Below, one piece after another: positions 1 through 46,510 of a stretch of DNA of 46,510 nucleotides. The position numbers were made by a program, and so were the translations under genes. Source of the DNA: Oscillospiraceae bacterium (GTDB taxonomy: Bacteria; Bacillota; Clostridia; Oscillospirales; Acutalibacteraceae). The stretch is taken from contig JALEQX010000008.1 of assembly GCA_022763825.1 (NCBI GenBank), positions 1 to 46,510 of the forward strand, given 5' to 3'. The notes beneath the pieces were generated by a model. That model was not told where the DNA came from, made no database searches, and saw only the letters and a list, made by a program, of their open reading frames with translations. Positions within the stretch are counted from its first letter, which is position 1, and each line of letters opens with the position of its first letter.

Positions 1-1409
1 GGGGCGAACGTTCCGGTCATGAAGTCGTTCGTGATTATTGCTCTGAGCGCGAGCGTATAATCGTACGTTCTGCCGTCGCCCATAACGCCGACGGAGCGGT
101 TGCCGGTAAGAACCGCGAAATACTGGCTCGCCTTTTCGCCGGAAGCTTCAAGCTCCTGTCTGAAAATGAGATCCGCGTCGCGCAGGATATCGAGCTTTTC
201 GCGCGTAAGGTCGCCGATAACGCGGACTGCGAGTCCGGGACCGGGGAACGGCTGGCGGTCAACAAGATAATCGGGCAGACCGAGCTTTCTGCCGACGGCT
301 CTTACCTCGTCCTTAAAGAGTCCTCTCAAAGGCTCGAGAAGCTCAAAACCGAGCTTTTTGGGAAGTCCCCCTACGTTATGATGGCTCTTGATCGTCGCTG
401 CTTTTTTATTGCCCGACTCGATAACATCGGGGTAAATCGTACCCTGTGCGAGGAATTTTACGCCGTTGATCTTCTTTGCTTCCTCTGTAAATACGTCAAT
501 GAACAGCTTGCCGATAATCTTTCTTTTTCTCTCGGGAACCCTAATTCCCTTGAGCTTGGAAAGATATAATTCGGACGCATCGACCATTCGAAGATTGAGA
601 GGCATGTCCTTGAACGCGGCGGCAACTTCGTCCGCTTCATTCTTTCTCATCATGCCGTGGTCGACAAATATGCACGTAAGCTGTGAGCCGATTGCTCTGG
701 AAATAAGCGCGGCGGCAACGGAGGAATCGACTCCGCCCGAAAGGCCGAGAATAACTCTGTCGTTTCCGACTTTCTCTCTTATCTCGGCAACCTGACGCTC
801 GATATAATCGTCCATCGTGTAGTCGCCGACGGCACCGCATATATTATAAAGGAAATTATGTATAAGTCTCGTTCCGTTTTCGGTATGCTCGACCTCGGGG
901 TGGAACTGTACGCCGTACAGCTTCATATCGGGATTTTCGATTGCACCGCACGGACAGTTATCCGTTTTTGCGATAACCTTGAATCCCTTGGGGGGCTTCG
1001 ATACATAATCCGTATGACTCATAAGCACGTTCTGCGTCGTTTTCATTCCCTCGAAAAGGACGGAGGAAGTTTTAAGTTTCGCCTTAGTCGGACCGTACTC
1101 GCTGACGTCGCACGACGAAACCTCGCCGCCGAGCATATAGCTCATAAGCTGGAAGCCGTAGCAGATTCCGAGAACGGGGATCCCCGATTTAAAAAGCCCG
1201 GGTTCGCATTTCGGCGACTCCTCGCCGTAAACGCTCAAGGGTCCTCCCGTCGTGATAATTCCTATGGGATTAAGTTCAAGCAATTTTTTCAGCGGAGTAT
1301 CTCCCGGTTTTATAACGGAATAAACACCGCATTCTCTGACTCGTCTGGCAATAAGCTCTTTATACTGACCGCCGAAGTCGAGAACAATAACTGTCTGATT
1401 GTGTTGCAT
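1..1409 (-). CDS. guaA: GMP synthase (glutamine-hydrolysing), 3' end cut by window edge
   Basis: GuaA converts XMP to GMP using ATP and ammonia released from glutamine, the last step of de novo guanine nucleotide synthesis in the cytoplasm. The N-terminal class I glutamine amidotransferase domain shows the nucleophile elbow GICYGFQ (Cys about residue 83) and the FHPEV motif with the catalytic His and Glu. The ATP-pyrophosphatase domain shows the PP-loop SGGVDSS, and the dimerisation domain carries [12 protein letters not shown]. About 469 residues are visible and roughly 40 C-terminal residues lie outside the window. The start is an ATG at 1407-1409 preceded by AAAGAGG about 11 bases away. 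It follows secA by 26 bp on the same strand and is probably cotranscribed. No purine riboswitch fits in that gap. Confidence 0.97.
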
Positions 1410-1435
1410 ATATATTATACCTCTTTATATAATAA

Positions 1436-4165
1436 TCAATTTTCGTATCTGCCGCAGCACTTTTTATATTTAAGTCCGCTTCCGCAGGGACAGGGGTCGT
1501 TTCTGCCGATCTTCTGACCTTTTTTAACAGGACGGGCTTTTTCGCTGCCGTCTGTCTGATTGGTCGAAGTAATCTTGACAGTCTGCTCACGCTTAACGTC
1601 CTCCTCGGAACGTACGATAGCGGTAAGGACGAACTGAACGGTTCCCTCGCGGATGCCGTCGGTCATTTCCTCGAACATGTCGTAGCTCTCCATTCTGAAC
1701 GCAACAACAGGATCCTTCTGCGCATAAGCTCTCAAACCTATGCTCTGCTTTAACTGCTCCATAGCGTCGATATGGTTCATCCAGCGGATGTCGACGTTTT
1801 CTATAAGAGCCTTATGTTCAAGCTCCTTCATAACATCCGCGCCGTAAAGCTCAGTCTGCTTTTCAAGCTTTGAATTTGCAATATTGAGCATCTGTTCAAG
1901 AATCTTATCGTGGTCGTCCTCGCTCTCGAGTTTCTCATCGCCGAAGAGCCACGCGTATTTACTCGTAAGTCCCGCGATATTCCAGTCGTTGGAATGATTC
2001 GTCTTGGGACAGTAGAAATCAACAGCCTCGGTTATAGAATCCTTAATCATCTTTCTGATCGTCTGGTCAAGGTCAACGCCGTCGAGAACCTGATTTCTCT
2101 GCGCGTAAATAAGTTCTCTCTGCTTATTCATAACGTCGTCGTACTGAAGAACATTCTTACGTATTGCAAAGTTATTGCCCTCAACCTTTTTCTGCGCATT
2201 CTCAATCTGACTTGTAAATACTTTGTTTTCAATAGGCATATCGCCCGCCTCACCGAAACGGTCGAGAATGTTATAGAATCTGTCGCCTGCGAAAAGACGG
2301 ATAACGTCGTCCTCGGCAGAGAGGAAGAAACGGCTTGTACCGGGGTCGCCCTGACGTCCGGCACGTCCTCTTAACTGGTTATCGATACGTCTTGACTCGT
2401 GTCTTGCGGTACCGATTATATAAAGACCGCCGAGCTCGCGTACCTTGTCGGCTTCCTCTTTTAATTCGGATTTATATTTCGCTTCAAGCTCTGAAAATAT
2501 CTTTCTGGCGTTGAGAATATCCTCGTTGTCGGTCTCCGCAAAGCCTGTTGCCTCTGCGATAAGCTCCTCAGTCATGCCCTCCATTTTACGCATTTCGGCT
2601 TTCGCCATATATTCCGCGTTACCGCCTAAGATAATATCGGTGCCTCGTCCCGCCATGTTCGTAGCGATTGTAACGGCTCCGAGTTTACCGGCCTGAGCGA
2701 TAATTTCGGCTTCTTTTTCATGATATTTCGCGTTTAAAACGTTATGCTTTACTCCGCTCTTTTTAAGAATTGCGGAGAGAAGCTCCGATTTTTCAATGTT
2801 AACGGTACCGACAAGCACGGGCTGTCCTTTTTCGTGAAGCTCTTTAATAAGGTCTATTATCGCCGCGAATTTTGCCTTTTCCGTCTTATAAAGAACGTCG
2901 GGAAGATCCTTTCTTATCATCGGTTTATTGGTCGGAACGGCGATAACGTCAAGACTGTAAATCTCCTGAAACTCGTCGCTCTCGGTCATAGCCGTACCGG
3001 TCATACCGGAGAGTTTGTCATAAAGTCTGAAATAATTCTGGAACGTAATAGTGGCAAGAGTCTTTGACTCAGAACGGACGTTAACGCCCTCTTTTGCTTC
3101 GATAGCCTGATGAAGTCCCTCGTTATAGCGTCTGCCGAGCATGATACGTCCGGTAAATTCGTCGACAATAAGAACCTGTCCGTCCTTAACGACGTAATCA
3201 ACGTCTCTCTGCATGACTCCGCGCGCTTTAAGAGCCTGATTTATATGATGCTGAAGCGTAAGGTTATCCGCGTCCATAAGGTTTTCGAGGTTGAAATGCG
3301 CCTCAGCCTTTGCTATACCGCGTTTTGTAAGAGTCGCGGTCTTCGCCTTTTCGTCAACGATATAATCGCAGTCGGCGCCGGCAACGTCGTCGATTTCCTT
3401 TTTGGAATCCATCTCGGTAATTTTCTTAACGGTAAGCCCCTTTACGAAGTCGTCGGCAAGTTTATACAATTCGCTCGACTTATCGCCTCTGCCCGAAATA
3501 ATAAGGGGAGTACGTGCCTCATCGATAAGAATCGAGTCAACCTCGTCGACGATTGCGAACGAGTGACCTCTCTGAACTCTGTATTCTTTATAGGGAACCA
3601 TGTTATCACGAAGATAGTCAAATCCCATCTCGTTGTTTGTTCCGTAAGTAATGTCTGCGTTGTACGCGTCCTGCTTAGCCTTGTTATCCTGTCCGTGCGC
3701 GACAAGTCCGACGGTAAGTCCCATAAAACGGAAAACCTTGCCCATCCACTCGGAATCTCTGCGGGCAAGATAATCGTTTACGGTTACGATATGAACGCCC
3801 TTGCCGGCAAGAGCGTTAAGATAAGCGGGAAGCGTTGCGACGAGCGTTTTGCCCTCGCCTGTTTTCATCTCGGCGATTCTGCCCTGGTGAAGAACGATAC
3901 CTCCGAGTATCTGCACGGGAAAGTGCTTCATGTTAAGAACTCTCCATGAAGCCTCACGGCATGCGGCAAAAGCCTCGGGCAAAATATCATCAAGGCTCTC
4001 ACCGTTTGCGAGTCTCTCTTTAAATTCGGGAGTTTTAGCCTGTAATTCGGCGTCGGTAAGGGCGGAATATTCCTCCTCGAGCGCAAGAACTTTTTTCTGA
4101 ATCGGGACGATTCTTTTTAATTCCTTCTGTGAATAGTCACCGAATATTTTAGTTAATAAAGACAA
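1436..4165 (-). CDS. secA: Protein translocase ATPase SecA
   Basis: SecA is the cytoplasmic motor that pushes preproteins through SecYEG; secY is encoded in this window at 34.2-35.6 kb. The 909-residue protein has the N-terminal DEAD-like motor with Walker A MKTGEGKT (about residues 100-107), Walker B VDEVDS, the [12 protein letters not shown] segment and [14 protein letters not shown] of motor domain 2. The C-terminal SEC-C zinc motif is [13 protein letters not shown]. The start is a TTG (4163-4165) with AAAGGA 10 bases upstream; an overlapping ATG just upstream is out of frame. The length is usual for clostridial SecA. It sits between nth (48 bp) and guaA (26 bp), all on the minus strand. 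prfB, the common neighbour of secA, is absent here. Confidence 0.98.
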
Positions 4166-4213
4166 TGCGTTTTCATCCTTTCAAGACATAAATATTTTGG
4201 TATGTAAAAGCGT

Positions 4214-4861
4214 TTATTTTACTTTATTATTTTCTTTATATTCCTTACAGATATCGTTAAGCGGGCATATACCGCACTTGGGATTTCTCGCAGAACATAT
4301 TTCCCTGCCGAAGAGCACGCATCTGTGACAGAAATCATTGCTTTCCTCCGGCGGAAGCAGAGGTCTCGTCTCCTTTTCGACCTTAAACGGGTCGCGTGTC
4401 GAAACAAGTCCCAGTCTGTTCGATATTCTTATATAATGGGTGTCGGCTACGACGGCGCCGGGCATTTTATAGACGTCGCCGGCTATCAGGTTTGCCGTCT
4501 TTCGTCCGACTCCGGGCAAACGGGTAAGTTCCTCGACCGAATCGGGAATAACTCCGCCGTACTCGTTTAAAATCATCTGAGCCATGCCGATAATATCCCT
4601 CGCTTTCTGACGGAAAAATCCGCATGAGCGTATAATATTCTCAACATCCGTTACGTCCGCCGAAGCATAATCCTCGAGCGTTTTATATTTTGAAAACAAT
4701 TCGGGCGTTATGAGATTTACCCTCGCGTCCGTGCACTGCGCCGACAGCCGTACGCTGATAAGCAGTTCAAACGGGTTGTCCGCGTTGAGCGAGCATACCG
4801 CGCCGGGATATCTGTTCTTAAGGCGTAAAACAGCCTCGTGCGCCGTTTGTTTTTTCGTCAT
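4214..4861 (-). CDS. nth: Endonuclease III (DNA glycosylase/AP lyase)
   Basis: Nth removes oxidised pyrimidines from DNA and cleaves the abasic site by beta-elimination. The helix-hairpin-helix reads LPGVGRKTANLI with the catalytic lysine at about residue 121, followed by the catalytic aspartate in ADTHYIRISNRLGL (about 140). The iron-sulphur cluster loop is intact as C-x6-C-x2-C-x5-C (Cys about 189, 196, 199 and 205). The ATG at 4859-4861 is chosen over an in-frame GTG three codons upstream because GGGAG lies 8 bases before the ATG. It is 21 bp downstream of the Ig/dockerin gene and 48 bp upstream of secA on the same strand, so one transcript is likely. At 215 residues it matches the family. 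Confidence 0.96.
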   Translation of the reverse strand: MTKKQTAHEAVLRLKNRYPGAVCSLNADNPFELLISVRLSAQCTDARVNLITPELFSKYKTLEDYASADVTDVENIIRSCGFFRQKARDIIGMAQMILNEYGGVIPDSVEELTRLPGVGRKTANLIAGDVYKMPGAVVADTHYIRISNRLGLVSTRDPFKVEKETRPLLPPEESNDFCHRCVLFGREICSARNPKCGICPLNDICKEYKENNKVK

Positions 4862-4882
4862 GGAATTCACTCCCGGGCGGAT

Positions 4883-6328
4883 TTATGTTTTTTTAATATC
4901 ATCGGGGTGTGTTTCGAGTTTTGCCGAAATTCTCAGCACGCTTCTCGCGTCTGCGGGGGAAACCCTGCCGTCGGAATTTATATCGGCGACAGCCTCGCCG
5001 GGACGGGTCAGATTCTCAATCTTCGCCGCATGGCGGAGAATTGCACGCGCATCCGTTCCGGTTATTCTGCCGTCGAAATTGATATCCCCGAGATATTTTT
5101 TGTAAACGTTGTGTTCAAACACCGCGGTAAACTGTCCGTGCTTTATCGTAACGCGGTAAGCGCCGGGCTCGTTTATATCGATATCCGACGAAATATCGAA
5201 TTCGTCCGTCTGCGAACGAACCGACGAATTATAGGTTATATAAACTTTAACCTCGGAAAAATCCGGGACATCGCCGATAAAGGAATACGAATCCTCGGGC
5301 GGGACGATATCCATACTCTGTTCCTCGCTCGGGATAACCGTGAAATCAAACGCCGCGTATTTGCCGTCGAAATAGAGTTTAGCAACGGCTGTGCCGGGAA
5401 CGGACGTATCGTACTCCGCAGTAAAATCGGACGTTTCGATAACATTTCCGTTGTCGTACTCGGCGACAAGGGTTATATTCGATAAATCAAGTTTGCCGTA
5501 CTGGTACGCCGAAAGGTTTGACGGCATCGATTTGATTTTAAGAGATTTAAGACTCTTGCTCTCGACCGTTATCGGAAACGACGCGGTAATGTCGTTATAT
5601 TTATACTTTACCGTAACCGTGTAACGTCCCGGCTTTGCGGGTGAGAACGTATCGACTCCCGAAACCTCGTAATCCGTAACCTCGGCGTCGGGTCTGCCGT
5701 CCGAATACTTTGCCGTAACCTTTAGCCCGCCGAGCGAAACAGTCTCGCCCTCAAGATACTCGGTCTTTGTCGGAAGCGACGATATTTCGATTGAAGACAC
5801 GGGAATGCGCGTTACGGTGATATCGAACGACGCACTCATACCGCCGTAGGTTATTACGACCGTCTTTTTACCGGGCTTGGTAAGCGGCGGAACGCTCATA
5901 ACATATCCGTCGGCGTCCTTTTCGCTCCCGTCGTCATAAACGGCTTTGACCGAAAGACCGGAAGCGTCAAACGTCTCCTCCGAGTCGATATATGTAAGCT
6001 TATCGGGAAGCGACGCTATTTTTATTGATTTAAGTCCCTTTATCGGTTCGGGATCGGTCAGCTTTTTAAGACCCGAGGACAAATCTATCCAGCACGGTAT
6101 CGAGTCGTATACGATATGACCGAATCCGTTTTTTTTCTCGCTCACGCTCACGCATGCACCGCGTCTGACAACCGCGGTCTGCTCGCTTTTAACATCGGGT
6201 TCGGAGTATGCCGTCAGTCCGTCATGCGCCGTGACGAGATAAACGTCGTCAAGAGCGAAAACGCACAAAGGCATGCACATAAATGCCGTAATAACGGATA
6301 ATAAAACAGCCGTAACTTTTTTTATCAT
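4883..6328 (-). CDS. Secreted protein with Ig-like repeats and C-terminal dockerin-like domain
   Basis: This predicted exported protein of about 481 residues starts with a signal peptide (MIKKVTAVLLSVITAFMCM, then a VFA-like cleavage site). Residues 30-75 resemble a bacterial SH3 domain (TAHDGLTAYSEPDVKSEQ). Then come about four Ig-like (Big_3-type) repeats, each ending in a pattern such as KPGKKTVVITYGG. The C-terminus (about 415-475) has two dockerin-type calcium loops, GDINFDGRITGTDARAILR and ADINSDGRVSPADARSVLR. Dockerins bind cohesins, so cell-surface attachment through a scaffoldin is possible; the substrate cannot be predicted. The start at 6328 is chosen over an upstream in-frame ATG because GGGAGG lies 8 bases before it. 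A perfect consensus promoter precedes the gene, and nth follows after 21 bp. No catalytic domain is visible. Confidence 0.88.
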   Translation of the reverse strand: MIKKVTAVLLSVITAFMCMPLCVFALDDVYLVTAHDGLTAYSEPDVKSEQTAVVRRGACVSVSEKKNGFGHIVYDSIPCWIDLSSGLKKLTDPEPIKGLKSIKIASLPDKLTYIDSEETFDASGLSVKAVYDDGSEKDADGYVMSVPPLTKPGKKTVVITYGGMSASFDITVTRIPVSSIEISSLPTKTEYLEGETVSLGGLKVTAKYSDGRPDAEVTDYEVSGVDTFSPAKPGRYTVTVKYKYNDITASFPITVESKSLKSLKIKSMPSNLSAYQYGKLDLSNITLVAEYDNGNVIETSDFTAEYDTSVPGTAVAKLYFDGKYAAFDFTVIPSEEQSMDIVPPEDSYSFIGDVPDFSEVKVYITYNSSVRSQTDEFDISSDIDINEPGAYRVTIKHGQFTAVFEHNVYKKYLGDINFDGRITGTDARAILRHAAKIENLTRPGEAVADINSDGRVSPADARSVLRISAKLETHPDDIKKT

Positions 6329-6378
6329 ACGTTTTTCCTCCCGAATGAAACATATCGAGCGCAGGGCGTTCAATTTGT

Positions 6379-6407
6379 ATTATAATATTTTTTATAACGC
6401 ATGTCAA
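6379..6407 (-). promoter_or_regulatory. Consensus sigma-A promoter of the Ig/dockerin-nth-secA-guaA run
   Basis: On the minus strand TTGACA (6402-6407) and TATAAT (6379-6384) are separated by exactly 17 bp, both perfect matches to the housekeeping consensus. The predicted start site lies about 45 bases upstream of the Ig/dockerin start codon. It may drive the whole minus-strand run to guaA, since no obvious terminator separates those genes. Confidence 0.85.
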
Positions 6408-6446
6408 ATATATATTGTTATTATTTTATTAAATTATTGCTATTAC

Positions 6447-6475
6447 TTGAAATACTTGTTTCGTTGTGATAATAT
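6447..6475 (+). promoter_or_regulatory. Probable promoter of the lipase-like/ABC/luxS run
   Basis: TTGAAA (6447-6452) and TAATAT (6470-6475) lie 17 bp apart, with a TGn extended -10 (TGA at 6467-6469). The predicted transcript starts about 35 bases before the ATG at 6518. It diverges from the perfect minus-strand promoter 40 bp away. Confidence 0.6.
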
Positions 6476-6517
6476 TATTTAAAATAGACATAAAATCTCT
6501 TAAACAGGAGGTAACGA

Positions 6518-7963
6518 ATGGATAAATTTAACCCGACGATTATCATTCCCGGTATAGGTCAGTCGAAAGTCGACATGATCGATTCAAAGGGAAATAAAAT
6601 AAAAAGCGCGTGGCCGTTTGACATAGACATGAAGTCTGCGCTCGACGATCTGAAAGGCTCGATTATGAAAATGATGCTTTTCAGAAAGGACGCGGGCTTT
6701 TCCGATAAGGTCGCGAAAATCGTACGCTCGATAACGTTTCCCCTCTCGTGCAAAAGCGACGGAAGCTCATTGAATCCGCTTAGAACCGTAACATACGAAA
6801 AAAGCGTAAAAGAGTGTACGGACGACGAAAAAAGATTCATATACAAAATGATTCCCATGGAGGCTCTGGGCGAAAAAATCGGCGAGGAAAACCTCTTTTT
6901 CTTTGCCTACAACCCGTTCGGCGACGTTTACCCGACTGCCGAAAAGCTTAATGAATTCATAGAATTCGTTAAAGAGAAAACGCAGAGCGAAAAGGTCGAT
7001 ATAATCGCCGTAAGCCTCGGCGGAGCCGTGCTGAAAGCGTATCTTGATATGTACGCAGACAAAAAAAACATTTCGTCGATAGTCTGCGTATGCTCCGCTC
7101 TCGACGGAACGAAATGCGCGGGCGACATATTCACCGGCAATCTCGACCTTGACGACCCGGTAAAGTATCTTTCATACGCCGGCGACAAGGCTTCGCAGAT
7201 CGCTCCGATGGTCAATATGATTCCCAAGGACGTAGTCGATCTTACGCTGACTAAATCAATCGACACGGCGAAAAACGACCTGCTTTACAACTGCACGATG
7301 ATGTGGGCGTGCGTTCCCGTTTCCGATTTTGCCGAGGCTTCCGACAAGCATTTAAAGAACGCAGACCCCGTATTAAAAGAGAAAGTAACGCGTTTTTACA
7401 ATTACTCGCTCACTTTCCCCGGAAAGATAAGAGAACTCGCAAAGGACGGCGTAAGATTCTGCATAGTAAGCGGATACGGAAAACAGTTCCTGCCGATTTT
7501 TGAATCGAAAAACGAGGATTCGGACTCCGTTATCAACGTTTCATCATCGTCGCTCGGCGCACAATCTTCCGACGGCAATATCGATGTTTCAACATGTGTT
7601 CTGCCCGAAAACACTTGGTTCTTTAAAAATCAGGGACACAGCGCAATAGCATATAACGATGTCGTGCTCTCGCTTGCCGAAAAATTCATAACGGGCGAAA
7701 TCGAAAACGTTCACTCGTCCGAAAGCTATCCGCAGTTCAATACGGCGAGAAATATTAAGAAGCTCAAATACGAACTTGTCCCGAAAGCGGAAAAGACGAT
7801 AAACGACGAGACGGTTTCTCCCGAAATCAAGGATAAATTAAAAGAACTCAATGAAAAATACAGCGTTCTTCTCAAAACTACGGTAACAGAAAACGCGCAG
7901 AACGTAACAGAGCTTGAAAACGAATACAAAGCGGTATTTGATTCAATAAAAAATAAAGGGTAA
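6518..7963 (+). CDS. Alpha/beta-hydrolase fold protein, LCAT/lipase-like
   Basis: The 481-residue protein begins with a typical LCAT/PGAP1-like hydrolase strand (TIIIPGIGQS, where the oxyanion loop usually is) and has FFFAYNPFGDV before the nucleophile elbow. The elbow reads AVSLGG (about residue 165), with alanine in place of the usual first glycine of GxSxG. A possible catalytic histidine is in NQGHSAIAY (about 370). No signal peptide or membrane segment is seen, so a cytoplasmic esterase or acyltransferase on a lipid substrate is an inference only. The last 70 residues are charged and probably coiled. AGGAGG lies 7 bases before the ATG. The ABC transporter genes follow after 21 bp. Confidence 0.72.
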   Translation: MDKFNPTIIIPGIGQSKVDMIDSKGNKIKSAWPFDIDMKSALDDLKGSIMKMMLFRKDAGFSDKVAKIVRSITFPLSCKSDGSSLNPLRTVTYEKSVKECTDDEKRFIYKMIPMEALGEKIGEENLFFFAYNPFGDVYPTAEKLNEFIEFVKEKTQSEKVDIIAVSLGGAVLKAYLDMYADKKNISSIVCVCSALDGTKCAGDIFTGNLDLDDPVKYLSYAGDKASQIAPMVNMIPKDVVDLTLTKSIDTAKNDLLYNCTMMWACVPVSDFAEASDKHLKNADPVLKEKVTRFYNYSLTFPGKIRELAKDGVRFCIVSGYGKQFLPIFESKNEDSDSVINVSSSSLGAQSSDGNIDVSTCVLPENTWFFKNQGHSAIAYNDVVLSLAEKFITGEIENVHSSESYPQFNTARNIKKLKYELVPKAEKTINDETVSPEIKDKLKELNEKYSVLLKTTVTENAQNVTELENEYKAVFDSIKNKG

Positions 7964-7984
7964 TAAATTCGGAGGCATGCATAT

Positions 7985-8695
7985 ATGGAAAATCAATATG
8001 CCGTAAAAGTCAGGAATCTGAATAAGTCCTACAACAAGCACGCCGTAATATTAAACGACTTGTCGTTCGATATTCCGGCGGGCAAGATAGTAGGTCTGCT
8101 CGGTCCGAACGGATGCGGTAAGACAACGCTTCTCAAAATTCTCGCGGGCGTTATACACGACTACGACGGCAAGGTCGCAGTAAACGGTTATGCGCCCGGT
8201 CCCGAGTCGAAAGCCACTACGGCTTTTCTGCCCGACACTACGTATCTTGAGGAGTATTTCAGAACGATTGACGCGATAAATTATTTCGACGACTTTTTCA
8301 GCGATTTCGACAAGGTAAAAGCTCTCGATTTTGCGCAGAGATTTAATTTAAGACTCAATCAGAAAATCAAAACCATGTCAAAGGGCATGCAGGAAAAGGT
8401 TCAGCTTCTGCTTGTTATGTCGAGAGCGGCGGAGCTTTATCTGCTCGACGAACCTTTAGGAGGCGTCGACCCCGCGGCGAGACGAATGATTCTCGACATT
8501 ATAATGAAAAACTACGCGGAGAAATCGACGCTGATAATCTCCACGCACCTTGTAAACGATCTTGAAAACTGCTTCGACCACGTTCTGATGCTCGGCGGAG
8601 GCAGAGTTCTCGTAAACACGGGCATTGAGAATATTCAGAAGAGCGGAAAGAGCGTAGAGGAAGTATTCAGGGAGGTAATCGGCGATGCTTGGTAA
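7985..8695 (+). CDS. ABC transporter ATP-binding protein (YtrB/BcrA-like)
   Basis: This 236-residue nucleotide-binding subunit shows Walker A GPNGCGKTT (about residues 40-48), a non-standard signature MSKGMQEK in place of LSGGQ, Walker B LYLLDEP and the H-loop STHLV. The SKGM-type signature is common in YtrB/BcrA-like exporters of Firmicutes. Its stop codon lies inside the next gene (11-bp overlap), so it surely pairs with that permease. The substrate is unknown; relatives export antibiotics or respond to cell-envelope stress. A GntR-family regulator, usual for Ytr systems, is absent. The start is an ATG preceded by GGAGG. Confidence 0.92.
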   Translation: MENQYAVKVRNLNKSYNKHAVILNDLSFDIPAGKIVGLLGPNGCGKTTLLKILAGVIHDYDGKVAVNGYAPGPESKATTAFLPDTTYLEEYFRTIDAINYFDDFFSDFDKVKALDFAQRFNLRLNQKIKTMSKGMQEKVQLLLVMSRAAELYLLDEPLGGVDPAARRMILDIIMKNYAEKSTLIISTHLVNDLENCFDHVLMLGGGRVLVNTGIENIQKSGKSVEEVFREVIGDAW

Positions 8696-9527
8696 GCTTA
8701 TAAAACACGACTTTATCTCCGGCGCAAGGAGAATGGGAACTATCTATCTTATCGCCGCGATAGCCGCCATTGCGATGATTATAACTTCGTTTTTCCAAAG
8801 CGGAACCATTCTTAAATATCTTACCTTGAGCGTAGTCGTTCTCGTCGCGTTTGCGGCGGTCGTCGTAACGTTCGTATCGATTGTTTTCGGCGCAAACAAG
8901 AGTTTGTTCGGCAGGCAGGGATACCTCTCGCAGACTCTGCCCGTCCGCTCAAGTTCTCTCATATTCTCAAAATGGTTTGTAAGCAGCGTATGGGTTATGA
9001 TAAGCTATCTTCTCGTAATTCTCGCGGCGTTCGGAGTTCTCTCATACGCGGCGGAAAACGGAAGCGGTGACGACGCGTACGGAATATTTGAAATGGTAAA
9101 AAACGCATTCGAAATGCTCGGACTTACGTCAAAGGCTTTTTATTACAAGCTTACATTCGAATGTATCAAAGGTCTTATAAACACGCTGATTTTCGTCATG
9201 TGCATTTTATTCTCAATGACGATAGGAAATATGAGACACTTTGACAGATTCGGCATGCTCGGCATTGTTTTCTACGTCGTCGCATTCGTCGGAATCAGTC
9301 AGGGCATAGCGGCGGGTTTACAGCATCTGTGCGACATTTCTCTCGTTATTCCGTTCGAGGGAGACATGCATTTCATGATAAATCCCGACATCTTAGAGCT
9401 GGACAAGCAGTATATACAGGGCTACTACACATGTCAGTTTACGGGTCTTTATTTCAGAATGTTACTGGCGGTACCCATGTTCCTGCTTACCGTTCTTCTC
9501 AATGAAAAGAAAATAAATCTTAAATAA
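8685..9527 (+). CDS. ABC transporter permease, six predicted membrane segments
   Basis: The 280-residue hydrophobic protein has about six membrane spans, near residues 16-36, 44-68, 100-120, 158-180, 188-212 and 258-274. It begins 11 bp inside the upstream ATPase gene, which implies translational coupling and a joint transporter of the ABC-2 type. No substrate-binding motif is recognised. It ends about 25 bp before the cyclase-family gene and appears to belong to the same transcript. The family call rests on topology and gene pairing rather than on motifs. Confidence 0.85.
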   Translation: MLGKLIKHDFISGARRMGTIYLIAAIAAIAMIITSFFQSGTILKYLTLSVVVLVAFAAVVVTFVSIVFGANKSLFGRQGYLSQTLPVRSSSLIFSKWFVSSVWVMISYLLVILAAFGVLSYAAENGSGDDAYGIFEMVKNAFEMLGLTSKAFYYKLTFECIKGLINTLIFVMCILFSMTIGNMRHFDRFGMLGIVFYVVAFVGISQGIAAGLQHLCDISLVIPFEGDMHFMINPDILELDKQYIQGYYTCQFTGLYFRMLLAVPMFLLTVLLNEKKINLK

Positions 9528-9552
9528 AATAAAAACGACCGGCGGTGATACC

Positions 9553-10161
9553 ATGAGCATTATCGACATATCGAGAGACATTGCGCGCTGCTCGGTTTAT
9601 CCGGGCGACCCCGAAACGCATATTGAGGCTGTCAGCCGTATATCGGACGGCGCGGGGTGCAATCTTGCAAAAATCAGCATGGGACTTCATAACGGCACAC
9701 ACGCGGACGCTCCGCTTCACTTCGTAGAGAACGGCGATTCGATTGATAAGGTCGACCTTGACAGATTCTTCGGCGAGTGCGCCGTAATCGAAGTCGAACC
9801 GGGACCGATAACGGGTGAATACGTTGAGGAGCATTTTCCGAACGAGGAGCGAATACTCGTCAAAAGCATGGGCAGAGCGTGGTTTCTCGAAAGCGCGGCG
9901 ACGGAGCTTGCGTTAAGAGGGATAAAGCTCATAGGAACCGACGCGTTGTCGGTCGGAACAAAGGGAGATCAGGTCGCGCCTCACAGAGCGTTCCTGACTC
10001 AGAATATCGGAATTCTTGAAAGCTTAAAGCTCGACGGCGTAAAGCCGGGCAGATACTTTCTTTCTGCTCTGCCTCTTAAGATAGGAGCGGTCGAAGCCTC
10101 CCCGGTAAGGGCGGTTCTCATCGACAGCTACATTTTCTGGGGCGGAAGCAATAACACATAA
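9553..10161 (+). CDS. Cyclase-family metal-dependent hydrolase (kynurenine formamidase-like)
   Basis: The 202-residue protein carries the diagnostic HNGTHADAPLH metal-binding motif (HxGTHxDxPxH, about residues 48-58) of the cyclase/KynB superfamily. It also has the later conserved segment KLIGTDALSVG. Family members hydrolyse N-formylkynurenine or related amides and bind divalent metal. No tryptophan-catabolism gene is nearby, so the physiological substrate is open. The start ATG has GGCGGTG 6 bases upstream. It lies 25 bp after the permease and 23 bp before the DUF3048 lipoprotein. Confidence 0.85.
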   Translation: MSIIDISRDIARCSVYPGDPETHIEAVSRISDGAGCNLAKISMGLHNGTHADAPLHFVENGDSIDKVDLDRFFGECAVIEVEPGPITGEYVEEHFPNEERILVKSMGRAWFLESAATELALRGIKLIGTDALSVGTKGDQVAPHRAFLTQNIGILESLKLDGVKPGRYFLSALPLKIGAVEASPVRAVLIDSYIFWGGSNNT

Positions 10162-10184
10162 AAACAGCGAGGTTCATTTTAATT

Positions 10185-11258
10185 ATGAAAAAAAATACTT
10201 TAAGAATTATATCATTATTTATCGCACTTACAATGTGCATATTATCGTTTGCATCATGTTCGTCAAAGGATAATGACGTAACAAACGCGGATTCTCAGAT
10301 AAACAAGCAGGACAGCGGACAGAAGGATGAAACGCCCGTTTTAACGGCTAAAAATCCTCTTACCGGCGAGAGCGGTTACGACGAACATCTCCTTGACGAG
10401 AGACCAGTCGCGGTAATGGTTGAGAACACGCCCTCCGCACGTCCGCAGTGGGGTTTGTGCTCTCCCGATATCATCGTCGAGACCGAAGTTGAGGGCGGTA
10501 TTACGAGAATGATGTGGCTCTATGCAAACGAGGACAGAGTCGCCGATAAGGTCGGCCCCGTCAGAAGCGCGAGAAACGCGTATGTAGAGCTTGCGGGCGG
10601 ACTCGACGCGGTATTTTTCCACATAGGAGCAAGCGACCTTGCATACAAAATTTTAAGAAAAGGAGTCGTTGACGACATTGACGGCATGGCGGTTAATTTT
10701 TATTCACGCGACAAGTCGAGAAACGTAGCCGTCGAACATACCGCATACACTACAAAAACCGCCGTTGCGAAAGCTATTGAGGAACATATTTCGAATATGA
10801 AGCTCGGCGATTCCTATAAAAATCCCCTATCATTCGTTGAGTCGGGCGCGACGGCTTCGGGCAGTGCATGTTCGAGCATTAAGGCAGTATTCTCGGACGA
10901 TTACAGACATACATTCGAATATAATTCATCCGATTCTCTTTATTACAATTGGATGAATTCCAAAGAAATGACCGACGAAAACGGAAAGCAGATGGCTGTT
11001 AAGAACGTTATTGTTCTCTATGCGGACATGGTTGACCTCGGCGACGAAAAGGGTCATGTAGACGTAGACCTTTCATCCGGAGACGGTTATTACGCGTCCG
11101 AGGGCAAGGTTATAAGCGTTAAATGGTCTAAGGGCAATTTATCGGACAAGCTCAAAATAACCGACGAAAACGGGAACGATATAAGCCTCAACACGGGCAA
11201 ATCGTGGATAGGTTTTGTAAGAAGTTCAAATTCTTCAAAAACCGTAATCAGCGAATAA
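10185..11258 (+). CDS. DUF3048 (YerB-like) lipoprotein
   Basis: The 357-residue protein has a lipoprotein signal: charged MKKNTLR, a hydrophobic stretch, and the lipobox SFASC with the lipidated cysteine at about residue 25. It is therefore probably anchored on the outer face of the membrane. After a linker, the DUF3048 N-terminal domain is clear (ERPVAVMVENTPSARPQWGL, then EGGITRMMWLY and GPVRSARNAYVELA). The C-terminal DUF3048_C part ends in GKSWIGFV. Bacillus YerB is the named relative. Its function is not established. It is 13 bp upstream of luxS. Confidence 0.9.
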   Translation: MKKNTLRIISLFIALTMCILSFASCSSKDNDVTNADSQINKQDSGQKDETPVLTAKNPLTGESGYDEHLLDERPVAVMVENTPSARPQWGLCSPDIIVETEVEGGITRMMWLYANEDRVADKVGPVRSARNAYVELAGGLDAVFFHIGASDLAYKILRKGVVDDIDGMAVNFYSRDKSRNVAVEHTAYTTKTAVAKAIEEHISNMKLGDSYKNPLSFVESGATASGSACSSIKAVFSDDYRHTFEYNSSDSLYYNWMNSKEMTDENGKQMAVKNVIVLYADMVDLGDEKGHVDVDLSSGDGYYASEGKVISVKWSKGNLSDKLKITDENGNDISLNTGKSWIGFVRSSNSSKTVISE

Positions 11259-11271
11259 GGGGCGCATTAAT

Positions 11272-11724
11272 ATGAAAAGAATCGCAAGCTTTGAAGTCGA
11301 CCATACGAAATTGGAGCGCGGTATGTATACCTCGCGCATCGACGGCGACGTAACTACATACGACATAAGAATGAGGAAACCCAATTCGGAGCCCGTCATG
11401 GACAACGCCTCGATTCATACGATTGAGCATTTATTCGCGACTTTCGTAAGAAATTCGGAATTTTCAAACGAGATAATTTATTTCGGCCCCATGGGATGCA
11501 GAACGGGATTCTATTTCCTTGTAAGAAACGTATCCCCCGCCGACGCGGTAAAGCTCACGAAGAACGCGTTTAAATTCATAGCGGACTTTGACGGCGAAAT
11601 TCCCGGCGTCTCCGCGGCGGAGTGCGGAAATTATAAAGACCATTCCCTTGCGGGAGCTAAAGACGAAGCCGAAAAATTCCTCCCCGTTATCGAAAACTGG
11701 GACGAAACAAAATTAAAATATTAA
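11272..11724 (+). CDS. luxS: S-ribosylhomocysteine lyase (AI-2 synthesis)
   Basis: LuxS splits S-ribosylhomocysteine into homocysteine and DPD, the precursor of autoinducer-2, as part of the activated methyl cycle. The metal ligands are visible as HTIEH (His49, His53) and the cysteine of ECGNYKDHS (Cys118). The catalytic cysteine is in FGPMGCRTGFY (Cys76) and the general base is Glu52. At 150 residues it has the usual length. The upstream GGGGCG gives a modest ribosome site. It ends the plus-strand run and is followed by an intrinsic terminator at 11870-11903. The nucleosidase pfs is not in the window. Confidence 0.98.
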   Translation: MKRIASFEVDHTKLERGMYTSRIDGDVTTYDIRMRKPNSEPVMDNASIHTIEHLFATFVRNSEFSNEIIYFGPMGCRTGFYFLVRNVSPADAVKLTKNAFKFIADFDGEIPGVSAAECGNYKDHSLAGAKDEAEKFLPVIENWDETKLKY

Positions 11725-11735
11725 AAATTATAGAA

Positions 11736-11758
11736 ACGCGGTTGTTTACACACCGCGT
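11736..11758. repeat. Short interspersed repeat, copy 1
   Basis: This stretch contains the core TTGTTTACACACCGCGT flanked by ACGCGG, so its ends (ACGCGG and CCGCGT) are inverted and could form a six-base-pair hairpin. A second copy lies at 12024-12045. Confidence 0.65.
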
Positions 11759-11869
11759 CCGGCTGTCGATAAAGCACCTGAACCACGCCTTAAAGACACG
11801 TTATGTTTTGTTATCATATCAACAGAAAAATTTATTGATTAATTGCAAACATATTTTTGATTTTTAATA

Positions 11870-11903
11870 AAACGCCCCGAAACCTGATGATTTCGGGGCG
11901 TTT
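11870..11903 (+). terminator. Intrinsic terminator downstream of luxS
   Basis: A perfect 13-bp stem, AAACGCCCCGAAA with TTTCGGGGCGTTT, encloses an 8-base loop and is followed by TTTACGTTTTTCGTTTTTT. It lies about 145 bp beyond luxS and can work in both orientations. Confidence 0.85.
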
Positions 11904-11911
11904 ACGTTTTT

Positions 11912-11962
11912 CGTTTTTTCCTCGCTGCGGTACTTTTGTACAGCGACGCTCGGAAGAAAACG
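11912..11962. repeat. Degenerate inverted repeat around GTACTTTTGTAC
   Basis: The arms begin CGTTTTTTCCTCG and end CGGAAGAAAACG around the centre GGTACTTTTGTACAG. Pairing is imperfect. A similar centre (GTACCTTTGTACGCC) occurs after rlmH near 15129-15145, suggesting a dispersed element. Confidence 0.45.
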
Positions 11963-11991
11963 AAATTCAGTCACATTCTCGACAGTCTCAC

Positions 11992-12022
11992 AGCTTATCG
12001 AAAACTACTTTTTCGACAAGCT
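11992..12022. repeat. REP-like hairpin element
   Basis: Arms AGCTTATCGAAAA and TTTTCGACAAGCT (13 bases, one mismatch) surround a 5-base loop. The element is directly followed by the second copy of the short repeat at 12024. Its placement in a gene-free spacer suggests a repetitive extragenic palindrome. Confidence 0.55.
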
Positions 12023-12023
12023 G

Positions 12024-12045
12024 ACGCGTTGTTTACACACCGCGT
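12024..12045. repeat. Short interspersed repeat, copy 2
   Basis: It shares the core TTGTTTACACACCGCGT with 11736-11758, one base shorter on its left side (ACGCG instead of ACGCGG). It directly follows the REP-like hairpin. Confidence 0.65.
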
Positions 12046-12260
12046 TTTCTCGTTTTTTGAACATTTTACATCGAAAGACTCGGAATAAAGATTCAATCAA
12101 AAGCCATACTTTTTATGAAGAATACAACGCTTTGTGACAATAATTCACATTATACGAATTATTCTTCCCATCGGGATTATTAAATACCGTACTAAACGTT
12201 TACATCTTTTGTGCAATGCAACAAATATTTAATTTTTTCGTATAAATTCTGAAAAAAACC

Positions 12261-12289
12261 TTTAAATTTATATCAATCGGTGATATAAT
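12261..12289 (+). promoter_or_regulatory. Probable murA promoter with extended -10
   Basis: TTTAAA (12261-12266) and TATAAT (12284-12289) are 17 bp apart, with TGA immediately before the -10 (TGn extension). The predicted leader of about 105 bases contains an AT-rich inverted repeat and a small GC hairpin close to the murA ribosome site. Confidence 0.65.
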
Positions 12290-12401
12290 GCTTAAGGTTA
12301 TGATTCTATATATAGTATTCGAATATACGTATATCGATATTCGATACATCATTCGGCGTTTTACGCGCCGACGTTTTAATTATTGCTAAGGAAGTGCCGT
12401 T

Positions 12402-13700
12402 GTGGAAAAATTTGTAATTGACGGTGGATACGAACTTCAGGGCGAGCTTGAGATCAGCGGAGCTAAAAACGCCGCTGTTGCCATACTCCCGGCTACAATT
12501 CTTGCCGAGGACATTTGCAGAGTTGAAAATATACCCGACATTCGCGACGTTCAGGTCATGGTTAAGATATTAAGAGACATGGGCGCGACAGTCAGATATA
12601 TCAATACAAACACCCTTGAAATCGACACCAGATATATTAATTCATATATTATACCCTATGAGATGACGAAACATTCGAGATCGTCATATTACCTTCTCGG
12701 CGCCCTGCTCGGCAGATACAACCACGCTAAGGTTGCAATGCCCGGCGGATGCAATTTCGGCGGAGTCAGACCCATAGATTTTCATCTCAAAGGATTTGCC
12801 AGACTCGGAGCCGAGATATCAAACGACAACGGAATGGTTGACGCTAAGGCTCAATCGCTGACAGGTTCGACAATTTACTTTGACAAAGTCTCCGTCGGAG
12901 CTACCATAAACTTAATGCTTGCCTCGGTTAAGGCGAGAGGACTCACGATACTTGAAAACGCGGCGAAGGAGCCTCACATCGTAGACCTCGCAAACTTCTT
13001 AAATCTCATGGGTGCGCAGGTCACGGGCGCAGGCACTGACGTTATCAAGATAAGAGGCGTTGAGAAACTTCACGGATGTTCATATTCGATAATTCCCGAC
13101 CAGATAGAGGCGGGTACGTATATGGTTGCCGTCGCGGCGGCAAGAGGCAATGTCCTTATTAAAAATGTTATTCCTAAGCATCTTGAATCTATCACAACAA
13201 AATTAAGAGAATGCGGAGTTACAGTAGCGGAATATGAGGATTCCGTCAGAGTCATAAGCAACCGCCGTTATGACGCATGCAAGGTCACGGCGACGCCCCA
13301 CCCCGGTTTTCCGACCGATATGCAGCCGCAGATGACTACGTTCCTCTCTATATGCAACGGTACGAGCATCGTTACCGACAGCGTTTGGGACAACAGATTC
13401 AGATACGTCGACCAGCTTATCAGAATGGGCGCGTCTATTCAGATAGAGGGTAAGGCGGCTATTATAACAGGCGTTGAAAAACTTCAGGCGGCGCCGATTA
13501 AGGCTGACGATTTAAGAGCCGGCGCGGCAATGCTCATAGCAGGAATGTGCGCTCACGGCACTACTCAGATTGAAGAAATCATTCATATCGAGAGAGGTTA
13601 TGAAAACGTTGTTGAAAAACTGCGCGGTATAGGCGCTCATATCAGCAAGGTTAATTTTCCTGACGACGCAGGCGAAACTATCGTCAGCAACGCAGGATAA
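12402..13700 (+). CDS. murA: UDP-N-acetylglucosamine 1-carboxyvinyltransferase
   Basis: MurA transfers enolpyruvate from PEP to UDP-GlcNAc, the first committed step of peptidoglycan synthesis, and is the target of fosfomycin. The catalytic loop PGGCNFGGVRPID contains the cysteine at residue 117 that fosfomycin alkylates. The conserved lysine of SGAKNAA is at 22. The 432 residues match the inside-out alpha/beta barrel family. The start is a GTG with AAGGAAG upstream. An extended -10 promoter precedes it and a terminator-like hairpin follows it before the metallo-hydrolase gene. Many Firmicutes have two MurA paralogues; only one lies here. Confidence 0.97.
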   Translation: MEKFVIDGGYELQGELEISGAKNAAVAILPATILAEDICRVENIPDIRDVQVMVKILRDMGATVRYINTNTLEIDTRYINSYIIPYEMTKHSRSSYYLLGALLGRYNHAKVAMPGGCNFGGVRPIDFHLKGFARLGAEISNDNGMVDAKAQSLTGSTIYFDKVSVGATINLMLASVKARGLTILENAAKEPHIVDLANFLNLMGAQVTGAGTDVIKIRGVEKLHGCSYSIIPDQIEAGTYMVAVAAARGNVLIKNVIPKHLESITTKLRECGVTVAEYEDSVRVISNRRYDACKVTATPHPGFPTDMQPQMTTFLSICNGTSIVTDSVWDNRFRYVDQLIRMGASIQIEGKAAIITGVEKLQAAPIKADDLRAGAAMLIAGMCAHGTTQIEEIIHIERGYENVVEKLRGIGAHISKVNFPDDAGETIVSNAG

Positions 13701-13713
13701 ATACAGAAAAGAC

Positions 13714-13747
13714 GGGGGGACTGTCGCTTAATGCGGCAGCCCTTTTT
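13714..13747 (+). terminator. Terminator-like hairpin between murA and the metallo-hydrolase
   Basis: GGGGGACTGTCGC and GCGGCAGCCC pair imperfectly around TTAAT and are followed by TTTTT (13743-13747). It sits immediately before the GGAGAGAG ribosome site of the next gene, so it may only partly terminate, setting a lower level for the downstream genes. Confidence 0.6.
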
Positions 13748-13763
13748 AAGTGGAGAGAGAATA

Positions 13764-14555
13764 ATGGCGCAATTTTGTACGCTGTGTTCATCAAGCAGCG
13801 GTAATTCATCATATATAGGCTATTCGGGCGGAGGAATACTGGTCGATGCCGGATTAAATGCAAAACAGCTCTGTCTCGCAATGGACAGAACAGGCGTTGA
13901 CCCGAATTCGATAAAGGCTATTTTTATAACGCACGAGCACACCGACCATATCAGCGCATTACGCGTTTTCGCTTCGAAATTTTCCGTCCCGGTCTACGCG
14001 ACGGAAGGTACGCTTAACGCGCTTATAAAAATAGGATGCGTCAACGGCAAATTCAAAGCCGATGTAATAGACGAAAACGGCATAGACATAAACGGCATGT
14101 ATGTAAAACCGTTCAAAACCTCGCACGACTCCGCGCAGAGCTGCGGTTATACGGTAGATATGCCGTACGGTCACAAACTCGCCGTCGCGACGGACACGGG
14201 CTATGTGACGGATGAAATGAAATCATCGCTCGTCGGATGCGACCTTGTTTTACTCGAATCAAATCATGATTTGAATATGCTGAAAACAGGTCCGTATCCG
14301 TATTATTTAAAACAGAGAATTTTATCAAAAAAAGGCCATCTGTCAAACGACGACTGCGCAGAATTTGCAAAATATTTAGTACATAACGGAACAAAAAGAA
14401 TTGTTCTCGGGCATTTAAGCAGGGAGAATAACGACCCTGTTCTTGCTTTCGAAACGACGAACAACGCGCTCGGAGCGGCGGGACTTCTCGAAAACGAGGA
14501 TTATCAGTTATACGCAGCTCCCGCATCAAATTCCGAAAGGATGTTTAAACTTTAA
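13764..14555 (+). CDS. yycJ: MBL-fold metallo-hydrolase, YycJ/WalJ family
   Basis: The protein (263 residues) starts MAQFCTLCSSSSGNSSYI, typical of the YycJ/WalJ branch, and carries the metal-binding motif HEHTDH (about residues 58-63). The later metal ligands lie in KTSHDSAQ, TDTG and the SNHD segment, with a final GHLSREN. Relatives are found in the WalRK two-component operon of Bacillus and have been linked to DNA or cell-wall homeostasis; no walRK genes are here. The start at 13764 is preferred to an upstream in-frame ATG because GGAGAGAG precedes it. Its stop overlaps the rlmH start by one base (TAATG). Confidence 0.9.
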   Translation: MAQFCTLCSSSSGNSSYIGYSGGGILVDAGLNAKQLCLAMDRTGVDPNSIKAIFITHEHTDHISALRVFASKFSVPVYATEGTLNALIKIGCVNGKFKADVIDENGIDINGMYVKPFKTSHDSAQSCGYTVDMPYGHKLAVATDTGYVTDEMKSSLVGCDLVLLESNHDLNMLKTGPYPYYLKQRILSKKGHLSNDDCAEFAKYLVHNGTKRIVLGHLSRENNDPVLAFETTNNALGAAGLLENEDYQLYAAPASNSERMFKL

Positions 14556-15037
14556 TGCAGTCCGTAAAAATAACAGCAGTCGGCAAACTGAAAGATAAAT
14601 TCTATTCCGACGCGTCAGAAGAATATTTAAAAAGGCTCAAAGCATACTGCAAGTGCGAGATAATCGAAATTCCGCAGACCGTTCTCCCCGACTCCCCCGC
14701 CGAGGGCGAAATAAATTCCGCGCTCGAAAAAGAGGGCGAGCAGATTTTAAAAAAAATACCGTCCTCCTCGCTTGTTATCGCAATGTGCATTGAGGGAAAA
14801 CAGTATTCGTCCGAAAAACTCGCAAAACTCATATCCGACGCGGGCGTTAACGGAAAAAGTTCGCTTGTATTTATAATAGGCGGTTCGTTCGGACTGAGCG
14901 AAAAAGTAAAAAAAAGAGCCGACATCCGTATGTCGATGTCGGAAATGACGTTCCCGCACAGATTGGCGCGGGTTATGCTTTTGGAGCAGATATACAGAGC
15001 GTATTCGATTAATGCCGGAACAAAATATCACAAATAA
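14555..15037 (+). CDS. rlmH: 23S rRNA pseudouridine-1915 N3-methyltransferase
   Basis: RlmH (YbeA/OrfX family, SPOUT fold) methylates pseudouridine 1915 in helix 69 of 23S rRNA using S-adenosylmethionine. The family signature is clear: FIIGGSFGLSE (the SAM-binding knot) and the C-terminal SEMTFPHRLARVMLLEQIYRAY followed by GTKYHK. At 160 residues it has the usual length. Its ATG overlaps the stop of the upstream metallo-hydrolase by one base, so translation is coupled. YycJ-RlmH adjacency is common in Firmicutes. This is also the target gene for SCCmec insertion in staphylococci, but no insertion is seen here. Confidence 0.97.
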   Translation: MQSVKITAVGKLKDKFYSDASEEYLKRLKAYCKCEIIEIPQTVLPDSPAEGEINSALEKEGEQILKKIPSSSLVIAMCIEGKQYSSEKLAKLISDAGVNGKSSLVFIIGGSFGLSEKVKKRADIRMSMSEMTFPHRLARVMLLEQIYRAYSINAGTKYHK

Positions 15038-15183
15038 ACAGGGAATGTTAAAAACGTCCGAACCGCAAAAAAACTATTGTAACAATAAAATAGGTTTACT
15101 TTTTGCTATGAACACGCTCACCCTCAAAGTACCTTTGTACGCCGTCGGGCAAGCCTCAACCGCCGTTCGGGACGGCGATTTCG

Positions 15184-15214
15184 GTTCGGTTGATTCATTC
15201 CGAACATTTTTTTT
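15184..15214 (+). terminator. First terminator downstream of rlmH
   Basis: A six-bp stem GTTCGG/CCGAAC with a 10-base loop is followed by eight Ts (15207-15214). Just upstream, CGCCGT/ACGGCG forms a further strong hairpin around TCGGG (about 15149-15166). Confidence 0.7.
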
Positions 15215-15271
15215 CTATCCCCTCAAAATATGGATGTCAAAAACGCCCCGAACGATAAATTAATAATTCAT

Positions 15272-15306
15272 CAGCCCCCCGTAACCCGCGGGAGGCTGAA
15301 ATTTTT
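15272..15306 (+). terminator. Second hairpin between rlmH and the glycosylase gene
   Basis: CAGCC-CCCG pairs with CGGGAGGCTG (one-base imperfection) and is followed by AAATTTTT on the plus strand. It lies 25 bp from the 3' end of the convergent glycosylase gene and may separate the two transcripts. Confidence 0.6.
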
Positions 15307-15330
15307 ATAAACAAATCAAAAAAACGTTCG

Positions 15331-16164
15331 TCAGCCGCTGTTTTCCGTCCTCTGAAAGTGGAACATATACTGCTGGGCTATACCTGAATATCCGTTAACG
15401 CATTCCGGCAACCCGTCGGGGTAGAACTGTTCCTCAATACGCTTTATATGTCTGTCGACGGGGAAAGAATCTATAAATCCGAGCCCGTACAACATGGCGC
15501 AGTCCGCCACCTTTTTGCCGACGCCCTTTATCGTCATAAGCTCATTTCTCGCGGAATCCATATCGAGCGTTTTTATTTTTTCAAAATCAATCCTACCCTC
15601 TGCGACGGCGCGCGACGCGTCCATGATAAATTCATTGCGGTACCCCGCACGCAGTACGTCGAGAGCCGAAATATCGAGCGACGCAATTTTCTCCGCCGAC
15701 GGGAAAGAATACATATTATTTATTTTTTCTCCGAAATTTACGCACAGTTTTTCAATAATTGACTTGATTCTGGGAATGTTATTGCAGGAGGATATAATAA
15801 ACGAGCAGAGAGCCTCCCACGGTTCCTGATTTAAAATTCTGATAACTCCGTAATGCTTCGCGGTCTTTTTGAGCAGAGAATCTGATTCGAAACTTTTTAA
15901 AATCGCGGTATAATCTCTGCCGAAATCGAAATAATCATAAAAAACGCCGTAAAACTCATTCTCCGTTATTGAATGAAAAAGAAGCCCGCCGTCGGTTTCC
16001 TCAATCTCGGTTTCGATTCCTCTCACGGCTCCTCGCCATACGCCGTTTTCGTTTTTAACCCATCTGAAAGCCTGTCCGCAGTCGAGCGTTATATCTAAAT
16101 TCACACCGTCCGAAGTCTTTATAAAAACGCCGTTGTTCAAAACCCTTGTTTCAACATTTTTCAC
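15331..16164 (-). CDS. ogg: 8-oxoguanine DNA glycosylase/AP lyase (OGG1 type)
   Basis: This 277-residue glycosylase excises 8-oxoguanine opposite cytosine. The N-terminal domain contains DCGQAFRW, typical of the OGG N domain. The helix-hairpin-helix GVGKKVADC holds the catalytic lysine (about 218), followed by the aspartate of FPVDRHIKR (about 237). It lacks an iron-sulphur loop, as expected for OGG1. Clostridia often use OGG1-type enzymes instead of MutM. The ATG start is preceded by a 4/6 and 6/6 promoter with 17-bp spacing at 16228-16256. It is convergent with rlmH. Confidence 0.95.
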   Translation of the reverse strand: MKNVETRVLNNGVFIKTSDGVNLDITLDCGQAFRWVKNENGVWRGAVRGIETEIEETDGGLLFHSITENEFYGVFYDYFDFGRDYTAILKSFESDSLLKKTAKHYGVIRILNQEPWEALCSFIISSCNNIPRIKSIIEKLCVNFGEKINNMYSFPSAEKIASLDISALDVLRAGYRNEFIMDASRAVAEGRIDFEKIKTLDMDSARNELMTIKGVGKKVADCAMLYGLGFIDSFPVDRHIKRIEEQFYPDGLPECVNGYSGIAQQYMFHFQRTENSG

Positions 16165-16227
16165 TTTCCGTCACCCCGCAGTGTCAATAGAAAAATTAGA
16201 CAAATTTAAGCCGTTATTTTTGTTGTA

Positions 16228-16256
16228 ATTATACTCCTAAATGTATAATTCGTAAA
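16228..16256 (-). promoter_or_regulatory. Probable promoter of the 8-oxoguanine glycosylase gene
   Basis: On the minus strand TTTACG (16251-16256) and TATAAT (16228-16233) are 17 bp apart. The predicted start site is about 55 bases upstream of the ATG. Confidence 0.6.
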
Positions 16257-16300
16257 GCATGTAAAACATTTTGTATACAAATTTTTTCTCGAAAAAAGTT

Positions 16301-16402
16301 TTGAACATACCTCAATTCCGTTGAAAACCCCTGTTTTACCCCGTATTTTATGTACTTTTGAACATTTTGAACATACTTTTGAACGGTTTTGAACCTTTGA
16401 AC
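16301..16402 (+). repeat. Array of six TTGAAC direct repeats
   Basis: TTGAAC begins at 16301, 16358, 16367, 16379, 16389 and 16397. The last five are spaced 8-12 bases apart, close to one helical turn, mostly within TTTTGAACAT contexts. The array lies between the divergent glycosylase promoter and the small membrane-protein gene. It could be a multi-site operator, but no regulator is identified. Confidence 0.6.
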
Positions 16403-16550
16403 ATTTATACTGTCAGTATAATCAACCGTCCGTTTGTTCGATAATTTTTAAGTAAAAAGAGTCATTTTTTCTGTTTTACACAAAAATATATAACGATAAT
16501 CTACATATTTGTCCGTACAAATAAAATTTAAAATCCGGGGGAATTTTTTC

Positions 16551-16820
16551 ATGATAAAAGGAGTCAACAAACAGGTCGTCGAGGTCGTCGACACGGGAAG
16601 CGATTACTTCGAAAGGGCGTTGTTTTTCGTCGACCCGAAATACTACGGAATCAGCGAAAGCAAGTTAAAAGAAAAAGCCGGACTCATTGCAAACAGTGCC
16701 GGAAAACCTCCCGAGAATAAAAGAATCAGACGAAACGGGCGAATAAAAAAAGCGGTCTGCCTTTTTGCGGCGGCCGCTGCGGGCAGTCTTGCGACCGTCC
16801 TGATAAATTTTATTATCTGA
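16551..16820 (+). CDS. Small predicted membrane protein of unknown function (89 aa)
   Basis: No function is recognised. The N-terminal 45 residues are soluble and acidic/aromatic (VNKQVVEVVDTGSDYFERALFFVDP). A basic linker (ENKRIRRNGRIKKA) follows, and one C-terminal membrane helix (about residues 67-88) ends at the last residue. A tail-anchored protein facing the cytoplasm is therefore plausible. The ATG at 16551 is chosen over an upstream in-frame ATG because CCGGGGGAA lies about 8 bases before it. The gene is convergent with tadA and overlaps its 3' end by 8 bp. The TTGAAC array lies upstream. Similar short proteins seem to occur in other Clostridia, from memory only. Confidence 0.78.
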   Translation: MIKGVNKQVVEVVDTGSDYFERALFFVDPKYYGISESKLKEKAGLIANSAGKPPENKRIRRNGRIKKAVCLFAAAAAGSLATVLINFII

Positions 16821-17256
16821 TTGAATCAAAAAACGACGTAAGAATAGATTTACATTCGTTCTCCATAAAACCCGCGGTAATCTCGGGTTTGTGATTAAAA
16901 CCGTATCTGTTCAAGTCAACCGCGGAGTCAAACGACCCCGCCTTATAGTCGTATGCGCCGAACACAACGCGCTTCAACCTCGCGTTAATACACGCGCCCG
17001 CGCACATCGGACACGGCTCCAACGTAACGTATAAAACGCAGTCGTCGAGTCTCCACCGTCCGAGTTTTTCACACGCCGAATTTATCGCCTCGATTTCCGC
17101 ATGCGAGAGCGCGTTTTTTAATTTTTCGCGTCTGTTCCTGCCCGTAGAGACAATTTCCCCGTTCAGTGCGATTACCGCGCCGACCGGAACCTCGCCGTCC
17201 GAATATGCCTCTTTTGCAAGGCGCAGAGCCTCGTTCATAAGTTCTCTGTCCGTCAT
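16813..17256 (-). CDS. tadA: tRNA-specific adenosine deaminase
   Basis: TadA deaminates A34 to inosine in the anticodon of tRNA-Arg(ACG), allowing wobble decoding. The zinc deaminase motifs are SHAEIEA (His52, catalytic Glu54) and EPCPMCAGAC (Cys82 and Cys85). At 147 residues the length is typical. It follows mnmE after one base on the minus strand, and mnmG lies upstream of that, so three tRNA-modification genes form one operon. The 3' end overlaps the convergent small membrane-protein gene by 8 bp. Confidence 0.96.
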   Translation of the reverse strand: MTDRELMNEALRLAKEAYSDGEVPVGAVIALNGEIVSTGRNRREKLKNALSHAEIEAINSACEKLGRWRLDDCVLYVTLEPCPMCAGACINARLKRVVFGAYDYKAGSFDSAVDLNRYGFNHKPEITAGFMENECKSILTSFFDSIR

Positions 17257-17257
17257 A

Positions 17258-18619
17258 TCATTTACCTACGCAGAATTTTGAAAATACTTCGTCGACGACG
17301 GTTTCCGTTGCCTTTTTACCCGTAAGCTCATTAAGTGCGTCAATCGCGGAGTCCACTCCCACGTTCACCGCGTCGAGAGTCATTCCGAATTTTAACGCCT
17401 CTATAGCTTCGTCAACGCACGATTTTGCCCTGACGCAGCAGTTCCGCTGACGTTCGGTCGTGAGCATTACGGCGGATGAATCGAGAGTATCGAGCGACAG
17501 CATTTTTTCGACCGCGTTTTTTAATTCATCAAGACCGTTACCTGACGAAGCCGACATCTCAACAACAACCGGAATATGTTTTTCTATTTCTTTTTTATCG
17601 ATACAAACGCCGATATCCGTTTTATTTATAACGGCGACGGCGCGTTTTTCACGGCATTTTTTTAATAAATCAATGTCCTCATCCGACAGCGGAATACTCG
17701 CGTCAAATACGGCTATTATAAGCCCGGCGCGGTCTATTCTCTGTCTTGCAATCGACACGCCGATATTCTCTATCTCGTCGGAGCTGACTCTTAATCCCGC
17801 GGTATCCTGAAGCCGTAAAACCGCACTTCCGAGTCTGACCGTCTCCTCGATAACGTCGCGCGTAGTACCTGCAATATCTGTAACAATCGAGCGGTCGTAG
17901 CCCGTGAGCAGATTCATAAGCGTAGACTTGCCGACGTTCGGATGCCCGCATATAACCGTGCTTATACCCTCGGTTATCGCATGCCCCGCATCAAATGAGG
18001 AGATCAGTTCATCGAGTTCATTCGATATATTTTCAAGCGATTCCGAAAGTGAATCCGTGTGAACCTCGGGGATATCCTCGTCGGGATAATCAGTCCACAC
18101 TGCCATTCCCGCACCGAGGTGCGTAAGAGTTTTGCATACGGAATCTATACGCCTGCTCAGCGCTCCGTCAAGAGTCGTAACGGCGGCGTTTAAAGCGTCC
18201 TTACCCTTTGCGGATATAATATTCATAACGCCCTCGGCCTCGGTAAGGTCGATTCTGCCGTTTAAAAAGGCGCGTTTCGTAAATTCGCCCGCCCCGGCGG
18301 GAATCGCCCCCGCAGATAAAACGGCTCTTAGAACGCTGTTTGTTACATACAGTCCGCCGTGGCACGAAAGCTCAACAACGTCCTCGCCCGTATAGCTTTT
18401 AGGTGCTCTGAAAACCGTCGCGATACATTCATCGATAAGATTTTCACCGTTGTATACGTGACCGAAAGAAGCCGTATATCCTTTTAATTGGGATAACTTC
18501 TTAGACGAAACCGACTTAAAAACGCAGTCCGCGATTTTAAAAGCGTCCTCGCCCGATATTCTTATAATTCCGATACCGCCGGGCGCGTTCGGAGTCGCTA
18601 TTGCGGCAACAGTAGACAT
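17258..18619 (-). CDS. mnmE: tRNA U34 carboxymethylaminomethyl-modification GTPase
   Basis: MnmE works with MnmG to add the (carboxymethyl)aminomethyl group to U34 of certain tRNAs, using methylene-tetrahydrofolate and GTP. The N-terminal folate-binding domain starts TVAAIATPNAPGGIGIIRISG. The inserted G domain has G1 GHPNVGKST (about 224-232), the G2 region TTRD, G3 DTAG and G4 NKTD. The C-terminal catalytic cysteine is in the final FCVGK motif. At 453 residues it is complete. It ends one base before tadA and begins 11 bp after the mnmG stop. Confidence 0.98.
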   Translation of the reverse strand: MSTVAAIATPNAPGGIGIIRISGEDAFKIADCVFKSVSSKKLSQLKGYTASFGHVYNGENLIDECIATVFRAPKSYTGEDVVELSCHGGLYVTNSVLRAVLSAGAIPAGAGEFTKRAFLNGRIDLTEAEGVMNIISAKGKDALNAAVTTLDGALSRRIDSVCKTLTHLGAGMAVWTDYPDEDIPEVHTDSLSESLENISNELDELISSFDAGHAITEGISTVICGHPNVGKSTLMNLLTGYDRSIVTDIAGTTRDVIEETVRLGSAVLRLQDTAGLRVSSDEIENIGVSIARQRIDRAGLIIAVFDASIPLSDEDIDLLKKCREKRAVAVINKTDIGVCIDKKEIEKHIPVVVEMSASSGNGLDELKNAVEKMLSLDTLDSSAVMLTTERQRNCCVRAKSCVDEAIEALKFGMTLDAVNVGVDSAIDALNELTGKKATETVVDEVFSKFCVGK

Positions 18620-18629
18620 TGTTTCACCG

Positions 18630-20489
18630 TCATTTCTTTAAATAAATAAGCAAAACGGAAATATCCGCCGGGCTTACACCCGAAATTCTCGAAGCCTGAC
18701 CGATACTGTGCGGTCTTATTTTATTAAGTTTTTCCCGGGCTTCGAGTCTTAAACCTACAACAGAATTATAGTCTATATTCTCGGGAATGATTTTGACCTC
18801 GAGCCGTCTCATCTCGGCAACCTGGGCTATCTGACGTTTAATGTAGCCCGCGTATTTTAAATCTATTTCGACCTGCTCGAACACGTCGTCGGGTAAATCG
18901 GGTCTGTCTATGTCGAACGGCGTTAATATTTCATAGCTTAACTGCGGACGTCTTATCAAGTCGGCAAGTTTTACGCCCGTCGTAAGCGGAGCCGTGCCGT
19001 GCTCAATTAAAACCGAATTTATATTATCCGACGGCGCGATAACTTTTTTCTCAACGCGTTGTTTTTCTTCATCTATAAGTTTTAATTTCGTCTGTAATTT
19101 TTCATATCGCTCGTCGGAAATAAGTCCTAATTCGTGTCCCATTCCCGACAGTCTTATGTCCGCGTTGTCCTGTCTTAAAAGAAGTCTGTATTCAGACCTC
19201 GAAGTCATCATTCTGTACGGCTCGTTACAGCCCTTGGTTACAAGATCGTCAATGAGCGTACCTATGTACGAGCTTGCCCTGTCGAGTATAAACGGTTCCT
19301 TTCCCTGCGCTTTCAGAGCGGCGTTTACTCCCGCAACAAAGCCCTGCGCGGCGGCCTCCTCATAACCGCTCGAGCCGTTGAACTGTCCCGCGCCGTAGAG
19401 ACCGGGCAGACTTATAAATTCGAGAGTCGGTCTTAATGCGAGAGGATCTACGCAGTCATACTCGATTGCATATGCGTTTCTCATAACCTCGACATGCTCG
19501 AGTCCTTTTATCGTTCTCAAAAACGCGAGCTGAACGTCCTCGGGAAGCGATGAGGACATGCCCTGCAAATACATCTCCTCGGTATCGAGTCCGCAAGGTT
19601 CGACAAAAAGCTGATGGCGCTGTTTTTCCGAAAATCTGACTATTTTATCCTCAATACTCGGGCAGTAGCGCGGGCCTACGCCCTCTATCATGCCGGAATA
19701 AAGAGGCGAACGCGATATATTGTCAAGGATTATTTTCTTCGTATCCTCATTCGTATACGTCATATAGCATACTGCTTTATTTTCGGGCGGAATCTCGGTC
19801 GAAAACGAGAACGGAGTAACCTTTTCGTCGCCCTTTTGAATCTCCATTTTATCAATATCGACGCTTCGTCTGTTGACTCTCGACGGCGTACCTGTCTTAA
19901 AACGTCTTAAAGGAATATTCAGCTTTAAAAGAGCGTCGGAGAGTCCTATCGCGGGAAAAACTCCGTCGGGTCCCGACGAATAGCACTTATCCCCTACATA
20001 AATTTTTCCGTTTAAAAATGTTCCCGTGGCGAGAACGACGCATTTCGCCCTATAAACCGCGTCAAGCTTTGTTTTCAAAACCCACTCGTCTCCGTCTTTA
20101 TACAAGTCGACGATTTCGCTCTGCTTTAACTGCAAACCCTCGGTTTTTTCGAGCGTGTGTTTCATGTATTTTCCGTATTCGCGCCTGTCAATCTGCGCTC
20201 TTAAAGAATAAACGGCGGGGCCCTTTCCGCGGTTTAGAATTCTCGACTGAATTGACGTATGATCCGCGGCAATACCCATCTCTCCGCCGAGAGCGTCAAG
20301 CTCCCGTACAAGATGCCCCTTGGACGTACCGCCTATCGACGGGTTGCACGGCATGTTGCCCACAGAGTCCATATTAATAGTAAAAATAACGGTTTTGCAT
20401 CCGAGTCTCGCGCTCGCGAGAGCCGCCTCAATACCCGCGTGCCCCGCGCCGATAACCGCTGTGTCAAAGCTGTCAGCATAGAATTCCAT
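18630..20489 (-). CDS. mnmG: tRNA U34 carboxymethylaminomethyl-modification enzyme, FAD subunit
   Basis: MnmG (GidA) is the FAD- and NADH-binding partner of MnmE in tRNA wobble-uridine modification. The dinucleotide-binding motif GAGHAGIEAA is at about residues 14-23. The conserved cysteines lie in NMPCNPSIGG and GPRYCPSIEDKI. The 619-residue length and the C-terminal ASRISGVSPADISVLLIYL helix are typical. The ATG has GGTGA six bases upstream. The gene heads the mnmG-mnmE-tadA operon. In many Firmicutes mnmE-mnmG sit near the replication origin with jag, yidC and rnpA; none of these or any DnaA-box cluster is present here. Confidence 0.98.
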   Translation of the reverse strand: MEFYADSFDTAVIGAGHAGIEAALASARLGCKTVIFTINMDSVGNMPCNPSIGGTSKGHLVRELDALGGEMGIAADHTSIQSRILNRGKGPAVYSLRAQIDRREYGKYMKHTLEKTEGLQLKQSEIVDLYKDGDEWVLKTKLDAVYRAKCVVLATGTFLNGKIYVGDKCYSSGPDGVFPAIGLSDALLKLNIPLRRFKTGTPSRVNRRSVDIDKMEIQKGDEKVTPFSFSTEIPPENKAVCYMTYTNEDTKKIILDNISRSPLYSGMIEGVGPRYCPSIEDKIVRFSEKQRHQLFVEPCGLDTEEMYLQGMSSSLPEDVQLAFLRTIKGLEHVEVMRNAYAIEYDCVDPLALRPTLEFISLPGLYGAGQFNGSSGYEEAAAQGFVAGVNAALKAQGKEPFILDRASSYIGTLIDDLVTKGCNEPYRMMTSRSEYRLLLRQDNADIRLSGMGHELGLISDERYEKLQTKLKLIDEEKQRVEKKVIAPSDNINSVLIEHGTAPLTTGVKLADLIRRPQLSYEILTPFDIDRPDLPDDVFEQVEIDLKYAGYIKRQIAQVAEMRRLEVKIIPENIDYNSVVGLRLEAREKLNKIRPHSIGQASRISGVSPADISVLLIYLKK

Positions 20490-20520
20490 TTATATCACCG
20501 ATTATAATAAATATCAATAT

Positions 20521-20549
20521 ATAATACCACGCATTAAGAATAAAAGCAA
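20521..20549 (-). promoter_or_regulatory. Probable mnmG operon promoter (extended -10)
   Basis: On the minus strand TTGCTT (20544-20549) and TATTAT (20521-20526) are 17 bp apart with TGG just before the -10, an extended form. The predicted start site is about 25 bases before the mnmG ATG. Confidence 0.5.
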
Positions 20550-20657
20550 CAATTTACGAGGTAAATTATTGTTCACACGGCAATTGTCAACATTCGGCGC
20601 GATAGGATGTATATTTGTTATTTTGGACATTATAATATGGATTAAGTAATTTTTATG

Positions 20658-20686
20658 TTGACAAACATTTTAAAACAAATTATAAT
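20658..20686 (+). promoter_or_regulatory. Perfect consensus promoter of the abiF RNA
   Basis: TTGACA (20658-20663) and TATAAT (20681-20686) are exact consensus hexamers separated by 17 bp. Transcription should start near 20693, seven bases before the CCCGCC arm of the structured RNA. So strong a promoter directly before a short terminated RNA implies abundant RNA. Confidence 0.88.
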
Positions 20687-20692
20687 ATAGGT

Positions 20693-20754
20693 AACAGAAC
20701 CCGCCACGCATAGACATGCTTAGCATGGACGCGCAACCCGGCGGGACTTTTTTT
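20693..20754 (+). ncRNA. abiF-type structured RNA upstream of the HEPN toxin-like gene
   Basis: A nested hairpin is directly visible. The outer stem is CCCGCC (20700-20705) with GGCGGG (20740-20745). Inside are CGC (20707-20709) with GCG (20731-20733) and CATGC (20715-20719) with GCATG (20723-20727) around TTA. Seven Ts (20748-20754) follow, so the RNA can end about 20 bases before the abiF start, giving roughly 62 nt. A conserved abiF RNA motif upstream of Abi_2 genes has been reported from comparative genomics; this assignment is from memory of its position and shape. An antitoxin-like or toxin-controlling role is an inference. Confidence 0.8.
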
Positions 20755-20773
20755 AAGTTTCGGGTGAAATAAT

Positions 20774-21688
20774 TTGTACAATTATCCAAAGAATGTTTTA
20801 AACAGCGCACAATTGCTGCAAAAATGGGTCGACAAAGATATGAAAATTAAGCCAAGTGACAATGCGGAAAATGCATTACAAAATATTGGTTATTACAGAT
20901 TAAAAGGATACTGTTTTCACCTATTTGACCGAAACACAGGAAAATTCGAAAAAGATACAGATTTCAGTAATATCATAGATTTATATAATTTCGACACAGA
21001 ACTTTCGCATTTGGTTTTCGGTTATATTTCCGAAATTGAGGTTACTTTGAGAGCGCGCACGGTGAACGCTTTGCTTATATACAATGACGCGCTTATTTTA
21101 AACGACCCGTCCGTGTTTGACAACAAAGCGTTATATTGGAAAAATCAAAGTACTGTTGCAACGGAAATTGCACGTTCTGACGACGTATTTATAAAACATA
21201 ATTTCCGAAATCATGACGGAGCAATTCCTCTTTGGGCTGTCGTCGAAGTTATGTCTTTCGGCACTCTTTCAAAAATAATAAAAACAATGAAAACAGGTAC
21301 ACACAGCGCGTTCTCCGTGTTAACCGATATGTATAAATTTGACGGCACAAACGGCAAAAAAATAAAGCCGTCAAAAAAACTGTTTACTTCATGGATTCAA
21401 TCTGTTTGTATAATGAGGAATATATGTGCGCATAACAGCAGAATATATAATCGTGCGCTAAGTACAACGCCGGAACTGATAAATTCGGATAAAATCACTC
21501 CTGTACCGAAATTCAGCGGACTTTATCAGATATTATTATCTATGAAATATCTGCGCCCGTCGGATAAGTCATGGATTGATTTTACAGAAAAATTAAACGC
21601 GTTATTTAATAAGTACAGTCATGTCATTGAATATAAAAGACTCAATTTTCCGTCCGACTGGGAAACTCATATCAAAATAGAAGAATAA
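20774..21688 (+). CDS. abiF: Abi_2 (AbiF/AbiD) family abortive-infection protein with HEPN motif
   Basis: Abi_2 proteins are phage-defence proteins of the abortive-infection type, probably RNases of the HEPN superfamily. Family hallmarks are NIGYYRLKGY (about 37-46), PLWAVVEVMSFGTLSK (about 152-167) and MRNICAHNSRIYNR, which contains the HEPN RxxxxH motif Arg215-x4-His220. At 304 residues it is complete. The start is a TTG (20774-20776) with GGGTGA 7 bases upstream. The gene is AT-rich and its codon use differs from the neighbouring housekeeping genes, as expected after horizontal transfer. It lies just after a terminated structured RNA, so expression depends on read-through or processing. 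No partner protein gene is present. Confidence 0.93.
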   Translation: MYNYPKNVLNSAQLLQKWVDKDMKIKPSDNAENALQNIGYYRLKGYCFHLFDRNTGKFEKDTDFSNIIDLYNFDTELSHLVFGYISEIEVTLRARTVNALLIYNDALILNDPSVFDNKALYWKNQSTVATEIARSDDVFIKHNFRNHDGAIPLWAVVEVMSFGTLSKIIKTMKTGTHSAFSVLTDMYKFDGTNGKKIKPSKKLFTSWIQSVCIMRNICAHNSRIYNRALSTTPELINSDKITPVPKFSGLYQILLSMKYLRPSDKSWIDFTEKLNALFNKYSHVIEYKRLNFPSDWETHIKIEE

Positions 21689-21782
21689 AAAAAATTTTTT
21701 CGCATATACTGTATATGACAGAGCCGAGCAAGCCTATAAAAAAAGCTCAAACCGCTCGGACTTTCATAAAAGTAAACTGAAA

Positions 21783-21839
21783 AAACTGCAAATCATAATC
21801 TTATTCTCAATAAAAAGAGAAAGTTATGAATTGCAGTTT
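21783..21839. terminator. Bidirectional terminator between abiF and the pseudogene
   Basis: A 16-base inverted repeat with one mismatch (AAACTGCAAATCATAA at 21783-21798 and its partner at 21824-21839) has a 25-base loop. It is followed by CTTTTTATATTTTTG on the plus strand and TTTTTTC on the minus strand. A smaller hairpin CCGAGC/GCTCGG (21724-21759) precedes it. Confidence 0.65.
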
Positions 21840-22284
21840 CTTTTTATATTTTTGTCTTCCCTGTCCGATTATTCCGTCGGGAGGCTGCATTCCGCCCATA
21901 CTTCCCGGCTGTCCGCCGTTCATATTGTCTCCCGGCTGACCTACCATGTCTCCGGGCTGACCGGACGTGCTTACATTGCCGTACGCCGTCAGCGCATCGC
22001 TTAATGTTATTTCGCATACCTGACTTCCGTCGGGAGTAACCGTATAAGTTTCACCCTGTTCAAGCTCGCGTGACGAGAAAACAAAGTTTGACGTGCCGCA
22101 TGTAAGCGTATAGCAAAAGAGAGCCGAACTCATAAGGTTTATATCCACCCTCTTTCCGCTTCGACTGCGTTAAAGAAACTTGAAAGCCGTTAGTATATGA
22201 ACCGCCCGAAATCGTCACCGCTGAACCATTTTTCGCGTTCACGCTTTCGTTTACGAGCATTATAACGACCTGAACGATAGCCAT
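21840..22284 (-). pseudogene. Degenerate remnant of a DUF4353/Cthe_2159-like carbohydrate-binding protein
   Basis: Two overlapping reading frames carry pieces of one protein. The first (22284 downward) has NESVNAKNGSAVTISGGSYTNG, a beta-helix repeat like those in Cthe_2159-type cell-surface polysaccharide binders. The other frame (22148 downward) has SSRELEQGETYTVTPDGSQ, a typical C-terminal motif of that family, followed by a GQPGDMVGQPGD-rich low-complexity tail. The frame change near 22070-22130, the missing N-terminus with signal peptide, and the very short total length mark it as a remnant. The family assignment is from motif memory. Confidence 0.6.
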
Positions 22285-22351
22285 ATCCGCTCATCTCCTT
22301 AGTGTGATTACATAGTAACGCGCCTAACTAAAGCGAAACTAAAGGAATAAT

Positions 22352-22389
22352 AAAAAAATGCCGGGACTCACGTTTTGTGAATCCCGGCA
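22352..22389 (-). terminator. Intrinsic terminator of the ABC exporter operon
   Basis: On the minus strand a 13-bp stem (TGCCGGGATTCAC with GTGAGTCCCGGCA, one wobble position) and a short AAAAC loop are followed by seven Ts. It lies 17 bp after the stop of the second ABC gene. Confidence 0.88.
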
Positions 22390-22405
22390 CATATTAATTT
22401 AATAT

Positions 22406-24310
22406 TTATTCGTCGTCCTCGGGAGGTATTCCGCCCTGGTACTGGCAGTCGTGAAGCATAGCGTAGAAGCCCTTAGCCTCCATTAACTCCTCATGCGTGC
22501 CCGCCTCGACGACGCTTCCCTTTCTCATTACGAGAATTCTGTCCGCATTTTTAATAGTCGAGAGTCTGTGCGCGATAACGAAACTCGTTCTGTCCTTCAT
22601 CAGATACTTCATTGCCTTCTGAATCTGAAGCTCCGTCTTTGTGTCGACCGAGCTGGTAGCCTCGTCGAGAATGAGTATCGGCGGGTCGGCGAGAACGGCT
22701 CTCGCTATTGTTATAAGCTGCTTCTGCCCCTGCGAAATATTCGTTCCGTCCTCTTTAAGTTCCGTATTGTATCCGTCGGGCTGACTCATTATGAAGTCGT
22801 GAATTCTTGCAATCTTCGCGGCTCTTATGACCTCGTCGTCCGACGCGTTTTCTTTGCCGTAAGCTATATTGTCCCTTATCGAGCCCTTGAATATCCACGT
22901 GTCCTGTAAAACCATACCTATCTGCGAACGCAGAAGTTCTCTGGGCATATCCGTAATATTAACGCCGTCGACGTCAATTTCGCCCGAACGTATGTCGTAA
23001 AAACGCATGAGCAGGTTGATTATCGTCGTCTTGCCCGCGCCCGTGGGACCTACGATAGCGATAAGATCGCCCTTATTCGCCGTCATGCTGAAATCCTCGA
23101 TAAGCGGTTTATCCTCGCGGTATCTGAATGAAACATTCTTAAAGTCAACTCTGCCGTCCGCGTTAAGAGTCGTAACCTTATCGGAATCGGGAACCTCCTC
23201 ATCCTCGTCGAGAAGCTCAAAAACACGTTCTGCGGAAGCGAGTCCCGACTGAATCGAATTTATAAGTTTGGAAAGACTCGTAAGCGGGGACGATAAAAGG
23301 CTGTTATACGATATGAATTTAGTAATTGAGCCGAGCGAAAATCCCGCCGCACCCGCGACAATCATATTTCCGCTGACTATACATATTATAACGTATACCG
23401 CGTTATTGATTAAATTTATAACGGGCTCAATGGTTCCGGATATAAAATTCGCCTTTACGGTTATGTACTGGAGTCCGTCGTTTATCTCGTCGAATTCCGC
23501 TTTCGCTTTTTCCTCATTATTAAACGTCTTATTTATCGTGTGACCGGTGTACATCTCCTCGATATGACCGTTCAAATCACCCGTCGTATTCCAGTAGCGT
23601 TTAAACCACTTGCGCGAAATTCTCGATACGAAATACGAGAACACTGCACCGAGGGGTGAGATTAAAACCGTGATAAGAGCCAGTTTCCAGTTTTGGAAAA
23701 ACATTATTATTATAACGGCGGCAACCTGAATAACACTCGTTATAACGGTAAGTATACTGTTTTGAAGAATATTTGAAAGATTCGAAATATCGTTTGTAAG
23801 ACGGCTCAAAAGATCGCCCTTCGTATGCGAATCATAAAAACTCAGAGGAAGTCTTGCAAGTTTAGAATTTACCTGTTCTCTCATCGAGCAGAGCATTTTC
23901 TGCGAAACGCCCGCCATTACAAACTGCTGAACGTACTGGAACAGTCCCGCGGCAACATACAGAGCAACCGTCTTTATAAGAAGCATTTTAACCTCGGAAA
24001 AATCAAGAGGCACGCCGTGCAGTCGATTCTGTACCTGAGTCTGAATCGCGTCGACAACGTCGCCGAGTACACCCGGAGCGTATGTGTTGATAACCGTATA
24101 AACTATCGCCGCCGCACAGGATATTGTAAATGCGAATATAAACGGTTTTGACAGCGCCATCAAACGTTTAAGAGTTTTCTTTGAATCCGCCGGTTTGTCC
24201 TCTCCGCTTTTTTCTTTGTTTCTGTAAGCCGCATATTTTCCGCTGCCGTTTTTAATATAGTTGAGAGCGATCTCTTTGGCGCGCTTATCATGCTGTGATA
24301 TCTTACTCAC
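22406..24310 (-). CDS. ABC exporter half-transporter, subunit with canonical Walker B
   Basis: The protein (634 residues from GTG) has six membrane spans (about 60-330) and a C-terminal ATPase domain: Walker A GPTGAGKTT, signature ISQGQ (degenerate from LSGGQ), Walker B ILILDEATSSVD with catalytic glutamate, and H-loop IAHRLSTI. It pairs with the upstream ABC gene into a heterodimeric exporter like LmrCD or TM287/288, probably for drugs or lipids. The GTG at 24308-24310 is chosen over ATGs 15 codons upstream because GGAGGG lies 8 bases before it and it overlaps the partner's stop by only 8 bp. A strong terminator follows. Confidence 0.93.
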   Translation of the reverse strand: MSKISQHDKRAKEIALNYIKNGSGKYAAYRNKEKSGEDKPADSKKTLKRLMALSKPFIFAFTISCAAAIVYTVINTYAPGVLGDVVDAIQTQVQNRLHGVPLDFSEVKMLLIKTVALYVAAGLFQYVQQFVMAGVSQKMLCSMREQVNSKLARLPLSFYDSHTKGDLLSRLTNDISNLSNILQNSILTVITSVIQVAAVIIIMFFQNWKLALITVLISPLGAVFSYFVSRISRKWFKRYWNTTGDLNGHIEEMYTGHTINKTFNNEEKAKAEFDEINDGLQYITVKANFISGTIEPVINLINNAVYVIICIVSGNMIVAGAAGFSLGSITKFISYNSLLSSPLTSLSKLINSIQSGLASAERVFELLDEDEEVPDSDKVTTLNADGRVDFKNVSFRYREDKPLIEDFSMTANKGDLIAIVGPTGAGKTTIINLLMRFYDIRSGEIDVDGVNITDMPRELLRSQIGMVLQDTWIFKGSIRDNIAYGKENASDDEVIRAAKIARIHDFIMSQPDGYNTELKEDGTNISQGQKQLITIARAVLADPPILILDEATSSVDTKTELQIQKAMKYLMKDRTSFVIAHRLSTIKNADRILVMRKGSVVEAGTHEELMEAKGFYAMLHDCQYQGGIPPEDDE

Positions 24311-26291
24311 CGTCGGATCCCTCCTCTTTGTCTTCTTCCCCGGCTGTTTCATCATTCTCCGGATTTATATCGGTTTCGTTTACCGGGTTCAGAAGCTCTT
24401 CTATAAAACCGTCGTCATCGTCATCGTCGTCGTTATCGCCCAGCTGGGAGTCAACGATTTCTTTATACTGCGGACATGTTTCGCACAGTTCGTCGTGTCT
24501 GCCGATTCCGACGAGTTTACCCTCTGACATTACGAGAATTCGATCGGCATTCATTATCGTTCCTATACGCTGTGCTACGATTATAATGTTTTTACCGCCG
24601 AGTTCTTTGCTGATTCCCGCTCTGAGTCTTGCGTCGGTTGCAAGGTCAAGAGCCGAAAAACTGTCGTCGAAAATATAGATATCCGCGTCCCTGATAACCG
24701 CGCGCGCAATGGCAAGACGCTGTTTCTGTCCGCCGGAGAAATTATTTCCGCCCTGGGAAACCATGCTTTCCATTCCATCGGGAAGCGCCGAAACAAAGTT
24801 CTTTGCCTGAGCAACGGACAGCGCGGTTTTCATTTCCTCTTTTGACGCGCCGGGTTTACCGACTTTCAGATTATCCTCTATAGTACCGCTGAAAAGAAAC
24901 GCTTTCTGCGGAACAACGGCAATGCGCGAATGAAGCTCTGATACGGACATATCCCTTATATCAACTCCGCCGAGAGTTATTGAACCCTCCGTAACATCGT
25001 AGAGCCTCGGAATTAAGTTTATAACCGAGCTCTTACCGCTTCCTGTTATACCTATAATCGCCGTGACCTCTCCCGGACGGCATGTAAACGAAATATTCTC
25101 AAGAGACGGTTTCTGTGCCGTCGGGTATGTAAACGATACGTTATTAAACGAAAGAACGCCTCTGTTATCTTCATCGGGAACCGCAGGATTTTCCGGGTCT
25201 TTTACGGAGTTCTCCATATCGAGCAGTTCGTTTATACGTCTTGCCGAAACGTTTGCCCTGGGAATCGAAACGAAAATCGTCGCAATTGACGTTACGCCCG
25301 TTATAATAATCATCATATATGACATAAACGCCTGCAAATTGCCGACCGTCGCGTTAATCTGGTCGTAGTCAAGCGCGGGGTCAAGAGTTTCTATGACTTT
25401 ACCGCCCTTCCACATAAGCATTGCTATCGCCGTATAAAGAATCGTAACCATAAACGGCAGAAGCGAAGCCATAATTCTCGTCGCCTTAAGACTCAGCGAG
25501 GTAAGGTCAAAGTTCGTCTTTGAAAATTTTTCATCTTCCGCAGCCGTCTTGTTAAACGACCTGATAACTCTAATACCGCCTATTTTCTCTCTTACAATCT
25601 GATTTAATTTATCGGTCAGTTTCTGAACCTTTGAAAAAATCGGAACGATAAAGACAAGCATTACAATAACGAATACCAGTATTATGGGTATTACAACGCC
25701 GAGAAAGCCCATGAGCTTCGGGTTAAGACTTATCGCAAGGACAAGCCCCAGCACAAGCGTTATCGGCACGGTGAGAATAGTTCGAAGTGAATTGAGTATC
25801 ATATCCTGAACCTGCGAAACGTCGTCTGTCGTTCTCGTTATCAGCGAAGCAACGCCGATTTTATCGATATCGGTCTGTGACAGCGACTGAACCTTATAAA
25901 ACATGGTTCGTCTTAAAATATTCGCATAGCCGGATGATACTTTTGATGAAAAATACGTATTTCCTAATGATATGCCTATTGACAGGACGGAGAAAACAAT
26001 CATTATCAGACCGATAAACCGTATTGTGTCCGAACCGACCGCTATTCCAAGATCGGCTAAAAACGCGGACTGTTCTACGTTGGCATCCGACGCGCCGTTT
26101 ACCCCGTAGGTTACCATATAATTTGTAAGCATCGGCAGTATTATCTGAAACAGCGACTGCAGTATCATAAAAATTATGGAAACCCAAAAGAGTTTTGCAT
26201 ACGGTTTCAACAGCTTTAACAGCTTAAAAAGTCCCGCGGGTTTCTTTTTTTCTTTTGACTTCGGAGTCTTTTCTTTTGCTTTATCCGGCAA
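24303..26291 (-). CDS. ABC exporter half-transporter, subunit with degenerate catalytic site
   Basis: This half-transporter (662 residues) has six membrane spans (about 35-340) and an ATPase domain with Walker A GITGSGKSS and an intact signature FSGGQKQR. Its Walker B IFDDSFSALD has aspartate where the catalytic glutamate is expected, and its switch region VAQRIGTI has glutamine where the histidine is expected. Combined with the partner's ISQGQ signature this predicts one degenerate and one working ATP site, as in known heterodimeric exporters. The C-terminal 45 residues are strongly acidic with seven aspartates in a row. The TTG at 26289-26291 is chosen because GGAAG lies 9 bases upstream; another TTG two codons earlier is too close. 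Confidence 0.92.
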   Translation of the reverse strand: MPDKAKEKTPKSKEKKKPAGLFKLLKLLKPYAKLFWVSIIFMILQSLFQIILPMLTNYMVTYGVNGASDANVEQSAFLADLGIAVGSDTIRFIGLIMIVFSVLSIGISLGNTYFSSKVSSGYANILRRTMFYKVQSLSQTDIDKIGVASLITRTTDDVSQVQDMILNSLRTILTVPITLVLGLVLAISLNPKLMGFLGVVIPIILVFVIVMLVFIVPIFSKVQKLTDKLNQIVREKIGGIRVIRSFNKTAAEDEKFSKTNFDLTSLSLKATRIMASLLPFMVTILYTAIAMLMWKGGKVIETLDPALDYDQINATVGNLQAFMSYMMIIITGVTSIATIFVSIPRANVSARRINELLDMENSVKDPENPAVPDEDNRGVLSFNNVSFTYPTAQKPSLENISFTCRPGEVTAIIGITGSGKSSVINLIPRLYDVTEGSITLGGVDIRDMSVSELHSRIAVVPQKAFLFSGTIEDNLKVGKPGASKEEMKTALSVAQAKNFVSALPDGMESMVSQGGNNFSGGQKQRLAIARAVIRDADIYIFDDSFSALDLATDARLRAGISKELGGKNIIIVAQRIGTIMNADRILVMSEGKLVGIGRHDELCETCPQYKEIVDSQLGDNDDDDDDDGFIEELLNPVNETDINPENDETAGEEDKEEGSDGE

Positions 26292-26328
26292 TGCCAATCA
26301 CTTCCGTTATAAATTTAGATTAAATAGT

Positions 26329-26357
26329 ATAATAACATGATTTTATAAATTTTTCAA
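26329..26357 (-). promoter_or_regulatory. Promoter of the heterodimeric ABC exporter operon
   Basis: On the minus strand TTGAAA (26352-26357) and TATTAT (26329-26334) are 17 bp apart with TGT immediately before the -10 (extended form). The start site is about 30 bases before the first start codon. Confidence 0.65.
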
Positions 26358-26486
26358 CAACAAAGACATACGAAATAATTATATTTATATGTTAATTGTC
26401 TTTTTTATAAATTCTGTATATTTCAATGCGTGATTTTACGTTCAAAATTACAAAAAAACCATTCTTTTTTTGTTCACATATAGGTA

Positions 26487-26515
26487 TTGACAAGTTACGG
26501 GAGATTAATTATAAT
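26487..26515 (+). promoter_or_regulatory. Perfect consensus promoter of the secreted beta-helix protein
   Basis: TTGACA (26487-26492) and TATAAT (26510-26515) are separated by exactly 17 bp. With the AGGAGG site before the gene and the perfect terminator after it, strong single-gene expression is predicted. Confidence 0.87.
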
Positions 26516-26561
26516 ATAATTACTTAAAGTGGATAAAAATCTGAACAGGAGGCACACTTTT

Positions 26562-27830
26562 ATGAAGAAAACAATATCGGTTGTTTTGGCTGTCATCATG
26601 ATACTTGCGGTTTGCCCCGTTGTCTCATTTGCCGCAGGCACATGGGCTACCGGCAGAACCATAGGTTCCGGTGAGTATGAAGAAGCTATTAATACGACAG
26701 GCACCGGCACCGTTACAATCGGCGGCACCGTAACTATGAAAAACTCACTCACCGTTACAGCTGGTGTAACCCTGAAAGTTACAGGGGGCGCTACTCTCGT
26801 TATGACCGGCGCAAACGCAAAACTCAGCATTGCAAAGAACGCAACTGTTCTCGTAGAGAACGGCGGTACCGTATTAATGCAGAGCGGATCCTCGTTTGAA
26901 AACAACGGAACCATCGATCTTAAAGCAGGTTCGAACTTCAACATTAACAGCGGTTCAAAATGCTACAACAACAGCGTTATAGATAACATTTCGAGAATAT
27001 CCGTAAACGAGAACGGTTATCTTGCTCACAGAGTTTCTCTTCCCAACAGCTTCTCGACTAATTACAGAGCAAGCGAGACCTGGAACAGAAAAGCTATGAC
27101 AATCCAGTTCTCCCCCGCATATTATCTTGACGCAGACGCTCAGTCGGATACCGAGTATCTTACTGCAAAGTACACAGCCGTACAGACTGTCGCAGGCGGA
27201 TACACCGACGTTTATGTTGAGCATAACACCAAGATTTATGTAAAGATCACTGTACCCGAAGGAGACGGCGATTTCATCGATATCGGCAGAATGAAGCTTA
27301 CAGCAGGCGGACAGACCGTAAACTGCGACAGAGGCGTATTCATGATTACTCCCCTGAACGCAATGACCGTTGACGTAATTTCCACTAAATATGCAGATAT
27401 CGTTAAAATTTTTAAAATCGAGCTTCCCAAGACCGACGGTTACTACGTTGCTCTTATGGACGGCACTGTAGGCGAAACCAACGTTGAGTTCGGCAAGACT
27501 CTTCAGTTCCACGTAGTCGTAGGCCCCGATTATGATAAGTCTACGTACTCCGTATATGTTAACACCGCAGAGCTTCAGCCTGATGAATACGGTTACTATG
27601 ACGTTACCGGACCTATCGATAACGACGGTAACATGGCTACCGCAGGCGGCGTTCAGCAGTCTCTTACCATTAAGGTTATGGGCGTTACATCCAACAAGCT
27701 CATCGGAACTATGACCGATGTAGTCGGATTCATTCAGCAGATTTTCTCTGTTATCAAGTCGATTATAGAATTCTTCGCAGACCTCTTTAAGGGCGGTAAA
27801 GGAGATTTCGACAAAATCTTCGGAACTTGA
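26562..27830 (+). CDS. Secreted beta-helix-like protein of unknown function, probably abundant
   Basis: The 422-residue protein starts with a clear signal peptide (MKKTISVVLAVIMILAVCPV, cleavage after SFA). Residues 45-140 are short hydrophobic/glycine/asparagine repeats such as VTAGVTLKVTGGATLVMTG, typical of a right-handed beta-helix. Residues 140-380 have no recognised domain. The last 35 residues (FIQQIFSVIKSIIEFFADLF and following) form a hydrophobic/amphipathic helix. Codon use is more uniform than in neighbouring accessory genes, and promoter, ribosome site and terminator are all near-ideal, which suggests high expression. The ATG at 26562 follows AGGAGG; an upstream in-frame ATG has no such site. 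Function unknown. Confidence 0.85.
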   Translation: MKKTISVVLAVIMILAVCPVVSFAAGTWATGRTIGSGEYEEAINTTGTGTVTIGGTVTMKNSLTVTAGVTLKVTGGATLVMTGANAKLSIAKNATVLVENGGTVLMQSGSSFENNGTIDLKAGSNFNINSGSKCYNNSVIDNISRISVNENGYLAHRVSLPNSFSTNYRASETWNRKAMTIQFSPAYYLDADAQSDTEYLTAKYTAVQTVAGGYTDVYVEHNTKIYVKITVPEGDGDFIDIGRMKLTAGGQTVNCDRGVFMITPLNAMTVDVISTKYADIVKIFKIELPKTDGYYVALMDGTVGETNVEFGKTLQFHVVVGPDYDKSTYSVYVNTAELQPDEYGYYDVTGPIDNDGNMATAGGVQQSLTIKVMGVTSNKLIGTMTDVVGFIQQIFSVIKSIIEFFADLFKGGKGDFDKIFGT

Positions 27831-27852
27831 TTAAAATCTAATATCAGCATAA

Positions 27853-27880
27853 AAAAGGCAGTCTTTCGGGACTGCCTTTT
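27853..27880 (+). terminator. Terminator of the secreted beta-helix protein gene
   Basis: A perfect 11-bp stem, AAAAGGCAGTC with GACTGCCTTTT, encloses the loop TTTCGG. It begins 23 bp after the stop codon. Confidence 0.92.
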
Positions 27881-28057
27881 GCTGTAATAAAACAATCGGT
27901 AAAATAACGATTCAGTTCAAATTTCTTTTTTTTAATACAAACAAATTATGCAGCACTCTGTAACGCCTAAAAGTTTACATCTGATTGCAAGTATGGCTGT
28001 GAAAACGCAGGCAGGCTGGCGCCTGTCAAGTTTGAAGACGCAGTTAAACGATGTCAT

Positions 28058-28399
28058 ACGAAGCTCAATATAAATCACATTTTTCATAGAGTGAGTTTGC
28101 TCAAACTGACGGAAATTAATACGAGCATTGCGAAGCCCCAAATCGGAGAAATTATACTTTTTAGGAGTTTCAATATAAGACTTACATTTAATATCGTATC
28201 GATGCGCCGACTCGATAATAAATGAGTCCTCAAAATAAGTCAGATACTTTTTTATCGTGTTTGAAGTAATTTTCGATTTTTTTACTGTTCTGAATGTATT
28301 TTTAATTTTCTCGGGATTTGTCAGCGAACCGATAGAGGAAGAAAGTATATTCATTAAATCTTCAAGCTTACTCTGATTTCTTATATTATTTCTCCTGTA
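28058..28399 (-). pseudogene. Fragment of a DUF4143-type AAA ATPase
   Basis: The reading frame contains ILSSSIGSLTNPEKIKNTF, TIKKYLTYFEDSFIIESAHRYD and NFSDLGLRNARINF. These are typical of the C-terminal DUF4143 domain of ATPases common in gut bacteria and archaea. The whole N-terminal AAA domain is missing; instead the frame is fused upstream to BspA-like repeat sequence. Similarity stops after NVIYIELR near 28058, and the remaining residues do not match the family. It is a remnant, not an intact gene. Confidence 0.7.
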
Positions 28400-28670
28400 C
28401 TTATTGAACAAAACACCGTTGTATGATAAATAATTTTGATTTGATTCTGCTGCATTAATTTCTATTAGCATTGTACAATCGACAAATGTACCTACACAAA
28501 TTTGTTCAACGCTGTTAGGAATTGATAGATTGCTAATACCTATGCCGTTAAAAGCTTATCCGTCTATAGTGTTAACACCGTTAGGTATATAAATTCATCG
28601 GACAATCCTATACACCCATCAAAAGAAGACCATCCGATTGTCGTAACACTTGTTGGTATAATGTAACTAC
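28400..28670 (-). pseudogene. Fragment of a BspA-like leucine-rich repeat protein
   Basis: Translating the minus strand in two frames gives repeat pieces IPTSVTTIGWSSFDGC, YIPNGVNTIDG (then a stop) and LSIPNSVEQICVGTFVDC followed by LIEINAAESNQNYLSYNG. They fit the LRR_5/BspA pattern of the surface protein at 45.5-46.5 kb. One frame change and one in-frame TAA break the sequence. The 3' part runs in frame into the DUF4143 fragment and the 5' part abuts the recombinase remnant near 28665-28675. Confidence 0.68.
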
Positions 28671-29117
28671 CGACTCGACCGTAATATATTTAAGTTCGCC
28701 TATGCGTATACCCGTAGAACACACCGTCTCGATGATAAGTTCAAGACGGTTATTTTTCTTCATTTTTGCCGCCGTACAAAGTCTCTGATACTCCGCCCTC
28801 GTCAGCTCCTTATTCTCTGGACAATATAAGCTTCTCTGCATTTTTATTGTCTTTACTTTTAGATCGTTCCTACCCAAATATTCTAACAGCGCATTAACCG
28901 ACGACAGCATAGAATTAATACTCCGTACAGAGTACCCGTTTCGAATCAGATAATTCTTATACTCCCCCGCTGTCTCTTTTACTATCTCACAATCGCACGA
29001 ATATTCTTTAAATTTAACAACGTCGCGTATATACTTTTCGACAGTATATACGCTCTTATCATTATCAATCAAATATTCTTTAAATTCATTTATAATGAGT
29101 ACGTTAATTTCATTTCT
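28665..29117 (-). pseudogene. 5' fragment of a tyrosine recombinase (phage integrase family)
   Basis: The frame reads INEFKEYLIDNDKSVYTV, then a core-binding domain (about residues 15-95) and the start of the catalytic domain, TVCSTGIRIGELKYITVESV, containing the first catalytic arginine. Right after this the sequence turns into BspA repeat DNA, so the His-x-x-Arg and Tyr catalytic residues are lost. No ATG lies at the expected start (ATT ATA AAT GAA), and a stop is just upstream, so the 5' end is also damaged. It is evidence of a past mobile element. Confidence 0.72.
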
Positions 29118-29197
29118 CCCGTCTCCGACTTAAATTATCAAAAAAGCGAAACGAAAATACAATCCCCCTCTCTCAATTCCGGTTTGAAGAATACTAC

Positions 29198-29244
29198 AAA
29201 AAAGCCGTCGAAACGTCTCCCATAATCCAGAATTCATTCGACGG
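29198..29244 (-). terminator. Second hairpin after the alpha operon
   Basis: On the minus strand CCGTCGAA (29237-29244) pairs with TTCGACGG (29205-29212) over a 24-base loop and is followed by CTTTTTT. It forms a tandem terminator with the one at 29267-29294. Confidence 0.5.
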
Positions 29245-29266
29245 TTAATAGTATTGTTCTCAACAT

Positions 29267-29294
29267 AAAAAAGGCTGTTGTCTGCACAACAGCC
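29267..29294 (-). terminator. Main terminator of the S10-spc-alpha cluster
   Basis: On the minus strand a perfect 9-bp stem, GGCTGTTGT with ACAACAGCC, has a GCAG loop and is followed by six Ts. It lies 20 bp after the rplQ stop codon. Confidence 0.92.
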
Positions 29295-29313
29295 TCGTTT
29301 ATTGTTTTGTAAA

Positions 29314-29655
29314 TCAAACAAGCTCGATAATGCACATCTCGGCTGCGTCGCCGCGACGGGGGCCTGTCTTGATTATACGGCAGTAGCCGCCGTTAACCTC
29401 TTTATATTTGGGGGCAATCTCATCAAAGAGCTTCTTTACAACGTCCTCGTTGGTAACGTATGCAAGAACCTGTCTCTTATTGTGAAGAGAGTCAACCTTA
29501 GCAGTGGTGATCATTTTCTCAGCCATTGCTCTGACTTCCTTAGCCCTCGTAACGGTGGTTTCTATTCTGCCATTCTCCAAAAGGTAAGTAACCATACCTC
29601 TGAGCATCGCCTTACGATGATCGCTGGTTCTGCCGAGTTTTCTGGTACCGGGCAT
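29314..29655 (-). CDS. rplQ: 50S ribosomal protein L17
   Basis: L17 sits near the bottom of the large subunit around the exit tunnel. The start [21 protein letters not shown] is the family signature, and the C-terminus ends in the conserved [14 protein letters not shown] pattern. At 113 residues it has the short bacterial form. It is the last gene of the alpha operon, 40 bp after rpoA, and is followed by a strong terminator 20 bp downstream. Confidence 0.98.
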
Positions 29656-29695
29656 AAATTTTCACTCCTTTACCGTTATCGGTGTAATTAATGAA

Positions 29696-30646
29696 TCAGT
29701 CGTCCTCCTGACGAAGTGAGAGTCCGAGAGAAGCAAGCTTAGCTATAACTTCATCAAGTGACTTACGTCCGAGATTTCTAACTCTCATCATTTCGTCTTC
29801 GGTCTTGTTAATCAAGTCCTCAACCTTATGAATGTTGGCTCTCTTCAAGCAATTGAAGGAACGAACAGAAAGGTCAAGCTCCTCAACGGTCATCTCGAGG
29901 ATCTGCTCCTTACCGTTGTCGTCTTTTACGACCATGACCTCTGTATTGCCCGCCTCGTCGGAAAGGTCAATAAAGAGATTGAGGTGCTCGTTGAGAATCT
30001 TGGCTGCCAGGGAAACCGCGTCCTTTGCGGAAATGGTTCCGTTGGTCCAAACCTCAAGTGAAAGTTTGTCGTAGTCGGTTACATCGCCGACACGAGCATT
30101 TTCAACTTTGTAGTTTACTTTAAGGACAGGCGTATAAATAGAGTCGATTGCGATCACGCCGATAGCGGGATCAAGAATCTTCTTGTTACGCTCTGCCGAA
30201 ACATATCCTCTGCCGGTGTCCGCGGTAAGCTCCATACGAACATGAGCGTCGGAATTGAGTGTGGCAATGTGCCAGTCGGGATTGAGTATCTCAACCTCGG
30301 AATCCGCCTGAATATCTCCCGCGGTGATTTCATAATCGCCCGAGCAGTCGATATACATGGTCTTCGGACCCGAACCGTGTATCTTGAGAATAACGTTCTT
30401 TAAGTTAAGGACGATCTCTGTTACATCTTCCTTAACACCCTCAATAGTTGAGAACTCGTGCAAAACTCCGTCGATTTTAACGGACGTAATTGCATAGCCG
30501 GGTAATGAGGATAAAAGAATCCTGCGAAGACTGTTGCCAAGAGTGGTACCGTAACCTCTTTCAAGAGGCTCTACTACGAACATGCCGTAAGTACCGTCCT
30601 GTTTAAAATCAGCAGTATCAATTCTGGGCTTCTCAATACCAATCAT
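29696..30646 (-). CDS. rpoA: RNA polymerase alpha subunit
   Basis: The alpha dimer nucleates RNA polymerase assembly. The N-terminal domain shows [20 protein letters not shown] (dimer and beta contact, about residues 32-51). The C-terminal domain (about 245-316) carries [16 protein letters not shown] and [11 protein letters not shown], with the residues that contact UP elements and activators. At 316 residues it is full length. It lies between rpsD and rplQ, the standard alpha-operon position. The ATG has AAGGAGGGT upstream. Confidence 0.98.
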
Positions 30647-30707
30647 TCAAAACCCTCCTTAATTGTGCAGTCATGCTGCTAAAAAATCTGTAATGCCGTT
30701 TGTTTTA

Positions 30708-31325
30708 TTACTTAGAATAAAGCTCGACGATAAGATGCTCTTCGACAGGAACCTCAATCTGCTCACGGGTCGGAAGATCTACAACCTTAGCGGTGTTATC
30801 GTCTCCGAGTTCAAGCCATGCGGGAACGGTTCCGACTTTTTCAAGAATAGCCTTAAACTTATCGGAATCAAGACTTGCCTTCTTGATAGCGACTACGTCA
30901 CCGGCTTTGCAAAGATATGAAGGAATGTCTACCTTCTTACCGTTTACAAGGTAATGACCGTGAGTAACAAGCTGTCTCGCTTCTGCGCGGGAGCTTGCCC
31001 AACCAAGTGAATAAACAATATTGTCAAGACGGCTCTCGCAAATACGAAGCAGGTTTTCACCCGTCATACCTGTCTGGCGTTCTGCCATAAGGAAGTATTT
31101 GTAGAACTGACTCTCGTTAAGACCGTAGTAACGTCTTGCAGTCTGCTTTGCACGAAGCTGAGTACCGTACTCGGAATTCTTTTTACGAGCCTGGCCGTGC
31201 TGGCCGGGAGCGTAGCTTCTGTGCTCGAAAGCGCACTTACTGCTTGTGCATCTCTCTCCTTTAAGGAAGAGCTTTTTACCTTCGCGGCGGCATAATTTAC
31301 ATACCGCACCAGTATATCTTGCCAT
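30708..31325 (-). CDS. rpsD: 30S ribosomal protein S4 (zinc-binding C+ form)
   Basis: S4 is a primary 16S rRNA binder and helps unwind mRNA at the entry site; in many bacteria it also represses its own operon. The N-terminus starts [18 protein letters not shown] with a four-cysteine zinc motif (C-x2-C, then Cys about 26 and 31), marking the C+ form. The S4 RNA-binding domain contains [26 protein letters not shown]. The ATG at 31323-31325 is chosen over an in-frame ATG 20 codons upstream because that one lies inside rpsK. AGGAGG lies about 12 bases before it. Confidence 0.97.
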
Positions 31326-31350
31326 TTGTTTGAAACACCTCCTATTTGTG

Positions 31351-31758
31351 TTATACGCGACGTCTCTTAGGCGGACGGCAACCATTATGCGGAATAGGAG
31401 TAACGTCCTTAATCATGCTTACCTCGAGACCTGCGGTCTGAAGCGCTCTGATAGCGGCCTCACGTCCTGCTCCGGGACCCTTAACATAAACCTCAACGGT
31501 TTTCATGCCGTGGTCGATAGCTGTTTTAGCTGCTGTTTCGGCAGCGGTCTGTGCTGCGAAGGGTGTAGACTTTCTTGAACCTCTGAAGCCCATTTCGCCG
31601 GCACTTGCCCACGATATTGCATTACCCTGAGTATCGGTAATAGTAACGATCGTGTTGTTGAATGTGGACTGGATATGCGCCTCTCCGCGTTCAACGTTCT
31701 TACGCTCACGGCGTTTACGGGCAACACCCTTTTTAACAGCGCCTTTAGCTGTAGCCAT
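31351..31758 (-). CDS. rpsK: 30S ribosomal protein S11
   Basis: S11 lies on the platform near the E-site mRNA. Clear signatures are [16 protein letters not shown] and the C-terminal [19 protein letters not shown]. The 135-residue length, with a basic N-terminal extension [16 protein letters not shown], is usual for Firmicutes. It stands between rpsM (15 bp) and rpsD (25 bp). Confidence 0.98.
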
Positions 31759-31773
31759 ACTATTCCCCTCCTG

Positions 31774-32142
31774 TTATTTCTTCTTGTTAGCGATTGTCTT
31801 CTTAGGACCTTTTCTTGTACGTGCGTTAGTCTTAGAACGCTGTCCTCTTACGGGAAGGTTCTTTCTGTGACGTACGCCACGGTAGCATCCTATTTCAACA
31901 AGTCTCTTGATATCAAACGCAGTTTCTCTTCTGAGATCGCCCTCGACCTTTACATGATGGTCGATGTACTCACGAAGCTTAGAAACGTCGTCCTCGGTAA
32001 GATCCTTAACTCTCGTGTCGGGATTGATACCGGTTGCCTTAATAATGTCGCTGGCGGTTTTGCGGCCGATACCGTATATATAGGTAAGACCAATTTCAAT
32101 TCTCTTCTCTCTGGGAAGATCAACACCGGATATACGCGCCAT
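31774..32142 (-). CDS. rpsM: 30S ribosomal protein S13
   Basis: S13 is in the head of the small subunit and forms bridges B1a/B1b with the large subunit. The sequence has [25 protein letters not shown] and the basic C-terminus [20 protein letters not shown] ending in lysines. At 122 residues it is complete. It follows rpmJ by about 44 bp. Confidence 0.98.
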
Positions 32143-32186
32143 TTGTCAGTTGCACCTCCATTACGGTTTTATCAGGAACTTTCAGA

Positions 32187-32300
32187 TTAGCCCTGACGCT
32201 GCTTGTGCTTGGGATTTTCACAGATAACCATTACTTTTCCCTTGCGTTTAATGATTTTGCATTTTTCGCAAATTTTCTTTACAGAAGGTCTGACTTTCAT
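32187..32300 (-). CDS. rpmJ: 50S ribosomal protein L36 (zinc-binding form)
   Basis: This 37-residue protein was found by reading the gap between infA and rpsM. It starts [20 protein letters not shown] and ends in KHKQRQG. The zinc ligands are Cys11, Cys14, Cys27 and His32, so it is the C+ (zinc-dependent) form of L36. The ATG has GAGGT upstream. Its position between infA and rpsM is standard. Confidence 0.97.
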
Positions 32301-32326
32301 TGTAATACCTCCTCAAAAATTTCTGA

Positions 32327-32545
32327 TTATTTACTGCGCCATGTTATACGGCCGCGGGTAAGGTCGTACGGGGACATCTCCACCGTAACCTTATCGCCCG
32401 GAAGAATTCTTATATAATTCATTCTGAGCTTTCCCGAAATATGAGCCGTAATCTGTCTGCCGTTTTCAAGCTCGACCTGAAACGTGGCGTTAGGCAATGC
32501 CTCAACGACTGTACCCTCGATCTCGATCATATCCTGTTTTGACAT
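32327..32545 (-). CDS. infA: Translation initiation factor IF-1
   Basis: IF-1 binds the A site of the 30S subunit during initiation. The 72-residue OB-fold protein reads [20 protein letters not shown] at its start and has [20 protein letters not shown] and [13 protein letters not shown] at its end, all typical. It follows the KOW protein by 5 bp and precedes rpmJ. Confidence 0.98.
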
Positions 32546-32550
32546 ACTAT

Positions 32551-32814
32551 TTAAACCTCACTTTCTTTCGGCATGTGCCCGCGAATTTCGAGCAGAGCCT
32601 TTCTTAAAGCCGGATCGGAAACCGTTTTTTCCGAAGATAAAACATATTGCAGCGCACGGACGTGTTTAACGTTCTTTCTTTTGGGTTTTAAGAGAGGACG
32701 TTCCTTTCCGTCGCATACATATACATGTCCGCCGTCAATTCTCATAATGGCAAGGAGTTTTCCTTTGTCCCTGCCGGCAAGCGAAACAACGACGCCGTTC
32801 GTTTTTAAATTCAT
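32551..32814 (-). CDS. KOW-domain RNA-binding protein (L14e-like)
   Basis: This 87-residue protein has an N-terminal KOW motif ([17 protein letters not shown]) and a basic segment [14 protein letters not shown]. Clostridia usually carry such a gene between map and infA, annotated as an L14e/L6e/L27e-like or KOW RNA-binding protein. Its ribosomal role is not established. The ATG at 32812-32814 is chosen because GAGAGGT precedes it; the 13-codon longer frame would overlap map. Confidence 0.88.
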
Positions 32815-32825
32815 AGTTACCTCTC

Positions 32826-33581
32826 TCAGTCGGGATCGGTAAGAATCACACACTCGCCGCTTTTTGTTATAGCAACGGTGTTTTCAAAATGAGCGGAAAG
32901 TTTTCCGTCTGCGGTAACGACCGTCCAGCCGTTATCGAGCTGTTTAACTCTCCATGTACCCTCGTTTATCATCGGTTCAACGGCAATAGTCATGCCGGGT
33001 AGCAGACGGACACCTTTGCCGGGTGTTCCGTAGTTCGGGATCGGAGGATCCTCATGGAGTTTTGCGCCGACTCCGTGACCGGTATAGTCTCTGACTACAC
33101 CGTAGCCTCTGTCCTCGCAATACTTTTGAACAGCGTTGGATATATCGCCGACTCTGTTGCCTGCGACGGCACATTTGAGTCCTGCGTAAAGAGACTCTTT
33201 TGTGACGTCCATCAGCCGCTTTGCCTCGGCGGAAACATCTCCGCATGCAAAAGTGGCAGCGTTGTCGCCGTTATATCCGTGAATCGCAGCCCCCAAATCA
33301 ATGCTAACTATGTCGCCCGATTTAAGGATGTGCTTGCTGTCCGGGATACCATGAATAACCTCATTATTTACGGAAATACATGCAGTAGCGGGGAATCCGT
33401 AAAGTCCTAAGAAATTCGGAGTCGCCCCCTGACTTTCTATGTACTTACGGGCTATCGTGTCTATTTCCAATGTGGAAACTCCGGGCTCGACAGCTTCTCC
33501 CGCCAACTTCAGTGCTCTGGCAGAAATGCGTCCTGCCTCACGCATCAACTCAAGTTCACGGCGTGTTTTCAGCACTATCAT
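32826..33581 (-). CDS. map: Type I methionine aminopeptidase
   Basis: Map removes the initiator methionine from nascent proteins. The five metal ligands are visible: Asp in SIDLGA, Asp in NGDNAATF, His in TGHGVG, Glu in VEPMI and Glu in HFENTVA. At 251 residues it is the short type Ia form without an N-terminal zinc finger. It starts 2 bp after adk and ends 11 bp before the KOW gene. Confidence 0.97.
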   Translation of the reverse strand: MIVLKTRRELELMREAGRISARALKLAGEAVEPGVSTLEIDTIARKYIESQGATPNFLGLYGFPATACISVNNEVIHGIPDSKHILKSGDIVSIDLGAAIHGYNGDNAATFACGDVSAEAKRLMDVTKESLYAGLKCAVAGNRVGDISNAVQKYCEDRGYGVVRDYTGHGVGAKLHEDPPIPNYGTPGKGVRLLPGMTIAVEPMINEGTWRVKQLDNGWTVVTADGKLSAHFENTVAITKSGECVILTDPD

Positions 33582-33583
33582 GT

Positions 33584-34216
33584 TTAATCCTCCAAAGCTT
33601 TGAACGTCAGTGCTGTCGTATCTGCGACATTCTCCTGACCTTCGACTATGCGAAGCTTTCCTGTCTTTGCATAGTAATCTTTAAGCGGTTCCGTCTCCTC
33701 GTGGTAAACCTTGAGCCTTTCGAGAACCGTTTCGGGAGCGTCATCCTTGCGCTGAACAAGTTCGGCAGAACAAAGATTGCATACTCCGTCCTTTTCGGGT
33801 TTCTTATATTCAAGGTGATAAGAAGCTCCGCATGAAGGACAAACACGTCTGCCCGACATTCTTGCGGCGATTTTGTCGTCCGCAACTTCTATATCGATGA
33901 CCTTGTCTATAACAATGCCCATAGCGTCAAGCGCCTCGGCCTGAGGAATCGTGCGCGGAAATCCATCGAGGATAAATCCGTTTTTGCAGTCATCCTGTGC
34001 GAGTCTGTCCTTAATGATACCGATAACGACCTCATCGGGAACGAGCTTGCCCGCTTCGATGTATGACTTTGCTTTAAGTCCCATTTCAGTGCCGGTACGG
34101 AGCGCCTCGCGGATAATGTTACCCGTCGAGACGGTCGGAATCGAAAGTTTTTCGCTTACTTTCTCAGCCTGTGTACCTTTTCCGGCGCCGGGGGCTCCGA
34201 GAAAAATTATATTCAT
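33584..34216 (-). CDS. adk: Adenylate kinase with zinc-binding LID
   Basis: Adk interconverts AMP and ATP with two ADP. The P-loop is FLGAPGAGKGTQ and the AMP site has STGNIIREA. The LID domain carries a CxxC-x16-CxxC motif (CPSCG and CNLCS, about residues 130-153) that binds structural zinc, as in Gram-positive enzymes. The start at 34216 is chosen because GGAGG lies 8 bases upstream; the longer frame would overlap secY. At 210 residues it is complete. Confidence 0.97.
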   Translation of the reverse strand: MNIIFLGAPGAGKGTQAEKVSEKLSIPTVSTGNIIREALRTGTEMGLKAKSYIEAGKLVPDEVVIGIIKDRLAQDDCKNGFILDGFPRTIPQAEALDAMGIVIDKVIDIEVADDKIAARMSGRRVCPSCGASYHLEYKKPEKDGVCNLCSAELVQRKDDAPETVLERLKVYHEETEPLKDYYAKTGKLRIVEGQENVADTTALTFKALED

Positions 34217-34232
34217 TGATTCATCCTCCGGA

Positions 34233-35579
34233 TCAGTCAAGGAATCCCTTGTAATGACGCATCATCATCTGGCTTTCGAGCTGCTGTACCGTTTCAAGCG
34301 CAACACCGACAAGAATTATGATCGATGTACCGCCGAGTGAAATGGATACGCCGTTCGTATGACCGAGTGCCTGAGCAATAGCCGTCGTGATCTGCGAATA
34401 GAGAATCGGGAACAGAGCGACTACGCTGAGAAGCAGAGCGCCCAAAAGGGTGATCTTTGAAAGAACCTGTGCAATATAATCCGAGGTAGGTCTGCCTGAA
34501 CGGATACCGGGGATAATACCGCCGTTCTTGACAAGGTTGTTAGCCATCTCAATGGGATTATACTGAATTGATGAATAGAAATAAGCAAAGAATATGATTA
34601 ATACGAAATAGATAATCGCATATGCCCAATGCTCGGTTGTAAATACCTTAAAGAATTTAGCCCATCCGGAACCTTCCTTAACATTTACAAACATCTCGAC
34701 AGTCGAGGGGAGCGAAAGAATCGAGCTAGCGAAAATAACGGGGAGAACGCCCGACATATTAACCTTAATCGGAATATGAGAGCTCTGTCCGCCGTACATC
34801 TTTCTGCCGACTACGCGTTTTGCGTACTGAACGGGAATTCTTCTCTCAGCGTTATCCATCCAAACGATGAAGACAATCATGAGAAGAAGAGATAAAGCCG
34901 CGATGATAACCATCGGAATGTAGCATCCGCCCTGATCATACTGCTGATAAAGAGAAGTAATGATTGTGGGAATTCTTGCTACAATACCGGCAAAAAGGAT
35001 GATTGAAATACCGTTACCGATACCCTTGTCGTTAACCTGCTCGCCCATCCACATGATAAGGCAGGAACCGGCAACAAGGATTACGATAATAGTGATTGCC
35101 TGGAATACCATTGCAAATCCGGTCAGCGCATTGCCGTTGGCGTCGCCCGTAAGAGCGCTCTGCGAACGAAGGAAGAAGTAGTACGCCGTAGACTGGAGTA
35201 CCGCAAGACCGACCGTGGTATATCTTGTAATCGCGGCAATCTTCTTTCTGCCTTCCTCTCCCTCTTTTGAAAGTCTTTCAAGAGCGGGAATCGCAACGGT
35301 AAGGAGCTGAATAATAATTGATGAGTTGATGTACGGTGTAATCGACATTGCGAAGATTGTACCGTAGGTAAACGCATTACCAGAGATCATATTTATATAA
35401 TCAAGGAAAGTGGCGTTACCGGTTTCGGAAAGAAGCCTTCCGCCTTCAAAACCGGCAAGATCAACGAAAGGAACAGGAATCGCGGAACCGATCCTGAACA
35501 GAAGTACGATCAATGCCGTGAAGAGCATCTTTTTTCTCAGGTCGGCGATTTTCCAAGCGTTAATAAATGTCTGAAACAT
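34233..35579 (-). CDS. secY: Preprotein translocase channel subunit SecY
   Basis: SecY is the ten-helix protein-conducting channel that works with SecA (encoded at 1.4-4.2 kb). Signatures are FRIGSAIPVPFVDLAG in the first segment and PYINSSIIIQLL, the plug and second helix region. The C-terminal half includes the conserved cytosolic loop ERRIPVQYAKRVVGRKMYGG and GIRSGRPTSDYI. At 448 residues it is slightly longer than average. It follows rplO by 65 bp and adk follows within 16 bp. Confidence 0.98.
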   Translation of the reverse strand: MFQTFINAWKIADLRKKMLFTALIVLLFRIGSAIPVPFVDLAGFEGGRLLSETGNATFLDYINMISGNAFTYGTIFAMSITPYINSSIIIQLLTVAIPALERLSKEGEEGRKKIAAITRYTTVGLAVLQSTAYYFFLRSQSALTGDANGNALTGFAMVFQAITIIVILVAGSCLIMWMGEQVNDKGIGNGISIILFAGIVARIPTIITSLYQQYDQGGCYIPMVIIAALSLLLMIVFIVWMDNAERRIPVQYAKRVVGRKMYGGQSSHIPIKVNMSGVLPVIFASSILSLPSTVEMFVNVKEGSGWAKFFKVFTTEHWAYAIIYFVLIIFFAYFYSSIQYNPIEMANNLVKNGGIIPGIRSGRPTSDYIAQVLSKITLLGALLLSVVALFPILYSQITTAIAQALGHTNGVSISLGGTSIIILVGVALETVQQLESQMMMRHYKGFLD

Positions 35580-35644
35580 AATTTATGCACACGCTCCTTC
35601 TGATTTCGGATTAAATCCGAACTGAATACAAGTGGTGTGATACA

Positions 35645-36088
35645 TTAAAGGACTACGGCTTCGCCGCCGGCAGCCTCAATCTTCGCTTTCGCAGAAGCCG
35701 AGAATGCGTTAACCTTTACTGTAAGTTTCTTTGTAACTTCGCCGTTACCTAAAACCTTAACACCGTCAAGTTCCTTCTTAACAAGACCGGATTCGATAAG
35801 AGCAGCAACGTCAACTACTGCGCCGTCCTCAAACTTCTCGCAAATGTCGGAAACGTTTACGATTGCGATTTCCTTAGCGAAGATGTTGTTGAAGCCTCTC
35901 TTGGGAATACGTCTCTGTAAAGGCATCTGACCGCCTTCAAATCCCGGACGGGGACCTGAACCGGCTCTTGCCTTCTGACCTTTGTGTCCCTTACCGGCGG
36001 TTTTGCCCTGTCCGGATGCGGGACCTCTGCCTATACGCTTTGAAGGTCTGTTTGAACCTGCGGCGGGTGATAACTCGTGTAATTTCAT
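35645..36088 (-). CDS. rplO: 50S ribosomal protein L15
   Basis: L15 is a late-assembling large-subunit protein. The N-terminal glycine-rich extension [22 protein letters not shown] is diagnostic, as is [18 protein letters not shown]. At 147 residues it is complete. It stands between rpmD (18 bp) and secY, the standard spc order. Confidence 0.98.
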
Positions 36089-36106
36089 AAGTTTCCCAAC
36101 CTTTCC

Positions 36107-36286
36107 TTATGCTTCGCTGACTTCAACAAGATGAGCAACTTTTCTGATCTTGCCGAGCGTCTGGGGATTATCGTGCTGAACGGCAACATCCCCTATTTTC
36201 TTAAGACCGAGAGACTGAACAGTAGCAATCTGGTCTTTTTTGCTGCCAATAGTGCTCTTGACAAGCTTTACCTTAATATCTGCCAT
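36107..36286 (-). CDS. rpmD: 50S ribosomal protein L30
   Basis: This 59-residue protein was found by reading the gap between rpsE and rplO. It starts [20 protein letters not shown] and continues [13 protein letters not shown], the L30 signature, ending HLVEVSEA. The reading frame is 180 bp with a stop at 36107. The order rpsE-rpmD-rplO is the usual spc arrangement. Confidence 0.96.
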
Positions 36287-36301
36287 TTCAATCTACTCTC
36301 C

Positions 36302-36805
36302 TTAACCTAAGATTTCCTTAACGGATTTGCCTCTTACGGACGCAACTTCCTCTGCGGTACGAAGCTGAGTAAGACCGTTAATGGTCGCTCTTACAACGTT
36401 GCAGGGATTATTCGAACGAAGAGCCTTAGTACGGATGTCCTTGATACCTACGGTCTCAACAACCGCACGAACAGGTCCGCCTGCGATAACGCCGGTACCG
36501 GGAGCGGCGGGTTTGAGAAGAACAACGCCTGCGCCGAACTTACCGAGAACTTCGTGAGGAATCGTTGTGCCTCTGAGTGCAATGTGAGCAAGGTTCTTCT
36601 TAGCGTCCTCAATACCCTTGCGGATAGCGTCGGGAACTTCGCTCGATTTGCCGATTCCGAAACCGACAGTGCCCTTGCCGTCGCCTACGACTACAAGTGC
36701 GGAGAACTTCATGATACGTCCGCCCTTAACCGTCTTTGATACGCGGTTAATGGCTACGAGTCTCTCCTGAAGCTCTGAATCTTTCTGTGTTTCAAACTTA
36801 GCCAA
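36302..36805 (-). CDS. rpsE: 30S ribosomal protein S5
   Basis: S5 contributes to the mRNA entry helicase and to decoding accuracy. The double-stranded RNA-binding domain shows [19 protein letters not shown] and [17 protein letters not shown]. The C-terminal domain has [17 protein letters not shown]. Spectinomycin-resistance mutations map to the loop at KGGR in other species; here the loop looks wild type. The length is 167 residues. Confidence 0.98.
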
Positions 36806-36825
36806 AAGTATTTCCTCCCTTTCAA

Positions 36826-37185
36826 TTAGAAGTCAAGGCCGCCTTCGCGGGCGCCTTCGGCCAAGCTCTGTACACGGCCGTGATAGATGTAACCGCCGCG
36901 GTCAAATACGCAGGTTTTGATTTCCTTTGCGACCGCGCGTTCTGCTAACTTTTTACCTACTGCCTTAGCAGCGTCCTGGTTTCCGCCGTAATCCTTAAAA
37001 TCCTTCTCAGCGGTTGAAGCCGAAGCAAGAGTAACACCCTTGTCATCGTCTATCAACTGAGCGTAAATATGCTTGAGGGAGCGGAACACGTTAAGGCGGG
37101 GACACTCAGCTGTGCCGTGGATCTTGCCGCGGACTCTCTTATGACGCTGAATTCTTGCCTGCTTAGTATCAGGTCTTTTTACCAT
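36826..37185 (-). CDS. rplR: 50S ribosomal protein L18
   Basis: L18 binds 5S rRNA in the central protuberance. The sequence begins [20 protein letters not shown] and has [18 protein letters not shown] and the C-terminal [23 protein letters not shown], all family signatures. At 119 residues it is complete. It lies 17 bp after rplF. Confidence 0.98.
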
Positions 37186-37202
37186 TAGTTTTCACTCCTT
37201 TA

Positions 37203-37748
37203 TTATTTACCGCCCTTACCGGCTTTACCTTCTTTACGTCTGATGTACTCATCAACGTACTTGATTCCTTTACCCTTGTAAGGCTCGGGAGGACGAACGC
37301 CTCTTACTTCAGCTGCGAACTGACCTACCTTAACCTTATCGGCGCCGGAAATTACAATCTTATTGGGAGCGGGAACCGCGATAGTGATTCCTTCGGGGGC
37401 CTTTACGTTAACAACGTGAGAATAACCTACGGTAAGAACAAGATCCTTGCCCTGCATAGCTGCTTTGTAACCGATACCGTTAATCTCAAGCTCTTTGCTG
37501 TAACCGTTGTTTACGCCCTCTACCATGTTGTGGATAAGGGTTCTCGTAAGACCGTGAAGCGCTCTCGACTCCTTCTCGTCGTCGGGACGGGTAACAATGA
37601 TCTCGTTGCCCTCGAGAGCGATGCTTAATTTGCTGTTGTATGTTCCGGTAAGTGAGCCCTTAGGACCCTTTACAGTAACTGTGGTGCCGTCGATTTTGAC
37701 GTCAACACCTGCCGGAACTGCGACGGGCTTTCTGCCTATACGTGACAT
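37203..37748 (-). CDS. rplF: 50S ribosomal protein L6
   Basis: L6 binds near the sarcin-ricin loop and the factor-binding site. It starts [20 protein letters not shown] and has the duplicated L6 fold, with the C-terminal signature [20 protein letters not shown] followed by GKAGKGGK. At 181 residues it is full length. It follows rpsH by 14 bp. Confidence 0.98.
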
Positions 37749-37762
37749 TCCTAGTTACCTCC

Positions 37763-38161
37763 TTACCAAATGAACGCAAGAACTTCGCCGCCTACATTGG
37801 CTTTGCGAGCGTCCTTATCTGTCATAATACCCTTTGAAGTTGAAAGGATCGCGATACCCAGACCGTTGAATACTCTGGGAAGATCCTCGCAATTCGAATA
37901 AATACGCAGGCCGGGCTTGGAAACTCTGCGTAACCCCTTAACAGCGGGGGTCTTATCGGAACCGTACTTGAGAGCGATCTCAATAACGCCCTGCTTTCCG
38001 TCCTCAATTACCTTGAAACCTTTGATGTATCCCTCATCAACAAGAATCTGAGCGATTGCCTTCTTCATGTTGGATGCAGGAACTGACACTGACTCATGCT
38101 TAGCCATATAAGCGTTTCTTATTCTTGTAAGCATATCAGCGATTGCATCGGTAATCTGCAT
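37763..38161 (-). CDS. rpsH: 30S ribosomal protein S8
   Basis: S8 is a primary 16S rRNA binder and, in E. coli, the repressor of the spc operon. It starts [20 protein letters not shown] and ends with [20 protein letters not shown] followed by GEVLAFIW, matching the family. At 132 residues it is complete. It follows rpsZ by 13 bp. Confidence 0.98.
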
Positions 38162-38174
38162 TGCATTATCCTCC

Positions 38175-38354
38175 TTACCAGCTTGCTTTCTTTACTCCGG
38201 GGATCTGACCTGCGTGAGCCAGTTCTCTGAAGCATATACGACATACACCGTACTTACGTAAATAAGCGTGGGGTCTGCCGCAAATCTTGCATCTGTTGTG
38301 CTCTCTCGTGGAGTACTTAGGTGCCTTTCTTACCTTCATTGAAGTCTTTGCCAT
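38175..38354 (-). CDS. rpsZ: 30S ribosomal protein S14, zinc type (S14Z)
   Basis: This 59-residue protein was found by reading the gap between rplE and rpsH. It starts [20 protein letters not shown]. It has [20 protein letters not shown], giving two CxxC pairs that bind zinc, and ends [11 protein letters not shown]. It is therefore the short zinc-dependent paralogue, two residues shorter than the usual 61. The ATG has AGGAGGGG upstream. Confidence 0.97.
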
Positions 38355-38366
38355 TTTAACCCCTCC

Positions 38367-38906
38367 TTACTTTGCAAACGGTGCGCCCATAAGAGTGAGA
38401 AGCTCTTTAGCTTCCTCGTCGTTCTGAGCCGTAGTTACTATACAAATATCCATACCGCGGATCTTGTCAACCTTATCGTACTCGATCTCGGGGAAGATAA
38501 GCTGTTCCTTAACGCCCATGGCGTAGTTGCCTCTGCCGTCGAAAGAGTTGGGATTGATACCTCTGAAGTCGCGGACTCTGGGAAGTGCAAGATTGAAGAA
38601 TCTGTCAAGGAATTCATACATCTTGTCGCCTCTGAGCGTTACCTTAACGCCGTTGGGCATACCCTCACGGAGCTTGAAGTTTGCAACGGATTTCTTTGCG
38701 TTGCAGACAACGGGTCTCTGACCGGTGATTATGCCGATATCATTGATAACGGCGTCGATAGCCTTGGGGTTCTCTCTTGCTTCGCCGCAGCCGACGTTGA
38801 TAATGATTTTATCAATCTTCGGAATCTGCATAACGCTCTTATAGTTAAACTTTTTCATAAGCGCAGGAGCAACATCGCTTTTATAAAAATCTTTTAATCT
38901 AGCCAT
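38367..38906 (-). CDS. rplE: 50S ribosomal protein L5
   Basis: L5 binds 5S rRNA and contacts the P-site tRNA. Signatures are [40 protein letters not shown] and [20 protein letters not shown]. At 179 residues it is complete. It lies between rplX (14 bp) and rpsZ. Confidence 0.98.
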
Positions 38907-38920
38907 TTCTATGTTCCTCC

Positions 38921-39247
38921 TTACTCAAATTTTGCGCCGCACTTTTTGCAGACGCGGACTTTTTTATTAGTTTTGTCGTCAATCATGTGACCGACTCTTA
39001 CAGCCTTGCCGCACTTGGGGCAGATAAGCTGTACCTTATCGGCGTATAAAGCGCTCTCTGCTTTAATGATACCGCCGGGCTCGCCCATCTTCTTAGGCTT
39101 AACATGCTTTGAAACAATGTTTACGCCCTCTACGATAACCTTACCCTCTGAAGGGCTTACCTGAAGAACCTTACCCTGCTTACCGCGGTCTTTACCATTA
39201 ATAACAACTACTTTATCGCCGGATTTAACATGAACTCTCTTACTCAT
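38921..39247 (-). CDS. rplX: 50S ribosomal protein L24 with four-cysteine C-terminal motif
   Basis: L24 starts large-subunit assembly. The KOW motif reads [20 protein letters not shown] and is followed by [12 protein letters not shown]. The C-terminal third carries [11 protein letters not shown] and CKKCGAKF, two CxxC pairs that may bind zinc, a feature seen in many Firmicutes L24 proteins. At 108 residues it is complete. It follows rplN by 15 bp. Confidence 0.97.
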
Positions 39248-39262
39248 TGCGTTACCTCCGAA

Positions 39263-39631
39263 TTAAAGTACTTCCGGTGCAAGGCTAAGGATTTTGGAAT
39301 AGTCCTTATCACGAAGCTCTCTTGCAACAGGTCCGAAGATTCTGGTACCCTTGGGGTTCTTATCTTCCTTGATAATAACGGCTGCGTTCTCATCGAAACG
39401 GATATAAGTTCCGTCGTCACGGCGTACGCCGCTTGCAGTACGAACGACTACCGCCTTAACTACATCGCCTTTTTTAACAACGCCGCCGGGTGTTGCCTTC
39501 TTAACAGAAGCCACGATAACGTCGCCGATGTTTGCATATTTTCTGCCCGTACCGCCGAGTACACGGATGCACATAAGTTCTTTTGCACCGGTATTGTCAG
39601 CGCTCTTGAGCAATGTCTGCTGCTGTATCAC
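39263..39631 (-). CDS. rplN: 50S ribosomal protein L14
   Basis: L14 lies at the subunit interface next to L19 and is the docking point of the silencing factor RsfS. It starts [20 protein letters not shown] and has [20 protein letters not shown] with the C-terminal [20 protein letters not shown], all typical. At 122 residues it is complete. Confidence 0.98.
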
Positions 39632-39643
39632 GGTTAGTCCTCC

Positions 39644-39898
39644 TTACTTAGCTTTCTCTATGATTTCGACAACGCGCCATCTCTTGTCCTTAGAGAGGGG
39701 ACGGGTCTCCATCAGCAATACGCGGTCGCCTACACCGCATTCGTTATTTTCGTCGTGTGCCTTTAATTTGATTGTACGATTGACGATCTTCTTGTAAAGA
39801 GGATGTCTTACACGGTCCTTAACGGATACGACGACTGTCTTATCCATCTTATCGCTCGTTACCAATCCGACACGGGTTTTTCTTAAATTTCTGTCCAT
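39644..39898 (-). CDS. rpsQ: 30S ribosomal protein S17
   Basis: S17 is an OB-fold protein that binds 16S rRNA early in assembly. It reads [20 protein letters not shown] and has [18 protein letters not shown] and [20 protein letters not shown], all family signatures. At 84 residues it is complete. The order rpmC-rpsQ-rplN is standard. Confidence 0.98.
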
Positions 39899-39917
39899 TT
39901 ACGTATCCTCCCTTGTC

Positions 39918-40121
39918 TTAGGCATCCTTGCCGTGGAGCTCGACGTCGCGCTGAACCGTGAGGATTCTTGCGATGTCTTTCTTAACGGCACTGATACGAG
40001 TAGGGTTATCGAGCTGGTTGATGGCTTGCTGGAAGCGCAGCTTGAAAAGCTCGTCCTTAAGTTCAAGGAGTTTCGCGTCCATTTCGGCCTCGGACATTTT
40101 TCTGATTTCACTGGCTTTCAT
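39918..40121 (-). CDS. rpmC: 50S ribosomal protein L29
   Basis: L29 is an all-helical protein near the tunnel exit, next to L23. It has ELKDELFKLRFQQAINQLDN followed by PTRISAVKKDIARILTV, the family core. At 67 residues it is complete. Its first base overlaps the last base of rplP, so translation is coupled. Confidence 0.97.
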   Translation of the reverse strand: MKASEIRKMSEAEMDAKLLELKDELFKLRFQQAINQLDNPTRISAVKKDIARILTVQRDVELHGKDA

Positions 40122-40546
40122 TACTGCTCACCACCCTGTTCTTCCTTAGTTACAAACTTACACTTGATGGGAAGTTTGTTTGCAGCAAGACGCATAGCCT
40201 CGCGTGCAAGGCTCTCGTCAACTCCGGCAATCTCGAACATAACTCTGCCGGGCTTTACTACTGCTACCCAATACTCCGGAGATCCTTTACCGGAACCCAT
40301 TCGGGTCTCGGCCGGCTTCTCGGTAATCGGCTTATCGGGGAAAATCTTTATCCAAACCTGACCGCCACGCTTGATGTATCTCGTCATGGCGACACGGGCT
40401 GCCTCGATCTGATTCGAGGTTATCCATGCGGGCTCAAGCGCTACGAGACCGAAATCGCCGTAGTTAACCTTGTTACCGCGTAATGCCTGACCCTTAAGGC
40501 GGCCTCTCTGTACTCTGCGGTACTTAACACGCTTAGGAAGTAACAT
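40121..40546 (-). CDS. rplP: 50S ribosomal protein L16
   Basis: L16 contacts the elbow of A-site tRNA and organises the peptidyl-transferase region. The sequence has [20 protein letters not shown], the [20 protein letters not shown] segment and [20 protein letters not shown]. At 141 residues it is complete. It lies 4 bp after rpsC and overlaps rpmC by one base. Confidence 0.98.
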
Positions 40547-40550
40547 TTAC

Positions 40551-41219
40551 TTAAGCCCTCTCTTTCTTTGAAGTTCTGCGAGTATCGTGAAGAACCTCGC
40601 CTTTGTAAATCCAAACCTTTACGCCGATACGGCCGTAGGTGGTCTTTGCCTCCGCGAAGCCGTAATCGATGTCTGCGCGGATGGTCTGAAGAGGAATAGT
40701 ACCCTCATGATAAGTCTCGGAACGGGCGATTTCTGCGCCGCCGAGTCTACCGCTGACCTGGGTCTTGATACCTCTTGCACCGAGTTTCATGGTTCTGCCG
40801 ATAGCACCCTTAAGAGCACGGCGGAATGAAATACGTCTCTCAAGCTGACCTGCAATGTTCTCTGCTACGAGCTGAGCGTTGAGGTCGGGCTGTTTGATCT
40901 CGATGATGTTGATGAAAACGTCCTTGTCGCCGCCGAGCATAGCCTTGCATGTAGCCTTGAGCTTTTCAATCTCGGCACCGCCTCTGCCTATAACCATTCC
41001 GGGCTTAGCGCAGTGGATATTGATACGGACTCTCTTGGGATCTCTTTCGATCTCGACCTTGGGAACTCCTGCGGAAGCGAGGTTGTTGAGTAAGAACTCA
41101 CGAACCTTATGATCCTCTACGAGAGTTGAGCCGAAATCCTGTTTGCCGGCGTACCAGCGGGATTCCCAGTCCTTGATAACTCCGATTCTTAAACCGGTAG
41201 GATTAATTTTCTGTCCCAT
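40551..41219 (-). CDS. rpsC: 30S ribosomal protein S3
   Basis: S3 lines the mRNA entry channel with S4 and S5. It starts [20 protein letters not shown]. The KH domain shows [17 protein letters not shown] and the C-terminal domain has [12 protein letters not shown]. At 222 residues it is complete. It follows rplV by 21 bp. Confidence 0.98.
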
Positions 41220-41240
41220 AATTTATTTCCTCCTCCCCGA

Positions 41241-41579
41241 TCAATCTTCGATTTCTTTGAGAACAAGGTTGATGTGCGAGGTCTTTTTGTTGATCCTGTA
41301 TGCACGACCCTTTGAACTCGGTCTGATTCTCTTCAGCGTGGGACCCTGGTCAACGCTGCAAAAAGCAACGTAAAGTCTCGAGGGATCCATGTCGAAGTTG
41401 TTTTCAGCGTTTGCCATTGCTGATTTGAGAAGCTTCTCAAGAGGTTCACACGCAGCCTTAGGTGTGTACTTGAGGATTGCCATAGCTTCATCAGCGGGCT
41501 TGTTTCTTATAAGGTCAAGAACGATCTGAACCTTACGAGGCGCAATGCGCACAAAAGTCGCTTTTGCTCTTGCTTCCAT
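41241..41579 (-). CDS. rplV: 50S ribosomal protein L22
   Basis: L22 reaches with L4 into the narrowest part of the exit tunnel, where macrolides bind. The sequence has [20 protein letters not shown] and the beta-hairpin loop [20 protein letters not shown], which looks intact. At 112 residues it is complete. Confidence 0.98.
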
Positions 41580-41599
41580 TTTTTACACTCCTTTAACTG

Positions 41600-41881
41600 T
41601 TATTTGCCGTTGTTAGAGGTCTTGGAACCTGCATGGCCTTTAAATGTTCTGGTGGGTGCGAACTCACCGAGCTTATGTCCTACCATATCCTCCGTAACGT
41701 AAACGGGAACGTGTTTTCTGCCGTCATGTACTGCGAAGGTATGACCTACGAAATCCGGGAAAATCGTAGAGCTTCTGCTCCAGGTCTTAAGAACTATCTT
41801 CTCACCGGCTTCGTTCATTTTCTGAACTCTTTCGAGCAGCTTGGGCTGCACGTAAGGTCCTTTTTTAATACTTCTACCCAT
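41600..41881 (-). CDS. rpsS: 30S ribosomal protein S19
   Basis: S19 is in the head of the small subunit beside S13. It starts [20 protein letters not shown] and has [20 protein letters not shown] and the signature [17 protein letters not shown]. At 93 residues it is complete. It follows rplB by 21 bp. Confidence 0.98.
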
Positions 41882-41902
41882 TAATTAACAGCTCCTTCCC
41901 GA

Positions 41903-42736
41903 TTACTTAGAATTACGACGCTTTACGATAAGCTTATCGGAGCGTTTATGCTTTGCACGGGTCTTGTATCCGAGAGCGGGCTTGCCCCAGGGAGTTACAG
42001 GACCGGGACGGCCGACGGGAGACTTACCTTCACCGCCTCCGTGAGGATGGTCGTTCGGGTTCATTACGGAACCGCGTACCGTGGGACGAATGCCGAGGTG
42101 ACGGGTACGTCCTGCCTTACCGATTTTAACATTTTCGTAGTCGCCGTTGCCTACGGTACCTACGGTAGCCATGCAGACTGCGGGAACGTTACGAAGCTCG
42201 CCGGAGGGGAGACGAAGGAGAGCATACTCGCCTTCTTTAGCCATGAGCTGTGCGGCGTTGCCTGCCGCTCTTGCGAGCTGACCGCCTCTGCCGGGATAAA
42301 GCTCAACGTTGTGTACAAAAGTACCTACGGGAATATTTACAAGGGGAAGGGCGTTGCCCGTCTTGATATCCGCCGAAGGACCTGCAACGACGGTGTCGCC
42401 GACTTTGAGTCCCTCAGGAGCGAGAATGTAATTCTTTACTCCGTCCTCATACTGAATGAGGGCAATGTATGCGGAGCGATTGGGATCGTACTCCAGTGTT
42501 TTAACTTCTGCCTTGATATCGAACTTATCTCTCTTGAAATCGATAACACGATACTTACGGCGGTTTCCGCCGCCGTGATGGCGAACGGTGATTCTTCCGT
42601 AACTGTTACGGCCGGCATGCTTTGAAAGAGGCTCGAGAAGGCTTCTTTCGGGACCGACTTTTGAAAGTCCGGAATAATCCGATACCGACATGTTTCTTCT
42701 GCCGTTGGTTGTCGGTTTGTAGACTTTAATAGCCAT
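41903..42736 (-). CDS. rplB: 50S ribosomal protein L2
   Basis: L2 is needed for subunit association and peptidyl transfer. It starts [20 protein letters not shown] and contains the highly conserved [20 protein letters not shown] with the critical histidine. The start at 42734-42736 is chosen over a GTG three codons upstream because AAAGG lies about 12 bases before it. At 277 residues it is complete. An unusual 124-bp spacer with two hairpins separates it from rplW. Confidence 0.97.
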
Positions 42737-42754
42737 TAGTTTCACTGCCTTTCT

Positions 42755-42770
42755 GTTCGGAGGTCCGAAC
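42755..42770 (-). promoter_or_regulatory. Hairpin just upstream of the rplB ribosome site
   Basis: On the minus strand GTTCGG and CCGAAC (6 bp) enclose the loop ACCT. The hairpin ends only a few bases before the AAAGG site of rplB. ACCT is complementary to AGGT, so its role could be control of rplB translation; this is inference. Confidence 0.5.
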
Positions 42771-42785
42771 GTGATGATTTATATA

Positions 42786-42826
42786 TCAGACGGCTTAGCG
42801 GTCGGCGCCCATACGTCACCGTCCGA
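42786..42826 (-). promoter_or_regulatory. Stem-loop in the rplW-rplB spacer
   Basis: As RNA, UCGGACGG (42819-42826) and CCGUCUGA (42786-42793) form a fully paired 8-bp stem with one G-U pair and a 25-base GC-rich loop. It lies in a 124-bp spacer, several times longer than other spacers in the cluster. No T-run follows, so it is not a simple terminator. Confidence 0.5.
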
Positions 42827-42860
42827 ATTACAAATGTATTTTTGACCTCGCTCTCACCGA

Positions 42861-43157
42861 TTAAAACATACCGTCAAAGAACTCGATGGTCTTTGAATCC
42901 TCTGTGAGGGTTACGATAGCTTTCTTCCATGAAGCGGTATAACCGGAGAATCTGCCGTAGTGACGCTCCTTGCCTCTGCAGTTGATCGTGTTAACGGATT
43001 TAACCTTAACGTCGAAAAGCTTTTCGCAGGCGGCGGCAACGTCGATTTTGGTAGCGTCCTTGGCTACTGCAAAAGTATACTTTTTATCGGCGATACCGAG
43101 CATACTTTCTTCAGTGATGATCGGGCGGATGATTACGTCCTGTGCGATCTTGCTCAT
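42861..43157 (-). CDS. rplW: 50S ribosomal protein L23
   Basis: L23 sits at the tunnel exit and is the docking site for trigger factor and SRP. It starts MSKIAQDVIIRPIITEESML and has KYTFAVAKDATKIDVAAACE and RYGRFSGYTASWKKAIVTL-like segments. At 98 residues it is complete. Its start overlaps the end of rplD by 4 bp (ATGA-type coupling). Confidence 0.97.
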   Translation of the reverse strand: MSKIAQDVIIRPIITEESMLGIADKKYTFAVAKDATKIDVAAACEKLFDVKVKSVNTINCRGKERHYGRFSGYTASWKKAIVTLTEDSKTIEFFDGMF

Positions 43158-43777
43158 GCATATACCTCCTCGATCTTTGCAACGGCATCCTTGAGGATGA
43201 TAAGAGAGTCGCAGTTAAGAAGGTCGTAAACGTTAAGAGTGTTTACAAGAGTAACCTTTGCGCCTGCGATGTTTCTCGCGCTGCGGTAAATGATATCGTT
43301 CTTCTCGGGAAGAACTATAAGAGCTTTCTTAGCGGCTCCGACTGCGGAGAGCATCTTAGCGATCTCCTTGGTCTTGATCTCTGCAAGCTCAAGAGAATCG
43401 AGAACGATTATCTCGTTGTCAGCAAGCTTTGCCGAGAAAGCGGACTTCATAGCGAGTCTTCTTACTTTCTTATTGATAGTGAAGCTGTAGCTTCTGGGCT
43501 TGGGACCGAGAGCGATACCGCCGTGATACCACTGGGGAGCTCTGGTCGAACCCTGACGGGCTCTGCCGGTGCCCTTCTGTCTCCAGGGCTTCTTTCCACC
43601 GCCGGATACTTCGGAACGTGTAAGCGTTGACTGAGTACCCTGACGCTGATTTGCAAGATAATTTACAACAGCGATGTGCATAGCGGAGGTGTTGGGTTCG
43701 ATAGCGAAGATTTCGTCCTTAAGCGTAAGCTCTGAGACTTTTTCGCCGGCCATGTTGACTACTGATACATTTGCCAT
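43154..43777 (-). CDS. rplD: 50S ribosomal protein L4
   Basis: L4 extends a loop into the exit tunnel and, in E. coli, represses the S10 operon by attenuating transcription in its leader. The tunnel loop region reads RSEVSGGGKKPWRQKGTGRA and is followed by RQGSTRAPQWYHGGIALGPK. At 207 residues it is complete. It is the natural candidate regulator of the leader at 44839-45144. Confidence 0.98.
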   Translation of the reverse strand: MANVSVVNMAGEKVSELTLKDEIFAIEPNTSAMHIAVVNYLANQRQGTQSTLTRSEVSGGGKKPWRQKGTGRARQGSTRAPQWYHGGIALGPKPRSYSFTINKKVRRLAMKSAFSAKLADNEIIVLDSLELAEIKTKEIAKMLSAVGAAKKALIVLPEKNDIIYRSARNIAGAKVTLVNTLNVYDLLNCDSLIILKDAVAKIEEVYA

Positions 43778-43790
43778 TTACTTTTCCTCC

Positions 43791-44426
43791 TTACGCTTTT
43801 TTCTTGCTGTCTGCGATAACAACGATTCCGCCCTTGGGTCCGGGGATTGCTCCGCGAACGGCGATGAGGTTGTTTTCCGCATCAACTTTTACGATATCGA
43901 GATTCTGCACGGTAACTCTCTCCGCGCCGAGGTGTCCGGCAAGCTTCTTGCCTTTGAATACTCTCGAGGGATCCGAGCATGCGCCCAGAGAACCTGCGTG
44001 TCTTGCGACGGGGCCGGTACCGTGAGTTTCCTTAAGTCTTGAGAAATTCCATCTCTTGATCGCGCCTGCCGTACCTTTACCCTTGCTGGTACCGATAACG
44101 TCTACCTTGTCTCCTGCCGAGAAAACGTCGGCCTTGACAATTGCGCCGAGCTCATAAGCGTCGCAGTCTGCGAATCTGAACTCTTTAAGTACCTTCTTGG
44201 GAGCTACGTCCGACTTTGCGAAGTGACCCTTGAGGGGTTTGGTTACGCGGGTGACCTTCTGGTCGCCGTAACCGAGCTGAACTGCGGTGTAGCCGTCTTT
44301 TTCAGCTGTCTTTTTCTGTACTACCGGGCACGGACCTGCTTCTACGACGGTAACGGGAACAACTTTTCCGTTCTCGTCAAAGATCTGAGTCATGCCGATC
44401 TTTTTACCGATAATACCTTTCTGCAT
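43791..44426 (-). CDS. rplC: 50S ribosomal protein L3
   Basis: L3 reaches towards the peptidyl-transferase centre. It starts [20 protein letters not shown] and has [20 protein letters not shown] followed by [20 protein letters not shown], the family core. At 211 residues it is complete. A 100-bp spacer with overlapping palindromes separates it from rpsJ. Confidence 0.98.
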
Positions 44427-44452
44427 TTGTTTTTCCTCCTGTCAGATTATTG

Positions 44453-44476
44453 GTTGACCGTTCGGTCAACTTGACC
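44453..44476. promoter_or_regulatory. Overlapping palindromes in the rpsJ-rplC spacer
   Basis: GTTGACCG (44453-44460), TT and CGGTCAAC (44463-44470) form a perfect 8-bp inverted repeat, and GGTCAA-C-TTGACC (44464-44476) forms a second one sharing the middle half-site. In RNA only one of the two hairpins can form at a time. As DNA the layout resembles a repressor operator with three half-sites. It lies about 30-50 bases before the rplC start. Confidence 0.55.
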
Positions 44477-44526
44477 TGTCGTACATATATGCAAAATATA
44501 TACTACACAAATTTTGTTTAGGCGTA

Positions 44527-44838
44527 TCAGAGCTTAATCTCGATGTCTACGCCTGCGGGAAGTTCAAGAGCGGTGAGAGCCTCAACAGTCTTGTTTGAGG
44601 GTCTGAGAATGTCGATGAGTCTCTTGTGAGTTCTCTGCTCGAACTGCTCTCTGGAATCCTTGTCCTTGTGAACCGAACGAAGGATGGTAACAACTTCCTT
44701 TTCGGTGGGAAGGGGTACGGGACCCGATACCTGCGCGCCTGTGCGCTTTGCGGTCTCAACGATCTTTTCCGCCGCTTTGTCGACGAGGGAGTGATCGTAA
44801 CCTTTAAGTCTGATTCTGATCTTTTCCTTAACTGCCAT
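44527..44838 (-). CDS. rpsJ: 30S ribosomal protein S10 (NusE)
   Basis: S10 is in the head of the small subunit and also acts as NusE in transcription antitermination. It has [37 protein letters not shown] and [20 protein letters not shown], all family signatures. At 103 residues it is complete. It heads the S10-spc-alpha cluster behind a leader of about 305 bases. AGGAGG lies 9 bases before the ATG. Confidence 0.98.
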
Positions 44839-45144
44839 GTTGGTTTGCCTCCTATTAGATAAGTAATGGCGGGCTTCTCGGATTTACACGCGTCCGGGTG
44901 TTTCCACCCCTCACGTTTAAAAAACCGGAAATCCATATTTCCGGGTCAGCATACTAAAATCCGTGCCGAAAGAGCCGTTTTTCCGCGTTAAGGCACAGAA
45001 AAAGCCCGTAAATCGGCATAATTTCGCCCGGTTTAAAATCGGACATACTCCGCGGAAATTCCCTGCATCGAGTGCAGCCACCTTCCGCATCATCGCATGT
45101 AATCCTGCGTAACGGGCATAGCAACCCCTATCCCATTCGCAAGC
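44839..45144 (-). promoter_or_regulatory. S10 operon leader with probable attenuator
   Basis: The predicted transcript from the promoter at 45151-45179 starts near 45144 and has about 305 untranslated bases. In order it folds into: hairpin P1 (45107-45140; GGGATAG with CTATGCCC); P2 (45052-45088; GCGGAA with TTCCGC around CTGCA/TGCAG); a stem GTGCC/GGCAC; an intrinsic terminator (44919-44944); and a GGGTG-GAAA-CACCC tetraloop hairpin (44896-44909). The sequence ATTTCCG of P2 (45053-45059) is complementary to CGGAAAT in the 5' arm of the terminator, so P2 and terminator together compete with an antiterminator. Control by an r-protein such as L4 is inference. Confidence 0.65.
44919..44944 (-). 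terminator. Intrinsic terminator inside the S10 leader
   Basis: On the minus strand CCGGAAAT and ATTTCCGG form a perfect 8-bp stem with loop ATGG, followed by six Ts. It lies about 80 bases before rpsJ and after the promoter, so it must be bypassed for the cluster to be expressed. Confidence 0.85.
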
Positions 45145-45150
45145 TTATAC

Positions 45151-45179
45151 ATTCTATCATATATTTTTGTATAATGCAA
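45151..45179 (-). promoter_or_regulatory. Probable S10 operon promoter
   Basis: On the minus strand TTGCAT (45174-45179) and TAGAAT (45151-45156, one mismatch) are 17 bp apart. Upstream the DNA is rich in A and T runs (45180-45240), which could serve as an UP element expected for a ribosomal protein promoter. Confidence 0.6.
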
Positions 45180-45490
45180 CAATTTTTTCTAAAAAAATTC
45201 AGCGGTTTAACGGTTTTTTTAAATTTTGTTGTTTGCACTAATATAATATAGAATTTGAATTAATTATTGTTGATATTTTACAAACAAATAAACCGCGCTT
45301 TCGCAGTTTCTTTCGCTACATATGAGCATATATAAATATGTATTGTATTTTAAAATAAATATATAGAGTTGTCAAGAAAAAATCGAGAGCTTAACAATTA
45401 ATGCAAGCCCTCGATTTTTTTCTAAACCAATCACCTGATATTAAGTATTCAAAATAAAGCGATTGATTAATAATTTATTTGTTTTTATTA
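45180..45490. other. AT-rich intergenic region without a gene
   Basis: Apart from the terminator at 45377-45420 and the probable UP-like A/T tracts next to the S10 promoter, nothing coding is seen. A short CGC-rich stretch (CCGCGCTTTCGCAG near 45294) interrupts the AT-rich sequence. Confidence 0.6.
45377..45420 (-). terminator. Terminator of the BspA-like surface protein gene
   Basis: AAAAAATCGAGAGCTT (45377-45392) and AAGCCCTCGATTTTTT (45405-45420) form a long stem with one mismatch over a 12-base loop. T-runs on both strands make it bidirectional. It lies about 70 bp past the stop at 45491. Confidence 0.88.
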
Positions 45491-46510
45491 TCAGCGCTGA
45501 AATAATGACCGTAAAAAATCCAATATATGAATAAGCAATCTCTCGATATCATTCATAATATTTTTCATTTTCTCGCTGAGAGTCATAGAAATTTTCGAAC
45601 CGCATATATCACAAACATAATCGTCATCATTATCAACATGATCTAGTATAGGAATTTCACGCTGTGCAACAAGAATTTTACCGCAAACGGCACATTTCAC
45701 ACCGTCAGTAAGTCCCGCTTCGGTACAAGTCGCAGGTTTACCGATAATCGCAATTTCTTTATGCCCTAAAGCAGAAATCTCTTTCTGTACTTTTATAACT
45801 TTACCGCAAACAGAACACTTGACACCATCAGTAAGTCCTTTTTCAGTACACGTTGCGGTCTTTCCACTAATCTTAATCTCTTTATGCCCTAAAGCAGGAA
45901 TATCTTTCTGTGCGGTAAGAATCTTACCGCAAACAGAACACTTAGTGCCATCAGTAAGTCCTTTTTCAGTACATGTTGCATTTTTTCCGTCAATTCTGAC
46001 TTCATTGTGATTTAAAATGGGAGTTTTCTCACCGGTACTTATTACAGAATCACAGGTTTTACAGCACAAATCTCCTGTATATCCTTGTTCTGTGCATGTT
46101 GCGGATTTCGCATTTCGGATTTCTGTATCAGCATGTTTACATAATAGATCAATAAATCTAATCCCGTTATTATTTGCGTATTCTTCAGAAGTACTTCCTA
46201 AATAACCATGAATAATAACCCCTTCTATCAATGAGGAACTATAATATCCAAATGCTTTTTCACCTATATTAACTTCCGAATTTTTTATTGTAATATTTTT
46301 TAAGTTTGAACAATCAAGGAATGCCTCATCCCCCACATATGAAACAGTTTCTGACAATTCAATTGATTTCAATTCTCCACATCCCTCAAATGCTTTTTTA
46401 TCTATTACAGCAAGATTTTTTGACATTGTGAAATCGGACAAATCAAAACAATATCTAAAAGCACCCTGTTCTAATTCTACAACACTATCCGGTAAAATAA
46501 CGCTTTGTAG
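45491..46510 (-). CDS. BspA-like leucine-rich repeat surface protein, 5' end cut by window edge
   Basis: The open frame runs to the right edge, giving 339 C-terminal residues. The first 105 are LRR_5/BspA-type repeats (for example VILPDSVVELEQGAFRYC, then KNLAVIDKKAFEGCGELKSI). Four repeats of about 43 residues follow, each with ATCTE-G-T-G-KC-VCGK, where the cysteines in TCTE and KCxVC suggest a small zinc-ribbon-like module. After a last DYVCDICGSK the protein ends in a hydrophobic/amphipathic helix (IMNDIERLLIHILDFLRSLF). Such proteins are secreted and may bind host or cell-surface ligands. An internal TTG at 46441 could be mistaken for the start, but the LRR pattern continues upstream of it. 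The gene is AT-rich. Confidence 0.85.
   Translation of the reverse strand, partial: LQSVILPDSVVELEQGAFRYCFDLSDFTMSKNLAVIDKKAFEGCGELKSIELSETVSYVGDEAFLDCSNLKNITIKNSEVNIGEKAFGYYSSSLIEGVIIHGYLGSTSEEYANNNGIRFIDLLCKHADTEIRNAKSATCTEQGYTGDLCCKTCDSVISTGEKTPILNHNEVRIDGKNATCTEKGLTDGTKCSVCGKILTAQKDIPALGHKEIKISGKTATCTEKGLTDGVKCSVCGKVIKVQKEISALGHKEIAIIGKPATCTEAGLTDGVKCAVCGKILVAQREIPILDHVDNDDDYVCDICGSKISMTLSEKMKNIMNDIERLLIHILDFLRSLFQR

Follow-up and report, generated by a model that had tools for sequence, protein, structure and literature searches.

An intact gene for an Abi_2 HEPN protein, AbiF, lies between two abiF-type hairpin RNAs in the stretch of DNA analyzed here (46,510 nt in all, hereafter the window), and it is probable that the locus constitutes an AbiF toxin and RNA-antitoxin module operating with two RNAs. 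The anatomy of this arrangement, its conservation, and its covariation are directly observed. The initial annotation had delimited a locus of one RNA and one gene at 20658..21688; the upstream RNA (RNA1) and the gene are retained, but the span was too short, since a second RNA (RNA2) follows the gene. The features, all on the forward strand, are as follows.

20658..20686, + strand: promoter of RNA1, TTGACA-17-TATAAT, agreeing with the consensus at 12 of 12 positions
20693..20754, + strand: RNA1, an abiF-type hairpin whose outer stem and seven Ts also form a terminator (R1 model, sub-threshold Rfam match, fold)
20762..20767, + strand: SD-like GGGTGA, 6 nt before the TTG, read from the sequence
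20774..21688, + strand: abiF, Abi_2 HEPN protein of 304 aa with a TTG start (PF07751, PADLOC AbiD, PDB 8vz6)
21416..21433, + strand: HEPN motif R215-N-I-C-A-H220, aligned with R210/H215 of 8vz6
21703..21710, + strand: CATATACT box, −10-like, ending 7 nt before ACAGAG; a similar box at equal spacing occurs in six relatives
21717..21765, + strand: RNA2, a second abiF-type hairpin (R1 model, sub-threshold Rfam match, fold, covariation)
21783..21853, + strand: long stem and T-rich tail, the probable terminator of RNA2 and of the abiF mRNA (RNAfold)

AbiF scores 159.7 bits with PF07751 (Abi_2; curated cut-off 25.6) and 275 bits with the PADLOC AbiD model, and it aligns over residues 4-298 with PDB entry 8vz6 (E 8e-26); a search of NCBIfam matched no model. 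The 8VZ6 entry represents PbAbiF (reviewed in PMC12737573), and its R210/H215 pair, an alanine change of which is said to inactivate the protein (PMC12373285), coincides in the alignment with R215 and H220 of AbiF, which bears out the intact Arg215-x4-His220 HEPN motif described initially. Residues R, N, C, A, and H of the motif are invariant among nine aligned proteins. The sequence L-Y-N-Y-P-K at the TTG aligns with M-Y-T-Y-P-K and M-Y-Q-Y-P-K of relatives; because the ATG starts of these relatives fall at the same point, the TTG start, proposed together with the GGGTGA element, is supported. The gene is AT-rich, as had been noted, with 34.9% G+C over 20500-21499 versus 47-50% in mnmE and mnmG. 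It is the sole Abi_2 gene found in its genome and is situated between mnmG on one side and two ABC transporter genes on the other; in the 11 relatives examined for mnmG synteny these ABC genes do not adjoin mnmG, and in the sole other genome of the genus the sequence breaks 96 nt before mnmG. A peptide-pattern search of genome contigs yielded no close AbiF relatives, and relatives were reached via the RNA pattern instead.

The exact promoter reported for the locus stands: three TTGACA-17-TATAAT sites occur in the window versus 0.00 in shuffles, and TTGACA precedes RNA1 at this locus as well as in six of six close relatives. ACAGAA comes seven nucleotides after the −10 box and leads via CCCGCC, A, and CGC into a loop of 21 bases that holds a small internal hairpin; GCG, the bulge CAACCC, GGCGGG, AC, and seven Ts (20748-20754) follow. 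The outer stem pairs 20700-20705 with 20740-20745, the inner stem 20707-20709 with 20731-20733. The nested hairpin ending in seven Ts was read correctly; its folding energy is −18.3 kcal/mol (z −2.9), a level that 2 of 200 shuffles reach.

The naming of RNA1 after the abiF RNA motif fared less well in the Infernal check with the Rfam abiF model that had been suggested for it: no match was obtained at the gathering score, and with a permissive setting RF03085, although the best match, stayed at 26.5 bits where the cut-off asks for 37 (E 0.0071 over 251 bases). RNA2 reached 31.0 bits (E 5.4e-4), also below the cut-off. Both RNAs are therefore termed abiF-type instead of being counted as RF03085 members, and the family call relies on a covariance model of our own, R1, with which RNA1 attains 48.6 bits (20693-20752) and RNA2 34.8 bits. 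R1 was built from 16 AbiF-linked RNAs of other genomes, this locus being excluded: 14 rows come from 34 pattern matches with Abi_2 downstream (among the matches listed), and L025 and L045 were added; RNA1 of two close relatives (L025, L088) is included, and no RNA2. In its alignment 144 of 144 pair cells are standard, four pairs vary at both positions, and the covariation of 0.259 compares with 0.080 in shuffles. Both RNAs show the outer stem, the inner 3-bp stem, the six-base bulge, and the adjacent Abi_2 gene that define the type.

In 295 genomes of the order, plain terminators score up to about 32 bits with R1. Nine matches reach at least 30 bits; two of these are the present locus, five carry an abiF-type core (L280, L281, L283, L284, L285), and L286, which scores 32.3 bits, is a plain terminator (eight of the nine were inspected). 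An Abi_2 gene within 1.5 kb accompanies only L280 among the five. Eleven inspected matches of 20-28 bits (L287, L288, L290-L298) are mostly plain hairpins or palindromes, and the 16.3 bits of a third match in the window, at 26226-26247, were taken for noise. Approached from the protein, the 67 sources of Abi_2 loci divide into 23 in which R1 has a match of at least 24 bits and 44 in which it has none, in a mostly class-wide sample whose unmatched members include some short flanks; some AbiF proteins thus appear to lack a recognizable RNA. Of the 23 matched sources, 22 have a run of at least four Ts no more than about 19 nt from the stem, and only 6 have one of at least five; the seven Ts of RNA1 stand at the strong end of this range. 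Many of the 23 have the bulge GACCA or TACCA instead of CAAAT, a form of the RNA also seen before Abi_2 genes of other Clostridia (L280:1501-1550, L006, L014, and similar).

Several abiF-type RNAs occur in other settings. At L064:1844-1893 (− strand; the same place as L005 and L281), an RNA that exceeds the Rfam cut-off (39.6 bits; R1 49.9) precedes a gene with a SocA/Panacea antitoxin domain (PF13274) and a second gene without a Pfam match, and no Abi_2 frame lies within 3.5 kb. Two further cores without Abi_2 nearby, one beside an integrase-like gene (L283:1501-1551) and one between HNH- and terminase-like frames (L285:1501-1549), the genes being named by eye, are likely to belong to mobile elements. 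At L117:2770-2831 and L127:2729-2783 (both − strand), a second abiF-type RNA stands upstream of the first, in tandem as in RCd22.

RNA2 begins 28 nt past the abiF stop codon. Its outer stem (21724-21729/21754-21759) and inner stem (21731-21733/21745-21747) flank the bulge CAAACC, and its fold has a z of −3.4. The 27-50 nt that separate RNA2 from the stop codon in all seven loci of the clade would fit an alternative in which RNA2 has no separate role, being just the 3′ terminus of the abiF message or a degenerate RNA1 copy; so would the lack of a −35 element, TTGACA being absent upstream of the CATATACT box. This explanation is unlikely, since the box stands at the same spacing from ACAGAG as that found at RNA1 and RNA2 has a separate terminator on its 3′ side. 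Only three Ts follow the RNA2 stem itself; a terminator-like hairpin lies 3′ of RNA2 in six of six relatives by a simple rule, which is negative at this locus, where the fold gives the long stem and T-rich tail. The stem changes are, moreover, compensated: in an alignment of eight rows, the doubtful L027 among them, 93.1% of cells pair, four pairs vary on both sides, and covariation is 0.373 versus 0.154 (0 of 500 shuffles). The downstream match of L027 (18.2 bits) has a different bulge and was not counted as RNA2. Finally, the core of RNA2, AAGC..GCTCAAA, is the general form of the family, whereas RNA1 of its own clade mostly has ACGC..GCGCAACCC; RNA2 is therefore not a recent copy of RNA1.

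The arrangement, with RNA2 27-50 nt past the stop, is common to L025, L088, L093, L140, L155, and L178, whose AbiF proteins are 47-61% identical to this one. In a survey of 60 RNA1-bearing loci, 53 of them with an Abi_2 reading frame, the RNA2 pattern followed the gene in the seven loci closest by protein, this locus included, and in one of the 46 more distant ones (L123, without the outer stem), several of which are truncated in the gene or extend hardly at all beyond it (e.g., L045, L107, L126, L110, L084). The survey left out the near-identical L007, L008, L009, and L011 and the weak L033 and L035, and L036 and L038 were represented by longer copies. RNA2 was found neither in L177, the next closest intact locus, nor in L319 (45% identity, probably the same type). 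A viral contig, L322, has an R1 match of 22.5 bits, a score within noise on its own, 27 nt past the stop with a similar box, core, and terminator; its protein match begins at residue 64, and it has no RNA1 match. L321 offers just 3 nt of sequence beyond its matched part. In L084 (pattern match 4550-4603, − strand) the abiF frame is shortened to 372 nt, and RNA1 and a more distant RNA2-like stretch are present.

An AbiF toxin paired with an RNA antitoxin is a known system, and the pairing of an RNA antitoxin with an RNase toxin proposed initially was right, if no longer new: RCd22 of Clostridioides difficile binds and neutralizes the homologous AbiFCd (PMC12373285), and the same is proposed for this locus. 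In homologues, toxicity of AbiF depends on the HEPN residues, and the upstream RNA cuts expression in cis by termination and neutralizes the protein in trans by binding (PMC12373285). AbiF forms a dimer to which two RNAs, or two motifs of an RNA, bind (PMC12373285; PMC12737573), with one RNA per monomer in PbAbiF (PMC12737573). By analogy with these homologues, AbiF of the present locus would be a toxic RNase that takes part in phage defense.

In the mechanism that we propose, the strong promoter would drive synthesis of RNA1, the hairpin of which would serve both as the AbiF-binding element and as the terminator. Most transcripts would end as an RNA of about 60 nt and few would read through, giving little AbiF; by acting as its own terminator, RNA1 would keep the RNA in excess of the toxin. 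RNA2, presumably transcribed from its own −10 box and ended by its own terminator, would supply a second AbiF-binding hairpin, which would also be contained in the 3′ part of the read-through abiF mRNA. AbiF would be a HEPN dimer kept inactive by one RNA per subunit. A shortage of RNA, for instance when a phage shuts off host transcription, would leave free AbiF to cut RNA and stop growth; the trigger is probably the loss of the short RNAs once host transcription ceases.

Two other functions of the RNAs have to be weighed. RNA1 by itself makes a good terminator and RCd22 does reduce expression in cis via termination (PMC12373285), as would be expected if RNA1 were an attenuator only, stopping transcription in cis without binding AbiF; this is highly unlikely given that the inner stem and the CAA bulge, neither of which termination needs, are conserved and that RCd22 works in trans by binding the protein (PMC12373285). 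The second possibility, that the RNAs are guides directing AbiF to target RNAs in a Cas13-like manner, derives from the grouping of AbiD/F with the HEPN domains of Cas13an (PMC12165695), which also agrees with the ancestral link between Abi_2 proteins and Cas13 drawn at the outset. Its chances are very slim: the most conserved part of the RNA is paired or bulge, no variable guide-like segment was seen, the apical loop is variable yet short in most abiF-type RNAs, and AbiFr is described as an antitoxin (PMC12737573). We thus favor the antitoxin role. AbiF and its RNA have been proposed as forerunners of Cas13 and its guide, so that how many RNAs a protein has, and where they lie, bears on this question, and a clade with two differently built flanking RNAs offers a naturally occurring example of two RNAs for a single HEPN dimer.

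The locus shares several features with known systems. Like RCd22/AbiFCd (C. difficile prophage phi027 and phage phiC2), it has an abiF RNA before an Abi_2 HEPN gene, a SigA-type promoter, termination before the gene, and the R-N-x-C-A-H motif (PMC12373285). RCd22, however, consists of two tandem motifs upstream with a separate terminator (PMC12373285), whereas here one upstream motif is its own terminator and one motif lies downstream. PbAbiF/AbiFr (8vz6) likewise combines an Abi_2 HEPN protein with an aligned catalytic pair and a single-motif RNA per subunit (PMC12737573); it differs in that PbAbiF is a Prevotellaceae protein, and the available text of PMC12373285 and PMC12737573 mentions no downstream RNA for it. 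In the type III toxin-antitoxin system ToxIN, too, an RNA antitoxin precedes an RNase gene, as is proposed for this locus. A key feature of type III is an antitoxin of tandem repeats upstream of the toxin (PMC12373285); the present locus, with one motif on either side of its gene, would work like type III but is not filed as a classical member. The flanking two-RNA layout was not found in the Results and Discussion of PMC12373285 or in the accessible parts of the other papers cited here; the Cell 2025 and 2017 motif papers may mention the layout or phage copies.

Phages carry abiF-type RNAs as well, mostly without the toxin. Abi_2 was absent from 44 of the 47 RNA-bearing viral records searched, that is, from 10 of 11 phage records (the exception, phiC2, had been selected for carrying the gene) and from 34 of 36 viral contigs, which are often fragments and include several near-duplicates. 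Among the matches listed, Abi_2 lay downstream of 28 of 36 unique inner-stem motifs from genomes versus 2 of 26 from viral contigs (Fisher p 2.4e-8). BLAST of one toxin-less RNA against phage records returned 75 matches, of which 10 phages were examined: Aeromonas PZL-Ah8 and T7-Ah; Salicola CGphi29; Synechococcus S-SZBM1 and S-CREM1; Acinetobacter Acj61; Mycobacterium Thibault, Douge, and Lolly9; and Arthrobacter Mimi. R1 gives their RNAs 21.9 to 48.0 bits, the lowest being Mimi, a partial match within noise. An alignment of 15 rows (nine of the 10 phages, without Mimi, and six chosen contigs) has 97.3% of cells paired, five pairs varying on both sides, and covariation of 0.356 versus 0.112 (0 of 500 shuffles). 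The exact 22-base core occurs in 110 viral stretches, with Abi_2 in 2 of the 110 loci; outer stems of at least five pairs surround 63 of 80 cores, whereas 200 partner shuffles averaged 23.8 and never exceeded 31, and under a stricter rule that allows no innermost mismatch 25 of 78 cores have at least five pairs versus 4.7% in partner shuffles. In two T7-like Aeromonas phages (L248:805-853, L252:797-845) the RNA sits between the connector and the scaffold gene.

These toxin-less RNAs are putative antitoxin decoys, a reading that is possible and has a precedent in the pseudo-ToxI of phage PhiTE, a phage-borne antitoxin RNA that provides an escape route (PMC3475682). Alternatively, they may have another role, such as regulation inside tRNA clusters. 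In 6 of the 10 examined phages a tRNA gene, annotated or predicted, is found no more than 300 nt from the RNA; at a limit of 500 nt the count is 5 of 29 for the viral contigs scanned and 34 of 78 for the cores with distinct flanks, the last against 13% for positions drawn at random from these loci (binomial p 3e-11, related phages not being independent). Unlike ToxI, in which short repeats are arrayed and fold into pseudoknots (PMC12373285), the phage abiF-type RNAs seen here are single hairpins, often near tRNA genes. The cyanophage S-CREM1, whose record contains no Abi_2, has in its tRNA cluster an Rfam abiF RNA of 51.6 bits (PMC9964418), which its authors regard as conserved and likely functional, a remark taken up again in PMC12197685; the accessible text of PMC9964418 and PMC12197685 offers no decoy reading, and none was recognized in the parts consulted of the openly licensed literature.

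The decoy reading may be extended to an arms race in which unrelated phages—T7-like Aeromonas phages, cyanophages, an Acinetobacter T4-like phage, Mycobacterium/Arthrobacter phages, and many metagenomic ones—carry a free-standing decoy antitoxin RNA, often in or beside clusters of tRNA genes, that would keep the AbiF of the host inactive, and hosts like the present one run two differently built RNAs around their toxin gene, perhaps in response. We put this forward tentatively, at somewhat less than even chances; its phage part is independent of the window itself. If true, the decoys would constitute a widespread, easily tested RNA-based counter-defense and would account for unannotated conserved elements in well-studied phages. 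A region of phage sk1 reportedly protects phage 712 from AbiF, to judge by an article title. In sk1 (L247) a relaxed scan gave no convincing hairpin, and R1, the E-values of which are rough, found no match up to E 10.

Elsewhere in the window, an S10-Clostridia ribosomal protein leader lies at 45024-45101 (− strand; Rfam, 41.3 bits, above the cut-off); together with the searches for relatives, it indicates a genome of the Clostridia. Another exact TTGACA-17-TATAAT promoter (26487-26515, + strand) is followed by GGAGG and, at 26563, by the ATG of a reading frame that begins like a secreted protein.
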